Assembly: GCA_903859705.1 (NCBI GenBank)
Contig: CAIONQ010000107.1
Location: 1-64,000, forward strand
Reading direction: 5' to 3'
Source: an uncultured Chthonomonas sp.
GTDB taxonomy: Bacteria > Armatimonadota > Chthonomonadetes > Chthonomonadales > Chthonomonadaceae
Length of the DNA stretch: 64,000 nt
Shown: in pieces, positions 1 to 64,000 of the stretch
How positions within the stretch are numbered: position 1 is the first letter of the stretch
Layout: each line of letters begins with the position of its first letter
The notes under the pieces: model-generated
Seen by the model: only the letters and a program-made list of their open reading frames with translations
Databases searched by the model: none
Told to the model about the DNA's origin: nothing
Made by a program: the position numbers and the translations under genes

Positions 1-238
1 ACGCGAAGAGATGCATCGAAGAGGGAGGTGGTACTGCTGAAGCTGACTGTTGCTTAAGCAGAGCTATGTTCTTAGATGCAATGGTCACGCGAAGGAAATT
101 CAAAGCACGCGAAGAGATGCATCGAAGAGGGAGGTGGTACTGCTGAAGCTGACTGTTGCTTAAGCAGAGCTATGTTCTTAGATGCATTTGTCGCGCGAAG
201 GAAATGCAAAGCACGCGAAGAGATGCATCGAAGAGGGA
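1..238. repeat. 106-bp tandem repeat array (two full copies plus a partial third)
   Basis: The block starting acgcgaagagatgcatcg at position 1 recurs at 107 and again at 213, which gives an exact period of 106 bp. Copies one and two differ at only a few bases. The third copy diverges after about position 238. The array enters the window already in progress, so its full copy number is unknown. Inside each unit the short motif acgcgaagg/acgcgaagag occurs twice about 20 bp apart. No convincing gene overlaps it: the open frames here are made of the repeat itself. The copies abut without spacers, so this is not a CRISPR array. Confidence 0.9.
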
Positions 239-1084
239 ACTGGTACGGCTCAAGCTGCCTAATGCTCAGGCACAAACTTTCATTCTACAGAACCAGAGGT
301 TTGGCGGGTGGCGGTAGGTTTTTCGGCACTACGTGCCGCCCTGCTCTACCGTTGAATCCCTCATTCTACGGGCACGGCAGAGAACACCTCCTTGACCTCT
401 CCCACATTTGCTCGCAAGCTCGCGGGGAGAGGGATTGATGCGCGCCTGCCGGATGGGTGGGAAGAATATGAAGAGCAATTCCTACCGCGCTACGCAGATG
501 AGGATGTTTATGAAAAGCGATTTCTACCGCGCTACGCTTGGTGGCACGCAAAGCCGCGGAGCCGCGAAGATTGTAACGAGAGCATAGTGCCTTCGTAGCA
601 AGGTGTGCAGGTGTTGAGGGCTGCGGATGCATGGAGGCTCGCAACCGGGGACAAGGCGCCGCCGCTACGCCGGTCTGTAAGGCGATATTTAGCGTCGATA
701 AGTGTTATTAAATCGTAACTGTTGGGCCTCTCCTAACCTCTCCCCGATGGCTCGTACCTCGCCCCTACGCCGTAGTTGCTATCGCAACGCGCAGGCAACC
801 TGAGAGGAAGTTATGGCGGCAACGGCACCGTGCGAGTGTGAAACTCAGGTAACCGATTGGCGTTTTTTTTGGTGTTCGCCATTACGTTGATTGATGGTTC
901 TGATGTATCTATAAAACGGGCTCGATTGAATCAATGCTACATTTGTGGGCAGCGTATTGCTTTTATATTGCACAATGTGTCTAAATAGTAAATGCGTATA
1001 AATTAAATCGGGCGATGGACTTCAGCCGATATGCGCGGCAACTGCTTTGTGGCAGTTTGTTAGGTTTGGTAACAGGGTAGCTCT
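239..1084. other. gene-free stretch with short degenerate repeats, upstream of the RND operon
   Basis: No coding region is supported. The stretch holds a CCTCTCCC (396-403) / GGGAGAGG (425-432) inverted repeat, a 42-bp imperfect direct repeat (470-537), and an inverted repeat ACCTGAG (798-804) / CTCAGGT (844-850) followed by a run of eight T at 863-870. The last 100 bp before the RND start are AT-rich and probably hold the operon promoter, but no well-spaced -35/-10 pair stands out. Confidence 0.6.
470..537. repeat. 42-bp imperfect direct repeat
   Basis: The unit beginning gaagagcaattcctaccgcg at 470 is followed at 512 by a close copy beginning gaaaagcgatttctaccgcg. The core ctaccgcgctacgc is identical in both (482-495 and 524-537). 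This has the look of a dispersed intergenic repeat family rather than coding sequence, although the period is a multiple of three. Confidence 0.7.
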
Positions 1085-4000
1085 ATGTGGCTGGTACGCC
1101 TGGCACTGCATAGGCCGCGAACCATCGCGGTGATGGCAATCCTAATCTTTATACTTGGTTCGTTGAGCATCATCCGAATGTCTAAGGACATTTTTCCGAG
1201 GATTGATGTTCCGGTGCTTGCTGTCGTATGGTCTTATGGCGGTTTGGCACCAGAAGAGGTTGATAAGCGTGTTCTACTTCTTAGCGAGCAGGCTATATCA
1301 ACCACAGTAAGTAATGTAGAGCATATTGAGTCGCAATCGCTGCCGGGTACCGGCATTATTAAGGTGTACCTGCAGCCAGGTTCGCGCGTTAGTGAGGCCA
1401 TCACTCAGATTTCTTCCACTTCACAATCGGTAATCCAGCACATGCCGAAGGGCATAACGCCGCCTGCGATTATCGATTACGATGCCTCGGATGTGCCGAT
1501 TGTTCAGCTGGCGCTAAGCAGCGAAACGCAGCCGATTACGGCAGTTAACGATCTGGCCGGTACCGTGGTTGTGCCGCAGGTAGTTACCGTTAAGGGGGCA
1601 GCATTTAGCCCTCCTAATGGAGGCATGTCCAGGCTGATCAATGTTGATCTAGACCCTGCTGCGATGATAGCTTATGGTGTTACTGCCCAGCAGGTTGCGT
1701 TGGCAATTACAAAACAGAACCTGATATTGCCGGCTGGAAGCATCAAAATTGCATCCAGGGATTACATTGTTAGGCTCAACAACAGCCCTTCCGCCATCAA
1801 CGACTTTAATCACATTCCTGTAAAAGTAGTGCGTGGCGCCACCGTGTTTCTGGGCGATGTAGCCCATGTACGGAACGGCAACGGTGTTCAGGTTAGCCTG
1901 GTAAGGGTTAATGGTAAGCCAGCGGTTTTGATAACTGTGCTTAAGAATGCAGCGGCTTCCACTCTGGATGTTGTGTCTGCAGTGAAGGAGCGCTTGCCTC
2001 AGATCCGTACGTTGCTACCTGCCGATGTAAAGCTTGATCTATTGCTGGATCAATCTGTGTTTGTACGCTCTGTAATCCTCAGCGTAATTAAGGAAGCCTG
2101 CACTGCTGCCTGCCTTACAGGACTTATGATATTGCTATTTTTGGGCAGCTGGCGTAGCACTATTGTGGTGGCAATATCAATTCCACTATCTATCCTTGCA
2201 TCTATTACCATTCTGGGTGCACTCGGTCATACGCTCAATACCCTTACGCTCGGCGGCCTCTCCATGGCGGTGGGTATGCTGGTGGATGATGCAACGGTGG
2301 AGGTGGAGAACACTTCTCGTAATCTGTGGATGGGGTATCCGCTTCGGAAGGCAATATTACACAGCGCACAACAGGTTGCGTTACCTGCACTTACCTCCAT
2401 GCTCTCGATCTGTATTGTCTTCGTACCGGTTGCGTTTCTCTCCGGGGTGGCTGCTTCGCTGTTTATTCCGCTTGCCATGGCTGTTGTGTTCGCCATGATC
2501 CCTTCCTACCTGCTATCGCGAACACTGGTAACTACCATGATGCAGGCGCTGCTTGGTAAAGAGTTAGACTTGTATCGGCCAATTCCTGAAGGGCAGACAA
2601 CAACACGCTCCAGGCGCAGTCTTATCTGGCGGATGCACAGGTGGTTCGATCGATACTTTGAGGCTGGCCGTGAGGTTTATGGGAGGGTGTTACGCTGGGC
2701 CTTGCATCACAGAGCGCTGGCTGTGGCAGTTATTGGTGGCTTCTTCTTGTTCTCACTGGCTCTGCTGCCATTTATCGGGCAAGACTTTTTCCCGGCAGTT
2801 GATGCAGGGCAGGTACGTTTGCATGTGCGGGTGCCACCGGGAACCAGGTTGGATGAGACTGGCAGGCGTTTCAGTGAGATTGAAGAGACGATAAGAACGT
2901 TGATTCCGCAGCGTGAACTTGCACTGATGCTTGATAACATTGGCCTTGCTAACGGCGTGTCATTTGTGCGTGGAAGTAGCGCTACAATTGGATCTGCCGA
3001 TGGTGAGATTGATATTAGCCTTGCAAAACAGCACAGTCCGGTTGATGCGTTGATGGCAAAGTTGCGAAGAGAGCTGGCTACCCGATATCCAGATTGCACT
3101 TTCTACTATCAGCCTGCCGACATCGAAACACAGGTGCTTGATTTTGGCACTTCGGCACCAATAGATATTCAGGTACTGGGTAATTACAGTGATACTGCAG
3201 CCAACTATGCCCTGGCGCAGGAGATACAGCGACGTATTGGCTTGCTGCCGGGAGTGGTAGATACCTATATCTATCAGATTCAAAAAAGTCCAGAACTCCG
3301 CCTGAGTGTCGATCGATCTCGGGCAATGCAACTCGGGCAAACACAGGCAGACGCGGCAGGAAGCATCCTGGTGTCGTTATCTTCCAGTGCCAGGGTGGCT
3401 CCCACTTTCTTTCTTGATCGTAAGACTGGCAACTCGTATTCCGTAACCGCCCAGACAAAGCAGTACAAGATCGATTCGGTAGATAAGTTGATGGCTACCC
3501 CAATTTCTCCGCCTAATCTGGCAGCTGGCCAAACCATTCCGAATCTGATTGGCAACCTGGTTACGGTGGGCAGGGATACTACACCAGCCATTGTTAGCGA
3601 GTATCAGATTCTGCCGGTGTTTGATGTGTTTGCGAGCGTGGATGGGCGTGACCTTGGATCAGCTGCAACCGACGTTGCCCGCGTTGTGGATGAACTTCGG
3701 AAGACCGCACCCCGCGGAACACAGATTGTAATGGGAGGGCAAGTGCAGACCATGCGCACCTCCTTCAAGCAGATGGGGCTTGGGCTTGTGTTCGCCATCG
3801 TGCTCATATATCTGTTGCTTACGGTGAATTTTGAGTCGTGGATAGATCCGGTAGTTATTCTGATGGCTGCGCCGGGTGCCCTGAGTGGGGTGTTGTGGGG
3901 TCTCTTTTCTACACGGACGACATTTAGTGTGCCATCGCTGATGGGCACCATCATGTCTATCGGTGTGGCAACTGCGAACAGCATTCTGCTGGTTACTTTT

Positions 4001-4300
4001 GCAAATGAGCGGCGCGCAGCGGGAGTTGACCCTGTTGCCGCTGCCGAGGAGGCAGGTTATACCCGTTTCCGGCCCGTTATCATGACGGCCCTCGCAATGA
4101 TACTCGGCATGCTGCCGATGTCTCTTGGCCTTGGTGAAGGCGGCGAACAAAATGCGCCGCTTGGCAGGGCCGTTATTGGTGGGCTGTGTATTGCAACGAT
4201 AACCACGCTGTTTTTTGTTCCTATTATGTATACCGTATTACGGCGACAGCGATCTGCAGACGATAATCTGCCAGCAAGTGCTGGCACAGGGCAGGAGTAG
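1085..4300 (+). CDS. RND (HAE-type) efflux permease, first of a tandem pair
   Basis: The 1071-residue protein is a resistance-nodulation-division inner-membrane permease of the AcrB/HAE type, normally a proton-driven drug or solute exporter working with a periplasmic adaptor and an outer-membrane channel. TM1 lies at about residues 12-33 and large periplasmic loops follow TM1 and TM7. The TM4 acidic pair is present (D401-D402 in GMLVDDATVEVEN). In TM10 the position equivalent to AcrB K940 is alanine (A964 in GVATANSILLV). The next gene starts 3 bp downstream and is a close paralogue, and a membrane-fusion protein follows it. No TolC-like channel is encoded nearby. The substrate cannot be predicted. 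Confidence 0.95.
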   Translation: MWLVRLALHRPRTIAVMAILIFILGSLSIIRMSKDIFPRIDVPVLAVVWSYGGLAPEEVDKRVLLLSEQAISTTVSNVEHIESQSLPGTGIIKVYLQPGSRVSEAITQISSTSQSVIQHMPKGITPPAIIDYDASDVPIVQLALSSETQPITAVNDLAGTVVVPQVVTVKGAAFSPPNGGMSRLINVDLDPAAMIAYGVTAQQVALAITKQNLILPAGSIKIASRDYIVRLNNSPSAINDFNHIPVKVVRGATVFLGDVAHVRNGNGVQVSLVRVNGKPAVLITVLKNAAASTLDVVSAVKERLPQIRTLLPADVKLDLLLDQSVFVRSVILSVIKEACTAACLTGLMILLFLGSWRSTIVVAISIPLSILASITILGALGHTLNTLTLGGLSMAVGMLVDDATVEVENTSRNLWMGYPLRKAILHSAQQVALPALTSMLSICIVFVPVAFLSGVAASLFIPLAMAVVFAMIPSYLLSRTLVTTMMQALLGKELDLYRPIPEGQTTTRSRRSLIWRMHRWFDRYFEAGREVYGRVLRWALHHRALAVAVIGGFFLFSLALLPFIGQDFFPAVDAGQVRLHVRVPPGTRLDETGRRFSEIEETIRTLIPQRELALMLDNIGLANGVSFVRGSSATIGSADGEIDISLAKQHSPVDALMAKLRRELATRYPDCTFYYQPADIETQVLDFGTSAPIDIQVLGNYSDTAANYALAQEIQRRIGLLPGVVDTYIYQIQKSPELRLSVDRSRAMQLGQTQADAAGSILVSLSSSARVAPTFFLDRKTGNSYSVTAQTKQYKIDSVDKLMATPISPPNLAAGQTIPNLIGNLVTVGRDTTPAIVSEYQILPVFDVFASVDGRDLGSAATDVARVVDELRKTAPRGTQIVMGGQVQTMRTSFKQMGLGLVFAIVLIYLLLTVNFESWIDPVVILMAAPGALSGVLWGLFSTRTTFSVPSLMGTIMSIGVATANSILLVTFANERRAAGVDPVAAAEEAGYTRFRPVIMTALAMILGMLPMSLGLGEGGEQNAPLGRAVIGGLCIATITTLFFVPIMYTVLRRQRSADDNLPASAGTGQE

Positions 4301-4303
4301 ACT

Positions 4304-7300
4304 ATGTGGATTGTGCGCATGGCGCTCAACCGGCCGCGTACCATTGCGGTCATGACAATCCTGATTTTTATTCTGGGTTCGCTCAGCATTCTTCGGATGG
4401 CCAAGGACATCTTTCCGGTAATCCGGGTGCCTGTTGTTGCCGTAGTCTGGACCTATCCTGGCCTGGCACCAGAAGAGGTGGATCGGCGGCTATTGAGGCT
4501 GAGTGAGCAGCAGATTACCACCACCGTAAGCAACGTTGAGCATATTGAATCTCAGGCGCTTTCCGGCACTGGTGTAATCAAGGTTTACTTTCAGCCAGGT
4601 ACTGATATCAGTGAAGCAATTACGCAGATTGAGTCTACATCTCAAAGCGTGTTGCGCTCGATGCCGCCCGGCATTACGCCCCCTGAGATTTTGCAGTACG
4701 ATGCCGCCGATGTGCCAGTAATTCAGCTGGCTGTTTCCAGTGATACTATCCCAATTTCTCGCTTGAGTGATCTGGCAACCAACGTTGTGCTTGTTCAGAT
4801 GATCACCGTAAAGGGAACAGCCCTTTCGCCTACTAACGGTGGTATGGACAAGCTGATAAATGTGGATCTGGATCCGAATGCTATGATGGCAAAGGGAGTA
4901 TCTGCACAAGAAGTTGTTACGGCCATCGGTAACCAGAACTTGATTTTGCCTGCTGGCGATGCAAAAATGGGCACCCGGGATTACTTTGTTCGCCTAAACA
5001 ACAGCCCATTGGCGGTTAACCAGTTTAACGATATTCCAATAAAACAGGTAAATGGTGCAACCGTTTATGTGCGGGATATTGCGCATGTACGTGACGGCAG
5101 CGCGGTTCAGATAAGCATGGTGCGCGTTAACTCTCGACCAGCTGTGCTGCTTACAGTATTGAAAAATGGAGGCGCCTCGACGCTTGATGTTGTTGAGGGA
5201 ATTAAGGCGAAACTGCCGACCATTAAATCGCTGTTGCCGCCGGATGTGAAGCTTGATCTGTTGCTGGATCAGTCGATATTTGTTCGTGCGGCTATCAATG
5301 GCGTTGTGAAGGAGGCTATTATTGCGGCCTGTTTGACTGGCCTGATGATATTGCTCTTCCTGGGAAGTTGGCGCAGCACAATCATCGTAGCTGTTTCTAT
5401 ACCGCTTTCGATCCTTACTTCCATAGTTGTGCTGGCAGCATTGGGGCAGACGTTAAATGCACTGACACTTGGTGGCCTTTCGCTTGCGGTTGGCATGCTT
5501 GTTGATGATGCAACGGTTGAAGTGGAGAACACTGCGCGCAACCTGGCAAGCGGCATGCCGCTGCGGCCGGCTATTTTGCTGAGCGCCCAGCAGGTGGCGT
5601 TGCCGGCGCTAACATCTACCCTCGCGATCTGCATCGTATTCGTGCCAGTAGCTTTCCTATCTGGCGTTGCCGCTTCGCTGTTTGTGCCTCTTGCCATGGC
5701 CGTTGTGTTTGCCATGATCCCATCTTATATCCTATCTCGTACTCTCGTTACAACGATGATGAACGGGATGTTGGGTAAAGAGCTGGATCTATACCTTACA
5801 CCCGATACACCCGATGGCGATGCACATGGTGGCGAACCCTCCAAATCAAAACGCAGTTTTATCTGGAAGGTACATGAGGCATTCGAGCATGTGTTTGATA
5901 AAGCCAGAGACGTTTATGCGCGAATACTCAACACTGTTCTTAACCACAGAGCCGTTTCGGTGGTGGCGTTGCTCTTAATATTCGGAATATCTGCTGTACT
6001 CATTCCGTACATTGGTCAAGATTTCTTCCCGACAGTTGATAGTGGCCAGATGCGCCTGCACGTTCGCGTTCCGCCAGGTACTCGGCTTGAAGAAACCGGC
6101 AAGCGATTCAGTCAGATTGAAGAAACTATCAAAAGTGTTGTTCCCGCTTCTGAAGTTCAGCTACTGCTAGATAATATTGGTGTAGCGGGCGGTACAGCGT
6201 ATGTGCGTGGCAATAGTGGAACCATTGGCACGGCAGATGGCGAGATTGATATCGGCCTTTCTGAAGATCATAGGTCAACATGGGAGTATATGAGCAAGCT
6301 CAGAAAGGTGTTATCAAAAGCATATCCAGACTGCACTTTCTACTTCCAACCGGCAGATATCGAAACGCAGGTACTGGATTTTGGGACATCTGCACCGATC
6401 GATATACAGGTATGGGGCCCGTTTGCGAATATGGGAGCGAACTACGACCTTGCGATGGAAATTCAGCGGAAGGTAGCGTTAATGCCCGGGGTGGTGGATA
6501 GCTACATATATCAGGTTCAGGAAACCCCGGAGCTTATGCTATCGGTGGACAGGGTGCGGGCCGCACAGTTAGGGCTTACGCAGAGCGATGTGGCTAACGA
6601 CCTGCTGATATCGTTATCTTCCAGCAGCCTGCTTTCGCCGAGCTACTACCTGGATCCTACAAGTGGATTTCAGTATGTGGTATCTGCGCAAACGCCTCAA
6701 TACAAAGTCGATTCGATCGACAAGCTGCTAGCAACGCCTGTTATCAACGCAACAGGATCCGGGCAGGGGCCACAGCTGCTAAGAAATGTGGCATCGATTA
6801 CTCGGGATACTACCCCGGCTGTTGTGAGCGAATATCAGATAAACCCGGTCTTTGATGTTTACGCCAGCGTGGAGAACAGAGACCTTGGTGGTGTAACCAG
6901 AGACATCAACAAAATAGTTGCTGATGCAACGAAGAAGACGCAACGTGGGAGCAAGGTGTCGCTTAATGGGCAGGCGGTTACCATGCACGATTCCTTTGTG
7001 AACATGGGCTTCGGCCTGGTGTTTGCAATTCTGTTAATCTATCTGCTGCTAACCGTGAACTTTGAATCCTGGGTAGATCCGCTGGTTATATTGATGGCTG
7101 CTCCCGGAGCTTTAAGCGGCGTGCTTTGGGCGCTTTTCACAACGCATACAACGTTTAATGTGCCATCGCTTATGGGCTCTATCATGTCTATCGGCGTAGC
7201 CACTGCAAACAGTATTTTGCTGGTGACATTTGCCAACGAACAAAGGCATGAGGGAAAGAGCGCCATGGAGGCTGCCCTTGAAGCCGGAACCACACGTTTC

Positions 7301-7543
7301 CGGCCAGTTATTATGACTGCGCTGGCAATGATACTTGGCATGTTACCAATGTCTCTGGGGCTTGGCGAAGGCGGAGAGCAGAACGCGCCGCTTGGCCGGG
7401 CCGTAATTGGTGGGCTATGCGTAGCAACCTGCACAACACTGTTCTTCGTTCCAATTATGTACACTCTGCTGCGCCGTAAAAAGCCGGAGATACTACAGGA
7501 TTGGTCTGACGAAGAGATTGATTTCGAGCACAACAGCGTTTGA
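4304..7543 (+). CDS. RND (HAE-type) efflux permease, second of a tandem pair
   Basis: The 1079-residue paralogue of the preceding permease is alike along its whole length, very strongly so in the membrane segments. It keeps the TM4 acidic pair (D401-D402) and also has alanine (A968) where AcrB has the essential TM10 lysine. It differs most in the periplasmic loops and in a linker near residues 503-525 with a short charged insert. Two adjacent permeases with one adaptor recall MdtABC and MuxABC, where the two permeases form a mixed trimer, so a heteromeric pump is a reasonable inference. The 3-bp gap to the first permease and the close downstream adaptor indicate one operon. Confidence 0.95.
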   Translation: MWIVRMALNRPRTIAVMTILIFILGSLSILRMAKDIFPVIRVPVVAVVWTYPGLAPEEVDRRLLRLSEQQITTTVSNVEHIESQALSGTGVIKVYFQPGTDISEAITQIESTSQSVLRSMPPGITPPEILQYDAADVPVIQLAVSSDTIPISRLSDLATNVVLVQMITVKGTALSPTNGGMDKLINVDLDPNAMMAKGVSAQEVVTAIGNQNLILPAGDAKMGTRDYFVRLNNSPLAVNQFNDIPIKQVNGATVYVRDIAHVRDGSAVQISMVRVNSRPAVLLTVLKNGGASTLDVVEGIKAKLPTIKSLLPPDVKLDLLLDQSIFVRAAINGVVKEAIIAACLTGLMILLFLGSWRSTIIVAVSIPLSILTSIVVLAALGQTLNALTLGGLSLAVGMLVDDATVEVENTARNLASGMPLRPAILLSAQQVALPALTSTLAICIVFVPVAFLSGVAASLFVPLAMAVVFAMIPSYILSRTLVTTMMNGMLGKELDLYLTPDTPDGDAHGGEPSKSKRSFIWKVHEAFEHVFDKARDVYARILNTVLNHRAVSVVALLLIFGISAVLIPYIGQDFFPTVDSGQMRLHVRVPPGTRLEETGKRFSQIEETIKSVVPASEVQLLLDNIGVAGGTAYVRGNSGTIGTADGEIDIGLSEDHRSTWEYMSKLRKVLSKAYPDCTFYFQPADIETQVLDFGTSAPIDIQVWGPFANMGANYDLAMEIQRKVALMPGVVDSYIYQVQETPELMLSVDRVRAAQLGLTQSDVANDLLISLSSSSLLSPSYYLDPTSGFQYVVSAQTPQYKVDSIDKLLATPVINATGSGQGPQLLRNVASITRDTTPAVVSEYQINPVFDVYASVENRDLGGVTRDINKIVADATKKTQRGSKVSLNGQAVTMHDSFVNMGFGLVFAILLIYLLLTVNFESWVDPLVILMAAPGALSGVLWALFTTHTTFNVPSLMGSIMSIGVATANSILLVTFANEQRHEGKSAMEAALEAGTTRFRPVIMTALAMILGMLPMSLGLGEGGEQNAPLGRAVIGGLCVATCTTLFFVPIMYTLLRRKKPEILQDWSDEEIDFEHNSV

Positions 7544-7577
7544 TCGCGCTAGTGGATACACTGGAGATTCTAAACAG

Positions 7578-9506
7578 ATGACAGAATCACATGACAATCA
7601 GCCAGAGCAAAACAAGAGGCTTCAGAAACGGCACAGGCAAGAGATCATCGCGCTCTGCATTCTTACAGTAGTCGCGATTGGCGCAATGCTAACAGTAGGG
7701 ATTGTGCCAAGACTCTCGCGGAATGTTTCGTTGGCTCAGGGCGTTAAAGAAGCAAAGAGCCATGTTCCTGAGGTGGTTGTGGTAAAGCCGCATTATGTTG
7801 GCGACACGGGGCTATTACTGCCAGGCAATATAGAGGCCATAAACCTGGCAACTGTAAATGCACGCAGCACGGGGTACCTAAAGCGGCTGTATGTGGATAT
7901 TGGCTCCAAGGTAGTTGCTGGCCAGTTGCTTGCAGAGGTTGCAGCTCCAGATATGGATCAGCAGGCCAATCAGGCTCAGGCACAATCTGCGCAGGCAATG
8001 GCACTTGCACAGCAATCCACCGCCGATGTACGGCGCCAGAAGATAGGCGTGTCTCAGAGCCAGGCCGAAGTGGCTAAACAGCAGGCAACTCTGGAGCAGG
8101 CAAAGGCACAGCTTAGTGGAGCAGAGGCAGCGGAAGCTCAGGCAGAAGCGGCCGAGCAGGGTGCGGAATCGCAACTAAACCACGCAAATAATAGCCATGA
8201 TGTACAGGTAGCCGTGCTCAACCAGCAGAAAGCCCAGCTAACCTTTGCGGATATAACGTACAAACGCTACAAATCGCTGGTTGAGCAGGGATTTGAGACA
8301 CAGCAAGATCTGGACCAATCCTTTGCGGCGCTGAAGACTGCTCAGGCGCAAGAGGCATCAGCAAATTCTGCGCTCAAAGCATCGTTGGCAGATGTAACCT
8401 CTGCGCAGAAAACAGTTTCGGCCTCCAAGGCGGCAGTGATGGCAGCAAAATCTAATGTAGAGGCTGCCAGGCGCAATGTGCAGGCGAATGCAGCAGCACT
8501 GAAATCAAGCCAGGCTTCCGAGCAGTTTGCCCGCGAGTCTGTAAGCGTAACGCAGGCTGGCCTGGCTGCAAACAAAGCTGCTGTGCTATCCAGTTCGGCA
8601 AATGAAAAGCGCTTCCGGGTAATGCAGGGGTTTGAGCGCATAGTTGCTCCGTTTGATGGCATTGTAACGGCGCGAACGGTGGATGTTGGCGCCCTTATTG
8701 TTGCGGATTCCAACCCTGTTGCCTCAGGCACCAGCGCAACCACAAGTAATAGCTCTACATCCGTTGCGGGAGCCGGGTTACTGGCGATTGCCAGAACAGA
8801 TCAGGTGCGGATACAGGTGAGCGTGCCACAGGCGTATGTTCCAGCGCTCACTACAGGCAGCACTGCCGTTGTAACCGTTCGGGAATTGCCTGGCCGTGAG
8901 TTTAACGGCTTAGTTACTTTGCGCGCCGGTGCAATGGATACCGTATCGCGCACGCAGCTTGTTGAGATACACCTTCAGAATTCAGATCGCGCTCTGGTGC
9001 CGGGAATGTATGCAGAAGTACAGATAACGCCGGCTAATCCACCGAAATCGCTACGGGTACCTGGCACGGCACTTATTGTTGATGCGAGTGGAACCAGAGT
9101 TGGCGTAGTTACCCGCGATAACAAGGTGAAACTGAAACAGGTAGTTGTTGGCAGAGACTTCGGGCGTGAAGTGGAGATACTCTCCGGGTTGAAGGGGCGT
9201 GAGCAGATAGTAAATAATCCTTCTGACCTGCTTCAGGATGGGGACACTGTTACTGTATCAAAGATACAGCCCATTCAAACGGGGCGCGGAGGAGACGATG
9301 CAGCTGGCAGTGACGCTGGCGGTGGTGGCAAGGGCGGCAAACGCCGAGGTGGTAAGGGGGGCGGCAAGGAACCTGGAGGTGCTGGCAATTCGGATGCTGG
9401 CGCGGCAGGTAAAGCGGGGGATGGTGCCGGCGGCGCAAGCGCGGCGCCGGCCGGAGCAGATGGCGGAACAAAACACAAACGGAGCAAAGAGCAAACAGAG
9501 CCCTGA
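7578..9506 (+). CDS. RND membrane-fusion protein (HlyD/AcrA-like periplasmic adaptor)
   Basis: The start is placed at ATG 7578, which has a GGAG 11 bp upstream, rather than at an in-frame codon inside the previous gene. The resulting 642-residue protein has one N-terminal membrane segment (about 22-44), a lipoyl/barrel-sandwich half (75-120), a very long Ala/Gln-rich coiled-coil hairpin (about 125-345), the second sandwich half (APFDGIV, 357-363), a beta-barrel domain (405-500), a membrane-proximal domain to about 565, and a low-complexity Gly/Lys/Ala tail (568-642). It bridges the RND pump to an outer-membrane channel. The hairpin is much longer than that of AcrA. Confidence 0.92.
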   Translation: MTESHDNQPEQNKRLQKRHRQEIIALCILTVVAIGAMLTVGIVPRLSRNVSLAQGVKEAKSHVPEVVVVKPHYVGDTGLLLPGNIEAINLATVNARSTGYLKRLYVDIGSKVVAGQLLAEVAAPDMDQQANQAQAQSAQAMALAQQSTADVRRQKIGVSQSQAEVAKQQATLEQAKAQLSGAEAAEAQAEAAEQGAESQLNHANNSHDVQVAVLNQQKAQLTFADITYKRYKSLVEQGFETQQDLDQSFAALKTAQAQEASANSALKASLADVTSAQKTVSASKAAVMAAKSNVEAARRNVQANAAALKSSQASEQFARESVSVTQAGLAANKAAVLSSSANEKRFRVMQGFERIVAPFDGIVTARTVDVGALIVADSNPVASGTSATTSNSSTSVAGAGLLAIARTDQVRIQVSVPQAYVPALTTGSTAVVTVRELPGREFNGLVTLRAGAMDTVSRTQLVEIHLQNSDRALVPGMYAEVQITPANPPKSLRVPGTALIVDASGTRVGVVTRDNKVKLKQVVVGRDFGREVEILSGLKGREQIVNNPSDLLQDGDTVTVSKIQPIQTGRGGDDAAGSDAGGGGKGGKRRGGKGGGKEPGGAGNSDAGAAGKAGDGAGGASAAPAGADGGTKHKRSKEQTEP

Positions 9507-9526
9507 CCCTCGTGGTTGAGTTGTTG

Positions 9527-9564
9527 AGGCATCCTGCACTTGTACCATGGACCGCAGGATGCCT
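9527..9564 (+). terminator. hairpin terminator after the RND operon
   Basis: Perfect 11-bp stem AGGCATCCTGC (9527-9537) with GCAGGATGCCT (9554-9564), a 16-nt loop, then a GT-rich tail. It sits 20 bp after the adaptor stop codon. Confidence 0.75.
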
Positions 9565-9678
9565 TGTTGGTTGAAAAAGCATTATATCGCAACATCTGAG
9601 ACACCGTGATCAATTGTCCCCCCGTATAATAATTGTATCTAAGGTACAACAAACAAGCTGACATTGTGGAGGATCACG

Positions 9679-10914
9679 TTGACCGTTGCACGAAACCTTG
9701 CGCTTACCGCACTGGCACTTATAACTGTATGTGGCGTACAGGCACAGCCATCGCCACCAAAGCCGGATGTTAAGGCCACTTCAAGGTCGTATGCCACTGA
9801 TCTGGACACAGTCATCAAGGATATTAAGGATAATTTCTGGGATTCAAAGCTTGGCGGTGTGAACTGGGCATCCATTGGCGACAGATATAAGTCTCAACTT
9901 CCGCAGATCAAATCCCGCAGAGAGTTTACAGGGCTTGTTAACCGTATGTTGGATGAGCTTAAGTCATCTCACACAGCTTATTATGACGTGGATGATTTTG
10001 AATATTATATGATCCCTGCGGTTATGACCCGCGATATGACGGGCCATCAATGTGAGCACATTGGGCTGATGGGCAAGTATCTTGAGAACGGTTCGTACCG
10101 AATTACAGGAATTATGGATGGTGGGCCCGCGCAAAAATCTGGTCTGCATGCAGGGGATGTAATTATTACAGCAGATGGTACGCCTTTTACCACGGCTGGA
10201 TCTGTGCAAGGAAAAGAAGGCAAGACTGTAAAGCTGATGGTTAGCAGAGATGGTGCCGGAAAACCGGTTTTGGTGGATATTGTGCCCATTAAGCAGAACC
10301 TACTCAGGGGATTTTTGAATGCGACGCGCAACTCTGCTAAAGTGACAACGGTAGCAGGCAAGAGGATCGCGTACGTGCATTTGTGGACAATGGCGAATGA
10401 CCAGTTTAAGCAAGCTCTGGACAACCTTATGACATCCGATTTGCATGATTCTGACGGCCTTATTCTTGATCTGCGCGACGGTTTTGGTGGCAACCCATTT
10501 GGATACGCGGACGTTTTAACCAGGCCCGATGTGGAGTGGGAATCTACTTACCATGGCGGTTTGAAGACATCCATGAATACTGGTTACCATCAACCGATTG
10601 TAATACTGATTAATGAAGGTACCCGGAGTGCAAAAGAGTTTTTGAGTTATCAACTGCAGAAAATGCACCGCGCCAAATTGGTGGGGACAACTACAGCTGG
10701 AGCATTTCTAGGTGCGGGAAGCTTTAATGTTGGCGACACGGGAGTGCTGGAAATGGCGATCCTCGGGCTAAAAGTAGACGGGAAGTTACTTGAAAAAAAT
10801 GGAGTGGCACCGGATATCAGGGTAGAGCCCTATCACTCGTATCAACAGGACGATGCGCAGCGCAAAGCTGCAGAAGCTTTGCTGCTTTCGGAAATTAAAA
10901 CTGCAGGGAAATAG
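9679..10914 (+). CDS. secreted S41-family peptidase with PDZ domain
   Basis: The start is set at TTG 9679 because GTGGAGG (9666-9672) lies six bases before it; the protein then opens with a clean Sec signal peptide (about residues 1-23, cleavage after VQA). A helical N-terminal region, a PDZ domain (about 120-200) and the S41 protease core follow. The catalytic serine is probably in NEGTRSAKE, with the conserved Glu nearby. CtpA-type Ser-Lys peptidases have a lysine at a position that is not obvious here, so the tricorn-like S41B mechanism is the better fit. It probably cleaves periplasmic or envelope proteins. A TATAAT hexamer at 9625-9630 could be its -10 box. Confidence 0.85.
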   Translation: MTVARNLALTALALITVCGVQAQPSPPKPDVKATSRSYATDLDTVIKDIKDNFWDSKLGGVNWASIGDRYKSQLPQIKSRREFTGLVNRMLDELKSSHTAYYDVDDFEYYMIPAVMTRDMTGHQCEHIGLMGKYLENGSYRITGIMDGGPAQKSGLHAGDVIITADGTPFTTAGSVQGKEGKTVKLMVSRDGAGKPVLVDIVPIKQNLLRGFLNATRNSAKVTTVAGKRIAYVHLWTMANDQFKQALDNLMTSDLHDSDGLILDLRDGFGGNPFGYADVLTRPDVEWESTYHGGLKTSMNTGYHQPIVILINEGTRSAKEFLSYQLQKMHRAKLVGTTTAGAFLGAGSFNVGDTGVLEMAILGLKVDGKLLEKNGVAPDIRVEPYHSYQQDDAQRKAAEALLLSEIKTAGK

Positions 10915-11120
10915 GGGTAGAAGTAGGAAAGAGGGAAGTCCGTGGGAACGGGTAAATGCTGCGTTGAGGAAGTATGCTGGTGGTTTGGAGATGCTGTTTT
11001 TTGTATGAAGGCGGTGAGCGGGTGGTAATCAGGTATTATTTAGGCATCGTTTTAGCCTCGCCTCATAATCGAGTTTGGCGGGCTTGATTGGCCAGTTTGA
11101 TCATTCAGGAGTTCACACGC

Positions 11121-12446
11121 ATGGCTTTTATCTCTAAGTGGCGGAATTCGGCCCGGGGTGTTGCAGCGCTCTCCGCCGTTGCGGCGGCGGCATGGCTGCC
11201 TTTACGGGCAGCAGCAGATGAGGTTGTTGTTGGGCACTTAAGTCTCACCCCTATCGAGAATATTAAGTCTATTGTTCCGCAGAAGGCTAAGCTTACAGAC
11301 AAGAAGCCGGCTGCTATTACCCGCGAGCCAGAGTATCGTGGCAAGCCGCAGTACGGCAGCATTACGCTAGGAACATCTTCGCGGGCAACTGTGTATTTCG
11401 CACTGGATACGATCCCTGGAGATCACGCTCCCAAGCTGTATATCGATATTAACGGTACAGGCAACTTGCTTGATCGCTCTGCAAACATCACTTTGCATCC
11501 GCTTACTGAATTTGCAACAAGCAATGGCACTGTTACTTCGGCTGTTGCAAAAGCTGGCTCCAACGTGCCGATAGGGGCTATGGTTCCGACTATAGCACGT
11601 TACGATAATAAGGGCGTTGTAGAGGAGATGCGATACCCAGTACTGTTCACGCTTTTCGGCGATGAACTGGATTACACCGTTGCTGTACAGCGCACTGGCT
11701 CTATCTCCGTTGGTGGCAGAACACTGCGAATTGCGTTGGTGGATACCGATGGACGCGGCGTATTCAGCAGCGTAGCACATGCGGAAGATAAAGGCCCGGT
11801 GGTTAAACTGCTAGTCGACGCAAACGACGACGGTAAGTTTGATCCTAAGAAAGAGACATTTGACCTGGCGAAGCCACTGCGGCTTGCAGGTACCGCTTTT
11901 GAGTTTGCATCGTCAAATGCCGCGGGCACTGTTCTTGCACTCAAGACCACCGATAAGCGCCCAGAGGGTGCAATAACCCCGGAAGACCTGGCTGTTGGCT
12001 CTGAGATTATCGACTTTGTAGCAAAGTCCATTAATGGCACGACCATCAAGTTCCCGAACGGTTTCAAACACAAGGTTGTGATGCTTGATTTCTGGGCAAC
12101 GTGGTGTGGCCCATGTGTTGCCGAGATCCCGAACATCGTAAGTGTTTACAATCAGTACCATCAGAATGGGTTTGAAATTGTTGGTATCAGCCTCGACAAG
12201 GCAAACATGAAACAGGCGGTAGTTGATTTCTGCAACGAGCATAACATGCCATGGGAGCAGATCTACGATGGCGGGTACTGGAACGCCGAGATTGCTAAGC
12301 TCTTTGGTGTGGATTCCATTCCGCGTGCATTCCTTGTAGATGGTGATACGGGAGTGATTGTTGGTATGAGCGATGCCATTCGCGGCGAGGGCCTGACAAA
12401 TGCGCTTACCAGGGCCCTGATGAAGAAGAACCTGCTTCGCAATTAA
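11121..12446 (+). CDS. secreted TlpA-like thioredoxin-fold protein with large N-terminal domain
   Basis: ATG 11121 has AGGAG nine bases upstream and gives a 441-residue protein with a Sec signal peptide (about 1-35). The C-terminal 140 residues are a TlpA/ResA-like thioredoxin domain with WCGPC (Cys329, Cys332) and the cis-Pro region SIPRAFLVD. The roughly 280-residue domain between is not recognised. It contains two acidic loops resembling calcium sites, DINGTGNLLD and DANDDGKFD. A periplasmic thiol-disulfide reductase is the likely role and the partner is unknown. A strong terminator follows. Confidence 0.85.
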   Translation: MAFISKWRNSARGVAALSAVAAAAWLPLRAAADEVVVGHLSLTPIENIKSIVPQKAKLTDKKPAAITREPEYRGKPQYGSITLGTSSRATVYFALDTIPGDHAPKLYIDINGTGNLLDRSANITLHPLTEFATSNGTVTSAVAKAGSNVPIGAMVPTIARYDNKGVVEEMRYPVLFTLFGDELDYTVAVQRTGSISVGGRTLRIALVDTDGRGVFSSVAHAEDKGPVVKLLVDANDDGKFDPKKETFDLAKPLRLAGTAFEFASSNAAGTVLALKTTDKRPEGAITPEDLAVGSEIIDFVAKSINGTTIKFPNGFKHKVVMLDFWATWCGPCVAEIPNIVSVYNQYHQNGFEIVGISLDKANMKQAVVDFCNEHNMPWEQIYDGGYWNAEIAKLFGVDSIPRAFLVDGDTGVIVGMSDAIRGEGLTNALTRALMKKNLLRN

Positions 12447-12471
12447 ACTGTAGGCAGAGGTGCATTAATAT

Positions 12472-12509
12472 ACAGTCACCCTCTCCGTAAAATCGGAGAG
12501 GGTGACTGT
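12472..12509 (+). terminator. strong intrinsic terminator
   Basis: A perfect 16-bp stem (12472-12487 with 12494-12509), loop TAAAAT, 25 bp after the TlpA-like stop codon. The T-tract is short, but the stem is GC-rich. Confidence 0.85.
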
Positions 12510-12534
12510 TTCATGTATGAGACTAATAATATCC

Positions 12535-12906
12535 ATGAACCGTATCAACATTAACCAATGTGAACAATTTGCAACCAAGGATACCTCTCTTATTCGCGAG
12601 ATATTGGCACCTCGTAATTCCGAAGTGGCAAGGCAGAGCCTGGCAGAGGCTGTTGTGCCTCCCGGTTGCCGTACGCTTGCTCACTATCATCCGCTAACCG
12701 AAGAGATATACTATATTCTCTCGGGGGAAGGTTTGATGGCGTTAGAGGCAGATTCCATGGTTGTGGTTCCTGGAGACGCAGTTGGTATACTGCCGCGCCA
12801 GCGCCATCAAATAGAGAATACAGGTGAGGCTCCCCTGGTGTTCCTGTGCTGCTGCGTACCTGCGTACGAGCATGAGGATACGGTAGAGTGTGCTTCACTG
12901 CTGTAA
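12535..12906 (+). CDS. small cupin-fold protein
   Basis: A 123-residue single-domain cupin. Motif 1 is HYHPLTEEIYYILSGEG (two His and a Glu as metal ligands) and motif 2 is PGDAVGILPRQRHQIENTG (third His). Such proteins resemble mannose-6-phosphate isomerase-type cupins, and their substrates cannot be inferred. The start is uncertain: ATG 12535 and ATG 12517 are both possible, and neither has a good ribosome-binding site. It ends 32 bp before mutL, so the two are probably co-transcribed. Confidence 0.82.
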   Translation: MNRININQCEQFATKDTSLIREILAPRNSEVARQSLAEAVVPPGCRTLAHYHPLTEEIYYILSGEGLMALEADSMVVVPGDAVGILPRQRHQIENTGEAPLVFLCCCVPAYEHEDTVECASLL

Positions 12907-12937
12907 CGCGATATTTAGTAACGGAGTTGGTGGTTTA

Positions 12938-14839
12938 ATGGCTGATGGCCGCATAGTATTGTTGGATGAGAACACGGCAAACAGGATTGCAGCCGGCGAG
13001 GTTGTTGAACGCCCGGCCTCAGCTGTTAAGGAGCTTGTTGAGAATGCGATTGATGCTGGCGCCACAGTGATCCAGGTGGCGCTGGAAGAGGGTGGCAAGC
13101 GGCGTATTGTGGTTTCTGATAATGGTTTCGGTATGAATAGAACCGATGCAATTATGGCTCTGCAGCGCCACGCAACCAGTAAAATTCGCTCTGCAGATGA
13201 TCTCTTCGCTATTCACACGCTTGGTTTCAGGGGGGAAGCGCTCCCATCAATCGCGTCGGTATCTCGATTTTCCCTGCTCTCTCGAGCTCAAGAAGATGAA
13301 GTAGGATCTCTGCTTAATGTAGAGGGGGGAGATCTACTGGATGTTTCTGATGCCGCTGTTAGTGCAGGAACAACGATAGAAGTTGCGGATCTATTCTTTA
13401 ACACTCCAGCGCGTTTGAAGTTTCTGAAAAGCACCTCAGCAGAAATGGCAAGGGTGCTGGATGCCCTTGGTAACCTTAGTATCGCTTATCCACATGTTTC
13501 CATCAGGGTGCAGCACGGGAACGTAACAAGTTTCACCAGCCCAGGCACTGGCGAGCCTCTTGCGGCGATTGCAGCTGTGTGGGGCAGGGAAGCGGCCCGC
13601 AAGCTAATTCCAATATCTAACGAAAGCCCGGGACTTTCTATTAGTGGGTTTGTATCAACGCCAGACGTAACGCGACCGGGCAGATCGCACGAGCTGTTTT
13701 TTGTGAACAAACGGCCAATTAAGAGCCGCCTGCTTGCTCATGCTTTAGAAGATGCATTTCGGGCATTGACGCCGGATAGCCGTTTCCCGCTGGCTACTGT
13801 ATTTGTGGAAGTTAACCCGGATATGGTGGATGTAAACGTTCACCCAACCAAGACCGAGGTGAAGTTTACACGGGATGGGGAGGTGCACCATGCCGTTAGT
13901 CAGGCAATTAAGGGGGCCTTACTTCGTTACGGAATAGTGCCAACCGCTACGGCAGTTCCCATGCAATCCAATTCCGGGATGGATGCGCTCATAGATCAGC
14001 GACCATCGGAACAGCCACTCTTATTCGGCAACGAGAGTAGGGATTCGGCATTCCTATCGAGAGATGCGTTTACGCTTGCATCGGTGCAACCTTCCGACGC
14101 TGATTATTCCGGCGAAGCCGAGTCCCAGGCAGAACTGGACCTTCCGACCCTGATTGTTCCGCTGACTGCCCCTGTGCTGGGAAGTGGAGGAATAGTTGGG
14201 ATTCCAGAGGATACGTTGCCTTTGCAGCCACCTCCCCAGCCCCGGCCTTTTGCCGAACGCCTGCGTGAGTTTACGGTTCTTGGCCAGGCGCAGAACACGT
14301 ACATCATAGCGCTTACGCCCGATGGGCTCGCCGTTATCGATCAACATGTTGCACATGAGAGAGTATTGTACGAACGATTAACTGTAAAGCGATTCTCCAT
14401 GGGGATACCTGTTCAGCGCCTCGCAATTCCACTGACGGTAAGCATGAGCAAGCGCGAGGCACTGTTGCTGTTGGAGCATTGCGATAGCTTTGCACAATCT
14501 GGTTGGGAAATATCACCGTTCGGCGGCGAGAGCTTTGTTGTGCGGGCCATACCGGCCGTACTGGCAAATAAGCAGTACGAACGTATTCTGAAGGACATGA
14601 TTGAGGAGCTTGTAAATCAGAGCATCTCACGCAAGCTACTCGTGCAGCGCGATCATGTAACGATTACAAATGCCTGCAAAATGGCTGTGAAAGCGGGGGA
14701 TCCGCTTACGATTCCTGAGATGACTGCGCTGTTGGAGCAGCTTGCGGAAACCGAAAACCCATACCTGTGTCCACATGGTAGGCCGATTGTGGTTACTATT
14801 GGGTTTGGCGATATCGACAAGTTGTTCAAGCGTGCCTGA
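12938..14839 (+). CDS. mutL: DNA mismatch repair protein MutL
   Basis: The start at ATG 12938 has ACGGAG upstream and gives 633 residues. The GHKL ATPase motifs are present: motif I ELVENAIDAGA, motif II DNGFGM, motif III GFRGEAL. A variable Pro-rich linker leads to the C-terminal dimerisation/endonuclease domain, which carries DQHVAHERVLYE (the DQHA(X)2E(X)4E nickase motif with Val for Ala) together with ACKMAVKAG and CPHGRP. MutL couples MutS mismatch recognition to strand incision. These motifs indicate the self-nicking type found in bacteria without MutH. mutS is not in the window. Confidence 0.97.
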   Translation: MADGRIVLLDENTANRIAAGEVVERPASAVKELVENAIDAGATVIQVALEEGGKRRIVVSDNGFGMNRTDAIMALQRHATSKIRSADDLFAIHTLGFRGEALPSIASVSRFSLLSRAQEDEVGSLLNVEGGDLLDVSDAAVSAGTTIEVADLFFNTPARLKFLKSTSAEMARVLDALGNLSIAYPHVSIRVQHGNVTSFTSPGTGEPLAAIAAVWGREAARKLIPISNESPGLSISGFVSTPDVTRPGRSHELFFVNKRPIKSRLLAHALEDAFRALTPDSRFPLATVFVEVNPDMVDVNVHPTKTEVKFTRDGEVHHAVSQAIKGALLRYGIVPTATAVPMQSNSGMDALIDQRPSEQPLLFGNESRDSAFLSRDAFTLASVQPSDADYSGEAESQAELDLPTLIVPLTAPVLGSGGIVGIPEDTLPLQPPPQPRPFAERLREFTVLGQAQNTYIIALTPDGLAVIDQHVAHERVLYERLTVKRFSMGIPVQRLAIPLTVSMSKREALLLLEHCDSFAQSGWEISPFGGESFVVRAIPAVLANKQYERILKDMIEELVNQSISRKLLVQRDHVTITNACKMAVKAGDPLTIPEMTALLEQLAETENPYLCPHGRPIVVTIGFGDIDKLFKRA

Positions 14840-14961
14840 ACAATTAGGGTCTCATCTTGCGTAAACATACTACCGAACGTTTCCGTGGTAACATAGTGTT
14901 AACCGGTAAATGCGGTACAGTGGGAGCTTCTGGAGTGAAATTGAGAGAGGTTAGCAAAGCC

Positions 14962-15513
14962 ATGAAGGCGTTTTCCATTCTGCTTGCATGTGCTGTTATT
15001 GTAGGGCTGGTTGGGGGCACACCACAACCAGTAAATGCCGATACACAGGCTGTAAAGCAACAAATTCAGGCGGAGTATATGAAGGCCGATGCCGCCACTA
15101 GAACGAAAGACATCAACGCATTGATGTCTCACTACACTTCAGATTTTAAGCTCAAGACTGCCTCAGGGAAAATACTGGGGCTGGATAAGATCAAAGACAA
15201 TTTAATCTGGCAATTTGTTGCCACCAAGCAAGTAAAAGAGATTTCGTTCCGGATACAGAGCATAACTGTTAGCGGCAATACTGCTGTACTGCTTGTTAAG
15301 CAATCGGAAACCCTGGTAGTGATGATGGAAGGTGTGCAGCACACGCTGGAAAGCACACAGATATCATCTGATACGTGGTTAAAAACCCCTTCGGGTTGGA
15401 AGCTGAAGGCTCAAACTGTAAAGCTCTCCAACACTCTGGAGGATGGTAAGGTTAAGTCTACAGCATCAATCGTTCTCCCAACTCGGGAATTGAGGGCTTC
15501 ACATGTTGCTTAA
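14962..15513 (+). CDS. secreted NTF2-like (SnoaL/DUF4440-type) protein
   Basis: ATG 14962 with GAGAGAGG upstream gives 183 residues: a signal peptide (about 1-26, ending near VNA) and one NTF2-like alpha+beta barrel. The pattern of helix, DINALMSHYTSDFKL, then beta strands ending in WLKTPSGWKLKAQTV is typical of DUF4440/SnoaL-like folds. No catalytic residues can be assigned. Its last 11 bp overlap the start of the following SDR gene, so translation is probably coupled. Confidence 0.75.
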   Translation: MKAFSILLACAVIVGLVGGTPQPVNADTQAVKQQIQAEYMKADAATRTKDINALMSHYTSDFKLKTASGKILGLDKIKDNLIWQFVATKQVKEISFRIQSITVSGNTAVLLVKQSETLVVMMEGVQHTLESTQISSDTWLKTPSGWKLKAQTVKLSNTLEDGKVKSTASIVLPTRELRASHVA

Positions 15514-16258
15514 TGGCAAGGTAGTGCTGGTAACGGGCGGTGGACGCGGGCTGGGTGGCTGCATCAGCAGGGTGGTGGCTGGCCAGGGCGCGCATGTGGC
15601 TATAAACTATGCCAATGGCAGCGATGCTGCAGAGGGTACTGCTGCAACTATCCGGAAAAATGGCGGTATCGCCGAGCTTTATCATGCAGATGTTCGGGAT
15701 GCTGCGGCAGTCGATAAGATGGTTTCTGATGTAATCGATCGCTTTGGGCGCCTCGATGCAGTTATCAACAATGCCATTGCGGGTAAACAGCACGGTCCAT
15801 TTATGGAGGCAACCGAGCAAGATTTTGATACAGCCTTTGATTTTGGCTGTACTGCAGTTGTGAACACAATAAAGGCTGCGCGGCCGCATATGATCAAACA
15901 GGGTGGGGGCAGAGTGGTAAACATCGTTACCGAGATCTGGAATATGTGCCCTTCAAACTGGACGGTTTATATGGCGGGCAAAGGTGCCATGGTCGGAATG
16001 TCTCGCTCTCTAGCCGGCGAGCTTGGGCCAGACAATATCACGGTAAACATGGTGGCGCCGGGGTGGATGGTGGATGAAAAGGTGGATCCTACATCCGACG
16101 ACTCCCTGAACTTTGCAAAGACCATTCCGCTGCGCAGGCACGGCAGTGGCGATGAGATTGGCAATGCGTGCGTATTTTTCCTAAGCGATCTCGCCTCGTA
16201 TGTAACGGGAGCCTATTTGCCGGTAACGGGCGGCAGGGTAAATCAGGCAGGCGTTTAA
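15503..16258 (+). CDS. short-chain dehydrogenase/reductase
   Basis: A 251-residue classical SDR, NAD(P)-dependent. The Rossmann motif is TGGGRGLGG, the NNA motif is NNAIAG, and the catalytic Tyr and Lys are in YMAGK. The usual catalytic Ser, 13 residues before the Tyr, appears to be Thr (NIVTEIWN), which can be functional but is uncommon. The closest family look is FabG-like 3-oxoacyl-ACP reductase, but the substrate is unknown. GAGGG lies 6 bp before the ATG, inside the overlapping upstream gene. Confidence 0.88.
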   Translation: MLLNGKVVLVTGGGRGLGGCISRVVAGQGAHVAINYANGSDAAEGTAATIRKNGGIAELYHADVRDAAAVDKMVSDVIDRFGRLDAVINNAIAGKQHGPFMEATEQDFDTAFDFGCTAVVNTIKAARPHMIKQGGGRVVNIVTEIWNMCPSNWTVYMAGKGAMVGMSRSLAGELGPDNITVNMVAPGWMVDEKVDPTSDDSLNFAKTIPLRRHGSGDEIGNACVFFLSDLASYVTGAYLPVTGGRVNQAGV

Positions 16259-16471
16259 TCAGTCCATCATATGGTTATCAATGTGCCTTTGGTACTCTCG
16301 CATGTCTTGTTGATTTTGAGCTATCGCCTTATCCACCTCGGCGATAGCTCTACTTGGATCGTTGTTACACTGTAACAGGCGCTTATCTAAATCTGCTTCT
16401 CTGCGCTTTTGGACCTGTAAGTAGCAGATAATTGGGGCAAGCGCAAGAACCAGGTAGCCGAGTAAGCTCAT
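16259..16471 (-). CDS. small membrane-anchored protein of unknown function
   Basis: A 70-residue protein with one N-terminal membrane segment (about 4-19) followed by a highly charged, probably coiled-coil helix (KRREADLDKRLLQC and onward). A GGGAGG ribosome-binding site overlaps the stop codon of the gene upstream, which argues that it is translated as the last gene of that operon. It ends directly against the convergent SDR stop codon with no intergenic base. No family is recognised. Confidence 0.6.
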   Translation of the reverse strand: MSLLGYLVLALAPIICYLQVQKRREADLDKRLLQCNNDPSRAIAEVDKAIAQNQQDMREYQRHIDNHMMD

Positions 16472-16480
16472 GACTGCAAT

Positions 16481-17773
16481 TTACCTCCCATTTAAGTGTG
16501 GTGATGCAAGGTTTTGAACCTGTGTTGCAGGCTCCCAATCACAGGTAACGCCATGGTGACCGTCGGCAAACTCTACTCCATTACCGTTCCATAGCAGACC
16601 CTTGTTGCGGCTATTTGATTGAACAGATATCCTGCGAATACCCAGGCGTTTTACGGATACCATTTCTCCGGCATCACATTTGCCGTTGCCGTTTCTATCA
16701 AACCACACAGATATTCCGTTCAGCTCAGCCCCTGTAAGTGCACCATCGTGGTTGTTATCCAGCGATTGAAGCGGCTCGTATCCATTCTTCCAGAATATCC
16801 ACCAGGTGCATGTACCGAACAGCTGCTGACCGGATTTAACTGTGCCCGTATTGTGTGGGTCCCATACCAGGATACCTGCTGTTGGCTTTACCCAGCTCCA
16901 TTTCAGGGGTTTGCCGTTTCCCAGCATGTCGAAAGATACTCGTGCCTTGTCCGACTGGTTTTCAATGAGCGCATCCGGCGTAGTGATCTGTTCGGTGCTG
17001 ATGACTATGGGAGTAACTACTCTCTGCTGTCCCTTAATATCCGCAACGGTAGCCTTCATGGTATCGAGTTCCGTTGCCTCGGAAGCTGACAGGCGACGTC
17101 CCTGCTGTAATCGCATAATGCTTGTGTAGGCCTCCTCAGAAAGCAAGAAATAGGTTAGGTGCCCGGCTCCTGATTGATCAGCCGGCAATCCAAGTTTGTA
17201 GGCCATTCTGTACGCGTACAGGGCAGTTTGGCGAATGGCTTCTCTTGCTGAGGGGTTGTTGGGTTGCTTAATCTTTAGAGCAACGGCGGCGACAGGAACC
17301 GTTTCTTTGTACCGTAATCCCTCTTCAAGCTGAAACGCCTGGCCGAACCAGTGAAGTGCATCTTTAGGGTTTCGCCGCACGGAATCAAGATAGTTTTGCA
17401 GTGCATGCTGATACATTGCTACATCTGCCGGCGATAGTTTTGCATCAGACCGAACTGTGTTTATTCGTGGGCTTGAGGGACCGAAACGGGGCAAGTTTTT
17501 ATCATCGTACACACTAATGGATTCGGCTTTAAATGCAAAGGCAGCACTTTGAATACGGGCAAGCGTGTAGTAGCCATCGGCATCCGTAGGGTGTGCTTTT
17601 ACGTAATCACCAACATTCTTGAGCAGACGGGCGATGGGCATCTGGGTGCCGGCCATCCACTTCGCGTGCGCGTTGCGAAGGATGGTGGTAGGAACTATTA
17701 TGATACATACCATAAACGCCACATATTTCAGTTGCCTTGTAGTGTATTTAACCACGTGGGTAAATCCGATCAT
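16481..17773 (-). CDS. membrane or secreted protein with C-terminal EF-hand-like calcium repeats
   Basis: ATG 17773 is preferred over an ATG five codons earlier because GGAG precedes it by nine bases. The protein (430 residues) has an N-terminal hydrophobic segment (about 16-35), a helical repeat region that may be TPR-like (TDADGYYTLARIQ and NPKDALHWFGQAF), and a C-terminal region with two Asp/Asn-rich loops, DNNHDGALTGAE and DRNGNGKCDAGE. The surrounding pattern (a Phe-Gly/Trp-rich stretch, EF loop, VWFDRNGNG, then LGI) resembles the calcium-binding module at the end of many secreted RTX-like proteins. It lies downstream of tdk with a 31-bp gap. Confidence 0.7.
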   Translation of the reverse strand: MIGFTHVVKYTTRQLKYVAFMVCIIIVPTTILRNAHAKWMAGTQMPIARLLKNVGDYVKAHPTDADGYYTLARIQSAAFAFKAESISVYDDKNLPRFGPSSPRINTVRSDAKLSPADVAMYQHALQNYLDSVRRNPKDALHWFGQAFQLEEGLRYKETVPVAAVALKIKQPNNPSAREAIRQTALYAYRMAYKLGLPADQSGAGHLTYFLLSEEAYTSIMRLQQGRRLSASEATELDTMKATVADIKGQQRVVTPIVISTEQITTPDALIENQSDKARVSFDMLGNGKPLKWSWVKPTAGILVWDPHNTGTVKSGQQLFGTCTWWIFWKNGYEPLQSLDNNHDGALTGAELNGISVWFDRNGNGKCDAGEMVSVKRLGIRRISVQSNSRNKGLLWNGNGVEFADGHHGVTCDWEPATQVQNLASPHLNGR

Positions 17774-17804
17774 AGCGTAGTTCTCCATGGATCATAAAGG
17801 CATG

Positions 17805-18569
17805 TTATGCATCGGCAAACATCGTTAACTGCAGGTCTGCATCGGTTTCAACAGCATCCGATGGCATTGCCGGCGCTGGCGCACGCGGTTTGGAAGCGGG
17901 TTCCACCTTGTCGTTGGCGGGATAGGGTGTCTGGCGCTTCTTTCGCCTTGTGGGGACACTTGTGGGGGCATTGCGAACGATGTGGCACTTGCGGCATCGT
18001 GCCTCGTAGCTCTCATCGGCGCCAATCAAAATCGTTGGTTCATCCCACGATGCGGGTTTCCCATTTACCAGGCGTTGGGTGCGGCTTGCCTCCTCGCCAC
18101 AAACCTTACATATGGCATGGAGTTTCATAACGTTGTCTGCAAGTGCCATCAGGCGAGGCATAAAGCTGAATGGAGTTGCCCGAAAGTCCTGATCCAACCC
18201 GGCGGCGAAAACATCTACTCCGGAATCGGCCAGGCGCATGCAGAGATCAACCACGGCCTCATCCAGAAATTGTACTTCTTCAATTCCTACAACCTGAACA
18301 CCAATATCCAGCAAGGCTTCCATTTCGGCGGCAGAAGAGATGGCAATGGCGTTGAAACGTGTGTCATCGTGCGTACGGATGACGGTTGTATCGCACCGTG
18401 TATCCAGGGACGACTTGAAAACCTGTACTTTTTTGCGAGCATGCATCGAGCGCCTTACAAGGCGAATTAACTCCTCTGTTTTGCCCGAGAACATGCTTCC
18501 GCAGATTACAGTTAAGGAACCGGAGTGCCTCCGAATTGCCACGCTATTCCATCTCATGTGCTTACGCAC
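17805..18569 (-). CDS. tdk: thymidine kinase (type II)
   Basis: This enzyme phosphorylates thymidine with ATP in the pyrimidine salvage pathway. The 254-residue protein has the P-loop GSMFSGKT (24-31), a GIEEVQFL Walker-B-like strand, the lasso/zinc half CKVCGEEASRTQR and the second zinc pair CRKCH. A Pro/Lys-rich C-terminal extension of about 50 residues goes beyond the usual end. The start is probably GTG 18569 with AGAAGGGA just upstream; an ATG four codons later is the alternative. It follows moaA by 15 bp. Confidence 0.95.
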   Translation of the reverse strand: MRKHMRWNSVAIRRHSGSLTVICGSMFSGKTEELIRLVRRSMHARKKVQVFKSSLDTRCDTTVIRTHDDTRFNAIAISSAAEMEALLDIGVQVVGIEEVQFLDEAVVDLCMRLADSGVDVFAAGLDQDFRATPFSFMPRLMALADNVMKLHAICKVCGEEASRTQRLVNGKPASWDEPTILIGADESYEARCRKCHIVRNAPTSVPTRRKKRQTPYPANDKVEPASKPRAPAPAMPSDAVETDADLQLTMFADA

Positions 18570-18584
18570 ATCCCTTCTAAAAAG

Positions 18585-19730
18585 CTATCCGCCAAGCTGG
18601 CTCATATTCCTGCCGATGGGTGCCAGGCCATCTTCCAGTCTGTGTTCAGCAGGTTTATGTAACACCGTAATACGGAAGAGCTCCGCTAATTGCTCATCAT
18701 CTGCGCCAGTTCTAAGATGCGTGCGCAAATCTACCTCGCCATCCGCCATAAGGCAGGGGCGAAGCTGCCCATCTGCCGTTAACCTCAGGCGATTGCAGTT
18801 CTTACACATATCGTTGGTTATCTGACTAATAAAACTAATTGTGCCGGTAGCGCCTGGTATTTGGTAAGAGCGGGCTGGCCCATTTACCAGAACTTCTGTT
18901 GGAACCATGGATCCAAAACGCTTTTCGATTGCACGAAGTATCTCATCAGTGGATACAAATGCGCGCCGCATCTGGTTTGCATCCAACTGCCCCTTTACTT
19001 CTGTGGGATCGATGCTCTGAAAGCTTTGACGAAATGTTTCCAGCTCGGCATTCGCGTAGAGCGTGAGGCGATTTCCTGTTGAAGTAATGGTGGGTTGCGA
19101 TGTGATATTCCAGGCTTCGCTCCTCGGCGAATCGTCGCCAGCCGACCAATTTATCGGCATCAGTTCTATGAAGCGCACATCGATCTTGCGTTCCAGGCTT
19201 AGCTGTGCGAAATCGAGAATTTCGTCTTCATTCCATCCCCGCATCACAACGCAGTTTAGCTTAACAGGGTGGAGGCCAGCGGCCAGTGATGCTTCAATAC
19301 CATCCAGCACTTCGGCAAGGCTTCCGCGGCGTGCTATCGATACAAACCGATCGTGCTTTAGAGTATCAAGGCTGATGTTTATTCTGTTCAGGCCGGCATT
19401 TGTGAGCTTATCAACGATAGGCTTCAATAGAAATCCATTCGTTGTAAGCGATATCTCTTCGATGCCGCTTAGTTTGGCAGTGCATTGAATGATCTGCACC
19501 AGATCCTTACGTACTAGCGGTTCACCGCCAGTAAACCTTATTTTCCTCATGCCAAGCCGTGAAGCAACGGAGATTATTCGAATAAGCTCCTCCGCAGAAA
19601 GCAAGTCAGCACCTGGCGCAATGGGTGCGCCTTCTTCTGGCATGCAATAGATGCATCGGAAGTTACAGCGATCCGTTACGCTTACGCGAAGATAATCGAT
19701 TGTTCTGCCAAAAGAATCAATGAGTGGCAT
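18585..19730 (-). CDS. moaA: GTP 3',8-cyclase (molybdenum cofactor biosynthesis MoaA) with an internal insertion
   Basis: MoaA converts GTP to 3',8-cyclo-dihydro-GTP, the first step of molybdopterin synthesis. The 381-residue protein has the radical-SAM cluster CNFRCIYC (Cys22, 26, 29), the GGEP motif, the C-terminal [4Fe-4S] ligands Cys309, Cys312 and Cys326 (CKNCNRLRLTADGQLRPC), and the required C-terminal Gly-Gly. Between RFIELMP and VSTDEIL there are about 60 residues where MoaA normally has about 10. This insertion is polar and looks foldable, not like a frameshift. No other molybdenum cofactor gene is in the window. Confidence 0.93.
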   Translation of the reverse strand: MPLIDSFGRTIDYLRVSVTDRCNFRCIYCMPEEGAPIAPGADLLSAEELIRIISVASRLGMRKIRFTGGEPLVRKDLVQIIQCTAKLSGIEEISLTTNGFLLKPIVDKLTNAGLNRINISLDTLKHDRFVSIARRGSLAEVLDGIEASLAAGLHPVKLNCVVMRGWNEDEILDFAQLSLERKIDVRFIELMPINWSAGDDSPRSEAWNITSQPTITSTGNRLTLYANAELETFRQSFQSIDPTEVKGQLDANQMRRAFVSTDEILRAIEKRFGSMVPTEVLVNGPARSYQIPGATGTISFISQITNDMCKNCNRLRLTADGQLRPCLMADGEVDLRTHLRTGADDEQLAELFRITVLHKPAEHRLEDGLAPIGRNMSQLGG

Positions 19731-19774
19731 GGCTAACCGGGCTTTCCGCTTATCAGTAGGTGAGTGCAACTCCA

Positions 19775-19803
19775 GTGCCGATAATCGGCACAATAGGATT
19801 ATA
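19775..19803 (-). promoter_or_regulatory. possible -10 box and 7-bp inverted repeat in the moaA leader
   Basis: On the minus strand a TATAAT hexamer (19798-19803) is followed at once by GTGCCGA-TTA-TCGGCAC (19775-19791), a perfect 7-bp inverted repeat that would fall near the transcription start. No good -35 is visible, which would suit an activated promoter. It could be an operator or a 5' mRNA hairpin. Confidence 0.4.
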
Positions 19804-19836
19804 GTACGATATCGGCAGTTGAGGCGTTATTTGTTT

Positions 19837-19877
19837 CAAAAACAAACGCCGGGGCAGGATGCAGTGCATCGCCCCGG
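19837..19877 (-). terminator. intrinsic terminator downstream of the 90-residue unknown gene
   Basis: On the minus strand CCGGGGC/GCCCCGG (19871-19877 with 19849-19855) continues into GATGC/GCATC with a 3-nt loop and a 2-nt bulge. It is followed by a T-rich tract, read as AAAAACAAACG on the plus strand (19837-19848). Confidence 0.8.
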
Positions 19878-19927
19878 AGTGAACGGTTTCAAGTATTAGA
19901 CCCATAGCGTGCTGTTTTTGCCGGTAT

Positions 19928-20200
19928 TTATTCGTTACCAGTTTTCCGGCCACTATTCATATTGATTGCCTTCTCACCAGTGGCGAGGGCATTGAAAACT
20001 CGACGATGGATTGCTTGAGCATCTGGATGGCTTGGAGACCATGCCAGTGTCCATGAAGTGGTTTTATCTGATGCGACAATGGACCAGATATTTTCGCCAT
20101 CTACGGATTCTGGCCCAGTCAGGCTGATGACACCAAGATGCTCGAGGTTAACAAGGAACGTCTGGCCATCGCCTTTTCTTGCCTGTGTTAAAACCCACAT
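19928..20200 (-). CDS. small protein of unknown function
   Basis: ATG 20200 with AAGGAG nine bases upstream gives a 90-residue, soluble-looking protein (MWVLTQARKGDGQTFLVNL). The alternating hydrophobic pattern suggests a small beta-rich fold followed by one helix (AIHRRVFNALATGEKA), somewhat like small PH-like or ribbon domains. No family is recognised and no cysteine or catalytic motif is seen. It is monocistronic: a terminator follows, and the gene upstream is tRNA-Pro about 190 bp away. Confidence 0.65.
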   Translation of the reverse strand: MWVLTQARKGDGQTFLVNLEHLGVISLTGPESVDGENIWSIVASDKTTSWTLAWSPSHPDAQAIHRRVFNALATGEKAINMNSGRKTGNE

Positions 20201-20387
20201 TATCGTTCGCTCCTTCTTACAAGTTGGCACCGAAGTAGTGCGGGCCAACGTCGAATCACCCGATGTTTATGTGTTCGCCAGATTACGAAGAAAAACCTGC
20301 TGTTTAGATTGGAGCGGAGAATCTGCCATGTAGGCACAAAACAAGGAAACTTCGCGGGAAAGGCAGGGGGTTAACAACAAGAGGAAA

Positions 20388-20459
20388 TCGGGGTGACAGG
20401 ACTTGAACCTGCGACATCTGGTTCCCAAAACCAGCACTCTACCACTGAGCTACACCCCG
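20388..20459 (-). tRNA. tRNA-Pro, anticodon TGG
   Basis: A 72-nt cloverleaf on the minus strand. The acceptor stem is CGGGGTG with CACCCCG and discriminator A (20388), the D-loop region is TAGCTCAGTGGTAGAGTG, the anticodon stem CTGGT/ACCAG encloses loop TTTGGGA with anticodon TGG, and the T-arm is GCAGGTTCAAGTCCTGT. CCA is not encoded: TTT follows the discriminator. Confidence 0.97.
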
Positions 20460-20470
20460 GAACACGCAGT

Positions 20471-20499
20471 ATTATAAGGCAAGACGAGGCAGAAGTCAA
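20471..20499 (-). promoter_or_regulatory. sigma-70-type promoter of tRNA-Pro
   Basis: Minus strand: -35 TTGACT (20494-20499), a 17-bp spacer and -10 TATAAT (20471-20476). The predicted start of transcription falls about five bases before the mature tRNA 5' end. Confidence 0.8.
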
Positions 20500-20560
20500 G
20501 GTGAACTGTGCCGCAGTAATCGCCGTTGTGCCAGAGAAAGCACACTCTGCTTCTCTGCGC

Positions 20561-21478
20561 TCACGAACGAAGCATATTTTTCAGCACAAACCACAGGTTT
20601 GCAGGGCGCTCTGCCAGCCTTCGCATAAAGTAGGGGTACCAGTGCGTTCCGAACGGAGTGTACACTCTCATTCGATACCCATCTTTTACGAGTTGATTTT
20701 GTAGGTCTCGGCGAATCCCATACAGCATTTGAAACTCATACCGGTCGGAAGGGATGTTCTGGTCTTTCGCCCAAGCCGTGGTGGCTGCAATCATTGCTGG
20801 ATCGTGGGTGGCGATGCCCGGGTAATTTCCATCTGAAAGCAGACGTTTCATCAAAGCCACGTAGTTGGCGTCCACGTCTGCCTTATCCGGGAAAGCCAGT
20901 TCTGCTGGCTCTTTGTAAGCGCCTTTACACAGGCGCACCCGAACATTGTTCTTAATTAAGTCTTCAACATCAGCAGCACTTCTGCGCAGGTACGCCTGAA
21001 TAACAACGCCGACGTTTCGGTAGTTACCTTCGTTCCAAAGACGGTAGAACAGATCTAATGTGATCTGGGTATAGGCTGTGCTCTCCATGTCGATGCGAAT
21101 GAACTGCACTGGGCCGGCAACATCCAATAGTTCGCACATGTTGTGGTAGCAAAAGTCGCTGTCTATATCCAGGCCCAGGGCCGTTAGTTTAATGGATACA
21201 TTGGCCTTCAGGTTCTGCGCAGAGATGGTTTCAAAAACGGACTTATATGTCCGCATGGTGACTTCTACCTCTTCGCGCGTGCGGACACTTTCACCTAAAA
21301 AGTCCAACGAAACAGTGATGCCGGCGGCATTGAGCTCTCTAACAGGAGCTACAATTGCGGCTGCATCTTCACCGGCTATAAATCGCGCTGTGGTGCCCGC
21401 CGAAAAACGGCTGCCTTTTACAAATGCTTCCATTTTTTTACTGTCGGCCATCCGAAGCAGCATAGTTCTTGCAATCAT
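20561..21478 (-). CDS. proline dehydrogenase (monofunctional, FAD-dependent)
   Basis: The enzyme oxidises L-proline to delta-1-pyrroline-5-carboxylate and passes electrons to the respiratory chain. The 305-residue protein is a single TIM barrel of the PRODH family without the P5C dehydrogenase half of PutA. The signature region YPYFMRRLAERPANLWFV near the C-terminus holds the substrate-binding arginine pair, and VRLCKGAYKEP matches the FAD/substrate-binding strand. No P5C dehydrogenase gene is adjacent. The start at ATG 21478 fits the family, although its ribosome-binding site is poorly spaced. Confidence 0.93.
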   Translation of the reverse strand: MIARTMLLRMADSKKMEAFVKGSRFSAGTTARFIAGEDAAAIVAPVRELNAAGITVSLDFLGESVRTREEVEVTMRTYKSVFETISAQNLKANVSIKLTALGLDIDSDFCYHNMCELLDVAGPVQFIRIDMESTAYTQITLDLFYRLWNEGNYRNVGVVIQAYLRRSAADVEDLIKNNVRVRLCKGAYKEPAELAFPDKADVDANYVALMKRLLSDGNYPGIATHDPAMIAATTAWAKDQNIPSDRYEFQMLYGIRRDLQNQLVKDGYRMRVYTPFGTHWYPYFMRRLAERPANLWFVLKNMLRS

Positions 21479-21690
21479 ACCGCCTGCTTTTGCTCCTCTT
21501 ACATCACTTTAGCACTTATCAAACCACGCGTAGATTCTACCTCTTGCCAATAAGAGTTGCTCTGTTCATTAGGTAACAGTTGGCTCTCTGGCACGTCCCT
21601 TTTTGGCTATTACACGGCCAGAAGCATTCCTCCCTCGAAATCGATCTTATGAATCGAGGGAGTATGCGTTGAGATTCCCAGCCACGGACC
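21479..21690. other. intergenic region between GH36-like gene and proline dehydrogenase
   Basis: About 210 bp without a coding region. It holds one 9-bp inverted repeat, CTCCCTCGA (21630-21638) with TCGAGGGAG (21654-21662), just past the 3' end of the GH36-like gene. There is no T-tract, so it is at best a weak or factor-assisted terminator. Confidence 0.5.
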
Positions 21691-23676
21691 TTATGGTTTG
21701 GCTTTTGGGCGAGAAATCCAAATAATCTCAGATGCATTGTCACCAGTCATTCCAGAAACTGTGATGCCAGTATCCATCAACTGTGCACCACTCATAACGC
21801 AGTTGAGTGAGGTTCTATCCTGAAAGGCTAAAGCATAGGATGTGCGGCGTTGGAGGCCTTTGAGTTTTATTACCCTGGTATCGCCATCTGTGGCCTTTAC
21901 GGAGGGTTTGAATACAAAGACAGAGCCTTTATCAATTTCTGAATTGTAAAACTGCAATCCATCCCAGTTAACGCCATCTGGCATTGGCATAATATGGTAA
22001 ACATTGCAGCCTCGCAAAATGGGGCGCTGCCGGTGCTTGTACAGGGCTATGTGTTGTTTGTAGGTTGGATTATCTGCGGCCCAGGTGAGTATAGACCCGA
22101 GCATATCCGTTCTCAGGTCGTAGGCTGTAGAGGCTGGCCCGAGGTCAGACTTTAGCTGCACCGGGTTAATTGCGAAAGAGTTGGAGTAGTAGGTAGTTCT
22201 TGTTTTCCATGCTGTGTTATCGATGTCGTTCATGGTGCAAAATGTCATGCGCCGGCATATAGCAAATCCCTTGTATTTTCCGCCATTACAGCAGTTTTCA
22301 TAGCGATAATTAGGGCGGCTACCTATAAGTTGATCCTGAATGTAGAGAAAGTTGGCAACACCGTCATACGTTTGGGGCATTGGCTCACTGGGAGCCGTAT
22401 ACAGATCGGTACGCCACATATCGAACCAACCCTTATCGAAGCGCGAAGCAACGGCTTGAAGCTCGGCATCACGAGCAGCGATTGTTGTAAGGTTGCTATC
22501 GTTGTAAGTTCCGCCCATGTAGAGAGAAGCTTTCAGGCCAGCTCGATGTGCTTTTTCTGCATAATCAAAGCCATTCGGCCAGTTTTCTGGGTGATACATC
22601 CAGTCTCGATTGGTGTACCAGCACTTTCCGGTACCATCCCAGAAATCCAGTTTAACGCACTCGGCTCCGGTGGCTGCAAGCTGATTGTAAACGCTCTGCA
22701 GTGTATTCCCAGTTACACTGGTGGCACCTGTTCCACCAATCTCCTGCATACATACTTCCACCCATGGTTCGCCTGCATTATCATGCAGTGATCTTGTGAT
22801 TTTATGATTCCAGAACCACTTCTTAAACCGATTAGCACCATCATCTATGTCGCCACGATATGCCCCGTAGTAGTTCGAGGGGATATCCAGTTTCTCACCG
22901 GGGGCACGTGTTAGGATTTCAGCTACTGGATTTGCAGAGATAGATAGCATTCTGGGATCTGCTTGAGCCTGGAGTTCAAATCCGCCAAGCTCCCATTCAA
23001 ACCCGAAATACAATCCATGCTTCTCACCATCCTGTATTTGTAAAAGTGGAATATCGGCAGTGCCTGTACTTATGTGTGCGCCCGCGGCCAGACTAGTTGC
23101 GTGGACCTTGCCTTCTCCGACGGCTGTTTTTTCTGCTCTGTGAGCTGTTGCTGCAACTCTGGATACAATATTTAGAGCAGCAGTATGCGTTGGTGCAAAG
23201 GTTAATGGCTGTAACCCCGTGTTAAGCACCACGGATACATTTTCTACCGGGCCCGGGCCGGGCCGGGCATGCCACACCGATGTAAGCTCCATTGAAGGCT
23301 GTTTGCAAACGAAGTGGAGCACCAGTTTGGTGCCATCAATATTCTCCGAAACAGCACTCAGAAACTGCCATTTGCCATAATTGCCGGTTGCGCCTGCCAG
23401 AGTTGGCAATGGAACGGAAGACGGTGCCTTGATCCAGTTCCAGTTATCTCCTTTTGCTTTCAGTGAAGTAATCAGAATGGCATCGTTATGAACAATTAAC
23501 TGGAGGACAGTATCCTCTGTATTGAGTTTCCATCGATGAGATCCGTTATCTGTTCCTGGTTGAGCCGATAAAGTGGCGGCGAGAATAGTAATGAAGCCGA
23601 GGGATAGTAGCGTTGGTAGTAGCGATTTCAAAGGAGTTTCCTGTGTATGATGAGCGCTTGTACGAGACTTCTGCAT
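21691..23676 (-). CDS. secreted GH36-like glycoside hydrolase (alpha-galactosidase/melibiase type)
   Basis: From ATG 23676 the protein is 661 residues with a basic N-terminus and a hydrophobic export segment (about 16-37, ending near LSAQ). An N-terminal beta-sandwich (about 45-290) precedes a TIM barrel and a C-terminal beta domain, as in GH36. ECVKLDFWDG fits the nucleophile strand of clan GH-D (KxD pattern), and RTDLYTAP may lie near the acid/base. The C-terminal segment with PILRG, then DGVNWDGLQFYN, then SVFVFKP, matches the GH36 end. It probably acts on alpha-galactosides or related glycans outside the cytoplasm. No sugar-uptake genes are adjacent. Confidence 0.82.
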   Translation of the reverse strand: MQKSRTSAHHTQETPLKSLLPTLLSLGFITILAATLSAQPGTDNGSHRWKLNTEDTVLQLIVHNDAILITSLKAKGDNWNWIKAPSSVPLPTLAGATGNYGKWQFLSAVSENIDGTKLVLHFVCKQPSMELTSVWHARPGPGPVENVSVVLNTGLQPLTFAPTHTAALNIVSRVAATAHRAEKTAVGEGKVHATSLAAGAHISTGTADIPLLQIQDGEKHGLYFGFEWELGGFELQAQADPRMLSISANPVAEILTRAPGEKLDIPSNYYGAYRGDIDDGANRFKKWFWNHKITRSLHDNAGEPWVEVCMQEIGGTGATSVTGNTLQSVYNQLAATGAECVKLDFWDGTGKCWYTNRDWMYHPENWPNGFDYAEKAHRAGLKASLYMGGTYNDSNLTTIAARDAELQAVASRFDKGWFDMWRTDLYTAPSEPMPQTYDGVANFLYIQDQLIGSRPNYRYENCCNGGKYKGFAICRRMTFCTMNDIDNTAWKTRTTYYSNSFAINPVQLKSDLGPASTAYDLRTDMLGSILTWAADNPTYKQHIALYKHRQRPILRGCNVYHIMPMPDGVNWDGLQFYNSEIDKGSVFVFKPSVKATDGDTRVIKLKGLQRRTSYALAFQDRTSLNCVMSGAQLMDTGITVSGMTGDNASEIIWISRPKAKP

Positions 23677-23889
23677 GCTGGCTTTTGACCGCAATCTGAA
23701 GTGAGTTGCCGTAGAGTAGTAGAGAACTCCTGTTTCCCAGGTTCGTTGCGATAGATGTTCATAAGTTGTTGACGGCATTCTGGTGGGACAATGGCGATTT
23801 TGCATCGCTGTTGGCAGGATAAGTTAGTGTCGGCGAAGAAGCATTTCGGGCACTGCAACTTGCACCACTTCGGAGCTGTCTTTATTCCT

Positions 23890-24978
23890 ATGCAAAGCAT
23901 TTATGATCTCGATACGCCGCATTTAATTGTGGATCTGGATAGGTTGGAACGCAACATTGCGGAAATGGCAACGTATATGGCGTCTGCTGGAACGGCACTG
24001 TGCCCGCATACCAAAACCCATAAATCGCCATATGTAGCGGGCCTTCAGCTTGCTGCCGGTGCTACAGGAATAACTGTTGCTAAAATCGGCGAAGCAGAGG
24101 TAATGGCTGATGCCGGATTTACCAATATCTTTATTGCTAACCAGGCAGTGGGAGCCATAAAGTATCAGCGCATGCTCGCCCTCAATAGACGCCTGGATCT
24201 TACCTGCTCGGTAGATAGCCCGGAAACTGCGCACCCTCTTGGTGATGCTGCTGTACTTGCCGGTGAGAAGCTACAGGTAATGATTGAAGTGGATACTGGG
24301 CTTGGCCGGGCAGGGTGCCGCAGCGTTACCGAATTGATTGAAACAGCACTCGCAATCGAAAGTACTGATGGATTGGTATGTGCCGGTATCTTCACGCACG
24401 AAGGGCACCTGTACGGGAGCCCTGCTGATCAGATTATTGCCGATGCTGCATCTGCAGCAGCAAAAATGTGTGCGATGCGTGATGCCCTTCTGGAAAAGGG
24501 ATTGCCGTGTCCAAAAATCAGCATGGGGTCTACACCCTCTGCATGGGCCGTTGCCATGCAGCCGGGGGTTGATGAAGTTAGACCGGGGGTGTACGTATAT
24601 GGAGATCGCCTGCAGATGCAGCGTGGTTTTCCTCGAGACAACTGCGCTCTGACAGTGTTAACCACTGTTGTGAGTGTGCGGGCGGATGGAGTAGCTATTC
24701 TGGATGCTGGATCAAAATCGCTGGCAAGTGATTCTCCATTCTCAGACAAAACCTATGGTGAGGATCTTAACCAGCCAGGCCTTGTACTTAAGGGCGTTAG
24801 TGAAGAACATGGCCATTTAAGGCTTGGGAATGGAGTGCAGGTGAGGGTGGGGGATAAGCTGCGGATTATCCCGAACCATGCATGCACATGCGTTAATATG
24901 CATGATCTGTTTGCGGTTTGCCGTGCAGATAGCGTGGAAGCTGTGCTGCCAGTGGCTGGCCGGGGTAAAATTCAATGA
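23890..24978 (+). CDS. PLP enzyme of the D-threonine aldolase / D-serine dehydratase family
   Basis: The 362-residue protein has a fold-type III (alanine racemase-like) barrel followed by a D-serine dehydratase-like C-terminal domain. The PLP-lysine region is PHTKTHK (39-45), and the C-terminal metal-site signature PNHACTCVN is intact. Family members cleave D-threonine to glycine and acetaldehyde or deaminate D-serine, both with a divalent metal. The start at ATG 23890 matches the usual beginning IYDLDTPHLIVD. It lies 59 bp before proS on the same strand and is divergent from the glycosidase. Confidence 0.88.
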   Translation: MQSIYDLDTPHLIVDLDRLERNIAEMATYMASAGTALCPHTKTHKSPYVAGLQLAAGATGITVAKIGEAEVMADAGFTNIFIANQAVGAIKYQRMLALNRRLDLTCSVDSPETAHPLGDAAVLAGEKLQVMIEVDTGLGRAGCRSVTELIETALAIESTDGLVCAGIFTHEGHLYGSPADQIIADAASAAAKMCAMRDALLEKGLPCPKISMGSTPSAWAVAMQPGVDEVRPGVYVYGDRLQMQRGFPRDNCALTVLTTVVSVRADGVAILDAGSKSLASDSPFSDKTYGEDLNQPGLVLKGVSEEHGHLRLGNGVQVRVGDKLRIIPNHACTCVNMHDLFAVCRADSVEAVLPVAGRGKIQ

Positions 24979-25037
24979 GAACGCAGAGTTGCAGAGGTTG
25001 CACTCTTGCATATGAAATGGACCGAGACTGAGGATTT

Positions 25038-26771
25038 ATGAAAACATCGAAATTGTTCTTTCCTACGCTGCGCGAAATACCTCGTGAGGCCGAGCTCACC
25101 AGCCATCAGTTGCTGTTGCGCGGCGGGTTTGTAAAGTCTGTGGCTGCGGGCGTCTATTCTTATCTGCCTCTGGGCTGGCGAGTGCATGAGAAAATTTCGC
25201 AAATCGTACGAGAGGAAGTAAACAGCTTCGACGGTCAAGAAATTCACATGCCTGTACTGGTACCCAAAGAGTTGCTGGATGAAACCGGCCGAAGTGCCGT
25301 GCCGGTACTTTTTGCCCTGAAAGACAAGAACCAGCGAGATTTCTTCCTCGGGTTTACGCATGAAGAGGTTGTAACAGATATTGTCCGCAGCTTCGTCAAT
25401 TCCTGGAAACAGATGCCCCTGTATTTGTACCAGATCCAAACCAAGGAGAGAGATGAGCCCCGTCCTCGTGGTGGTTTGATCCGTGGCCGTGAGTTCACTA
25501 TGTTCGACGGCTACTCTTTTGATATTTCAGAAGCGGCCCTGGATACCATCTACAGAGAGAACTACAGGGCATATGGCCGAATCTTTGACCGCTGTGGTGT
25601 GCAGTACCTTGCGGTAGAGGCTGACCCTGGTGCCATTGGCGGCAGCGAAAATCATGAGTTCATGATCCTCACTCCCAGCGGGGAGGATACCGTTCTCAGT
25701 TGTTCAACATGCGGGTATGCAGCCAATGCAGAGCGAGCAGAAGTACCATCAGCATCTTCTGACGATGCAAAAGCGGCACCTCTGGCGTCTGAAGTTGTAT
25801 CTACTCCTGATGCCCATACTGTTGAGCAGGTTGCGGCTTTCTTGAAGGTGAGCGAGCAGCAGATTATCAAGACTATTCTGTGCACCACGGCAGACGGAAA
25901 GACCGTAGCCGCACTGGTGCGTGGCGATAGAGACTTGAATCTGCCGAAGTTTTCACGCGTGGTAGGTGGCCCGGTGGAACTTGCTGAGCCCGGTGAGGTT
26001 GTGCGCGTTACAGGCGCGCCCGTTGGGTATGCAGGGCCGGTTAGCCTGGCTGTTCAACTGCCGATTTACGCCGACAATGAGCTGATGGAAGGCGGCAACT
26101 TTGTTGTTGGCGCCAATGTTGCAGATGCGCATCGTATTAATGTAACTCCCGGACACGACTTCAAGGTTGATCATTGGGGGGACATTCGCACCGCGGTTGC
26201 CGGAGACCGCTGCCCACGTTGCCCTGCAGGTGAGCTTGCCGATGCCCGAGGAATCGAAGTGGGGCATATTTTCAAGCTTGGGGTTAAGTATAGTAAAGCC
26301 ATGAATGCATCGTTCCAGAGTGAAACTGGCGAGAAGGTAACTATACTTATGGGGTGCTATGGCCTTGGTGTAAGCCGAACCATGGCCGCGGCCATAGAAG
26401 CGCACAACGATGCCAACGGCATCGCGTGGCCAATCAACATCGCTCCTTTTGAGGCTGCGATTGTGATAGCCAATATGAAGGATGAAAGCCAGATCTCCTT
26501 TGCAAAAGAACTTCACGACAGCCTAGCTGCCCTTGGAGTGGACGTTTTGCTGGACGACCGCGAAGAGCGGGCCGGTGTGAAGTTCAAGGATATGGACCTG
26601 ATAGGAATACCCGTGCAGGTGGTGGTTGGCAAGGGCCTGGTGGATGGCAAGGTAGAGATAGGGCTACGCGCGAGTGCAGATGGCCGGCAGGTAGTTGCTG
26701 CAGGCGATGCTGCAACTTATACGGCAGCACTTGTTGCGGCCGAAAAAGCACGCCTGGCACCTAAGCAGTAA
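25038..26771 (+). CDS. proS: proline--tRNA ligase
   Basis: A 577-residue class II aminoacyl-tRNA synthetase of the bacterial type. Motif 2 is in RDEPRPRGGLIRGREFTMFD, motif 3 is GCYGLGVSRTMAAAIE, and the YbaK-like editing insertion that clears Ala-tRNA-Pro lies at about 225-400. The anticodon-binding domain is at about 470-570. GAGG precedes the ATG by about five bases. A terminator follows. Confidence 0.98.
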   Translation: MKTSKLFFPTLREIPREAELTSHQLLLRGGFVKSVAAGVYSYLPLGWRVHEKISQIVREEVNSFDGQEIHMPVLVPKELLDETGRSAVPVLFALKDKNQRDFFLGFTHEEVVTDIVRSFVNSWKQMPLYLYQIQTKERDEPRPRGGLIRGREFTMFDGYSFDISEAALDTIYRENYRAYGRIFDRCGVQYLAVEADPGAIGGSENHEFMILTPSGEDTVLSCSTCGYAANAERAEVPSASSDDAKAAPLASEVVSTPDAHTVEQVAAFLKVSEQQIIKTILCTTADGKTVAALVRGDRDLNLPKFSRVVGGPVELAEPGEVVRVTGAPVGYAGPVSLAVQLPIYADNELMEGGNFVVGANVADAHRINVTPGHDFKVDHWGDIRTAVAGDRCPRCPAGELADARGIEVGHIFKLGVKYSKAMNASFQSETGEKVTILMGCYGLGVSRTMAAAIEAHNDANGIAWPINIAPFEAAIVIANMKDESQISFAKELHDSLAALGVDVLLDDREERAGVKFKDMDLIGIPVQVVVGKGLVDGKVEIGLRASADGRQVVAAGDAATYTAALVAAEKARLAPKQ

Positions 26772-26804
26772 GTTTCGCGCTCCTTACCAGTTAAAAACAC
26801 TCTG

Positions 26805-26843
26805 ATCGCCTCGTGAAAACTGAATGGTTTGAAACGAGGCGAT
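26805..26843 (+). terminator. intrinsic terminator after proS
   Basis: ATCGCCTCG (26805-26813) pairs with CGAGGCGAT (26835-26843), an inner AAAC/GTTT extends the stem, and TTTATTG follows. Confidence 0.8.
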
Positions 26844-26873
26844 TTTATTGCAAGTTTTGATAGCACTTTTGAA

Positions 26874-26902
26874 TTGACTTTGATATATGCCACCGGTATA
26901 CT
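26874..26902 (+). promoter_or_regulatory. sigma-70-type promoter of the nitronate monooxygenase-like gene
   Basis: -35 TTGACT (26874-26879), a 17-bp spacer and -10 TATACT (26897-26902), about 50 bp upstream of the coding region. Confidence 0.75.
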
Positions 26903-26953
26903 CTCGGTATATAGATAAACAGATCTTCATATGAACAAAAAGCGCAACAGAGA

Positions 26954-28408
26954 GTGAATAGGGGGGGTATTACCCTGGAAACAGCAATTAAGGCGCCCTG
27001 CGGGTTGCCAGCATTAATACAGGCGGGTATGGGGGCGAACATCTCCAGTGCGCATCTTGCAAACTGCACAAGTCGCCTCGGGGCGCTCGGAGTTGTGAGT
27101 GGTGTTGGATTGCGGCATGTGGTTATAACCCAGATTCGCCAGGGAGATACAGCAGCGCTGAAGATAGCCGAGACATTCCCGGTTAGAAGCTATTATGAAG
27201 AGCTGCTGAGCTATGCCCCGGGCGGCGCAAAGGCCGACCGCGCAATACCGGTAGATGTGCCGGATTCCGAAAAGGCCAGGACACCACGCCGCCTGAGTGC
27301 CATCTGCGCTTACATTGAAGTAATGCGCGCACGGCAGGGACACAATGGCGTTATTGGCATAAATGTTATGTGGAAGCTGGCTGTAACTGCTTTGCCCACA
27401 ATCTACGGTGCTATGCTGGCGGGGGTTGATGCGCTTTTATGCGGCGCTGGCGTGCCCATGGAACTGCCAGATATCATTCAGAAGATGCGTGCAGGGGAAG
27501 ATCTGGAGTACGTTCCACTTACAGGCACGGGCACCAACGCTGCTATGCAGATATCGGAGGACAGAACAGCGGAATTACTGCAGGCGCGGCAAGCTCCCTG
27601 GATGATGCCGATCCTCTCAAATTTTGCATTTTGCAAGCGTCTGTTGGATACATGGAAAACGAAATACGATACGGAACCCACGGCATTTATACTCGAGAAC
27701 CATGCTGCTGGCGGTCACAATGCTCCCCCGAGAAATCATCATGAGTTTGCGGAAGCCGACGACCTGACAAGCTACTTCGACAAGGTGCTTGCGCTGGGCA
27801 GGCCGGTGTTTGTGGCCGGTGATTTTCCTGAGGGTGGTACGTCTGAGGATCTTGCGCACTGGCGTGCTCGTGGGGCTCAGGGCATTCAGGTTGGGTCTCG
27901 TTTTGCATTGAGTGGAGACTCTGGCATGCGCGCCGACCTTCGGGAAAAGGTGATAGCGGCCAATCAGCAAGGTGAGCTTGTTGTTGGAACGGATATGCGA
28001 ATGTCTCCAACCGGATATCCGTTGAAATTTGCCTCGATACCAAATACGTTAAGTGAGCCAGAAGTGAAATCCAGTCAGAGGCATGTGTGTAATCTGGGGT
28101 ATCTGGTTAAGAGTGGAACCCAGAAGCTGCCAGATGGTACTGAGAAGGAAGTACTTGTTTGCCCGGCTATGCCTACGGATCAGTACACGAAGCTTGGTGG
28201 AGAACCTGAGGATCAGGACGGACGCATATGCCTGTGCAATGCTTTGCTGGCCACCGCTGGTTACAATGCACCCAGTGAGCCTGCACTGGTAACGCTTGGT
28301 GAAAGTGGCAGACAGGTAAAGGAACTGCTAACAGCCAGGCAGGTTGTTGAAGACATACTTGGAAAAGAGCAGGTAGCCCTCAATGAGGCGGCACTCGCCA
28401 CTAATTGA
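26954..28408 (+). CDS. nitronate monooxygenase-family FMN protein
   Basis: The 484-residue protein is a TIM-barrel flavoprotein of the 2-nitropropane dioxygenase/NMO family. The FMN-binding pattern is seen in GMGANIS near the N-terminus, ENHAAGGHNAPPR (the conserved AGGH element), PVFVAGDFPEGG and GAQGIQVGSRFA. It is longer than typical NMOs (about 320-360), with a C-terminal Cys-containing region (VCPAMPTD, ICLCNALLA). Alkyl nitronate oxidation is the family activity; the true substrate is open. The start is uncertain: GTG 26954 is in frame, but a GGGGGGG run at 26961-26967 could instead serve a later rare start. Confidence 0.85.
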   Translation: MNRGGITLETAIKAPCGLPALIQAGMGANISSAHLANCTSRLGALGVVSGVGLRHVVITQIRQGDTAALKIAETFPVRSYYEELLSYAPGGAKADRAIPVDVPDSEKARTPRRLSAICAYIEVMRARQGHNGVIGINVMWKLAVTALPTIYGAMLAGVDALLCGAGVPMELPDIIQKMRAGEDLEYVPLTGTGTNAAMQISEDRTAELLQARQAPWMMPILSNFAFCKRLLDTWKTKYDTEPTAFILENHAAGGHNAPPRNHHEFAEADDLTSYFDKVLALGRPVFVAGDFPEGGTSEDLAHWRARGAQGIQVGSRFALSGDSGMRADLREKVIAANQQGELVVGTDMRMSPTGYPLKFASIPNTLSEPEVKSSQRHVCNLGYLVKSGTQKLPDGTEKEVLVCPAMPTDQYTKLGGEPEDQDGRICLCNALLATAGYNAPSEPALVTLGESGRQVKELLTARQVVEDILGKEQVALNEAALATN

Positions 28409-28431
28409 TTGGATAGAGTAGCAAGATATTG

Positions 28432-28470
28432 AAACGGGCTGCAGGAACTCAATGTTCCTGCAGCCCGTTT
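28432..28470. terminator. bidirectional terminator between convergent genes
   Basis: A perfect 17-bp stem, 28432-28448 with 28454-28470, loop TCAAT. A runs on one side and T runs on the other let it serve both the NMO-like gene (+) and the RraA-like gene (-). Confidence 0.9.
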
Positions 28471-28498
28471 GCTTTGTTTTGCGAATAGGGGATGAGAC

Positions 28499-29245
28499 CT
28501 ACCACTCGCCATCGCGCTGGAATTCTGCTTGGGCCGCCTCTCTGAAGCGCCTGCCTGCATCCGTCATGTTGGCCAGTATTTCTTCTATACTCAATCCCGC
28601 AGTGTTTATGCCAGCTGCTATCACTGTATTGCACTCATTATCGTCCATAAACTTGGATGCGTGTAGCAGGCGATCGTGGTCTTCATCTGGTACCACTAGA
28701 AAACCATGTTTATCTGCGTGTATGAGCTGGCCAGGCAAAACCCTTGTACCAAATACCTCTACCTCGCAATTCCAGCTAACAGGCGTAGAGTGGGCGTGCC
28801 CCACGCACATGCGCCGGGCCAACGCTTTGAAACCGGCAGAAGTCATCTCATCTACGTCCCGCACTGCGCCATCGGTAATCGTACCAATACACCCCAGAGC
28901 GCGATGCGTTGTTGCGTTAACTTCTCCCCAGAAGCTTCCAAATGTAGAGGGGCGATCCAGATCCTGAACCACCACTATTTTGGGGCCGGGGATAGATGCA
29001 AGGTATTCTCGATACTGCCGTGCTGCATCCGGATTGTTCACAGGGTGAGCCGGATTGCCCGGCTCGCACACTACTGTAACGGCATACCCAACCATCGGGC
29101 CCATCTGAGGCATGAAATCTCGAGTTTCCTCGAGGTTGAAACAGTCATGCGCAGAGTCGTGGCGGGTTATCTGCTCCCAGCCATTATAAATCGTTGGAGT
29201 ATTCCACCGTTTAAGTTTTAGCAGATCAGAACTTGTCAGTGCCAC
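28499..29245 (-). CDS. RraA-family protein (HMG/CHA aldolase-like)
   Basis: A 248-residue protein of the RraA/4-hydroxy-4-methyl-2-oxoglutarate aldolase superfamily. Core motif GCIGTITDGAVRDVDEM carries the conserved Gly and Arg-Asp pair used for metal and substrate binding. It is longer than RraA (about 160) and has an extra N-terminal helical region. True RraA inhibits RNase E; enzymatic relatives are class II pyruvate aldolases. Context favours an enzyme but does not decide. GTG start 29245 with AAGGAG eight bases upstream. Confidence 0.85.
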   Translation of the reverse strand: MALTSSDLLKLKRWNTPTIYNGWEQITRHDSAHDCFNLEETRDFMPQMGPMVGYAVTVVCEPGNPAHPVNNPDAARQYREYLASIPGPKIVVVQDLDRPSTFGSFWGEVNATTHRALGCIGTITDGAVRDVDEMTSAGFKALARRMCVGHAHSTPVSWNCEVEVFGTRVLPGQLIHADKHGFLVVPDEDHDRLLHASKFMDDNECNTVIAAGINTAGLSIEEILANMTDAGRRFREAAQAEFQRDGEW

Positions 29246-29290
29246 GAATGAGACTCCTTGCTGCGAAGTGCGGGCAAGACGTATGCCTTG

Positions 29291-30145
29291 CTACTTCTTC
29301 GACTTTACTGCCAGGATTGCCTCTCTCAGATCATCGCGCAGCCCGGCATTCATGGCCCATTCCATCTGCGTTACTGCTGCGGGGGCTGTTTGCGGAGTTC
29401 CCGCCTTAGAAACCGGCTGAGGATCGTATTCATTTGCAAGTGTAAGTGCCGCAGTCATGTTAGCATTACGCAGCTCAGTGGATACAAAGAACGCGAAATC
29501 CAGGGCGCCAGCACCGCCTGCTGCGGTTATTCGATTACGGTCCTTAACCACGCGCCTGGTAAGTGGCTTTGCACCCATTAGTTTGAGTAGGTCTCGGGTC
29601 ATCCAATGTCCGGCCGCCTGATAACCGTTAAGGAGCCCAGCTGCGGCAAGCACCAGCGATCCAGAGCCGGTAGATGTTATATATTTTGCTTTCTTAGCCT
29701 TTTTCACAAGGTAAGCAATAACTTCTTTATCAGTGATTACATCCGATAGTCCGTTTGATCCGCCTGGCACATGCAGGATGGTGGCATCGTCTTCAACTTC
29801 AGCGAACTTGTCGGAAGCCTGAATTGTAACATCGGAGTCGGTGTTGATAGACTCTTTTGTTTTCCATACCAGGTGAACATCCGTATTGCCCATTCGGGAA
29901 AATATCTGTTGTACGGATGCCACTTCGAGCAGGTTCACTCCCGGGTAAACCAGGATGAGGACAGGCTGCCGAACGGTGGGAATGGCGTACGATCGCATAT
30001 CATGTTTAGGATGGCTACCTGGTGCCGGTGGCTGAAGTGGATCGTACTTCTGACCTGGTGTTGCCTGTGCATTTATAGCTTCCATTGCGGCCGCGCTGCC
30101 AGCAAGGGTTACTCCAAGGGTTTTGATTGCATCTCGTCGGTTCAA
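29291..30145 (-). CDS. Tat-exported DJ-1/PfpI-family protein lacking the nucleophile Cys
   Basis: TTG 30145 is the likely start, because AAAGGAA lies six bases upstream and the protein then opens with a compact Tat-type signal (NRRDAIKTLGVTLAGSAAA). The mature part is a DJ-1/PfpI (class I glutamine amidotransferase-like) domain, closest to isonitrile hydratase/AraC-N-type members (LHVPGGSNGLSDV, LVLAAAGLLNG). The nucleophile elbow reads TSTGSGSLVL, whereas these families have CTGSLVL, so the Cys is replaced by Gly. A catalytically silent or re-purposed periplasmic protein is likely. It lies in a row with the redoxin gene (73 bp upstream) and the RraA-like gene (45 bp downstream). Confidence 0.83.
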   Translation of the reverse strand: MNRRDAIKTLGVTLAGSAAAMEAINAQATPGQKYDPLQPPAPGSHPKHDMRSYAIPTVRQPVLILVYPGVNLLEVASVQQIFSRMGNTDVHLVWKTKESINTDSDVTIQASDKFAEVEDDATILHVPGGSNGLSDVITDKEVIAYLVKKAKKAKYITSTGSGSLVLAAAGLLNGYQAAGHWMTRDLLKLMGAKPLTRRVVKDRNRITAAGGAGALDFAFFVSTELRNANMTAALTLANEYDPQPVSKAGTPQTAPAAVTQMEWAMNAGLRDDLREAILAVKSKK

Positions 30146-30218
30146 CTGCAGTTCCTTTCTGGTGGCGTGGCGGGATTGCATCCGCAGCGTCTGGAATGAT
30201 CGCTTCCACCATGAACGA

Positions 30219-31325
30219 TTAACGTCGGTTGCGCATTATTGCGCAGCCAATTGATTGCTTCTCAGGCGAAGTCAGCCTTGAGTTGCTTAACAGCGCATCA
30301 AGTGCCTCTTTAAGATCCTGCCGGGTTACACGTGCAGGGTCTCGGCTGTCGTCAATGCGACCGTGATATCGAATGATGTTTCGGTTATCGATAACGAAAA
30401 TTTCTGGCGTAATGCTTGCCTTGAAATTATCGGCAACCACTGCCGAACTATCCATTAACACTGGGAATGGAATACCTGCCTTGCCGATGTGGAGCTGTTC
30501 ATCTGCGGCAGTTTCATCCACGCTGGAATTAATGCCAATGAAACGAACCCCTTTGGCTGAGTAATCACTTGCCAGTTGCTTCATTCGTGAGTCGTAACCC
30601 AGAGAACATGGGCATCGGTTCGAAAGGAACTCTACAACCGTAAACTTTGACTTATTATCCGGCTTAATGGAAATTTGTGAGCCAGAAGTGTTTGGCAGAG
30701 TGAAATCATCGACCCGGTTTCCTACGCGCACAATTGGTGGAGTGGAGGCCGGGTTGAGGCAGCAAGCGGCAATATTCATGAGCTGCCAGCCAAGCTGGCC
30801 CGCATGTGCATCCTGATTTAGGATTGCAATAACAACTCGTTCTGTTTCGTCGATAACAACCGCTGCATTTCGCAACATGCCGTGTTCGTTTACAGCGCCG
30901 TATAATCGTGCTACTTCGGCACCTGCATCCATTAGTATTGGAAAGTTCAGCTTCTCCTGATCGTGGACAGCGGTGTTTTGAGCCAATGACGAAGATGTTA
31001 TCGCGAAGACCTTGGCACCTGTTTTATCAAACTCCGGCATCGTATCCCGAAGTGAACGGAGTGCTGGCAAGAACGCCTGAGTGCTGGGATCGAGAAATGC
31101 CAGCACAATTGGTCGGCGCGCATAGTCTTTCATTACATGCGTACGGCCAGTATGATCGGGCAAAGAAAATAGAGGCGCGGATACTCCAGCTGCCAGCAGG
31201 TTCGGCATAGGAGTGCTGACGACAGAAGAAATAACAGACTTAAGGGTAAGCCCGAGAATTGCGAATACGATTGCTCCGCCAGCAACGGCGCGTTTGAGCA
31301 ACGTGGAGGTCTTCAGCTTGGTCAT
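30219..31325 (-). CDS. membrane-anchored protein with two thioredoxin-fold (redoxin) domains
   Basis: A 368-residue protein with one N-terminal membrane segment (about 13-35) and two tandem peroxiredoxin/thioredoxin-like domains. The first (about 45-190) has the AhpC/TSA outline (APLFSLPDHTG, PIVLAFLDPSTQAF), but Ser/Thr stands where the peroxidatic Cys should be. The second (about 200-340) carries a CPC pair in FLSNRCPCSLGYD and the ITPEIFVID cis-Pro strand. A periplasmic redox role for domain two and a structural role for domain one is inferred. Confidence 0.82.
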   Translation of the reverse strand: MTKLKTSTLLKRAVAGGAIVFAILGLTLKSVISSVVSTPMPNLLAAGVSAPLFSLPDHTGRTHVMKDYARRPIVLAFLDPSTQAFLPALRSLRDTMPEFDKTGAKVFAITSSSLAQNTAVHDQEKLNFPILMDAGAEVARLYGAVNEHGMLRNAAVVIDETERVVIAILNQDAHAGQLGWQLMNIAACCLNPASTPPIVRVGNRVDDFTLPNTSGSQISIKPDNKSKFTVVEFLSNRCPCSLGYDSRMKQLASDYSAKGVRFIGINSSVDETAADEQLHIGKAGIPFPVLMDSSAVVADNFKASITPEIFVIDNRNIIRYHGRIDDSRDPARVTRQDLKEALDALLSNSRLTSPEKQSIGCAIMRNRR

Positions 31326-31409
31326 TTCGATTTTATTCTGGCATAACGACTGCCTGAAAGTGCCTATGTAGCGTATGTTGTGCGTATGTTTGGGTGCGGC
31401 TAACCAGCA

Positions 31410-33305
31410 TTATTTTGCGATGGTGCGCCGATCTTCCGCCCTTCGCGTAAATTTAATACTATCCAGGTATTCAAGCACCTGCATTGAAAATTTTCTATTG
31501 CTGTTCATAAGGTCACGAAACTCACCGACGGTAATTGAACCGTGCTGCTGGCAGAAGTCGGTAAGCAGCTTTTGAGTTTCCGTTAGTACCGTGCCGGAAA
31601 GGTAAATGCCATCTGCAAGGCAAACAAACACGCCTGTTTCTGACCCAAGTTTGAGCAAAGCTGTAACTGCATCGGCTGGTGCCCGGATAAGGCGTGCCAC
31701 ATCCGTAATTTCTGGCGATGCAATGCCGCATTCGGCGTAGAACTCCGCAATGCGCTGCATTAGTGCCAGCTGCCTATCGTTGAGTGTTACCTTGAAATCT
31801 GGAAGGCATACTACGCTGCCTTCATTTTTAAGGGTTTTGGTGCTAACCAGCAATTGCAGAACACTATTGTAGGTGCGCATATCGGCACCTTTGAGCAGAG
31901 ATGTGCGGAGCTCTTCACGTGGCATGCCAGCGCGTAATGGAAACCTATCATGGTAATGCTGCAGTGCTCCCGCAACTCGGCCAATAAGCAAATCTCGCAT
32001 CACGTTTGAAATGTACCTATCGGCATTGGTGTATATCCCAAATTCGGCAATATTGTTGGATGCATCAGTTAACTGTTGCTCTGTGATACCAAGCGTGGAG
32101 CATAGCTCTCTTTTGGTGAGGCCAAATTCGGCAGCCATCAGGGCTGTGCAGATTTTGTCCGAGTCTGAACCCGCTTCCAGTGCCTGCAACTTTGGAATAA
32201 CGGTACTATCTGCTTTATCGTGTTTTGTTGCCACGGGGACAAGCACCGTACCACCGGCGATAGTGTGTGAAGGGGAATAAGTACGAAGGATAAATCTGTC
32301 TCCCCGCGCCGCTGTGAATGGCTCTTCACCTACAAATTGGATGTATACGGATTCCCCTGACTCAGCTTCCGGCGCTTCGTTAAGAAGAGATATGCGCCCT
32401 ATGATTTCTGCCGTTCCGATGTGAAGGCGTACTCGCATTCGTTGTTTCAGGGTATTGTCTTCTGATCCGACGGTGGCAATAACTCCATCAAAACAGATGG
32501 TTGACTCCGCTGCCCCTTTTGCCGCAAGCTGGGCACCACGCGTTAGTTGGTCGACTTCAATCCCCGCCAGATTAATTGCAACTCTGCAGCCAGCCTGTGC
32601 TTCGGATACTTTCTCATTATGGATTTGCAGTCCCCGGATTCGAGACTCAATTCCAGCTGGAAGTATGGTTACCGCATCTCCTGAGCGCATTGTTCCGGCT
32701 ACCAGCGTGCCAGTAACCACGGTTCCAAAGCCAGGGCGAGAGAAAACCCTGTCAATAGGCAATCGGTATGGCAGGTCGGCTGATCTTGCTTTACAGCGGC
32801 TTACCGCACTCATAAGCGCCTTTTTAAGTGCTTCAATTCCGCGGCGCGTTACGGAGGACACGAAAATAATGGGTGCCTGTGCAAGTGCTGTTCCGGTAAG
32901 AGCTGTGCGTACGTCGGCTTCAACAATTTGAAGCCATTCTTTATCGACCATATCGCACTTTGTGAGAGCAACTACGCCATTTTCAACCTGCAAGAGCTTC
33001 AGAATATCCAGGTGCTCGCGCGTTTGTGGCATTATTCCTTCATCTGCAGCAACCACGATGAGGGCAACATCAACGCCGGTAGCTCCGGCGAGCATGTTTT
33101 TAAGAAACCGTTCATGGCCAGGGACATCCACGATACCGGCAATGGTGCCATCTGGCAGTTTAAGCGAGGCAAAACCAATATCAATGGTCATGCCCCGCTC
33201 TTGCTCTTCTTTTAGTCTATCCGTATTGGTGCCCGTTAAGGCCTGGATAAGGGACGTTTTGCCGTGATCGACGTGGCCGGCAGTGCCGATGATAACATGT
33301 TTCAA
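31410..33305 (-). CDS. selB: selenocysteine-specific translation elongation factor SelB
   Basis: SelB is a GTPase that delivers Sec-tRNA to UGA codons marked by a SECIS hairpin. The 631-residue protein has G1 GHVDHGKT (10-17), the G3 region DVPGHERFLKNML and G4 TKCD, then EF-Tu-like domains 2 and 3 and a domain 4 of winged helices (about 380-631) that binds SECIS RNA. Start TTG 33305 has GGAGG nine bases upstream. selA, selD, selC (tRNA-Sec) and any recognisable selenoprotein are absent from the window. Confidence 0.95.
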   Translation of the reverse strand: MKHVIIGTAGHVDHGKTSLIQALTGTNTDRLKEEQERGMTIDIGFASLKLPDGTIAGIVDVPGHERFLKNMLAGATGVDVALIVVAADEGIMPQTREHLDILKLLQVENGVVALTKCDMVDKEWLQIVEADVRTALTGTALAQAPIIFVSSVTRRGIEALKKALMSAVSRCKARSADLPYRLPIDRVFSRPGFGTVVTGTLVAGTMRSGDAVTILPAGIESRIRGLQIHNEKVSEAQAGCRVAINLAGIEVDQLTRGAQLAAKGAAESTICFDGVIATVGSEDNTLKQRMRVRLHIGTAEIIGRISLLNEAPEAESGESVYIQFVGEEPFTAARGDRFILRTYSPSHTIAGGTVLVPVATKHDKADSTVIPKLQALEAGSDSDKICTALMAAEFGLTKRELCSTLGITEQQLTDASNNIAEFGIYTNADRYISNVMRDLLIGRVAGALQHYHDRFPLRAGMPREELRTSLLKGADMRTYNSVLQLLVSTKTLKNEGSVVCLPDFKVTLNDRQLALMQRIAEFYAECGIASPEITDVARLIRAPADAVTALLKLGSETGVFVCLADGIYLSGTVLTETQKLLTDFCQQHGSITVGEFRDLMNSNRKFSMQVLEYLDSIKFTRRAEDRRTIAK

Positions 33306-33344
33306 TTTACTGAACCTCCGGCCGAAGAGATCTGGCCGGGGCCG

Positions 33345-34301
33345 CTATGTAAGCAGGCTCGGAATAATCTCGGTTGGCGTAACATAAACGCCTTCATGAA
33401 GTGTACAATCGTCTTTTCCTACAGCCCACTGCCAGAGCCTATCCGGCCCGGCAAATCCAGATTTTGTAGCAGCTGCGCCAACAAGGCCATCTTTACGGAC
33501 TGCAATTAGGGCCGCCCCGTAGTTCCCATGCAGCTCAGGGTTGCGCTTTGCCATCATGTATCGAAGCGTTTCTATGCATGCTTCTTCAGGTGTCATACCG
33601 CGTTCCATATTTTGCACTACACGGTAGCTAACAACTGCCTTCATCATCTCATCGCCATGGCCCGTGCCGGCTGCAGCTCCAACAGCGTTATCCACGTATA
33701 ATCCAGAACCAATGATTGGTGAATCGCCCACGCGCCCGGGCACTTTCCAGGCCATCCCGCTGGTGGTACATCCTGCAGCAAGGTTGCCGTGTGTGTCCAG
33801 CGCACAGAGACCAATTGTATCATGGTTATCTGGAGTAAGGATTGGTGGGCCACTGGTGAAGTGCGAAACATCGGAGGCAGACCGCTCTTTCTGCCACTCT
33901 TGCCAAGCTTTTCTCGACTTCTCTGTTAGCAGCTCTTCTGTATGAAAACCGTTGCGTAAGGCAAACGCACGCGCATTTTGCCCAACCAGCATGGTATGCG
34001 GGGTTAGATCCATTACCTTCCGTGCAATTGAGATGGGGGTTGCAATATCGGTTACTCCAGCCACAGATCCTGCAGCGTGGGTTAGCCCATCCATTATGGC
34101 AGCATCAAGTTCTACGATCCCATCGGCATTTGGCAGGCCACCAAGGCCCACAGAGTTTACTTCGGGATCAAGCTCAGTTACATTAGCTGCCGCTTCAATA
34201 GCATCTAATGCACTACTGCCAGACTTGAGTAGTTCCAGACCCCTCACGCTTGCTGCCAGGCCAAATCTCCAGGTTGTAATAATTACGGGTGAAACAGACA
34301 T
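33345..34301 (-). CDS. N4-(beta-N-acetylglucosaminyl)-L-asparaginase-like Ntn hydrolase
   Basis: A 318-residue aspartylglucosaminidase/isoaspartyl peptidase-family protein. Such precursors cleave themselves before a Thr that becomes the N-terminal nucleophile. Here this is NHD|TIGLCALD with Thr162. The downstream signature GRVGDSPIIGSGLYVDN and the oxyanion/substrate loop GTGHGDEMMK match the AGA branch better than L-asparaginase. There is no signal peptide, so it probably acts in the cytoplasm on glycosylasparagine or isoaspartyl substrates. It sits between the FGGY kinase and selB with gaps under 40 bp. Confidence 0.9.
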   Translation of the reverse strand: MSVSPVIITTWRFGLAASVRGLELLKSGSSALDAIEAAANVTELDPEVNSVGLGGLPNADGIVELDAAIMDGLTHAAGSVAGVTDIATPISIARKVMDLTPHTMLVGQNARAFALRNGFHTEELLTEKSRKAWQEWQKERSASDVSHFTSGPPILTPDNHDTIGLCALDTHGNLAAGCTTSGMAWKVPGRVGDSPIIGSGLYVDNAVGAAAGTGHGDEMMKAVVSYRVVQNMERGMTPEEACIETLRYMMAKRNPELHGNYGAALIAVRKDGLVGAAATKSGFAGPDRLWQWAVGKDDCTLHEGVYVTPTEIIPSLLT

Positions 34302-34335
34302 CTGAATTATCGTATTCCTATCTACTTAGTTATAG

Positions 34336-35985
34336 CTACGGGGTGGGACCATTCATAATAGCCCTGTGTTCAACCTGCGCGGAATACAGCGCACGGAACA
34401 CCCGGAACTTTCTGCTGTGGTATTCCGATACTTCTGGATCCGGGTTAACTACTTCGCCAGAGTGGCTCATTGCCTGCATGGCTTCAGGAACAGACGCAAA
34501 AGCCCCGGACGCACGGGCTGCCAGAATGGCAGATCCAAGCAGAACCGCTTCTGGTTCCCGCGGGAGCACTAGATTGAGGCCCGTTGCATTGGCATGCTCA
34601 CGCAGCCAAATGGGGTTTTTAGTGCCTCCGCCAGTTACGAAAACCGTATCTATTGCATATCCGCACTCATTCATTGCCCTAACGATATCGCGCGTACCAT
34701 AAGCCACTGCCTGAACGGTAGCGAGGTAAAGAAGTGCCTGTGATTCGATTGTTTCGTCCAAGCTCAGCCCCTCAACAACACCACGTGCATGCGGATCTGC
34801 ATTGGGAGAGCGGTTACCGAGAAAATAGGGGAGTACATGAATATTGCGAGTGAGGTACGAGTAATCCTCAACACCTGCTGAAGTGGCGAGGCGGTGTATT
34901 TCGGCATTCAGGAGCTCGTAAACGGTTTTGCCAGATTCTGCAGCCAGAGCCTTAAGGCTGGCAGCATTTGCATGGTCATTAATGACGTGATCGATGGCAC
35001 TTCCGGCTGTGGATTGTCCGCCTTCGGTAAGCCACACGCCCGGTACCATGGCTCCAAAGTAGGGGCCCCAGATGCCATTGATGAATATTGGCTCCTGTGA
35101 AACTGCCATGTGGCAGTTGCTTGTGCCACCTATAAGCGCGATAGCGGTTTCCAACCTGGCAACATCTGCAGGTTCGCCTTCTGGCCAGAGCGCGCCAAGT
35201 ACTCCAACACCACCGGCATGTGCATCAATAATCCCGATGCCAACCTTGCAATTGGTGCTCAGGCCCAGGTCTGCTGCTGCGATGGGGGTTAGGGTACCAA
35301 TAGGTTCTCCCATTGGCCGCACATCTTCGGACACTCTGCCATTATCAAACAGATCACCAAGTCCGATAGCATTGAAAAAGTCCTTGTCCCACTTTGCATT
35401 AAAGCCATCGTAGGTCCACTTACACACCACGGTACAAAGGCTGCTTGCAAAAACGCCTGTCGATCGGTATGTAAGATAATCGGCAAGATCGAAGTAGCGG
35501 GCAGTCCTGTTATAGCATTGCGGAAGGTTGCGCTTGAGCCAGAGCAGCTTAGGTGTTTCCATTTCGGGAGAGAGTTTGCCACCAACGTACTTAAGTACAT
35601 CAAAGTCTCCGGCGTTTATTTCATCTGTTTCTTTGATGGCCCGATGATCCATCCACACGATGACATTTCGCTGGGGATCACCCTCTATATCAATCGTAAT
35701 CGGCTCATCGCTGGCGCCAATTGCCACCAGCGAGCAGGTTGCATCGTAGCTGACGCCGGTGACGTCTGCACCATTTACGCCAGAATCGCTCAGCACTTTA
35801 CGAACGCAATAACAGATGGAGGCCCAGATGTCTTCCGACGATTGTTCTGCGAAGTCGGTGCGTGGCTTCCACATTTGAATGGGTTTCACCGCAGCAGCGA
35901 TGAGCTTACCACGAAGGTCGAAGAGACCCGCCCTTGCGCTTCCGGTACCTACGTCAACGCCAACTACGTATGCTGAAACAGACAT
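34336..35985 (-). CDS. FGGY-family carbohydrate kinase (pentulose/ribulokinase type)
   Basis: ATG 35985 is chosen because TTGGAG lies six bases upstream; a TTG four codons earlier is the alternative. The 549-residue protein has the two actin-like ATPase domains of FGGY kinases: GVDVGTGSARAGLFD (phosphate 1), the C-terminal phosphate/adenosine motif VFVTGGGTKNPIWLRE, and the FGGY signature region near EAVLLGSAILAARASG. Its length and the segment WMDHRAIKETDEIN match the D-ribulose-kinase-like subgroup. It phosphorylates a ketopentose or similar sugar; the precise sugar is unknown. Confidence 0.9.
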   Translation of the reverse strand: MSVSAYVVGVDVGTGSARAGLFDLRGKLIAAAVKPIQMWKPRTDFAEQSSEDIWASICYCVRKVLSDSGVNGADVTGVSYDATCSLVAIGASDEPITIDIEGDPQRNVIVWMDHRAIKETDEINAGDFDVLKYVGGKLSPEMETPKLLWLKRNLPQCYNRTARYFDLADYLTYRSTGVFASSLCTVVCKWTYDGFNAKWDKDFFNAIGLGDLFDNGRVSEDVRPMGEPIGTLTPIAAADLGLSTNCKVGIGIIDAHAGGVGVLGALWPEGEPADVARLETAIALIGGTSNCHMAVSQEPIFINGIWGPYFGAMVPGVWLTEGGQSTAGSAIDHVINDHANAASLKALAAESGKTVYELLNAEIHRLATSAGVEDYSYLTRNIHVLPYFLGNRSPNADPHARGVVEGLSLDETIESQALLYLATVQAVAYGTRDIVRAMNECGYAIDTVFVTGGGTKNPIWLREHANATGLNLVLPREPEAVLLGSAILAARASGAFASVPEAMQAMSHSGEVVNPDPEVSEYHSRKFRVFRALYSAQVEHRAIMNGPTP

Positions 35986-36011
35986 CTGCGTCTCCAACTC
36001 CCTGTGCTCTG

Positions 36012-36848
36012 TCAGAGCTTAATCTCACCTTCAAAAACCTCTGCCGCCGGTCCTGTCATCATGACTTTGTCGTCACCAAGCCATTCAATGCGCAGGTCGC
36101 CACCGGGCAAGTGAACTTCAACACTGCGCCCTGTTTTGTTGTTAAGTACGCAGGCAACCACGCATGCACACGCACCTGTGCCACATGCGAGAGTTTCACC
36201 GGCGCCGCGCTCCCAGGTTCGTACAACGATCTCTGATTGGCTAACAACTTTCACAAAGTGAACATTGGTGCGCCTTGGAAACGATTTGTGGGTTTCTATA
36301 GCGAAGCCATAGCGCTGCAGTGGGAGTGTTTCCAGGTTGTCTTCAAAGATGACAACATGTGGGTTTCCCATTGAGACACCAGTAATTTCAAACTTCCGGC
36401 CTTCTGCTTTCAGAGTTTCGGAAATTACAGGGCCATCGTCGCCAGTCATCTCCAGATCGCTCCGATTGAGCTGCGGAACGCCCATATCTACACGAACGGA
36501 TTCAACTTCGCTCTTTTTGATCGTAAGCTTAAGCGCCTTTACTCCGGCTCGGGTTTCTACTTTGAGGCCTGGCTCGGAGATCATTTGGCGATCATAAAGG
36601 TACTTTGCAAACACTCGGATGCCATTGCCACACATCTCGGCCTCGGATCCATCCGGGTTGAACATGCGCATTTTGTAATCCGCCTGCTTGGATGGCAGTA
36701 CGAGGATTATTCCATCGCCGCCAATACCAAACTTGCGGTCGCACAGCCTCCTACTAATAGCCGCATAATCCTCTTCGGAAATGGGTTCTGTGAGGCCGTT
36801 AATCACAACGAAATCGTTGCCGATACCGTGCATTTTTGTAAACTTCAC
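36012..36848 (-). CDS. dapF: diaminopimelate epimerase
   Basis: DapF interconverts LL- and meso-diaminopimelate for lysine and peptidoglycan synthesis. GTG 36848 is the start: AGGAG lies seven bases upstream and the product begins MKFTKMHGIGNDF, the family's usual N-terminus. The 278 residues include both catalytic cysteines, Cys73 (MCGNGIRVF) and Cys222 (ACGTGACACV). It lies 26 bp before the FGGY kinase and 85 bp after hfq. Confidence 0.97.
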   Translation of the reverse strand: MKFTKMHGIGNDFVVINGLTEPISEEDYAAISRRLCDRKFGIGGDGIILVLPSKQADYKMRMFNPDGSEAEMCGNGIRVFAKYLYDRQMISEPGLKVETRAGVKALKLTIKKSEVESVRVDMGVPQLNRSDLEMTGDDGPVISETLKAEGRKFEITGVSMGNPHVVIFEDNLETLPLQRYGFAIETHKSFPRRTNVHFVKVVSQSEIVVRTWERGAGETLACGTGACACVVACVLNNKTGRSVEVHLPGGDLRIEWLGDDKVMMTGPAAEVFEGEIKL

Positions 36849-36933
36849 TGCTATGCTCCTGGCAGTAGAAAGCGCGCCGCACATGTTAATGTACAGTGCG
36901 GCGCCAACTGCCATCTATCACACTTCAAACATT

Positions 36934-37260
36934 TTAGCTTTGTGCCGGGCCCGGGCGTGGTTCTCGGGGTTCTCGAGCTTCACGATCCGATCGATCTGGG
37001 CGATTTTCACCAGAGGCGTCTCGTTGGGAATCCTGATAGAAATTGGAAACTGGGCGCGAGGGAACGATGGAGGTAACTGCGTGTTTATATACCAGTTGTG
37101 TAGGCTTACCAAGCGAATCGAGAAGAATTGTAAAGGCATCGAACCCACGAACCATGCCTCGGAGTTGCACTCCTCCGATAAGATAGATGGTAACGCCGAT
37201 GTTCTCTTTTCGAACCTGGTTCAGAAAGATATCTTGCAGGTTAAGCTGCGGCTTATTCAT
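36934..37260 (-). CDS. hfq: RNA-binding protein Hfq
   Basis: A 108-residue Sm-like hexameric RNA chaperone. The Sm1 region is [20 protein letters not shown] and the Sm2 signature reads YKHAVTSI (Lys59-His60, as in canonical YKHAIST). The C-terminal tail (about 72-108) is unusual: Arg/Asp/Glu/Pro-rich, probably disordered. GGAG precedes ATG 37260. The order miaA-hfq is the classical bacterial arrangement. Hfq implies sRNA-based regulation in this organism. Confidence 0.97.
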
Positions 37261-37335
37261 ACTGGTACTCCTATCCCGAAGAAATGAACGGGAAAATAAA
37301 AGAAAAGACGATGGCTGACAGCCAGCAAATATCAC

Positions 37336-38307
37336 CTAACGGTGATGAAATGCGTGCCATTCACGGGAAATGCGATTGGCAGCTGCGTCCAAAGAAATTG
37401 TGGATACATCGATCCAATGTGCTTCTGGCTCCGCACGAAACCAGGTAAGTTGCCGTTTTGCATACCGACGCGTGTTGAACTTTATCTCGCGTACTGCCTG
37501 TTCTGCTGTTATTGAATTGGCGAGATAACTGCAAACCTCCTTGTACCCCAGCGAGTTCATGGGTGCTAGCGTTTGTGCATAGCCGGCAGCCAGCAAATCA
37601 CGAACCTCATCGATCAGTCCTGCCATCATCATAGAATCTACCCGACGCTCGATGCGTTCGGAAAGCTCCAGACGATCTCTGTTCAATACGAACTGCAATC
37701 CTCTGAATTCGGCAGTTCTGCTTGTATTCTCTCTATCCAGCCTGTGATGTTCTGAAAGAGGAGTTCCTGTAACCAGGTAAACCTCCATGGCGCGTATGAC
37801 ACGCAATACATCATTTGGATGCAGCCTTGTGGCCGTAATTGGGTCTACTTGCTGGAGTCGATTGTATACTGCCTGCTTGCCTTCAGCTTCTGCCAGTATG
37901 CCTAGCTCAGCTCTTATCTCATCACTACGGCCGGTTTCAGCCAGAGCCGGGTTACGCAGCAAAGACCGGATGTAAAATCCTGTTCCACCGCATATCACCG
38001 GAACTTTGCCTCGTGCAGTAATATCTCGTATGGCTTTAGATGCCTGCTCACGCCACAACGAAACTGTGTAAGGATCGCTGGGTGACGCAACATCTAAAAG
38101 GTGAAAACTCGCACGGCTGCGTTCATCCTGGTTTGGTTTTGCAGTGCCAATATCCATGCCACGATACACCTGCATGGAGTCGGCATTTACGATCTCACCG
38201 TTCACCAGTTCGCTAACTTGAACAGCAACCTCAGTTTTGCCGCTTGCCGTTGGCCCGGATATTACTATAGTATCGGCAGGCATACTTTCCAGGCTCTCTT
38301 CAGGCAT
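37336..38307 (-). CDS. miaA: tRNA dimethylallyltransferase
   Basis: MiaA adds an isopentenyl group to A37 of tRNAs that read UNN codons. It has the P-loop GPTASGKT, the conserved region NADSMQVYRGMDIGTAKP, CGGTGFYIRSLL and NTRRYAKRQLTWFR near the end. ATG 38307 with GAGG nine bases upstream is favoured (323 residues); ATG 38283 is also possible. hfq follows. Confidence 0.96.
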   Translation of the reverse strand: MPEESLESMPADTIVISGPTASGKTEVAVQVSELVNGEIVNADSMQVYRGMDIGTAKPNQDERSRASFHLLDVASPSDPYTVSLWREQASKAIRDITARGKVPVICGGTGFYIRSLLRNPALAETGRSDEIRAELGILAEAEGKQAVYNRLQQVDPITATRLHPNDVLRVIRAMEVYLVTGTPLSEHHRLDRENTSRTAEFRGLQFVLNRDRLELSERIERRVDSMMMAGLIDEVRDLLAAGYAQTLAPMNSLGYKEVCSYLANSITAEQAVREIKFNTRRYAKRQLTWFRAEPEAHWIDVSTISLDAAANRISREWHAFHHR

Positions 38308-38340
38308 GCGCCGGAGCCTCATCCAGTGTATCTGCCCATT

Positions 38341-39084
38341 TCATTCCGTTGTTTCACCAGGCTTAAGGGCAATTATCTTCACATCTTCGAGATCGGCGAT
38401 GCGCTCGGCGAGCTCTTCTGGCGTGCCGCGGAGAATAGGGAATGTGCCGTAGTGAACTGGCACCACAAACTTCACACCCAGCAGCTTCACTGCATAGGCA
38501 GCCAGCCGTGGCCCCATTGTGTAGTGATCGCCTATAGGCAAAATGGCAAGATTGGGCCGGTATATCTCTTTAATAAGGGCCATATCCCCGAAGACACCGG
38601 TATCTCCTGAGGCATAAATTGTAAAGCCATTGTCGACTTCGATTACAAAGCCAACGGGTGGTCCAGCGTGAAAAAGTACACCCTCGGAGGATTCAAAACT
38701 GTTTGTGTGCAGCGCCATCGTCATTGAAAATGCGGCATCCACACCATCGACACGCACAGAACCGCCGATGTTCATTTCCACAATGTTAGCTTTTACACCC
38801 TGAGTGTTTAGCCAGTTATGCACTTCTGGAACGCAGATAGCATATGCAGAAGGATTTAAGGCGAGTAAAGCGGCTACATCTCCCACATGATCGTTATGGA
38901 GATGCGTAATGAGCACTACATCGACAATTCCAAACTTTTCTGGTGTTGAAAATGCCTCTGGAGTTGCGGGGTTTCCGGTAACCCACGGATCGATAACTAT
39001 CCGTTTGCCAGCAGGGGTTGTAATGATACTGGTGGCGTGCCCAGTAAAGGTTACACGCACATCACTATTTAGTGACAATGACAT
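38341..39084 (-). CDS. UPF0173-type metal-dependent hydrolase (metallo-beta-lactamase fold)
   Basis: A 247-residue MBL-fold protein with zinc ligands in THLHNDHVGD, ASGDTG, PIGDHYTMGP and PVHYGTFP, the pattern of the UPF0173/YtkL family. Its biological substrate is unknown. CAGGAG lies eight bases before ATG 39084. It is probably the first gene of the miaA-hfq-dapF directon and ends 33 bp before miaA. Confidence 0.92.
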   Translation of the reverse strand: MSLSLNSDVRVTFTGHATSIITTPAGKRIVIDPWVTGNPATPEAFSTPEKFGIVDVVLITHLHNDHVGDVAALLALNPSAYAICVPEVHNWLNTQGVKANIVEMNIGGSVRVDGVDAAFSMTMALHTNSFESSEGVLFHAGPPVGFVIEVDNGFTIYASGDTGVFGDMALIKEIYRPNLAILPIGDHYTMGPRLAAYAVKLLGVKFVVPVHYGTFPILRGTPEELAERIADLEDVKIIALKPGETTE

Positions 39085-39226
39085 CAACTTGGCTCCTGAA
39101 TAAATACGGCCCTGCTTCGGAAGAGAAGTGCAACATAGTTCACATAGATTCTACCATTCATGTGCTGAAGTAGGGAGAGGAATCACGCCCGCCAGGGTAA
39201 CAGAAAGGCTCATTGTTGCTATAATC

Positions 39227-39811
39227 ATGAACACGAATGAAAGGTTACTGGATAATTGTATGGTAGACCTTGGACGCATAAAATTACTTGCCATGGATGT
39301 AGACGGTGTGTTGACAGACGGGTGCATCTGCCTGGATAGCGTCGGTGAAACCCAGATGCGATTTCACGCTGCAGATGGCCTCGGAATCTGCGTGGCACAG
39401 CAGTGCGGAATTAGTGTGGCGTGGATAACTGGTAGAACCAGCCCTGCGTTGTTGAAGCGCGCAGAATCGCTGGGGATCAAACATCTTTACACTACAGTAA
39501 GAAACAAAAAAGCAGCCCTTCAGGAAATTGGGCAACACCTAAACATTGAAGCTGCGAATGTGGGATATATCGGTGATGATTGGAATGACATACCTGCCTT
39601 TGAAGTGGCCGGTATACGCATTGCTGTGGCGAATGCTCGGCCGCAGTTGCTGAAGATTGCGGATTATGTTACGGTAGCTGCCGGCGGCCACGGCGCAGTT
39701 CGTGAGATAATAGACGGTATTCTGATTCAATCAGGACGACTGGAGGAAGCATGCGCTGCCTATGTGCGTTCCCTCTGTGATCCTGCATTCAGCATGGAAT
39801 CATCCCAATGA
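39227..39811 (+). CDS. KdsC-like HAD phosphatase
   Basis: A 194-residue C0-type HAD hydrolase. Motif I is MDVDGVLTDG (nucleophile and acid Asp), motif II is ITGR, the Lys motif lies in VRNKKAALQEI, and motif IV is GYIGDDWNDIP. This capless tetrameric type includes 3-deoxy-D-manno-octulosonate-8-phosphate phosphatase, which would fit a diderm making LPS, but other sugar-phosphate substrates occur in the family and no Kdo genes are adjacent. ATG 39260 is an alternative start closer to the usual family length. Confidence 0.88.
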   Translation: MNTNERLLDNCMVDLGRIKLLAMDVDGVLTDGCICLDSVGETQMRFHAADGLGICVAQQCGISVAWITGRTSPALLKRAESLGIKHLYTTVRNKKAALQEIGQHLNIEAANVGYIGDDWNDIPAFEVAGIRIAVANARPQLLKIADYVTVAAGGHGAVREIIDGILIQSGRLEEACAAYVRSLCDPAFSMESSQ

Positions 39812-39856
39812 GCGCCCCAGATGCCTTGAATTTGCCCTGCCACACCCTTTAATCTA

Positions 39857-40663
39857 ATGACTTCTGTTTATACTATTCTCCACACAAACGACTTTCATAA
39901 CCGCCTTTTGCCAGAGCAGATTGCTCGGATTAAGGCGGAGAGGAGTGCGCTTGGTAGCGCTGGTTTGCTGCTGGATGCTGGCGATGCAATTGCGGCAGGC
40001 AATATAACGTTTAGGCCCGGGGGTGAACCGATATTGACCGCGATGAGTGACGCGGGGTATGACGCCATGACCGTAGGCAATCGTGAATTTCACTTTTCAC
40101 GCACCGGGTTTATGTGCAAGCTAAACTGTGCGAATTTCCCGGCACTCAGCGCCAACGTACACCTGAAATCTGACGAGATACCTGATTGGGACGCACTGGT
40201 TGAAAACGGCATAACTCGGGCTGCGGCACCAGATGCCGACTTGCCAGTGCAAGGTTACCAGTTGTTTGAGCTAGCTGGCGGATATCGTATTGCCGTGTTT
40301 GGCGTAACGGTGCCAATGATTACAGCAAGGATGCGGGTTGCACGTGTATCTGCATATATCTTCGAAGACCCTTCGAAAACTGCAATTGCGCTTAGTGCTG
40401 CGATTAGGAAGCACATAAAGCCAGATGTGATAATCTGCCTTTCTCACATTGGTGAGAGGCAGGATAGAGCGCTTGCCGAGAAGTGCGACACAATCGATGT
40501 AGTAATTGGTGGCCACTCGCATCATCTATTCGAAGAAGGGATGGAAGTTAACGGCACCCTCGTGCTTCAGGCTGCCAGCCATGCAAAGTATATTGGAAAC
40601 CTGATTATCGATCCAACCAAATCTGGATTGGCACGCTTTAAGGAGCAAGTGAAGCCGCTGTGA
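39857..40663 (+). CDS. 5'-nucleotidase/UshA-like metallophosphoesterase domain protein
   Basis: A 268-residue protein with only the N-terminal calcineurin-like phosphoesterase domain of the 5'-nucleotidase family and no C-terminal nucleotide-binding domain. Metal-site motifs HTNDFHN (Asp12, His14), DAGDA, CLSHIGE and GGHSHH are present. The usual GNHEFD reads GNREFH, so the catalytic His is replaced by Arg76. There is no signal peptide, so it is probably cytoplasmic. Its TGA stop overlaps the GTG start of the next gene. Confidence 0.85.
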   Translation: MTSVYTILHTNDFHNRLLPEQIARIKAERSALGSAGLLLDAGDAIAAGNITFRPGGEPILTAMSDAGYDAMTVGNREFHFSRTGFMCKLNCANFPALSANVHLKSDEIPDWDALVENGITRAAAPDADLPVQGYQLFELAGGYRIAVFGVTVPMITARMRVARVSAYIFEDPSKTAIALSAAIRKHIKPDVIICLSHIGERQDRALAEKCDTIDVVIGGHSHHLFEEGMEVNGTLVLQAASHAKYIGNLIIDPTKSGLARFKEQVKPL

Positions 40664-42768
40664 TTGCTGTTTTGATTGCCATATTACTAACCTGTTGCTG
40701 TGCCGCGTTTGGCCGAACTGTGGTTGACAAGTTTGCTAAAGGCGATGCTCTTCCAGCTGGAGAACGATTTGCTGCATCCATAGCCGTGGGCCTGGCAATT
40801 GCTGGATTTCTAATTCTTGCATTGGGGCTGGCTGGCGCACTAAGCAAAGCTCCTGTAGCAGGAGTATTTGTTTTGCTTGCAGCCGTTGGTTGGAAAGGCG
40901 CCGTTCAGAATATTGCAGACACGCGCTCGGGAATCGGATCGTTAAGAGCTGCTCTGGGACAAGACAAGAGCAAGGCAGATAAGTTGATTATCGTCTTGAG
41001 CCTGGCCGGCCTGGCAGTATTTGGGTTGAGTGCTGTAATCGCATGTTTTAAGCCTCCGGGTGGGTTCGAGTGGGATGCCATTTCGTACCATCTAGCCGAC
41101 CCGGCTCAGTTTATCCTGAAGCACCGAATTTTTAGCATGCCGGCTGAACACCATAGCAACTTCCCATTGCTAATAGAGATGCTGTTCACTGCCGGATTAC
41201 TTTTTCAGGGATATGCACTCGCAAATTTGATGCACCTTGTGTGTGCTGTGGCGTGTATAGCTGGAGTATTCAGTTTCGTTTCAAGTCGCTTTGGCCTGCG
41301 ATATGCAGCGCTTTCGGCGCTCCTGTTGGCATCCACACCGGTACTTTTCTGGGAGTCTACGGTTGGGTACGTTGAGATGGGGCTTAGTATGTTTACTACG
41401 CTATCCACTCTGGCACTTGTACGCGCAGTATGTCCGACCAATGAGGCGGAAAAGGCTGGAAAAAATGGCCTTTTGATGCTGAGTGGTTTGTTGATGGGGT
41501 TTGCCCTTGGTGTAAAGTACCTGGCCCTTGTTCCGGCAGCAATCCTGGTGGTTGCATGCCTGCTTACCAGCCGTTCTGTAAAATCCGCACTTGCAGTGGC
41601 TGCAATTGCCGCAGTAGTGGCGTTTCCCTGGTATGCAAAGAATGCTGTGCTGACGCACAATCCGGTGTATCCGTATTTCTTCAAGGTGTTCTCCGGGAGT
41701 AAATACTGGTCTGCCGATCGGGCTGCCGGGTATGAGGCTGAGCAACAGCGCTTTGGTCAAGAACACAGCTTAAAGAACCCTCCGGTGTTTATACGCAACC
41801 TAATGCAGGCTCCGTGGGATCTGGTTACAATTCCTCATATCTATTCAAATGGCGGCGAGTTCACGTTTCTTGCTACAATCGGCGGCCTTTACGCTGGCCT
41901 GAACGGCCTGTTAGTGTTACGAAAGCGAATGCGTAAAGACATAGCCATGCTGCTATGGGTTGCACTGGCGCAGGCAGGCGCCTGGTTTGTGGTTGCGCAG
42001 GTAGGCCGATATTTGCTGAACGTGTTGCCGCTGCTCGCTATTACTGGTGTGGCGGCACTGTGGGCGTTAGAACAACGGACAAAAAGCGACAAACAACCCG
42101 TTACGGCCTCAGGAGCAGTGCCGATACTGGCACAAGTGTTTATTATGCTTCAGGCCACTGGATCGTTAATGGTGCTATATGCTGCAGAGATACCGTTAAC
42201 GGCAACGAATATTCCGACGACCCTTGCAACGATTAAATCGGATGCTGACATTAAGGCGTACCTGACCAGGCATCTCGATAATTACGCAGTTATGCAATAT
42301 CTGAATGCGAACACAAAGCCAGACGAGGGTGTTGCTCTGTACGATGATACCCGTGGCTTCTATCTTAACCGGCCCTACATATGGGCCAATGAGGCTCATT
42401 CCAGCTATATACCATATGCCGAGTTTGCAGATGGGGCAGAACTCACCACGTGGATGAATGCACACGGCTACCGATACGCAGTAATCAACATGAACTATGC
42501 GCCACAGGCACAGCAAGGGCCAACTAAGGACCCAGACATACCAACCCCGGTGGGCAATGAAGTGCAGGCTTTTCAGAAGTGGGTGGCCACAGAACCATTG
42601 CTACCAGTAGGATATGCTGGCTACCGTTTCCGTGGGCTAATAGGGGATGCTATTCGGCGGGGATTGTGGACAGACATGGGCGAAGAAAAACACGGAGTAA
42701 TTTTATTGAGAATTGGCCCCGATCGCTCTTTAGGGATGTCTACAGGTAAAGGCAAGGGCAGAGGATGA
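40660..42768 (+). CDS. polytopic membrane glycosyltransferase-like protein (GT-C fold)
   Basis: A 702-residue protein with a dozen or so membrane segments and a soluble C-terminal domain (about 560-690). The first long periplasmic loop contains EWDAISYHLADP, an acidic motif like those of GT39/GT83 polyprenyl-phosphate-sugar transferases. These enzymes move a sugar from a lipid carrier to protein or glycan on the outer face of the membrane. The GTG start overlaps the previous stop, and the stop overlaps the next start (ATGA), so translation is coupled on both sides. Acceptor and sugar are unknown. Confidence 0.78.
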   Translation: MIAVLIAILLTCCCAAFGRTVVDKFAKGDALPAGERFAASIAVGLAIAGFLILALGLAGALSKAPVAGVFVLLAAVGWKGAVQNIADTRSGIGSLRAALGQDKSKADKLIIVLSLAGLAVFGLSAVIACFKPPGGFEWDAISYHLADPAQFILKHRIFSMPAEHHSNFPLLIEMLFTAGLLFQGYALANLMHLVCAVACIAGVFSFVSSRFGLRYAALSALLLASTPVLFWESTVGYVEMGLSMFTTLSTLALVRAVCPTNEAEKAGKNGLLMLSGLLMGFALGVKYLALVPAAILVVACLLTSRSVKSALAVAAIAAVVAFPWYAKNAVLTHNPVYPYFFKVFSGSKYWSADRAAGYEAEQQRFGQEHSLKNPPVFIRNLMQAPWDLVTIPHIYSNGGEFTFLATIGGLYAGLNGLLVLRKRMRKDIAMLLWVALAQAGAWFVVAQVGRYLLNVLPLLAITGVAALWALEQRTKSDKQPVTASGAVPILAQVFIMLQATGSLMVLYAAEIPLTATNIPTTLATIKSDADIKAYLTRHLDNYAVMQYLNANTKPDEGVALYDDTRGFYLNRPYIWANEAHSSYIPYAEFADGAELTTWMNAHGYRYAVINMNYAPQAQQGPTKDPDIPTPVGNEVQAFQKWVATEPLLPVGYAGYRFRGLIGDAIRRGLWTDMGEEKHGVILLRIGPDRSLGMSTGKGKGRG

Positions 42769-44177
42769 CCACTCAGGAAACGCAGTCAAACCAGGGTAAA
42801 GGCGTTGGTCCATCTCATGGAATGCGCTATGTACTGGTGCTAGTTGCCATATACCTGATCCTGGCAACTGTTCATGCATTTGTTACACCCATAGGCTTTA
42901 CGGGCTATCAGGATGCTCCCGACGAAGGGGCACACATATCTTATGTTAACTCCATGCATGCAGGCCTTATGCCAGATAAAACACACCCGCATGCAGGCAC
43001 CTCCAGCATTTTGCCAGATTACGAATGGCACCAGCCCCCGCTTTACTATAAAGCCGGTTCATTGTTCTCTGGACTGAGTGTGGATGGTTTCTCTGTACGG
43101 TTCCTGAGCATCCTTGCTGGAATACCATGCATCATCCTTATCTACCTTATTGCTCTGGAAATCCGCCCAGATAGTGAGCTTACCGCAGTTACTGCAGCCG
43201 GCATTGCGGCGCTTACTCCAGGGCATATCAGCATCCTATCCACGGTGAATAACGACGGTTTTCTGGAATTGTTTATGTGCCTGTGTGCCTACGCAATGGT
43301 GCGTATGATAACGAGAGGGCCGGACCGAAACACCGGTGTGCTGTTGGGAGTTTCTGCGGCACTGGCAGTTTTGAGCAAGGCCACCGGGCTAATATTATTG
43401 CCAGCCATATTCCTATCGCTATTGCTCGCAAAACGGTGTGGAAGAAATACCAGGCAGTTGGTTCAGAGCGGGGCGACCTGCTTCGTGCTGTTTGCCGTGA
43501 TTGCTGGCTGGTGGTTTGCGAGAAACTTTTCGTTATATCACGAGCTGATCCCATTGAGAGTGTTCCGAGAGTCTTTTTCAGGAACGGCAATGGCCGCGGA
43601 TGTTGTTAGTGGCAAGATCCACCTGGGAGTAAGTGATTGGGCAGGGTATTGGGCGCTAGTTGCCGGTTGGTGTTTCCGAAGCTTCTGGGCTGTGTATGGC
43701 ACTTCTGCGTCTGCCGCTTACGGAGTACCGTTGTTCTTGCCAGATACTATCTACATGCTGCTGGCCCTGCTATGCCTGGGTGCATCGGCTGGCATGGGAA
43801 AGCTACATTTTCAACGTCTTACGCTGTTCGATCAACCTCGCAGAGCCGCCCTGTACGTGCTGTTTACGGTGCTGGCACTCACTGTGGGAGCTTACGTGAA
43901 GTTTGCATCAGAGTATTTTCAAACGCAGGGCCGATACATCTACCCGGCTATGGCACCGGTAACCATTATTCTGGCAATGGGTTGGGTTGCTCTTTTTCCT
44001 GCAAGGTACCGCAAGATGGCCTCTGCCGGGTTTCTGGGCATTCTTGCGTTGGTAGCGCTGATATTTGCGCTTCAAACCTCAAACCGGGGTGGCTTGCATC
44101 CACCTGTACCACAGTCTGTACAGGCGACTGCGCAGGTAACGCTGGTTACAAGATCAGGAGTGTGTTTCCTTGGATGA
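42765..44177 (+). CDS. polytopic membrane glycosyltransferase-like protein (ArnT/PMT type)
   Basis: A 470-residue GT-C-type protein. After TM1 the first loop has YQDAPDEGAHISYV, the acidic-then-His arrangement typical of PMT/ArnT-like enzymes, then WHQPPLYY. About ten membrane segments follow. It overlaps the preceding GT-C gene by 4 bp and the following unknown gene by 8 bp. The pair probably glycosylates the same envelope polymer or protein. Confidence 0.8.
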   Translation: MTTQETQSNQGKGVGPSHGMRYVLVLVAIYLILATVHAFVTPIGFTGYQDAPDEGAHISYVNSMHAGLMPDKTHPHAGTSSILPDYEWHQPPLYYKAGSLFSGLSVDGFSVRFLSILAGIPCIILIYLIALEIRPDSELTAVTAAGIAALTPGHISILSTVNNDGFLELFMCLCAYAMVRMITRGPDRNTGVLLGVSAALAVLSKATGLILLPAIFLSLLLAKRCGRNTRQLVQSGATCFVLFAVIAGWWFARNFSLYHELIPLRVFRESFSGTAMAADVVSGKIHLGVSDWAGYWALVAGWCFRSFWAVYGTSASAAYGVPLFLPDTIYMLLALLCLGASAGMGKLHFQRLTLFDQPRRAALYVLFTVLALTVGAYVKFASEYFQTQGRYIYPAMAPVTIILAMGWVALFPARYRKMASAGFLGILALVALIFALQTSNRGGLHPPVPQSVQATAQVTLVTRSGVCFLG

Positions 44178-44994
44178 ACTCAACGACTACGATGGTGAAT
44201 ACGCTGATGGTAGGGATATATCGTTGCTGCTTGAACAGGCCTACGACTTGTTGGACGGCTTTCAACAGTGGTGCCGTAAAGTATGCAAACTTGATGAGCG
44301 CATAATTGCCCAGGACTGCAGCAACGTAGATGCGTTTCTGGACTATCTGGCGAATTACCATCAAAAGCGGTATTCAGAGACCAACGAATTTGAGGTTCGA
44401 TGGTTTCTGTTTAGCCATATTGTGAGAAAGAGCCCCGAAGATCCCGAGGCTGCTGAACGTGTGTTGAGCTCGCTGCGACGCTTCATATCTTATCTTGAGG
44501 ATACGCAGGGGTATGAGGTTGCGGATTGGTTTGTGGCATCGCTTGACGACACTACTTACTACCAGCGGCGTCGGGCACAGTTTATTGGGTTAAATTCATT
44601 AGATGAGCGTCAGTGGCAAACTGGCTTTGACAACTGGTGTGAAGAGCTCAATGTTGATCTGGATGCGCGCTGCTTGCTCCTGCCAGAGACCATCGGTGGA
44701 GGTTTGTTCTGGAGCAAAGAGATGGGCTGGCGCGAGGCAACGCTGCAGGTTGAGGCCAATCGGCAGTGGCAATCTGAACGCGAAGAGCTTCTTGCCGATG
44801 GATTTGGATTTGAACAGATACGTGAACACTTGCAGATTAGCTATCTGGAGTGGCTGGACACGCCTCAAGAGAAACTCGACAATCAATCGCCATTTGATGT
44901 CATTCAGACGGAACAATTGGAAGCACCCGAACAGGGTGAACAGAGCAGCGAAGGCACACCAGACAGTGTGGACGATACACTCTGGCCCATGTGA
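44170..44994 (+). CDS. unknown soluble protein in the glycosyltransferase operon
   Basis: TTG 44170 with AGGAG nine bases upstream gives a 274-residue acidic, Trp-rich protein without export signal. It is mainly helical; residues 25-180 hold many conserved-looking aromatics (FEVRWFLFSHIV, YEVADWFVASL, FDNWCEEL). The C-terminal third has a possible helix-turn-helix-like stretch (FEQIREHLQISYLEWLDTP) and an acidic tail ending in DDTLWPM. It overlaps the upstream glycosyltransferase by 8 bp, which suggests coupling. No family is recognised. Confidence 0.75.
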   Translation: MDELNDYDGEYADGRDISLLLEQAYDLLDGFQQWCRKVCKLDERIIAQDCSNVDAFLDYLANYHQKRYSETNEFEVRWFLFSHIVRKSPEDPEAAERVLSSLRRFISYLEDTQGYEVADWFVASLDDTTYYQRRRAQFIGLNSLDERQWQTGFDNWCEELNVDLDARCLLLPETIGGGLFWSKEMGWREATLQVEANRQWQSEREELLADGFGFEQIREHLQISYLEWLDTPQEKLDNQSPFDVIQTEQLEAPEQGEQSSEGTPDSVDDTLWPM

Positions 44995-45021
44995 TAAGTG
45001 GTAAAGCCGTATAACTTCAGA

Positions 45022-45051
45022 TTGACAATCTATAGGTGCGACGGCTATACT
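45022..45051 (+). promoter_or_regulatory. sigma-70-type promoter of guaA
   Basis: -35 TTGACA (45022-45027), an 18-bp spacer and -10 TATACT (45046-45051), about 75 bp before the guaA start. No purine riboswitch is seen in the leader. Confidence 0.8.
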
Positions 45052-45130
45052 CCGGCAGTAGCAAGCAACTAATTTAAGTGCGGACCGGCAAATATCGGCG
45101 GCCGCAAGGGCAATGGAACGGTACTAATTC

Positions 45131-46717
45131 ATGGTTAACAACAGTGTTGAGGCCGGAGCTCCGGTATCTGATCATAACGCCGAACTCGTAATCGTGCTGG
45201 ATTTTGGTGCGCAATATACGCAATTGATTGCGCGGCGCATTCGTGAGCAGAACGTCTATTGTGAGATCTTGCCTTTCGATACATCGCTCGCAGCTATCGC
45301 GGCAAAGCAGCCACGAGGAATAGTGTTTTCGGGCGGGCCCTCCAGTGTTTACGAAGAGGGTGCACCTCACAGCGATCCTGGAATTTATGACCTCGGCATC
45401 CCCGTGCTGGGTATTTGCTATGGCGTCCAGCTGATGTCTTACCAGTTGGGTGGAGAGGTCCGCTCTGCCGATCAGCGTGAGTATGGTGGTGCAGAACTTA
45501 CCATTATCGACCCGGATCCGCTATTTGAGGGAATTGAAAATATAGCCACGGGCCTTTCCTGCTGGATGAGCCATGGTGATAAGGTTATTACTCCTGCACC
45601 TGGCTTTAAAGTTGTAGCAACTACGGCGAGTGCGCCTGTAGCCGCCATTGTGAACGCAGAGCGCAAACTGTATGGGGTTCAGTTTCATCCGGAAGTAGCC
45701 CACACACCATTCGGCTCGCGCATGCTTCGCAACTTCCTATATGGCCCCTGTGGATGCACCGGTAAGTGGACTGCCAGCTCATTTATTAATGAAGCAATAG
45801 ACATTATCAGGGAGAGAGTTGGCGCGGCAGGAGTTATATGTGGTGTATCCGGCGGCATCGATAGCTGCTGCGTTGCAGCTCTAATGCACCGGGCAATTGG
45901 CGATCAGCTAACCTGTATTTTTGTGGACCACGGATTGCTACGTAAAGGCGAAGCTGAAGAAGTACGTGAACAGTTTGCGGCTGCATTTGGTATACGGCTT
46001 GTATATGCTGACGCACGCCAGCGGTTCATGGAGAAGCTTGCTGGCGTTTCTGATCCAGAGCGCAAGCGCAAGATTATTGGCGAAGAGTTTGTTCGCGTGT
46101 TTGAAGAGCATGCAGAATCTATATCCGGCGCAGAATTTCTTGCACAGGGAACCCTGTATCCGGACGTGATCGAGAGTGGCGGCAGCAAAGCTTCTGTTGT
46201 AATTAAGACACATCACAATGTTGGTGGACTACCGGAAGACATGACACTGAAAGTGATTGAACCGCTGCGGCTGCTGTTTAAGGACGAAGCCAGGGCCGTG
46301 GCTGCAGAGCTTGGGCTGCCAGAGAATATAGTGTGGCGGCATCCCTTCCCAGGGCCGGGGTTGGCCATTCGCATTCTTGGAGACATCACAGAAGCAAAAA
46401 TCAAGACGCTTCAGGAGGCGGATGCAATTTTCATCGAGGAGCTACGCAAAGCCGGTTTATATAAAGAAATTCGGCAGGCACTCGCTGTTCTTGCTCCGAT
46501 ACACAGTGTTGGCGTTATGGGCGATCTACGAACATACGGGAACCCAATTATCTTACGGGCTGTAACTACCGAGGACTTTATGACAGCAGACTGGGCACGT
46601 TTGCCGTATGAACTGCTGGAAAAAGTGAGTAACCGGATTGTAAACGAAGTTGCAGGCGTAAACCGCGTTGTGTACGACATCAGTTCCAAGCCGCCGGCCA
46701 CCATTGAGTGGGAGTAA
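45131..46717 (+). CDS. guaA: GMP synthase (glutamine-hydrolysing)
   Basis: GuaA aminates XMP to GMP. The 528-residue protein has a class I glutaminase domain (Cys96 in GICYG, His186 and Glu188 in FHPEV), the ATP-pyrophosphatase domain (SGGIDS, 240-245) and the C-terminal dimerisation domain ending PPATIEWE. Upstream it has its own promoter. hpt follows 55 bp later, so GMP synthesis and purine salvage are linked. Confidence 0.98.
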
Positions 46718-46772
46718 CGCGCAGGGGGAGAGGGGACCGACATGCGTTTCCGGTCGGAAGGGAAGATGACGA

Positions 46773-47312
46773 TTGCAGGTTGAAGAATACCTATCAGCAG
46801 AAACCCTGCAGGCACGCGTGCGAGAGCTTGCAGCAGAGATAGAAAGGGATTTTCCTGATCCCGATGAGCCCTTACTGCTTGTGGGGGTTCTTAAAGGTGC
46901 TTGCCTGTTTCTTGCTGATATAGTCAGGGCTATCAATCGCTCGGTAGAGATTGACTTTGTAGCAATCTCATCATACGGTGCTGCAACCACCACATCTGGT
47001 GAGGTACGAATACTGAAGGATCTTGATGCTGCCGTGCACGGCAAGCATGTGATCATAGTAGAAGACATACTGGATACGGGCCTTACGCTCAGGTTTAGTT
47101 ACCTGATTGAGGCATTAAAGGCAAGGCATGCTGCAAGCGTGCGTGTGTGTGTGCTGCTCGATAAGCCTTCGCGGAGACGTGTGGATTTACATGCGGATTA
47201 CAGGGGTTTTGAGATACCAGATGCTTTCGTAGTAGGTTATGGCATGGATTATGCTGAGAAGTATCGTAACCTGCCATATGTGGGTATACTCAAACTGGAA
47301 GCGCCAGAGTAA
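46773..47312 (+). CDS. hpt: hypoxanthine(-guanine) phosphoribosyltransferase
   Basis: A 179-residue purine salvage enzyme that uses PRPP to make IMP/GMP. The PRPP loop is VIIVEDILDTGLTL; VGVLKGACLF (PPi loop) and DFVAISSYG (flexible loop) match the family. The start is TTG 46773 with GGAAG seven bases upstream; the nearby ATG is out of frame. Confidence 0.95.
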   Translation: MQVEEYLSAETLQARVRELAAEIERDFPDPDEPLLLVGVLKGACLFLADIVRAINRSVEIDFVAISSYGAATTTSGEVRILKDLDAAVHGKHVIIVEDILDTGLTLRFSYLIEALKARHAASVRVCVLLDKPSRRRVDLHADYRGFEIPDAFVVGYGMDYAEKYRNLPYVGILKLEAPE

Positions 47313-47355
47313 ATCGGCAATTGCGAATACACCACATGTTTTTTGCATGCAGGGG

Positions 47356-47383
47356 TTGAACTGTTCGCAAGCCATGGTATACT
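47356..47383 (+). promoter_or_regulatory. sigma-70-type promoter upstream of rho
   Basis: -35 TTGAAC (47356-47361), a 16-bp spacer and -10 TATACT (47378-47383). Confidence 0.7.
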
Positions 47384-47740
47384 AAAACGTGTGAGGCAGT
47401 TTACTGATTCCTTACCACTGGTTCAGTTACTTCTCTGGATTTCCTCGCCCTCGGCCAGTAAATGGCACAGTCCATCCATTCCTCAGGCACGTGTCCCTGT
47501 ATTTTGACTGCTGGCGAATCCAGTTCCTTTTCCATCAAGTTCAACGAGTCGACAGAATACCCGACCGCGAATTAATACCCATTTACCTTTCCGCCGCTGT
47601 TAGGCCTGGCCCGGCATCACCCTGTGTGGTGTCTGCGCCCGCTACAGCGCCCCTGCACTTAGCATGTCTGAGTGCGATTGCCCGCGGAAGCGACGTTCCG
47701 CACAACGATGCACAGCAGTAAAACCGAGGTGACCAGAGGC
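47384..47740 (+). other. long untranslated leader of rho
   Basis: About 350 nt between the promoter and the rho start with no supported coding region. Rho is autoregulated through its leader in E. coli and elsewhere, and the length here allows the same. The stretch is C-rich and poor in stable hairpins, as expected for a Rho-binding leader, but no defined element is recognised. Confidence 0.5.
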
Positions 47741-49021
47741 ATGGAAGAAATCGTCAGCTTTAATCTCTCAGAGCTTGAGAACAAGAGCCTGAACGATCTA
47801 CAGGATCTCGCACGAGACCTGGGAGCGACGAGTGGAACATTAACCACTCGAAAAGACGAGCTGATATCGCGTATCCTGCAGGCTCAGGCCGACAGAAACG
47901 GGATGATCATTGCAAAAGGCGTCCTTGAAATTTTGCCAGATGGGTGGGGCTTTTTACGGAGAAGTAACTTCTCTCCTCATGCAGAAGACATCTACGTTTC
48001 GCAGACACAAATTAAGCGCTTCGGCCTCAAAACTGGTGACGATGTCACCGGCCAGGTTCGACCACCCAAGGAGTCTGAGAAGTATTTTGGGTTGCTGCGG
48101 GTGGAAGCTGTAAACGGTGTTGATCCGGATGTAGCTCGCAACCGCGCCAACTTTGATGACCTCACCCCCATCTACCCCCTTGAGCGCATCCAGCTTGAAA
48201 CTACCCGCAATGAAATGACAGGCCGTATAATGGACCTTATTTGCCCGGTAGGCAAAGGTCAGCGCGGTATGATTGTTGCGCAGCCTAAGGCTGGTAAGAC
48301 CACGATCCTCAAAACGATTGCGAACGCGATTGCCACTAACCATCCAGAATGTGTGCTAATTGTGCTTCTCATCGATGAGCGCCCAGAAGAAGTTACAGAC
48401 ATCCGGCGCTTTGTGAAGGGTGAGGTTATCAGCTCAACCTTTGATGAAACCCCGGACAACCATATGCGCGTAGCCGATATGGTGCTTGAGCAGGCTAAAA
48501 GGCTGGCTGAGAGCAAGCGAGATGTGGTTGTGCTGATGGATAGCCTAACGCGCTACACCAGAGCATCCAACCTTACGGTTACCCCAAGCGGACGAACCCT
48601 CGCGGGCGGCCTTGATCCTGCCGCACTGTACAGGCCAAAGCGCTTCTTTGGAGCAGCTCGAAACATTGAAGAGGGTGGGAGCCTTACCATCCTTGCTACT
48701 GCACTTGTAGAAACGGGAAGCCGCATGGACGACCTCATTTTTGAGGAGTACAAAGGCACCGGTAACATGGAAGTAGAATTGGATCGTAGCCTGGCGGATA
48801 AGCGTATCTTCCCGGCAATCTCATTGCGCAGCAGCACCCGGCACGATGAATTGCTGTACGATGAAGAAACGTATAAGCAAATTGGCAAGCTTCGCCGACT
48901 TCTGCACGGTCTGGACCCTATGGAGGCAACAGAACTGCTCAAAGAGCGCCTGCAGCACACAAAAACCAATAAAGAGTTCCTCTTGATGGTAGATAAAACC
49001 ATTAAGGGATCTGGTGATTAG
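47741..49021 (+). CDS. rho: transcription termination factor Rho
   Basis: A hexameric RNA-dependent helicase. The start at ATG 47741 has GAGGTG nine bases upstream. The N-terminal helical Rho_N domain (SLNDLQDLARDLG), the cold-shock-like RNA-binding domain (GVLEILPDGWGFLRR) and the RecA-like ATPase (Walker A AQPKAGKTT, Walker B DVVVLMDSLTRY) are complete in 426 residues, with no large insertion. A DUF151 nuclease gene follows. Confidence 0.98.
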   Translation: MEEIVSFNLSELENKSLNDLQDLARDLGATSGTLTTRKDELISRILQAQADRNGMIIAKGVLEILPDGWGFLRRSNFSPHAEDIYVSQTQIKRFGLKTGDDVTGQVRPPKESEKYFGLLRVEAVNGVDPDVARNRANFDDLTPIYPLERIQLETTRNEMTGRIMDLICPVGKGQRGMIVAQPKAGKTTILKTIANAIATNHPECVLIVLLIDERPEEVTDIRRFVKGEVISSTFDETPDNHMRVADMVLEQAKRLAESKRDVVVLMDSLTRYTRASNLTVTPSGRTLAGGLDPAALYRPKRFFGAARNIEEGGSLTILATALVETGSRMDDLIFEEYKGTGNMEVELDRSLADKRIFPAISLRSSTRHDELLYDEETYKQIGKLRRLLHGLDPMEATELLKERLQHTKTNKEFLLMVDKTIKGSGD

Positions 49022-49151
49022 TAGAGCTGCCCACTGACATATGTGTCAGGGCAACGCATGTTTCTGGTTTCTCGGAATGATGTGAAATCCGCGGTCGACT
49101 CCCGTCGTTTTTACGTCAGCCGAGAAACCCTACAGCGTGAGGTCACCTCCC

Positions 49152-49697
49152 GTGGGAAATGATTTTAAAGACTTGTTTGGGGATTGGCCATCAGAACCAA
49201 ACCCAGAGCGTGGATATGCTTTTGACGACAGTGCGCCGGAGCTCGAAAATAGAACTCCCAGTCCACTGTCTGTTTCTGAATGCAGTGTAGTAAACGTGTA
49301 TGAAGTTTGCTACGAGAACCTTGACGGAGACACAAAGTCCTCGAGGACAACCTTTGTGTTATTACAGGATGATAATGGCCGAGAACTCCGGATATTTGTA
49401 ATGCCGGATATTGCCGTTGCTATCCAAAATGCACTGGAACACGTGGAACCTGACCGGCCATCGACACATGATCTTTTAAAGAATGTGATTGAATCGTTGG
49501 ACGCAAAAGTAACACGCATCACAGTGGACGACATGTGGCATGGAACGCCCTACGCCAAAATCTCGATAAACTGCCATGGTACAGAAGTAGAGATAGACTC
49601 CAGGCCGAGTGATGCTATTGCAATAGCGCTTCGGTTTAACGCACGTATTTTTGTAGCCGATGCTGTTCTGGATGCCAACGAGGCAGAGGCTGGATAG
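49152..49697 (+). CDS. DUF151 (bifunctional nuclease) family protein
   Basis: A 181-residue protein with the DUF151 core: RELRIFVMPDIAVAIQNAL, RPSTHDLLKNVIESL, TPYAKISI and DSRPSDAIAIALRFNA. Plant BBD and some bacterial relatives have been reported to cut DNA and RNA; in most bacteria the role is unknown. The N-terminal 40 residues are acidic and probably disordered. GTG 49152 with GAGGT eight bases upstream is preferred over GTG 49137. Confidence 0.85.
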   Translation: MGNDFKDLFGDWPSEPNPERGYAFDDSAPELENRTPSPLSVSECSVVNVYEVCYENLDGDTKSSRTTFVLLQDDNGRELRIFVMPDIAVAIQNALEHVEPDRPSTHDLLKNVIESLDAKVTRITVDDMWHGTPYAKISINCHGTEVEIDSRPSDAIAIALRFNARIFVADAVLDANEAEAG

Positions 49698-49723
49698 AGT
49701 GGGGGATGGACCCCACTCTATCC
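49692..49723 (+). terminator. terminator overlapping the DUF151 stop codon
   Basis: A perfect 13-bp stem, GGATAGAGTGGGG (49692-49704) with CCCCACTCTATCC (49711-49723), loop GATGGA. The left arm contains the TAG stop codon. The T-tract is weak. Confidence 0.7.
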
Positions 49724-50352
49724 TAAGATGTATTTAGATCTTTAATTCGCTGTAGAAATTTATTGTTCTTTGCTATACGGGTAGTACACGCCTTCCGATT
49801 TTTGCGCCCTATTCCAATGCACTTCCCGTAATCACGAACGTTGCTGCGAGTCCCGCATTGCTCTTTAATCATGGGCTTAGCCTGGCAAAAGTACTACGAT
49901 TTACAGCTTTGACCAGATGAACCGTATGTAGCCTCAACATCCACCGTTACAACACGATGCAGCCACTGGCAACCTCACAGATTTCCATTAGCTGGCATCA
50001 CACAGAATTCAAAGCAGGGGATTGCACATCTTACAGCACATGCAGTAGGTGAGACGTGCACTAGTGCCACGGATCAGTCATGGCACTTCCGCTTCGCCTG
50101 CCTCCATGGCACGGCTGAACCCAGGTTCAGAAACTGTGAATTTCTCTGGAATTACAACGTCCGATAATACATGGTATGTGATAATTATATCTGATTTGGA
50201 ACCTTTGAATGGGTTTTCTTCGGAAAATTGAGTTGATTGTGCCGATTGTGGGATTGCCCTCTCGGTAATGCAGTGATTAGCGTTTATACCGGTATAATTG
50301 GGATGTTACGCAGGTTCTTCATTTCTTCCGTCCGTGGCGTTGGAGTGGATTT
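49724..50352. other. gene-free stretch before the GH99-like gene
   Basis: About 630 bp with no convincing gene. One 60-codon frame (50049-50231) lacks a ribosome-binding site and any homology I can recognise. The last 150 bp are AT-rich and must include the promoter of the next gene. CATGGCAC occurs twice (50077 and 50106 areas), probably by chance. Confidence 0.5.
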
Positions 50353-51594
50353 ATGGCGTTTGTGGGATCTGCAACTATTTGTCGTAAAATTGCCTGTACA
50401 CTTTTCTGGCTTATCATTTTTACAAACCCGTCGCAAGCCCAGGTGCGCGGGCGCATTGCGAATGAAGGATTTCGGGATAGTCCGATTTATGGAAGTTTGT
50501 TTTTTGCAGGTCCCGCCAACCCTTCTTCACTGCCTCTGTATTCTCGCCATCCGAAAGATATCAGGTCGTTACAATGGACCGCTAAAGGAATACGACAGAC
50601 ATTAACTTTGATGCGTAATATCGGGTTGAATACCTTCTTTTTATCCTATTGGGGGCATGATGGCGAAACTGATAAATGGTCTCCAACGCTGATGTTCTCC
50701 CGCAGGCGATGGCCCGAGGATACTGGTACCTCAAAGTACTCTGATCTAGAACAGGTTACCGAAGTTAGATCGTTTTTTGGGGTAGCTGAGCAGAACCGCT
50801 TGTTTGTGTGCCCATTAATCGAGGTAAGTCCGGCAAATCGGTTTTGGAATGATTTTCCAACCAACTTAGATAATCTCGTTTCACGGTGTTCATGGTTGCT
50901 GGCTAATATGGGCAATCAGCCAAACTGGCTAAAGCTCTACGATGTAAATGGTGTTTCGAGGGTAGCCATTCGATTGATTGAGACGATACATGATCGTCCC
51001 ATTGATCCCGATGAGTTTGCGGCAGGGTTTGTACGCGCATCTGATGCCATATTCCGTAAGACGGGCTATCGAGTTGGGTTCATTATTGATCCAAAGTCTT
51101 TGCCCGGTTATGGTTCAGAATACGGCCCAACTGTTCCTGCGATGCTTGCATGTTCGGCGGTATTAGCGGTGGCTCCATACAATATATGTAATCAGGGAAC
51201 GGCCAGACCAGAAAGTGGCGTTCAGATTACTGAAGCTGACAGGTTAACCCATGCTCGGGATTTGTTAGCTAAATGGCAGCAGCCTGGCGTGCCTCTTGTG
51301 GTACCCATTATGCCTGGATATGATGCTCGGTATGTTTTCCCGGATGCAGGTGTTTTTGGGTTTAACGATAACTGGCGGCACCGAGAGAGGGAACTTGCAA
51401 TAGCGTTTGGTACTGCAGGCATTAATATAGACTGCTGGAATGGCTGGTCGGAGGGGTATGGTATCCCCCCTACCCTAGAGGCTGGCGATACGGATTTGAG
51501 GTGGGCAAAAGGATGCGTTGAGGCTTTGAAGTTAAAGTTTAAAAAACAAAAAGGGATCTTGCCTTCTAAAGAAAAGAAGGCAAGATCCCTTTGA
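50353..51594 (+). CDS. secreted GH99/GH71-like glycosidase-type protein
   Basis: A 413-residue protein with a signal peptide (about 1-29, ending NPSQA). The TIM-barrel-like body contains GLNTFFLSYWGHDGETDKW and ends in INIDCWNGWSEGYGIPPTLE, the WN.W.E...I.P pattern of GH99, GH71 and related endo-acting families. A catalytic assignment is not possible by eye. The gene looks richer in A/T than its neighbours. Its last 15 codons (KKQKGILPSKEKKARSL) are spelled by a terminator hairpin that serves the opposite strand. Confidence 0.68.
   Translation: MAFVGSATICRKIACTLFWLIIFTNPSQAQVRGRIANEGFRDSPIYGSLFFAGPANPSSLPLYSRHPKDIRSLQWTAKGIRQTLTLMRNIGLNTFFLSYWGHDGETDKWSPTLMFSRRRWPEDTGTSKYSDLEQVTEVRSFFGVAEQNRLFVCPLIEVSPANRFWNDFPTNLDNLVSRCSWLLANMGNQPNWLKLYDVNGVSRVAIRLIETIHDRPIDPDEFAAGFVRASDAIFRKTGYRVGFIIDPKSLPGYGSEYGPTVPAMLACSAVLAVAPYNICNQGTARPESGVQITEADRLTHARDLLAKWQQPGVPLVVPIMPGYDARYVFPDAGVFGFNDNWRHRERELAIAFGTAGINIDCWNGWSEGYGIPPTLEAGDTDLRWAKGCVEALKLKFKKQKGILPSKEKKARSL
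51550..51592 (-). terminator. terminator for the minus-strand genes, inside the 3' end of the GH99-like gene
   Basis: A perfect 17-bp stem, 51550-51566 with 51576-51592, and a 9-nt loop. Read on the minus strand it is followed by TTTTTGTTTTTT, a classic U-tract. Read on the plus strand it encodes the C-terminus of the GH99-like protein and ends in its stop codon. Confidence 0.88.
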
Positions 51595-51645
51595 TTATAC
51601 AAACCGGCTTAAACCCGCGTATGGTCCGAGATTGACAAAGTGCCA

Positions 51646-51855
51646 CTACCCGATAACGCGTGTTTCTATTTCCTGAAGCTTGTCGTAACAGTCCGTAAGA
51701 ACTTGTTTCAGGTGCCGATGGTCTGTTTCGGCGATGGATTCGTGCTGAATGTCCCCGTTGCGGAACTTCCATAGTGCTGCCGCAGCTACAATACCTGCAG
51801 CGGCAGCAGCTATACTGGCACCAATCAGTATGGCCGTTCTTTTTTCAGTTGCCAA
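51646..51855 (-). CDS. small single-pass membrane protein
   Basis: A 69-residue protein: short basic N-terminus, an Ala-rich membrane segment (about 8-29) and a charged helical tail (LKQVLTDCYDKLQEIETRV). Start codon TTG 51855, with only a weak ribosome-binding site. The tail's heptad pattern suggests a coiled coil. It lies 53 bp downstream of the response regulator gene and shares its terminator. No family is recognised. Confidence 0.55.
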   Translation of the reverse strand: MATEKRTAILIGASIAAAAAGIVAAAALWKFRNGDIQHESIAETDHRHLKQVLTDCYDKLQEIETRVIG

Positions 51856-51908
51856 CGGTCGTTTCGCTTTCCACTAGGGCACAGCATCGCGCCAATCTGC
51901 CAGACAAC

Positions 51909-52331
51909 TTAGCTGTTGCTGCTGCCCAGATCGTACACTTTGCTATCGCCATCGCTGTCATCTGCGGAGGAGAAAATTCGCTTTACAAACGTGATAAGTT
52001 CCATCGGGTTAAATGGCTTGGTTAGGTAGCAGTCAACACCACTGGACCAGCCTCTGAACACGTCTGCATCCTGAGCTTTTGCCGTCAGCATAATGACCGG
52101 AAGGTCTCGTGTTGACTGGTTCTTACGGAGGTTCTGAAGGACTTCGAAACCATCCATGTATGGCATCATGACATCGAGGACCACCAGGTCGGGCTGCTCA
52201 GATGCAACCTTCTCAAGGGCATCTTTACCATCAAATGCAGTTACAACCTGATACCCTGCCCGCTCAAGGTTGACTTGAACAAGCCGTACAATATGGCGCT
52301 CATCGTCTACAGCCAGAATCTTCTTCGGCAT
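51909..52331 (-). CDS. stand-alone response regulator receiver protein
   Basis: A 140-residue CheY-like receiver: acidic pocket DDE (9-11), phospho-acceptor Asp53 (VLDVMMP), Thr83 and Lys105 (LTKPF). After the receiver comes an acidic tail (SSADDSDGDSK) and no DNA-binding domain, so it acts through protein contacts. No histidine kinase gene is in the window. It has its own promoter and GAGGG before the ATG. Confidence 0.93.
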   Translation of the reverse strand: MPKKILAVDDERHIVRLVQVNLERAGYQVVTAFDGKDALEKVASEQPDLVVLDVMMPYMDGFEVLQNLRKNQSTRDLPVIMLTAKAQDADVFRGWSSGVDCYLTKPFNPMELITFVKRIFSSADDSDGDSKVYDLGSSNS

Positions 52332-52456
52332 GATTCCCTCTCTTCTCCGCTATTCTCTAACGATATTGGTATTGTTGCCGCAGGCTGGAATACTTCCAGG
52401 CTCTCACGGCCAATTCTGTTGAGATATAGTCCGCAGTGGTTATCACTCTGACACGA

Positions 52457-52485
52457 AGTATATCATAACGATAGATTGGTGTCAA
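52457..52485 (-). promoter_or_regulatory. sigma-70-type promoter of the response regulator
   Basis: Minus strand: perfect -35 TTGACA (52480-52485), a 17-bp spacer and -10 TATACT (52457-52462). The -35 overlaps the lipM stop codon, and about 125 bp separates it from the response regulator start. Confidence 0.82.
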
Positions 52486-53318
52486 TTGAGCTCGGTCGTG
52501 TTAAGCAACCGAAGACTTCCTTTTGTCCATTCTTCGCGTCCGTACCGCGTCTCTACCAGCTGGATTACCCTGGATAACTCATCGTTACTCAGGTGGCAAT
52601 TCCGCTCTGGCTCGTTGCCTCCATACGTACCTGTCCAGCAACCCACTATAGCTTCTGTTAGTTCGCTGGCATTCAACTGCTTCACGGAGTCTGGTGCCAC
52701 ATGTGAGCCCAGAAACACATCGCTGGCAAGCTGTTGTTGATCCAGCTGTAAGCTCTTTGTCCAGAGTGGCACAGATGCCTGAAACAGAATGCTGTCTTCT
52801 GAGAGATGCATTGCGCCGCCTAATACTTTAATGCCGCTGGCAACCAAATCTGAACTGGCAACCATGGCAAAACAGTCTCCAGTGGCACTGGCAGCATCCC
52901 TTCGGCAATTTAACGAAGTACCGGGTGCAGCCACTACGCCTGCTGCGGCTATTGCGGCCGAAAGCACATCCGTTATCATACTATACAGTTGTTTGATGGG
53001 TGGAATTACACCTGGCTGCAATCCTAGATGTGACGTTTTGCACACAACCGACAATGTGAGGTCATCACCGTGCAATATACCTCTTCCACCGGTAATGCGC
53101 CTTACAAGTGGCAAGCCACTTCTGGCTGCGGCATCCAACGAAATTGTGCGAGCAATGCTCTGAAATCGCCCAAGGGTAACTGCTGGCGAGTTCCATGTGT
53201 AAAGGCGAAGGACAGGGGAATCCCCTGCCCTTAAGCCATTAAGCAGCACTTCGTCCACGGCCATATTTTCCGCGGCACTATCGCTTCCATACTCCAGCAC
53301 TCGCCACGTTGCACTCAA
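52482..53318 (-). CDS. lipM: octanoyltransferase, LipM type (lipoate ligase fold)
   Basis: The 278-residue protein has the biotin/lipoate ligase fold. RRITGGRGILHGDDLTLSV matches the LipM/LplA substrate loop, Cys149 in GDCF aligns with the LipM acyl-enzyme cysteine, and Lys164 in GIKVLGGA is the conserved lysine. LipM moves octanoate from acyl carrier protein to GcvH, after which LipL and LipA complete lipoylation. A place directly after the glycine cleavage genes (9-bp gap) fits that role well. The start is TTG 53318. Lipoate-protein ligase activity remains an alternative. Confidence 0.8.
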   Translation of the reverse strand: MSATWRVLEYGSDSAAENMAVDEVLLNGLRAGDSPVLRLYTWNSPAVTLGRFQSIARTISLDAAARSGLPLVRRITGGRGILHGDDLTLSVVCKTSHLGLQPGVIPPIKQLYSMITDVLSAAIAAAGVVAAPGTSLNCRRDAASATGDCFAMVASSDLVASGIKVLGGAMHLSEDSILFQASVPLWTKSLQLDQQQLASDVFLGSHVAPDSVKQLNASELTEAIVGCWTGTYGGNEPERNCHLSNDELSRVIQLVETRYGREEWTKGSLRLLNTTELN

Positions 53319-53327
53319 GTGAGGGCC

Positions 53328-54809
53328 CTATTCCGTTGCAGTAAAGATCGGCTCATATCGCAGATCCAGATTCTTAACGGCATATGTTTCGTCAAGTCTG
53401 GAAACTACAGTGTTATGAGGTGCTGTCTTTAACAGCTCCGGATTGTCTTTGGCTTCTTCTGCAATCTTAATCATCACATCGATGAAGTGATCCAGAGTCT
53501 GCTTGCTTTCCGTTTCGGTTGGCTCTATCATCAGTGCTTCGGGAACAATCAGCGGGAAGTAGTTTGTAGGCGGATGAAGCCCATAATCCATCAACCGCTT
53601 AGAAATGTCCATTGCGCGCACTCCAGATTGAACTTTCTGGCGCGTTGCCGAAAGTACAACTTCATGCATGCAAACCTGGTTGTCGAACGCAACTTCGTAA
53701 TGGTCAGCCAGGCGGGCTCGAATGTAGTTTGCATTCAGCACGGCATTCTCGCCAACTTCCCGAATTCCACGGGCGCCGAGCGTACGGATGTACGTATATG
53801 CACGCACAGCTAGCAAAAAGGCACCGTAGAATGAGTGGATTCTACCAATGGATTGCGGTCGATTTGCATCGAGCGTGTAAGTTGCCTGGTCCCCTACCAC
53901 GCTCTTCACCACATGTGGCGTAGGCAGGTACGGCTCCAGAATTTTCTTAACGCTAACCGCGCCACAACCTGGCCCACCACCGCCGTGTGGCGTAGAGAAG
54001 GTTTTGTGCAGGTTGAAGTGCATTACGTCAAAACCCATATCGCCAGGACGTGTTAGGCCAAGCATGGCATTCATGTTTGCGCCATCACAGTACACGAGGC
54101 CACCAACAGAGTGAACCAGTTCGCAGATCCGGCGGATATCACTTTCAAACAGACCAACCGTATTCGGGTTGGTGAGCATGAAAGCAGCTACGTTGCCATC
54201 CAGCGCCTTTTCCAGGGCTGCAATGTCCGTTCTGCCACTATCGTTGCCCGGGATGCCTTTTACCTTAAAGTTACACCGTGCTGCGCTGGCAGGGTTGGTG
54301 CCGTGGGCGGCATCTGGGATAACCACGATATTGCGGTGCGCCTCGCCACGTTCGGCGTGGTAAGCCTTAACCATCATCATGGCCAGCAACTCACCATGAG
54401 CGCCAGCTGATGGCTGCAGCGTGGTTGCATCCATTCCACAAATTTCAGCCAGCATAGACTGAAGCTCATAGATAAGCTGTAATGCGCCCTGCGCAGTTTC
54501 CTCAGGCTGCAGAGGGTGCAGGCCTGCGAAGCCCGGCATGGCTGCCGTCTTCTCGTTCACTTTTGGGTTGTACTTCATCGTGCAGGAGCCCAGTGGGTAG
54601 AATCCAGCATCGATGGAGTAGTTTCGGTGAGAAAGGCCAGTGAAGTGCCGAACTACATCCAGTTCACTCACTTCTGGCAATGGCAGTGAAGTTCTCAGCG
54701 CCCCTGCGCCAAGAGTCTCGGCTGCATCTACCCTGGGAACATCACACTCGGGTAGATTAGCGCCGGTACGTCCCCGGCGGCTCTTTTCAAATATCGTCTG
54801 GTGCGGCAA
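53328..54809 (-). CDS. gcvPB: glycine decarboxylase P-protein, subunit 2
   Basis: The PLP-binding half of the split P-protein, 493 residues. The PLP lysine is in FNLHKTFSTPHGGGGPG, with LGSCTMKYNPK and LQPSAGAHGE near the N-terminus. With GcvPA it decarboxylates glycine and loads the aminomethyl group onto lipoyl-GcvH. The start is TTG 54809 with AGGG eight bases upstream; gcvPA ends 40 bp before. Confidence 0.97.
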   Translation of the reverse strand: MPHQTIFEKSRRGRTGANLPECDVPRVDAAETLGAGALRTSLPLPEVSELDVVRHFTGLSHRNYSIDAGFYPLGSCTMKYNPKVNEKTAAMPGFAGLHPLQPEETAQGALQLIYELQSMLAEICGMDATTLQPSAGAHGELLAMMMVKAYHAERGEAHRNIVVIPDAAHGTNPASAARCNFKVKGIPGNDSGRTDIAALEKALDGNVAAFMLTNPNTVGLFESDIRRICELVHSVGGLVYCDGANMNAMLGLTRPGDMGFDVMHFNLHKTFSTPHGGGGPGCGAVSVKKILEPYLPTPHVVKSVVGDQATYTLDANRPQSIGRIHSFYGAFLLAVRAYTYIRTLGARGIREVGENAVLNANYIRARLADHYEVAFDNQVCMHEVVLSATRQKVQSGVRAMDISKRLMDYGLHPPTNYFPLIVPEALMIEPTETESKQTLDHFIDVMIKIAEEAKDNPELLKTAPHNTVVSRLDETYAVKNLDLRYEPIFTATE

Positions 54810-54849
54810 TGTGTTGACCCTGTATCCGTAACTAACTGCTTATCATCCG

Positions 54850-56205
54850 TCAGGCAAGCGCAGCGGCCAGAGCCGAGGCGAAAGAATCAATATCTTCCCG
54901 TGTTTTGGTTTCGGTAACGCAAACCAGCAGGGCGCCACTGCCGAGTGCAGGGTAATACCCCGCCAGCGGCAGGCCAGCTAGAATGCCCTGGGAATGGAGC
55001 GACGATGCAACCTGCGTTGCATCTTTGCCATCGGGAAGCAGGATTACAAACTCTTTTACAAACCTGGCACCTGGGAATGCGGCCCGAACTCCAGGAATTT
55101 CAGTAAGTTTGGTAAGGCAGTAGTGCGATTTCTGCAGACAAAGATCGGCAACTGTAGAAAGGCCGGTTTTGCCAAGCTCTGCCATATAGACAGTTGCGCA
55201 TAGCGCAATCAGTGCCTGGTTGGTACAGATATTGCTTGTGGCCTTTTCACGGCGAATGTCTTGCTCACGGGTTCGAAGCGTCATTGTGTATCCACGGCGG
55301 CCCTGTTGGTCGATGGTAGCTCCAACAACGCGGCCAGGGAAGGAACGAAGAAACTTCTTTCCGCAAGCAAAGAAGCCAAGAAGTGGACCGCCATAGCCCA
55401 TGGGGCTACCCAGTCCCTGTCCCTCACCAACTACAATATCCACGCCGTATTCGCCGGGCGGTTTAAGCAGACCAAGCGAGGTTGGGTCTACTGCAGCCAC
55501 AGCCAGAGCACCCGCACCGTGCGCGATATCCACCAACTGCTGCACCTCTTCGAGCGAACCAAAGAAGTTTGGATGTTGAAAAAGAACGGCTGCGGTTTTA
55601 TCAGTAACGGCTGTACGCAGTGCTTCCACATCGGTTGCGCCGGATGTTGCCTCCACGGTAACAAGCGTATAGCCTGTCCAACGGAGGTACGTCTCAACAA
55701 CTTCGCGGTAATTTGGGTGTACAGATGCGGAAATTACAATTTCATCACGGTTCAGGATATTGGTTGCCATCAGCGCTGCTTCTGCAAGGCTGGTAGCTGC
55801 ATCGTACATCGATGCGTTGGAAATATCCATGCCCGTGAGTGCGCAGATCATCGTCTGGTACTCATAGATGGTCTGCAGCATTCCCTGGCTGAGTTCTGGC
55901 TGGTACGGCGTGTACGCAGTCATGAACTCACCACGGCTCATAATTGCACTTACTACTGTTGGGCGGAAGTGGTCATAACTTCCGGCTCCAAGAAAGCTCA
56001 GAGTTCCTTCGGCAGGCGAGTTTTTGCTTGAAAGGTTATGCATAAGCCGAACAATGCCATATTCGCTTAAAGCGGATGGCAGGTTAAGTTCGCCTTTAAA
56101 CCGCAATTCTTCAGGAATTGGTGCCAGAAGCTCATCGAAGCTCTCGATACCGATGGCCTCAAACATCTCGGCGCGGTCGGTATCTGTGTTGCTTACGTAG
56201 CCCAC
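54850..56205 (-). CDS. gcvPA: glycine decarboxylase P-protein, subunit 1
   Basis: The non-PLP-binding half of the split P-protein, 451 residues, beginning MGYVSNTDTDRAEMFEAIG as is usual. It forms the alpha2-beta2 enzyme with GcvPB. The start is GTG 56205 with GGAGGG nine bases upstream; only 3 bp separate it from the gcvH stop, so translation is probably coupled. Confidence 0.97.
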   Translation of the reverse strand: MGYVSNTDTDRAEMFEAIGIESFDELLAPIPEELRFKGELNLPSALSEYGIVRLMHNLSSKNSPAEGTLSFLGAGSYDHFRPTVVSAIMSRGEFMTAYTPYQPELSQGMLQTIYEYQTMICALTGMDISNASMYDAATSLAEAALMATNILNRDEIVISASVHPNYREVVETYLRWTGYTLVTVEATSGATDVEALRTAVTDKTAAVLFQHPNFFGSLEEVQQLVDIAHGAGALAVAAVDPTSLGLLKPPGEYGVDIVVGEGQGLGSPMGYGGPLLGFFACGKKFLRSFPGRVVGATIDQQGRRGYTMTLRTREQDIRREKATSNICTNQALIALCATVYMAELGKTGLSTVADLCLQKSHYCLTKLTEIPGVRAAFPGARFVKEFVILLPDGKDATQVASSLHSQGILAGLPLAGYYPALGSGALLVCVTETKTREDIDSFASALAAALA

Positions 56206-56208
56206 GGA

Positions 56209-56604
56209 TTAATGCCCTCCGTGCTCGTTGGCAAACTTCTCATAGTCAGCAGCATCCAGCAGCGAAGCTAGTTCAGCCGTATCTGCGATGCGCACCTTTA
56301 TAAGCCAGCCACCGCCGAATGGATCCTGGTTTACTACTTCGGTGGTGTCGGCGATACCGGTGTTGGATTCAACTACTTCGCCACCAACAGGGGAGAACAG
56401 TTCTGATACAGCCTTTACGGACTCTACTTCGCCGAACTGTGCGTCCTGCTGTAAAATGCGGCCAACCTCGGGCAGATCCAGGTAAACAATGTCGCCAAGT
56501 TCAGCCTGTGCATGATCGGTAATGCCGATAGTTGCAACATCACCTTCCACGCGCACCCATTCATGCGAGCGGGAATACTTGAGATCTGAGGGAACAGAAG
56601 CCAT
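56209..56604 (-). CDS. gcvH: glycine cleavage system H protein
   Basis: A 131-residue lipoyl carrier. Lipoylation site Lys64 lies in FGEVESVKAVSEL. ATG 56604 has AAGGAG eight bases upstream. It shuttles the aminomethyl group from GcvP to GcvT and is the expected acyl acceptor of the LipM-type enzyme encoded at the end of the operon. Confidence 0.97.
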   Translation of the reverse strand: MASVPSDLKYSRSHEWVRVEGDVATIGITDHAQAELGDIVYLDLPEVGRILQQDAQFGEVESVKAVSELFSPVGGEVVESNTGIADTTEVVNQDPFGGGWLIKVRIADTAELASLLDAADYEKFANEHGGH

Positions 56605-56621
56605 TGCGGCCACTCCTTTCA

Positions 56622-56659
56622 CGAGACAATGGGCCGTTTTTTGACGGCCCGGTGTCTCG
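56622..56659 (-). promoter_or_regulatory. intercistronic hairpin between gcvT and gcvH
   Basis: CGAGACA (56622-56628) pairs with TGTCTCG (56653-56659) and GGGCCGT (56631-56637) with ACGGCCC (56644-56650), separated by a 2x2 internal loop, with a 6-nt apical loop. It ends just before the gcvH ribosome-binding site and has no T-tract on the minus strand, so it is more likely an mRNA-processing or stabilising element than a terminator. Confidence 0.7.
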
Positions 56660-56684
56660 CACTATGATCGATGCCTGTAAAAAA

Positions 56685-57773
56685 TCAGGAGTTCTGAAGA
56701 AGGTTCTTTTTCTGCTTTAGAACTGCGGGGATGCGCTTATCGCGCACGCTGACCTCAACAGCAGTGCCGGTTTTCGCATACCGGGAATCTATGTAGGCCA
56801 TAGCAATGCTGGTGCCAAGAGTGGGAGAGAAAACACCGCTCGTGATTATGCCAACTTCCTCTGAACCTATGAACACAGTATACCCCTGCCGTGGCTGGAT
56901 TCTCTCGGACGACACCAGGCCCATGAGCTTACGCTTTGCACCATTCGCCTTGAGAGTTGCGATATGATCACGACCCGTAAATTCGCCTTTTTCCAGGCTC
57001 ACAGCCCACATTAGTAAAGCCTCTACGGGTGAAGTAGTGTCATCAATTTCGTGGCCGTACAGCGGGTAGCCGGCCTCAATGCGCAGGGCATCGCGAGAAC
57101 CAAGGCCACATGGCACACCGCCAGCGGCAACCAGGGCGTTCCACACTGCCGTGGCAGATTCTGCAGGCACGATCAGCTCAAAGCCATCTTCGCCCGTGTA
57201 TCCAGTGCGGCAAAACGTGGCTTCTGCGCCAGCAATGGTACCGGTTGCGTAATGAAACCGATCCATATTCAAAAGCTCGGGATTGCTTGCCAATTGTGCC
57301 GTTATGGCAGGTGCTTCTGGACCCTGTACTGCAATCATAGCGGTTGCTGCAGAATCATCAAATATCTCAACACCGGCGCCAGCCTTGCTCCGGATCCATG
57401 AGATATCCTTGTCTGTGTTAGAAGCATTAATAACCACCATGTATGCATTCTCTGCCTGCCGATACACGATGATGTCATCAATAATGCCACCATCCGGGTT
57501 TGTAAGCAGCGAGTATTGTGCCTGCGTATACGCCAGAGAAGATACATCGTTAGATGTAACTGCCTGTAGCAGTGAAGTGGCTTCCTCACCTATTACACGG
57601 ATACGGCCCATGTGGCTGATGTCAAACAGCCCTATTCCGGTGCGTACAGCCCGGACCTCATCCAGAATTCCAGCGTACATAACGGGCATGCTCCAGCCCG
57701 CAAAGTCCACCATTCTGGCGTTTAATGCCACATGTGCATCGTACAGGGGTGTTTTAAGAAGTTCTGACGACAT
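56685..57773 (-). CDS. gcvT: glycine cleavage system aminomethyltransferase (T protein)
   Basis: A 362-residue folate-binding T protein that releases ammonia and transfers the methylene to tetrahydrofolate. Signature regions: LYDAHVALNARMVDFAGWSMPV, GLFDISHMGRI, RTGYTGEDGFEL and YPLYGHEIDD. AAGGT precedes the ATG by nine bases. It is the first gcv gene, and only 70 bp separate it from the DUF2993 gene upstream, too little for a tandem glycine riboswitch. Confidence 0.97.
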   Translation of the reverse strand: MSSELLKTPLYDAHVALNARMVDFAGWSMPVMYAGILDEVRAVRTGIGLFDISHMGRIRVIGEEATSLLQAVTSNDVSSLAYTQAQYSLLTNPDGGIIDDIIVYRQAENAYMVVINASNTDKDISWIRSKAGAGVEIFDDSAATAMIAVQGPEAPAITAQLASNPELLNMDRFHYATGTIAGAEATFCRTGYTGEDGFELIVPAESATAVWNALVAAGGVPCGLGSRDALRIEAGYPLYGHEIDDTTSPVEALLMWAVSLEKGEFTGRDHIATLKANGAKRKLMGLVSSERIQPRQGYTVFIGSEEVGIITSGVFSPTLGTSIAMAYIDSRYAKTGTAVEVSVRDKRIPAVLKQKKNLLQNS

Positions 57774-57843
57774 TGTGTTTTACCTTTTTTGTGTGCGTCT
57801 AAGCCGCGTATGCCGCGCCTGGTTTTGCCATCGCGGATTGAGG

Positions 57844-58734
57844 CTACTCGCCGCTATTTTCGTTTCCGAAACTCTCAGTCGAATTGATACTTATAGGTGC
57901 CTTGCTTCCAGCAGATGCATTGACGCTTGCGGCGTTAATAGGCACCGTGGCCGAGCCGTGAATATGTACCTGCGAGCCTTCTATCTTTACTGTCTCAATA
58001 TGCATGAGGCTGCCAAGGTCGAAGTCTCGGTCTACATCCAGAACAGGATTAACGCCAGATAGCAGACGCGCTGCTGCCGAGCCATCCACCGGTTTGCCAT
58101 TAAGTATCACGGAGCTATCAGAGAGCTCCACGTACCTCCCACCCCGCGGCTTGAGTACCCCATTTGCCTCTATTCGAGCTCTGGCACCCAGCATCCGCAC
58201 GGTGGCTCTAACAAGCATCTTGTCGCCAATCACTTCAACAGAAACGTCCTGCATAGATTGGCGGTACTTCTTCTCCGTAAACTCGGTTATCGATCTGGCA
58301 CTCACCCAGATATCTATGGTACCCGTGCCAGCACTTCGTATTTTTAATCTGTTTCGGTTCAACGCCCAGCCCAGATCGTACCGAACATCTGGGATCTCAG
58401 CTTCAAGTCTGTCTATTTTTAGGCCCTTCAAGCTGCTGTTCGTGAGGTGTAAACGTAATGTACGGATGGAGCCCTTCCACCCAGATCTCGGGTACTGCTG
58501 AAACGGCAACTGCTGAGTAGATACATCGTTGCCGTACAGATCCAGTATCTGAATCCTGTTACCGAACAGGTATGCAGGAGGCTCAGCCACTACACGCGCA
58601 CGCACTTCTCCACCAACGGGAAATGCTTCACGCATTTCGCGAACTGAGGCGCGCCTGGCACGATCTTCCAGCGAGCCATGTAGCAGAAGCAGGGCAAATA
58701 ATCCGATCGCCACCGATTTGGCGGTATCGTCCAC
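57844..58734 (-). CDS. DUF2993 (LmeA-like) phospholipid-binding domain protein
   Basis: A 296-residue protein with an N-terminal hydrophobic helix (about 6-20) and a beta-rich DUF2993 domain. The order of strands, with LKGLKIDRLEAEIPDVRYDLGWAL and VEVIGDKMLVRATVRMLGARARIEANG, is typical. Mycobacterial LmeA of this family binds phosphoinositides and acts in lipoglycan elongation. Here its role is unknown. Start GTG 58734 with GGAGAG eight bases upstream; only 5 bp after livF, so it belongs to the liv transcript. Confidence 0.78.
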   Translation of the reverse strand: MDDTAKSVAIGLFALLLLHGSLEDRARRASVREMREAFPVGGEVRARVVAEPPAYLFGNRIQILDLYGNDVSTQQLPFQQYPRSGWKGSIRTLRLHLTNSSLKGLKIDRLEAEIPDVRYDLGWALNRNRLKIRSAGTGTIDIWVSARSITEFTEKKYRQSMQDVSVEVIGDKMLVRATVRMLGARARIEANGVLKPRGGRYVELSDSSVILNGKPVDGSAAARLLSGVNPVLDVDRDFDLGSLMHIETVKIEGSQVHIHGSATVPINAASVNASAGSKAPISINSTESFGNENSGE

Positions 58735-58739
58735 GTTTG

Positions 58740-59450
58740 TTACTCTCCGAGGTAAGCGGCCCTAACCGAGTCGTTAGACAAGAGGTTTGCACTGGTATCT
58801 GCCAGCAACACACGGCCTGTTTCAAGCACATATCCACGGTTGGCAATTTTCAATGCCTGGTTGGCATTCTGTTCAACCAGCAGCACAGTAACACCCTGTG
58901 CATTGATCTCACGAATAATGCTGAAGATGCTTCTCACGAGGAAGGGAGCCAGTCCGAGGCTGGGCTCATCCAAAAGTAATAGACGCGGACGCGCCATCAG
59001 CGCTCTGCCTATTGCAAGCATCTGCTGCTCGCCGCCAGATAGTGTTCCTGAAAGTTGGGCTTCACGCTCTTTAAGCCGTGGAAACTGGTGAAACACCTTC
59101 TCCATATCCTGCTTAACTTCGGCATGGTGCGATGCACGTGTATACGCGCCAAGCTCGAGATTTTCTCGTACTGTCATGTTGCTAAACACGCGCCGTCCCT
59201 CGGGAGATTGGCCAATACCCAGGGTAACTATCTGATGTGCAGGCATCGTGTGGATGGGTTTGCCTTCGAAAAGAATCTCTCCTGAGCGTGGTCGAACCAA
59301 GCCAGAAATACTTCTGATCGTGGTACTCTTGCCAGCGCCGTTGGCACCGATCATTGTTACGATCTCGCCCTCTTCCACTTCAAGCGAAACCGATTCCAGA
59401 GCATGTATGGCCCCATAATATACATCCAGATTACGTATCTGAAGCATCAT
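58740..59450 (-). CDS. livF: branched-chain (HAAT-type) amino acid ABC transporter ATPase LivF
   Basis: A 236-residue ABC ATPase of normal length for LivF. Walker A GANGAGKST, Q-loop GIGQSPEGRRVF, signature LSGGEQQM, Walker B LLLLDEPSLGLAP, and a His-loop replaced by the usual LivF VEQN. It pairs with the LivG half of the fusion protein. ATGA overlap with the upstream gene indicates translational coupling. Confidence 0.96.
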   Translation of the reverse strand: MMLQIRNLDVYYGAIHALESVSLEVEEGEIVTMIGANGAGKSTTIRSISGLVRPRSGEILFEGKPIHTMPAHQIVTLGIGQSPEGRRVFSNMTVRENLELGAYTRASHHAEVKQDMEKVFHQFPRLKEREAQLSGTLSGGEQQMLAIGRALMARPRLLLLDEPSLGLAPFLVRSIFSIIREINAQGVTVLLVEQNANQALKIANRGYVLETGRVLLADTSANLLSNDSVRAAYLGE

Positions 59451-61534
59451 TCCTCCGAGCCCTCCTTACCGCTCTCCTCGGTATCTTCCCCAAGGTAAGC
59501 CGCAATAACTGTTGGGTTGCTTCGGATCTCTTCCGGGGTGCCTTCCGCAATTATCCTGCCATAATCCAGCACATATATCCTCTCGCAGATGCCCATAACC
59601 AGTTTCATATCATGCTCAATTAACAGAACGGTGAGCGCAAAATCATCGCGGATCTCGCGGATCAACGACATTAGCGCTACCTTTTCCTGCGGGTTCATAC
59701 CGGCTGCAGGTTCATCCAGCAGCAGTAGGCGTGGTTCTGTTGCGAGTGCTCGCACTATTTCCAGCCTGCGTTGGTCACCGTAGGGTAGGTTTTTGGCAAG
59801 CTCGTGCTCAGACTTTAGCAGGTTGAAGCGCGAGAGCAGCTCGCGAGCAAACTGGATGTTCTCCTGAGTTTCCTTTTCAAGTCGGGATGTCCGGAAGAGG
59901 GCATCAAACAGGTTCGTTTTTCTGCGCAGATATGTGCCAACACGCACGTTTTCAAGCACTGTTAGCTCGCCAAACAATCGAATGTTCTGGAAGGTCCTTG
60001 AAATGCCTCGCTGTGCAAATTGGTACGGTTTCAGCCCTGCAACAAACTTTCGCCGCTTTGGAGCGGTTGTAAGTGCCAATATCAAAGCACCGAGCACAAG
60101 CAGCCACTTTACACCCGTTTGTATACGCGCATCTTCTGGGGTTGCTATATACGGTACCAGCACGGTAGAAAGGATGGTGCCTATCAACCATCCGCCCGTT
60201 ACAAATAGTACGGTGTCCCATGCAAGCTTCAGCGTACGCTGCGTGGTGGGAGTTGGAATTACGCCAGCAATGGGTTTGCCCTGGAAATTTAGGTGACCGG
60301 CGCTTGGTTCATACACGCCCGTTAGCAGGTTGAACAGCGTTGTTTTACCAGCACCGTTTGGACCGATTAAACCTACCAACTCACCAGGTTTTAGCTTTAG
60401 ATTTACGTTGCCGACCGCAGTAAGCCCACCGAATTTACGAGTAAGTTCCTGGGCATCCAGCGTGAGGGTACCAGCCGGTAGTGGGGCCGGTGCCGGCCGG
60501 TTCAACGGTACAACCTCAGAACCTGCATTCTCTGCGCCTGTGGGCTTGCGTTTCCGCAGTTTGAGTTCACCCTTGCCAAATACACCGCTTGGCCTGATGA
60601 TCATCAGCAGAACAAGAGCGAGGGCGAAAATAACCTGAAGATATACATCCGGAACCGAGTACTTGTCTCTAATTGGTTTGAGCAGATCTGGGAGTATCGT
60701 AACAGCTACTGCAGCAAGTGTCGCCCCGGTGATGCTACCTGTGCCTCCTAGAACGATCATTACAATGAAGTTCATCGAGAGAATGAAGTTGAAAACGTCT
60801 GGCTTTATCAGGTGGGCATGCGCATATATTGTGCCGCCAACACCAGCGAAGAAAGCACTTAGCACGAATGCCGAGACCTTAACAGCTGTGGTGTTAACAC
60901 CCATTGCATCGGCTGCAATTTCATCTTCACGTACAGAAAGGAATGCAAGACCATGCGATGACGACTTCAGGTTCCAGGCGATTACTATCACCAGCGCTGC
61001 AGTGCCCGCGATAAGCGGAAATAGGAGAGCAGATTGCGTTAAGGTTGGAGCATCCGAAAAACCTGTGGCGCCTCCAAGATGGAGGCCAGGAGCCATCTCA
61101 TCGGTATTTTCCAGCAATACCCTGATGATTTCACCAAACCCAAGAGTTACAATTGCAAGGTAATCTCCGCGCAAGCGTAAACTTGGTACACCAACCGCAT
61201 AACCAAATAGTGCGGCAAGCAACCCTCCTGCTATCATTGCAACCAGCATGATTGGCAGCGTTGGTACAGCCCCATGGGTAAGCTTATCCGATATTTGATA
61301 CGTTAAGCCAGCACCTGTATAGGCGCCAACTGCCATAAAGCCAGCATGGCCAATAGCGAACTGGCCGGTTAAACCGTTTACAATGTTCAGGCTAACAGCC
61401 ATGATGATGGCTATGCCACATCGCTGTAAAATATCCTGAAAATAACCCTGCAAGTTATCGTGCACATGCCCTGCGCCTGCCACGAGTATGAGGCCGACGA
61501 GCAGCCAGATTAGCTTCCTCATGCCGGCTTTCAT
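59447..61534 (-). CDS. LivM-LivG fusion: HAAT permease joined to an ABC ATPase with a membrane insertion
   Basis: One 695-residue chain. Residues 1-325 are a LivM permease (NGLTGQFAIGHAGF, GVPSLRLRGDYLAIVTLGFGE). A Pro-rich linker (330-355) leads to a LivG ATPase: Walker A GPNGAGKTT (391-399), Q-loop Gln516 in RTFQN, signature LPYGDQRRLEI (583-593), Walker B LLLLDEPAAGM (603-613), His641. Between residues about 426 and 500 there is extra sequence with two hydrophobic stretches (about 438-463 and 474-490) and a basic end (APKRRKF). LivG proteins normally run straight from the second strand to GIxRTFQ. Nothing suggests a frameshift. Start overlaps the livH stop by one base; stop overlaps the livF start. 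Confidence 0.93.
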   Translation of the reverse strand: MKAGMRKLIWLLVGLILVAGAGHVHDNLQGYFQDILQRCGIAIIMAVSLNIVNGLTGQFAIGHAGFMAVGAYTGAGLTYQISDKLTHGAVPTLPIMLVAMIAGGLLAALFGYAVGVPSLRLRGDYLAIVTLGFGEIIRVLLENTDEMAPGLHLGGATGFSDAPTLTQSALLFPLIAGTAALVIVIAWNLKSSSHGLAFLSVREDEIAADAMGVNTTAVKVSAFVLSAFFAGVGGTIYAHAHLIKPDVFNFILSMNFIVMIVLGGTGSITGATLAAVAVTILPDLLKPIRDKYSVPDVYLQVIFALALVLLMIIRPSGVFGKGELKLRKRKPTGAENAGSEVVPLNRPAPAPLPAGTLTLDAQELTRKFGGLTAVGNVNLKLKPGELVGLIGPNGAGKTTLFNLLTGVYEPSAGHLNFQGKPIAGVIPTPTTQRTLKLAWDTVLFVTGGWLIGTILSTVLVPYIATPEDARIQTGVKWLLVLGALILALTTAPKRRKFVAGLKPYQFAQRGISRTFQNIRLFGELTVLENVRVGTYLRRKTNLFDALFRTSRLEKETQENIQFARELLSRFNLLKSEHELAKNLPYGDQRRLEIVRALATEPRLLLLDEPAAGMNPQEKVALMSLIREIRDDFALTVLLIEHDMKLVMGICERIYVLDYGRIIAEGTPEEIRSNPTVIAAYLGEDTEESGKEGSEE

Positions 61535-62655
61535 TACACCTTCTCCGTTACGTTCCGGCCAAGCAAACCTGTGGGCTTGAACAACAGAACTACAATTAGA
61601 ATAACAAACGCAATAGCGTCTGTAAACGCATTAAACGCTGAACCCGCAACCAGGTTCTCAGCTACTCCCATAAGCAGCGCCCCGAATACAGCGCCCTCTA
61701 TACTGCCTATTCCGCCCAGGACAGCTGCGACAAATGCCTTCAGTCCTAGCTGAATTCCGATGTCTGCCTTGAATGGTATTTCGCCAAAGCTGTGGTTCAA
61801 AAACCCACCTGCTCCAGCAAGTGACGAACCAATTACAAATGTCAGAGCAATGATCCTATCTGTTGGTATGCCCATCAGAGCGGCTGCTTCGGGGTCGAAG
61901 GATACTGCGCGGATGGCTTTACCCGTACGTGTATGCCGGACAATGTACACCAGAAGCATTGTCAACACAACTGCCGTAAAAAGAATCCACAATCGGCCGC
62001 TGTTAAAGTTCAGTGTTACCCCACCGGCGCTCAAGTTTATTGGGTGAAAGCCCTGTGACTTGTAAGACCGTGGAGTTGCTCCGAATACAGCCTGGCCCTG
62101 ATTTTCCAGAAGCAGAGAAATACCGATTGCTGTTATCAGTGCAGTTAGCCGATTGCGCGACGGCATAACTATCCGTCCAAGCCGGGTAAACAGGAGCCTG
62201 AGCAGCGGTGTGAATATTGCAAATGCAATACCAGTGACTACAACAAATGAGGTGACTCCGGTTAGGGGGGAATGCTGTTCGACAACTGGCCCAATGAACA
62301 GGCCGGCATAAGAGGCCCAAAACAGGCCCCATACCCAACCATCTTGTGGCCCAAGGCCATTTCGAAGTGGCCTATATGCCAATCGTTCAATAAACGCGCC
62401 AATCAAACCGCACCCAATCAGACACAGAAGCAGGGCTCCTATATCCTGACCAACAGGGCTCAGGTTAGACAGTACTCCACCCACAGCAAACAAGCCGACA
62501 TATGCGCCGACCATGTAAACATCGCCATGGGCAAAATTGATGAACTTCAATACGCCGTATACCATGGTATATCCCACAGCTATCAGCGCATATACGCTGC
62601 CGGCTGCAATACCATTGATAATCTGCTGAAGTAGGTGTTGGAGGGCTGCCGCCAA
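61534..62655 (-). CDS. livH: HAAT permease LivH with an internal two-helix insertion
   Basis: TTG 62655 with AAGGAG nine bases upstream gives MAAALQHLLQQIINGIAAGS, the normal LivH beginning. LivH is one of two membrane subunits of the branched-chain amino acid importer. The chain is 373 residues against about 290-310 usually. The excess is residues about 98-167, between AYRPLR and RLTALITAIG, which are normally only a few residues apart. It contains two hydrophobic stretches (about 107-126 and 132-156). The rest, including GIGSIEGAVFGALLMG, is canonical. Confidence 0.94.
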   Translation of the reverse strand: MAAALQHLLQQIINGIAAGSVYALIAVGYTMVYGVLKFINFAHGDVYMVGAYVGLFAVGGVLSNLSPVGQDIGALLLCLIGCGLIGAFIERLAYRPLRNGLGPQDGWVWGLFWASYAGLFIGPVVEQHSPLTGVTSFVVVTGIAFAIFTPLLRLLFTRLGRIVMPSRNRLTALITAIGISLLLENQGQAVFGATPRSYKSQGFHPINLSAGGVTLNFNSGRLWILFTAVVLTMLLVYIVRHTRTGKAIRAVSFDPEAAALMGIPTDRIIALTFVIGSSLAGAGGFLNHSFGEIPFKADIGIQLGLKAFVAAVLGGIGSIEGAVFGALLMGVAENLVAGSAFNAFTDAIAFVILIVVLLFKPTGLLGRNVTEKV

Positions 62656-62753
62656 ACTGCAAAACTCCTTATATGACTGGGGTGGACCACGGCCCACTGA
62701 ACCAGCAACAATCTGAGATAGGAAGGGGCTGAAATGAAGAGCCGTACTGCCAT

Positions 62754-62827
62754 AAAACTGGCCGTCCATCTCCACAATCCCCTGCCCTTACGAGGCGGCA
62801 AGTGGATCGAAGCAATGGACGGCCCAG
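62754..62827 (-). terminator. livK-livH intergenic hairpin, probable partial terminator
   Basis: On the minus strand CTGGGCCGTCCAT (62815-62827) pairs with ATGGACGGCCAG (62758-62769), one base bulged, with a long loop of about 45 nt, followed by TTTT (62754-62757). It lies between livK and livH, a place where attenuation often keeps the binding protein in excess over the permease. Confidence 0.6.
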
Positions 62828-62840
62828 TCCCGTAATGTAC

Positions 62841-64000
62841 CTATTTCAGAGGCTGATCGGGGTTAGGAACAGTTGCCTGATAGTCAAATGCGCCGCTCTT
62901 AACAGCGATCACAACGGCGGATTTGTCAGCGTTACGATCTTTGTTGATCGAGATGCTTCCGGTAACACCGTCATAGCTCTTAGTATCTGCCACTGCGTCT
63001 CTAATGTCTTTCTTATCGAGAGACTTTGCGCGCTTGATGGCATCAAAAAGGATTTTGGCGGCATCGTAGCCTAGGGCTGCCATGGTAGATGGTAGTTTCT
63101 CCATCTTTGCATCAGAGGCAAACTTTGTGGTGTAAGCCTTCACGAAGTCCTGAACAACCTTTTTGGGATCCTTGATAGACATATGGTCGGAGAAGTAGCA
63201 TCCGTCCATCGCCTTACCACCCAGTTCCAGCAACTGGCTATCGCTCCAGCCATCACCACCCAGCAACGGAACAGTAATTCCAAGTTCACGCGCCTGTTTG
63301 GCAATTGTGCTGGCATCTTTGTAGTAGCCAGGAACAAGAATTACTTCTGGATTAGCAGCCTTCAGCGCAGTGAGTTGGCCTCGGTAATCTGTATCTTTAT
63401 CGCTGTATGTCTGCTTTACAACGATGGTTCCACCGTACTTAGTGAAAGCCTTCTCAAACTCATCGCGGAAACCAGTGCTGTATGATTGGTCTTTGTTTGT
63501 GAAAATAGCTGCGCGCTTAGCCTTAAGGCCATCAATCGCGAAGCGGGCATCCACTGCTGCTTGATAGGAATCAAGGAAGCATACTCGGAAAATGTAGTCA
63601 CCAATCTTAGTAACCGCCACGTTTGTGGAGGATGGCGATATCATTGGTACGCCAGCCTTCTGGCAGATTTTCCCACCGGCAATACTACAGCTCGAAGCCA
63701 CTTCGCCCAGAATTGCAGATACGTGCTTCTGATCAATCAGGCGCTTAACTGCAGTTTCGGCATTTTCGGATTTGCTCTGGTCGTCTTCAAGCTCAATCTT
63801 GATCTTGTACTTCTTGCCATCGCGCTCTATACCGCCAGCAGCATTAATTTCGTCTACAGCAAGCCGAACGCCCGCGTCATTTTGGATGCCGAACGAGCTA
63901 TTGTCGCCCGTCATGCTTCCGTACTCGCCAATCAGAATAGTATCGCCGGATACAGCAGAGCCACCATCCGTTGCCTGATTGCCAGGAGCCGTTGATCCTG
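62841..64000 (-). CDS. livK: periplasmic amino acid-binding protein of the HAAT transporter (LivK-like), 5' end beyond the window
   Basis: The reading frame runs off the window edge: at least 385 residues, missing the signal peptide and start. The visible N-terminal part is a Gly/Ser/Thr linker (GSTAPGNQATDGGSAVSGD), as follows a lipobox in lipoprotein-type binding proteins, then TILIGEYGSMTGDNSSFG and the two-lobed Peripla_BP_6 fold (NDAGVRLAVDEINAAGGI, ISPSSTNVAVT, AALGYDAAKILFDAI). It captures a neutral or branched-chain amino acid for LivHMGF; the ligand is not predictable. Confidence 0.95.
   Translation of the reverse strand, partial: GSTAPGNQATDGGSAVSGDTILIGEYGSMTGDNSSFGIQNDAGVRLAVDEINAAGGIERDGKKYKIKIELEDDQSKSENAETAVKRLIDQKHVSAILGEVASSCSIAGGKICQKAGVPMISPSSTNVAVTKIGDYIFRVCFLDSYQAAVDARFAIDGLKAKRAAIFTNKDQSYSTGFRDEFEKAFTKYGGTIVVKQTYSDKDTDYRGQLTALKAANPEVILVPGYYKDASTIAKQARELGITVPLLGGDGWSDSQLLELGGKAMDGCYFSDHMSIKDPKKVVQDFVKAYTTKFASDAKMEKLPSTMAALGYDAAKILFDAIKRAKSLDKKDIRDAVADTKSYDGVTGSISINKDRNADKSAVVIAVKSGAFDYQATVPNPDQPLK

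Follow-up and report, generated by a model that had tools for sequence, protein, structure and literature searches.

Terminators of convergent genes, transcript ends antisense to genes, and the movement of stop codons are all well known (PMC1852404, PMC3027695, PMC12207403, PMC7566282, PMC4161906, PMC7815308). Rho-independent terminators occur between convergent genes and are often bidirectional, as described for TransTermHP (PMC1852404) and on Term-seq in Zymomonas (PMC7566282). In Term-seq data, 3′ ends lying antisense to a gene and near its end form a routine class (PMC7815308; PMC12207403), and convergent overlaps between genes arise by stop-codon movement (PMC4161906). Furthermore, dif/Xer sites are 28-bp elements located near the points at which the GC skew switches (PMC3025954). 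The present analysis concerns a locus to which each of these subjects is relevant.

The window, i.e., the whole 64,000-nt stretch of DNA that was analyzed, contains a weakly GH99-like gene whose last codons coincide with a hairpin of the opposite strand (Table 1). The reading favored here, with a probability of roughly 0.7, is that a newcomer GH99-like gene landed against a pre-existing terminator and that its C-terminal tail is terminator sequence.

Table 1. Features of the locus, in order of their position in the window.
Feature	Coordinates	Strand	Remark
Bifunctional nuclease domain gene	49137..49697	+	Convergent neighbor beyond dif in 10/11 relatives
Putative dif-like site, ACGTCCGATAA TACATG GTATGTGATAA	50157..50184	+	Upstream of the GH99-like gene
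Weakly GH99-like protein gene, 413 aa	50353..51594	+	Last 14 codons are hairpin
C-terminal codons (21) past the last shared Leu	51529..51591	+	Last 14 are hairpin
Predicted terminator U-tract, TTGTTTTTTAAA on the − strand	51538..51549	−	A-tract within the + strand gene
Predicted intrinsic terminator hairpin	51550..51592	−	18 pairs, loop of 7; folding and random-sequence control
Small membrane protein gene, 69 aa	51646..51855	−	Family-restricted relatives in 12 other genomes
Receiver-only response regulator gene, 140 aa	51909..52331	−	

Anatomy of the Hairpin

The hairpin at 51550-51592 comprises 18 perfect Watson–Crick pairs, of which eight are G-C, and a loop of seven; its left arm is AAAGGGATCTTGCCTTCT (51550-51567), the loop reads AAAGAAA, and the right arm ends at 51592. 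It spans codons 400-413 of the ORF 50353-51594, i.e., the last 14, together with the T of the TGA stop codon, and the protein end encoded by this region is KKQKGILPSKEKKARSL. The original prediction had given this C-terminal sequence correctly and had rightly placed a perfect hairpin at the gene end; its stem of 17 bp and its estimate of 15 or so codons are here revised to 18 bp and exactly 14 codons. RNA folding yielded −31.1 kcal/mol for the + strand and −33.7 kcal/mol for the − strand (z about −8), and none of 200 shuffles folded equally well on either strand. A chance hairpin is very unlikely because, in 20 random sequences of 64 kb (Markov-1), the maximum length of a perfect stem ranged from only 8 to 11 bp. 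A dispersed repeat is ruled out, since the exact matches to the arm sequence GGGATCTTGCCTTC in the own genome are the two arms of this hairpin only; six further places match with one mismatch.

Assignment of the Terminator

On the − strand, where the gene order is response regulator and then small gene, the hairpin starts 53 nt past the stop codon of the small membrane protein gene, and the elements of an intrinsic terminator are present: a stable GC-containing hairpin, a U-tract directly after it, and a same-strand gene upstream. On the + strand, the sequence after the inner stem reads TTTGATTATA, and the terminator scan made no call on this strand. The GH99-like gene and the small gene do not overlap, their convergent stops (51594 and 51646) being 51 nt apart.

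The small protein was found in 13 of the 61 genomes searched (own included), all belonging to one family, and its gene adjoins the response regulator in all 13; the regulator itself is present in 36/41 genomes. A hairpin with a T-rich tail occurs 3′ of the small gene in 8/13 genomes, own included, under a rule of at most −17 kcal/mol, at least three T in the next six bases, and a location within 140 nt of the stop, the energy cut-off having been fixed after the values were seen and the comparison being made without a shuffle control. No hairpin passing the −17 kcal/mol rule was found after the small gene in G003, G008, G009, G010, and G011, with G008 just missing it at −16.6. The hairpin is free of ORFs of at least 80 aa in G001, G002, G004, G012, and G014, where shorter ORFs over it include one of 51 aa on the same strand (G001) and one of 59 aa on the opposite strand (G014); in G006 and G015, it is touched by a 57-aa opposite ORF and by a longer same-strand ORF. 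The hairpin sequences differ among the relatives and the position recurs. A terminator there is thus independent of the GH99-like gene. The proposal that the − strand hairpin serves the response regulator and small protein genes is supported by its position, its U-tract, and the hairpins with T-rich tails in 7/12 relatives. The hairpin and the U-tract are hence predicted to be the intrinsic terminator of these two genes, at which their transcripts would end in the cell.

The position of the hairpin at the stop codon of the + strand gene and its nearly equal folding on that strand would also fit a 3′ mRNA-stabilizing structure or a terminator of the GH99-like gene itself, with an incidental − strand U-tract, but this is very unlikely, as the good U-tract is restricted to the − strand, ribosomes translating as far as the TGA would unfold the stem, and a T-tailed hairpin follows the small gene in those same 7/12 relatives without the GH99-like gene at that place.

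The GH99-Like Gene and Its C-Terminus

No Pfam match, even at E 10, and no NCBIfam match was obtained for the 413-aa protein, and the cut-off of GH99 (PF16317) was not reached. A profile of three homologues matched a solved GH99 endo-α-mannosidase at a sub-threshold E of 0.1, and a 433-aa protein of the own genome (contig C28) is a weak paralogue (E 4.2e-4). The latter, encoded at L002 1279-2577, itself matches GH99 (PF16317, E 3.5e-16). The designation “GH99-like” is therefore retained in a weak sense, with the profile match and the paralogue bridge in its favor and the missing Pfam and NCBIfam matches against it. A structure predicted from two sequences was of low quality (mean pLDDT 37.2).

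The gene is rare and of unusual composition. Homologues at E ≤ 1e-20 occur in 4/291 genomes of the phylum and those at E ≤ 0.001 in 5/101 relatives, own included in both counts. Its GC content of 47.1% is at the 0.9th percentile among 952 sampled own genes of at least 600 bp, and its GC3 of 43.2% is below the 1st percentile of the same genes, although the low GC may partly stem from the terminus region. In the same-genus genome G001, the GH99-like gene and the response regulator are on separate contigs, and the regulator there has a different gene as its downstream neighbor. The G001 copy ends 153 nt from the contig end, and its neighboring gene is one that we take to be tgt.

Two close homologues of the protein are 48-50% identical to it, and their final residues are not alignable. 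Past the last shared Leu, they carry 6 and 11 residues, compared with 21 in the window; seven of the latter, KLKFKKQ, lie between this Leu and the hairpin. The DNA around the homologues' stops was scanned for hairpins over the 120 nt upstream and the 153 nt downstream of each stop: within this range, no hairpin of at least 7 pairs was found in L004, and L003 has one weak opposite-strand hairpin, without a T-tail and away from the stop. The comparison of C-termini proposed with the original prediction thus came out as expected for a recruited tail, both close homologues ending before the tail with no hairpin of at least 7 pairs spanning their ends; a conserved homologous tail devoid of the DNA hairpin was encountered in neither (n = 2).

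The possibility that KKQKGILPSKEKKARSL is itself functional, such that hairpin and tail are selected together, possibly as a bidirectional terminator, is quite unlikely. Some two-way potential comes from the A-tract and TTTGATTATA, which flank the hairpin on opposite sides, and in contig C1 of the own genome a predicted terminator hairpin lies within a homologous C-terminus; but the tail is missing in both close homologues, and on the + strand the U-tract is of low quality and drew no terminator call. The earlier suggestion of evolution under both constraints finds no positive evidence, and the homologues without the tail speak against it.

The dif-Like Site and the Locus in Relatives

The dif-like site was found with a pattern of 18 fixed bases read from relatives. 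Its arms are putatively of the XerC/XerD type. The site has two mismatches to the fixed bases and is the sole place in the own genome at ≤ 2 mismatches; at ≤ 3 mismatches, the own genome has four places, compared with three for a reversed control pattern, and 6/100 shuffles of the window contain a match. Among 21 genomes, 20 match the pattern at ≤ 3 mismatches. Because the reversed control also matches many genomes, the weight rests on the position and the low mismatch number. The 28-bp site is common to the relatives, and over 31 nt it is 93.5% identical to a site of the same-genus genome.

The comparison of the locus covered 20 fetched stretches, and 11 relatives have the response regulator and the bifunctional nuclease on one stretch. 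Ten of these 11 carry a dif-like site between the two genes, oriented like the regulator (the exception, G008, lacks a site; in G005 and G010, three mismatches have to be allowed). In G002, G006, G011, and G020, the site is on the stretch of the regulator in the same orientation, at a distance of 3.2 kb from it in G006, and no nuclease was seen on that stretch; neither site nor nuclease is on the fetched stretches of G004 and G015. The dif-like site is accordingly near the response regulator in 14 relatives spanning family and order, and the site in the window has the opposite orientation to that in each of the 14. In G001, the response regulator and the dif-like sites are on different contigs, and one site, 4.1 kb from the nuclease, is oriented like it. 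Because this site, too, points like the nuclease, the comparison suggests that the inversion of dif took place within the genus.

In one relative, the GC skew changes at the site: in G003, which is one contig of 3.4 Mb, the dif-like site at 480.6 kb coincides with a sign change of the skew in 20-kb samples (+0.027 at 460-480 kb and −0.080 at 481-501 kb), and 1/20 samples departs from the two-arm pattern (1376 kb, +0.014). Within the window, the skew is positive at 40-52 kb and negative at 52-64 kb, and the whole contig has no clean single switch.

No second dif copy was found in 51481-51720, nor elsewhere in the window at ≤ 3 mismatches. The best ungapped similarity to dif in 51481-51720 is 14/29, and 20 control stretches reach 13-16. 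A Xer-integrated mobile element (IMEX) with flanking dif copies was considered and rejected, no second copy having been found within the window.

Several further observations were made around the slot. G001 has three dif-like sites with two or three mismatches (L192 7069-7092 and 9574-9597; L193 5070-5093), and two of them share a contig at a spacing of 2.5 kb, which resembles the outcome of an element's integration at dif. In the slot that separates the small-protein gene from dif/nuclease, G006 has an 842-aa gene (L194 5062-7590) and G008 a convergent 355-aa gene (L210 4534-5601); since these extra genes are different, the slot varies between relatives. In the window, a perfect 13-bp inverted repeat with a 6-nt loop and the tail TAAGATGTATTT lies at 49692-49723 and includes the nuclease stop TAG (49695-49697).

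Terminators and Opposing Genes in the Own Genome

A census covered 1,608,389 bases, or 25.8% of the own genome, with 1,296 called genes. The gene caller was home-made and set the GH99-like start at 50611, downstream of the 50353 used here, the 3′ end being unaffected. Among 128 hairpins with T-rich tails, 79 lie downstream of a same-strand gene; of these predicted terminators, eight overlap an opposing gene and five are wholly inside one. Stems of at least 16 bp occur in 31/79. Among the 42 predicted terminators with stems of at least 14 bp, three overlap an opposing gene and a single one, the 51550-51592 hairpin, is wholly enclosed. Long stems are thus ordinary in the own genome, and full enclosure of a long-stem terminator by an opposing gene is rare. 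Overlapping convergent gene pairs number 17/178 in the census. For predicted terminators with stems of at least 12 bp, 53/69 begin 5-38 nt after the stop, so the 53 nt measured here is on the long side, and 122/207 antisense frames are open through these 69; it would therefore be easy for a frame to read into a terminator.

A genome-wide rule by which terminators add tails to opposing genes is not supported, two of the seven other cases having been compared. One of them, on contig C1 (L091 1112-1141), is a 13-bp hairpin that is followed by a T-rich tail and falls within the codons for the C-terminus of a 765-aa protein. Homologues of this protein (47-67% identity; ten loci read, L254 dropped, L262-L264 left out) can be aligned as far as residues 761-765 of its 765, and the end of this protein is, by these alignments, homologous among relatives. 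In the C100 case, the hairpin covers roughly the final seven residues, and the alignments of the better homologues (~30% identical; four loci read) already stop at about residue 383-392 of 396.

Origin of the Terminator-Encoded Tail

The favored reading draws on direct observations, namely the anatomy of the hairpin, a neighborhood common to the relatives, a gene of unusual placement and composition, and two close homologues that have neither the tail nor such a hairpin. In the ancestor, the response-regulator side and the rho/bifunctional-nuclease side would have been convergent, with the terminator and dif separating the two. Later, a weakly GH99-like gene of foreign appearance would have been placed between terminator and dif, directed at the terminator, and dif would have been inverted. 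The frame of this gene, which is presumably translated to its end, would continue across the A-tract and then the entire hairpin, finishing at the TGA at the foot of the stem, the terminator supplying the last 14 residues of the protein and the first base of the stop codon. As no gene of the − strand is translated across it, the terminator should function normally on that strand; in the + direction, translating ribosomes would open the stem as far as the stop codon. The tail is most likely terminator sequence taken up by the newcomer gene, because the homologues end earlier and lack the hairpin and because the gene is rare, AT-rich, and set between the terminator and the dif-like site.

Several points weigh against this reading. 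It takes the terminator to be older than the GH99-like gene, which seems probable from the relatives, but 5/13 genomes have no strong hairpin under the rule given above and the hairpin sequences are unconserved, so that the terminator could postdate the insertion. The long distance of 53 nt is a further point. There is no second dif copy beside the hairpin, and with two close homologues only, whose ends are unalignable, variable ends may be normal for this protein. A plain insertion is opposed by the inversion of dif relative to 14 relatives, which makes the change more complex.

As for how the old gene end may have been lost, two routes to the newcomer's tail of nearly equal, limited probability are weighed. 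One is an insertion or inversion that cut off the gene end with a junction in the A-tract or the hairpin, whereupon the frame entered terminator DNA; the palindrome may have been a favored break site. The location of the gene between the terminator and a dif inverted against 14/14 relatives favors this route, since such an arrangement places a breakpoint somewhere between hairpin and dif, but no junction mark is visible, the similarity to dif near the hairpin being like that of the controls. The other, about as probable, is that the gene stood beside the terminator with a stop codon of its own, which a point mutation removed, and that translation then ran to the TGA. Thirteen of the 21 final codons are one base from a stop, the seven residues KLKFKKQ fit the range of 6-11 in the two homologues, and stop-codon changes are needed for convergent overlaps (PMC4161906); however, an earlier stop was seen in no close strain, and an insertion junction at this position would be indistinguishable from such a mutation. 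The lost stop proposed with the original prediction is accordingly a possible event; better supported is a step in the history of the locus, by which the gene came to lie between a terminator position and a dif-like site. A broader notion, that the dif slot is a recurrent site of landing and rearrangement at which the palindromic terminator docks newcomers and gives them a tail and a stop codon, is unlikely.

Comparison With Known Systems

A newcomer gene with a terminator-derived end would be a neat and mostly ordinary accident of genome evolution, and it leaves general principles unchanged. Its value is that of a synteny-ordered example in which a protein end is built from the regulatory DNA of the opposite gene. 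Furthermore, searches for terminators restricted to intergenic regions can miss good candidates, and gene gain beside dif is indicated in a little-studied phylum. A narrow literature search found no paper on terminator-encoded C-termini, which is no proof of their absence.

Among the described systems, the locus resembles the dif/Xer sites in having a 28-bp site, the equivalent of which lies near a GC-skew switch in the relative G003; it is unlike the dif sites of PMC3025954 in that Armatimonadetes are not named in that paper and that the site here was found by a pattern from relatives. The antisense 3′ ends of Term-seq are similar in that the predicted end is opposite a gene and near its end, but the antisense classes sort positions, and terminator-made protein tails are not discussed where these classes are presented (PMC7815308; PMC12207403).

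With the terminators of convergent genes, the locus shares a hairpin flanked by a U-tract and, on its opposite side, an A-tract, as well as the position between convergent genes; it differs in that the hairpin is wholly in the opposing coding sequence and that a good U-tract exists on one strand only. The work of Ju et al. (2019) is reportedly associated with bidirectional terminators between convergent genes. Finally, the convergent overlaps have in common with this locus a gene 3′ end that grows toward its convergent neighbor, whereas the extension proposed here would enter the terminator of the neighbor, with the two coding sequences remaining 51 nt apart.
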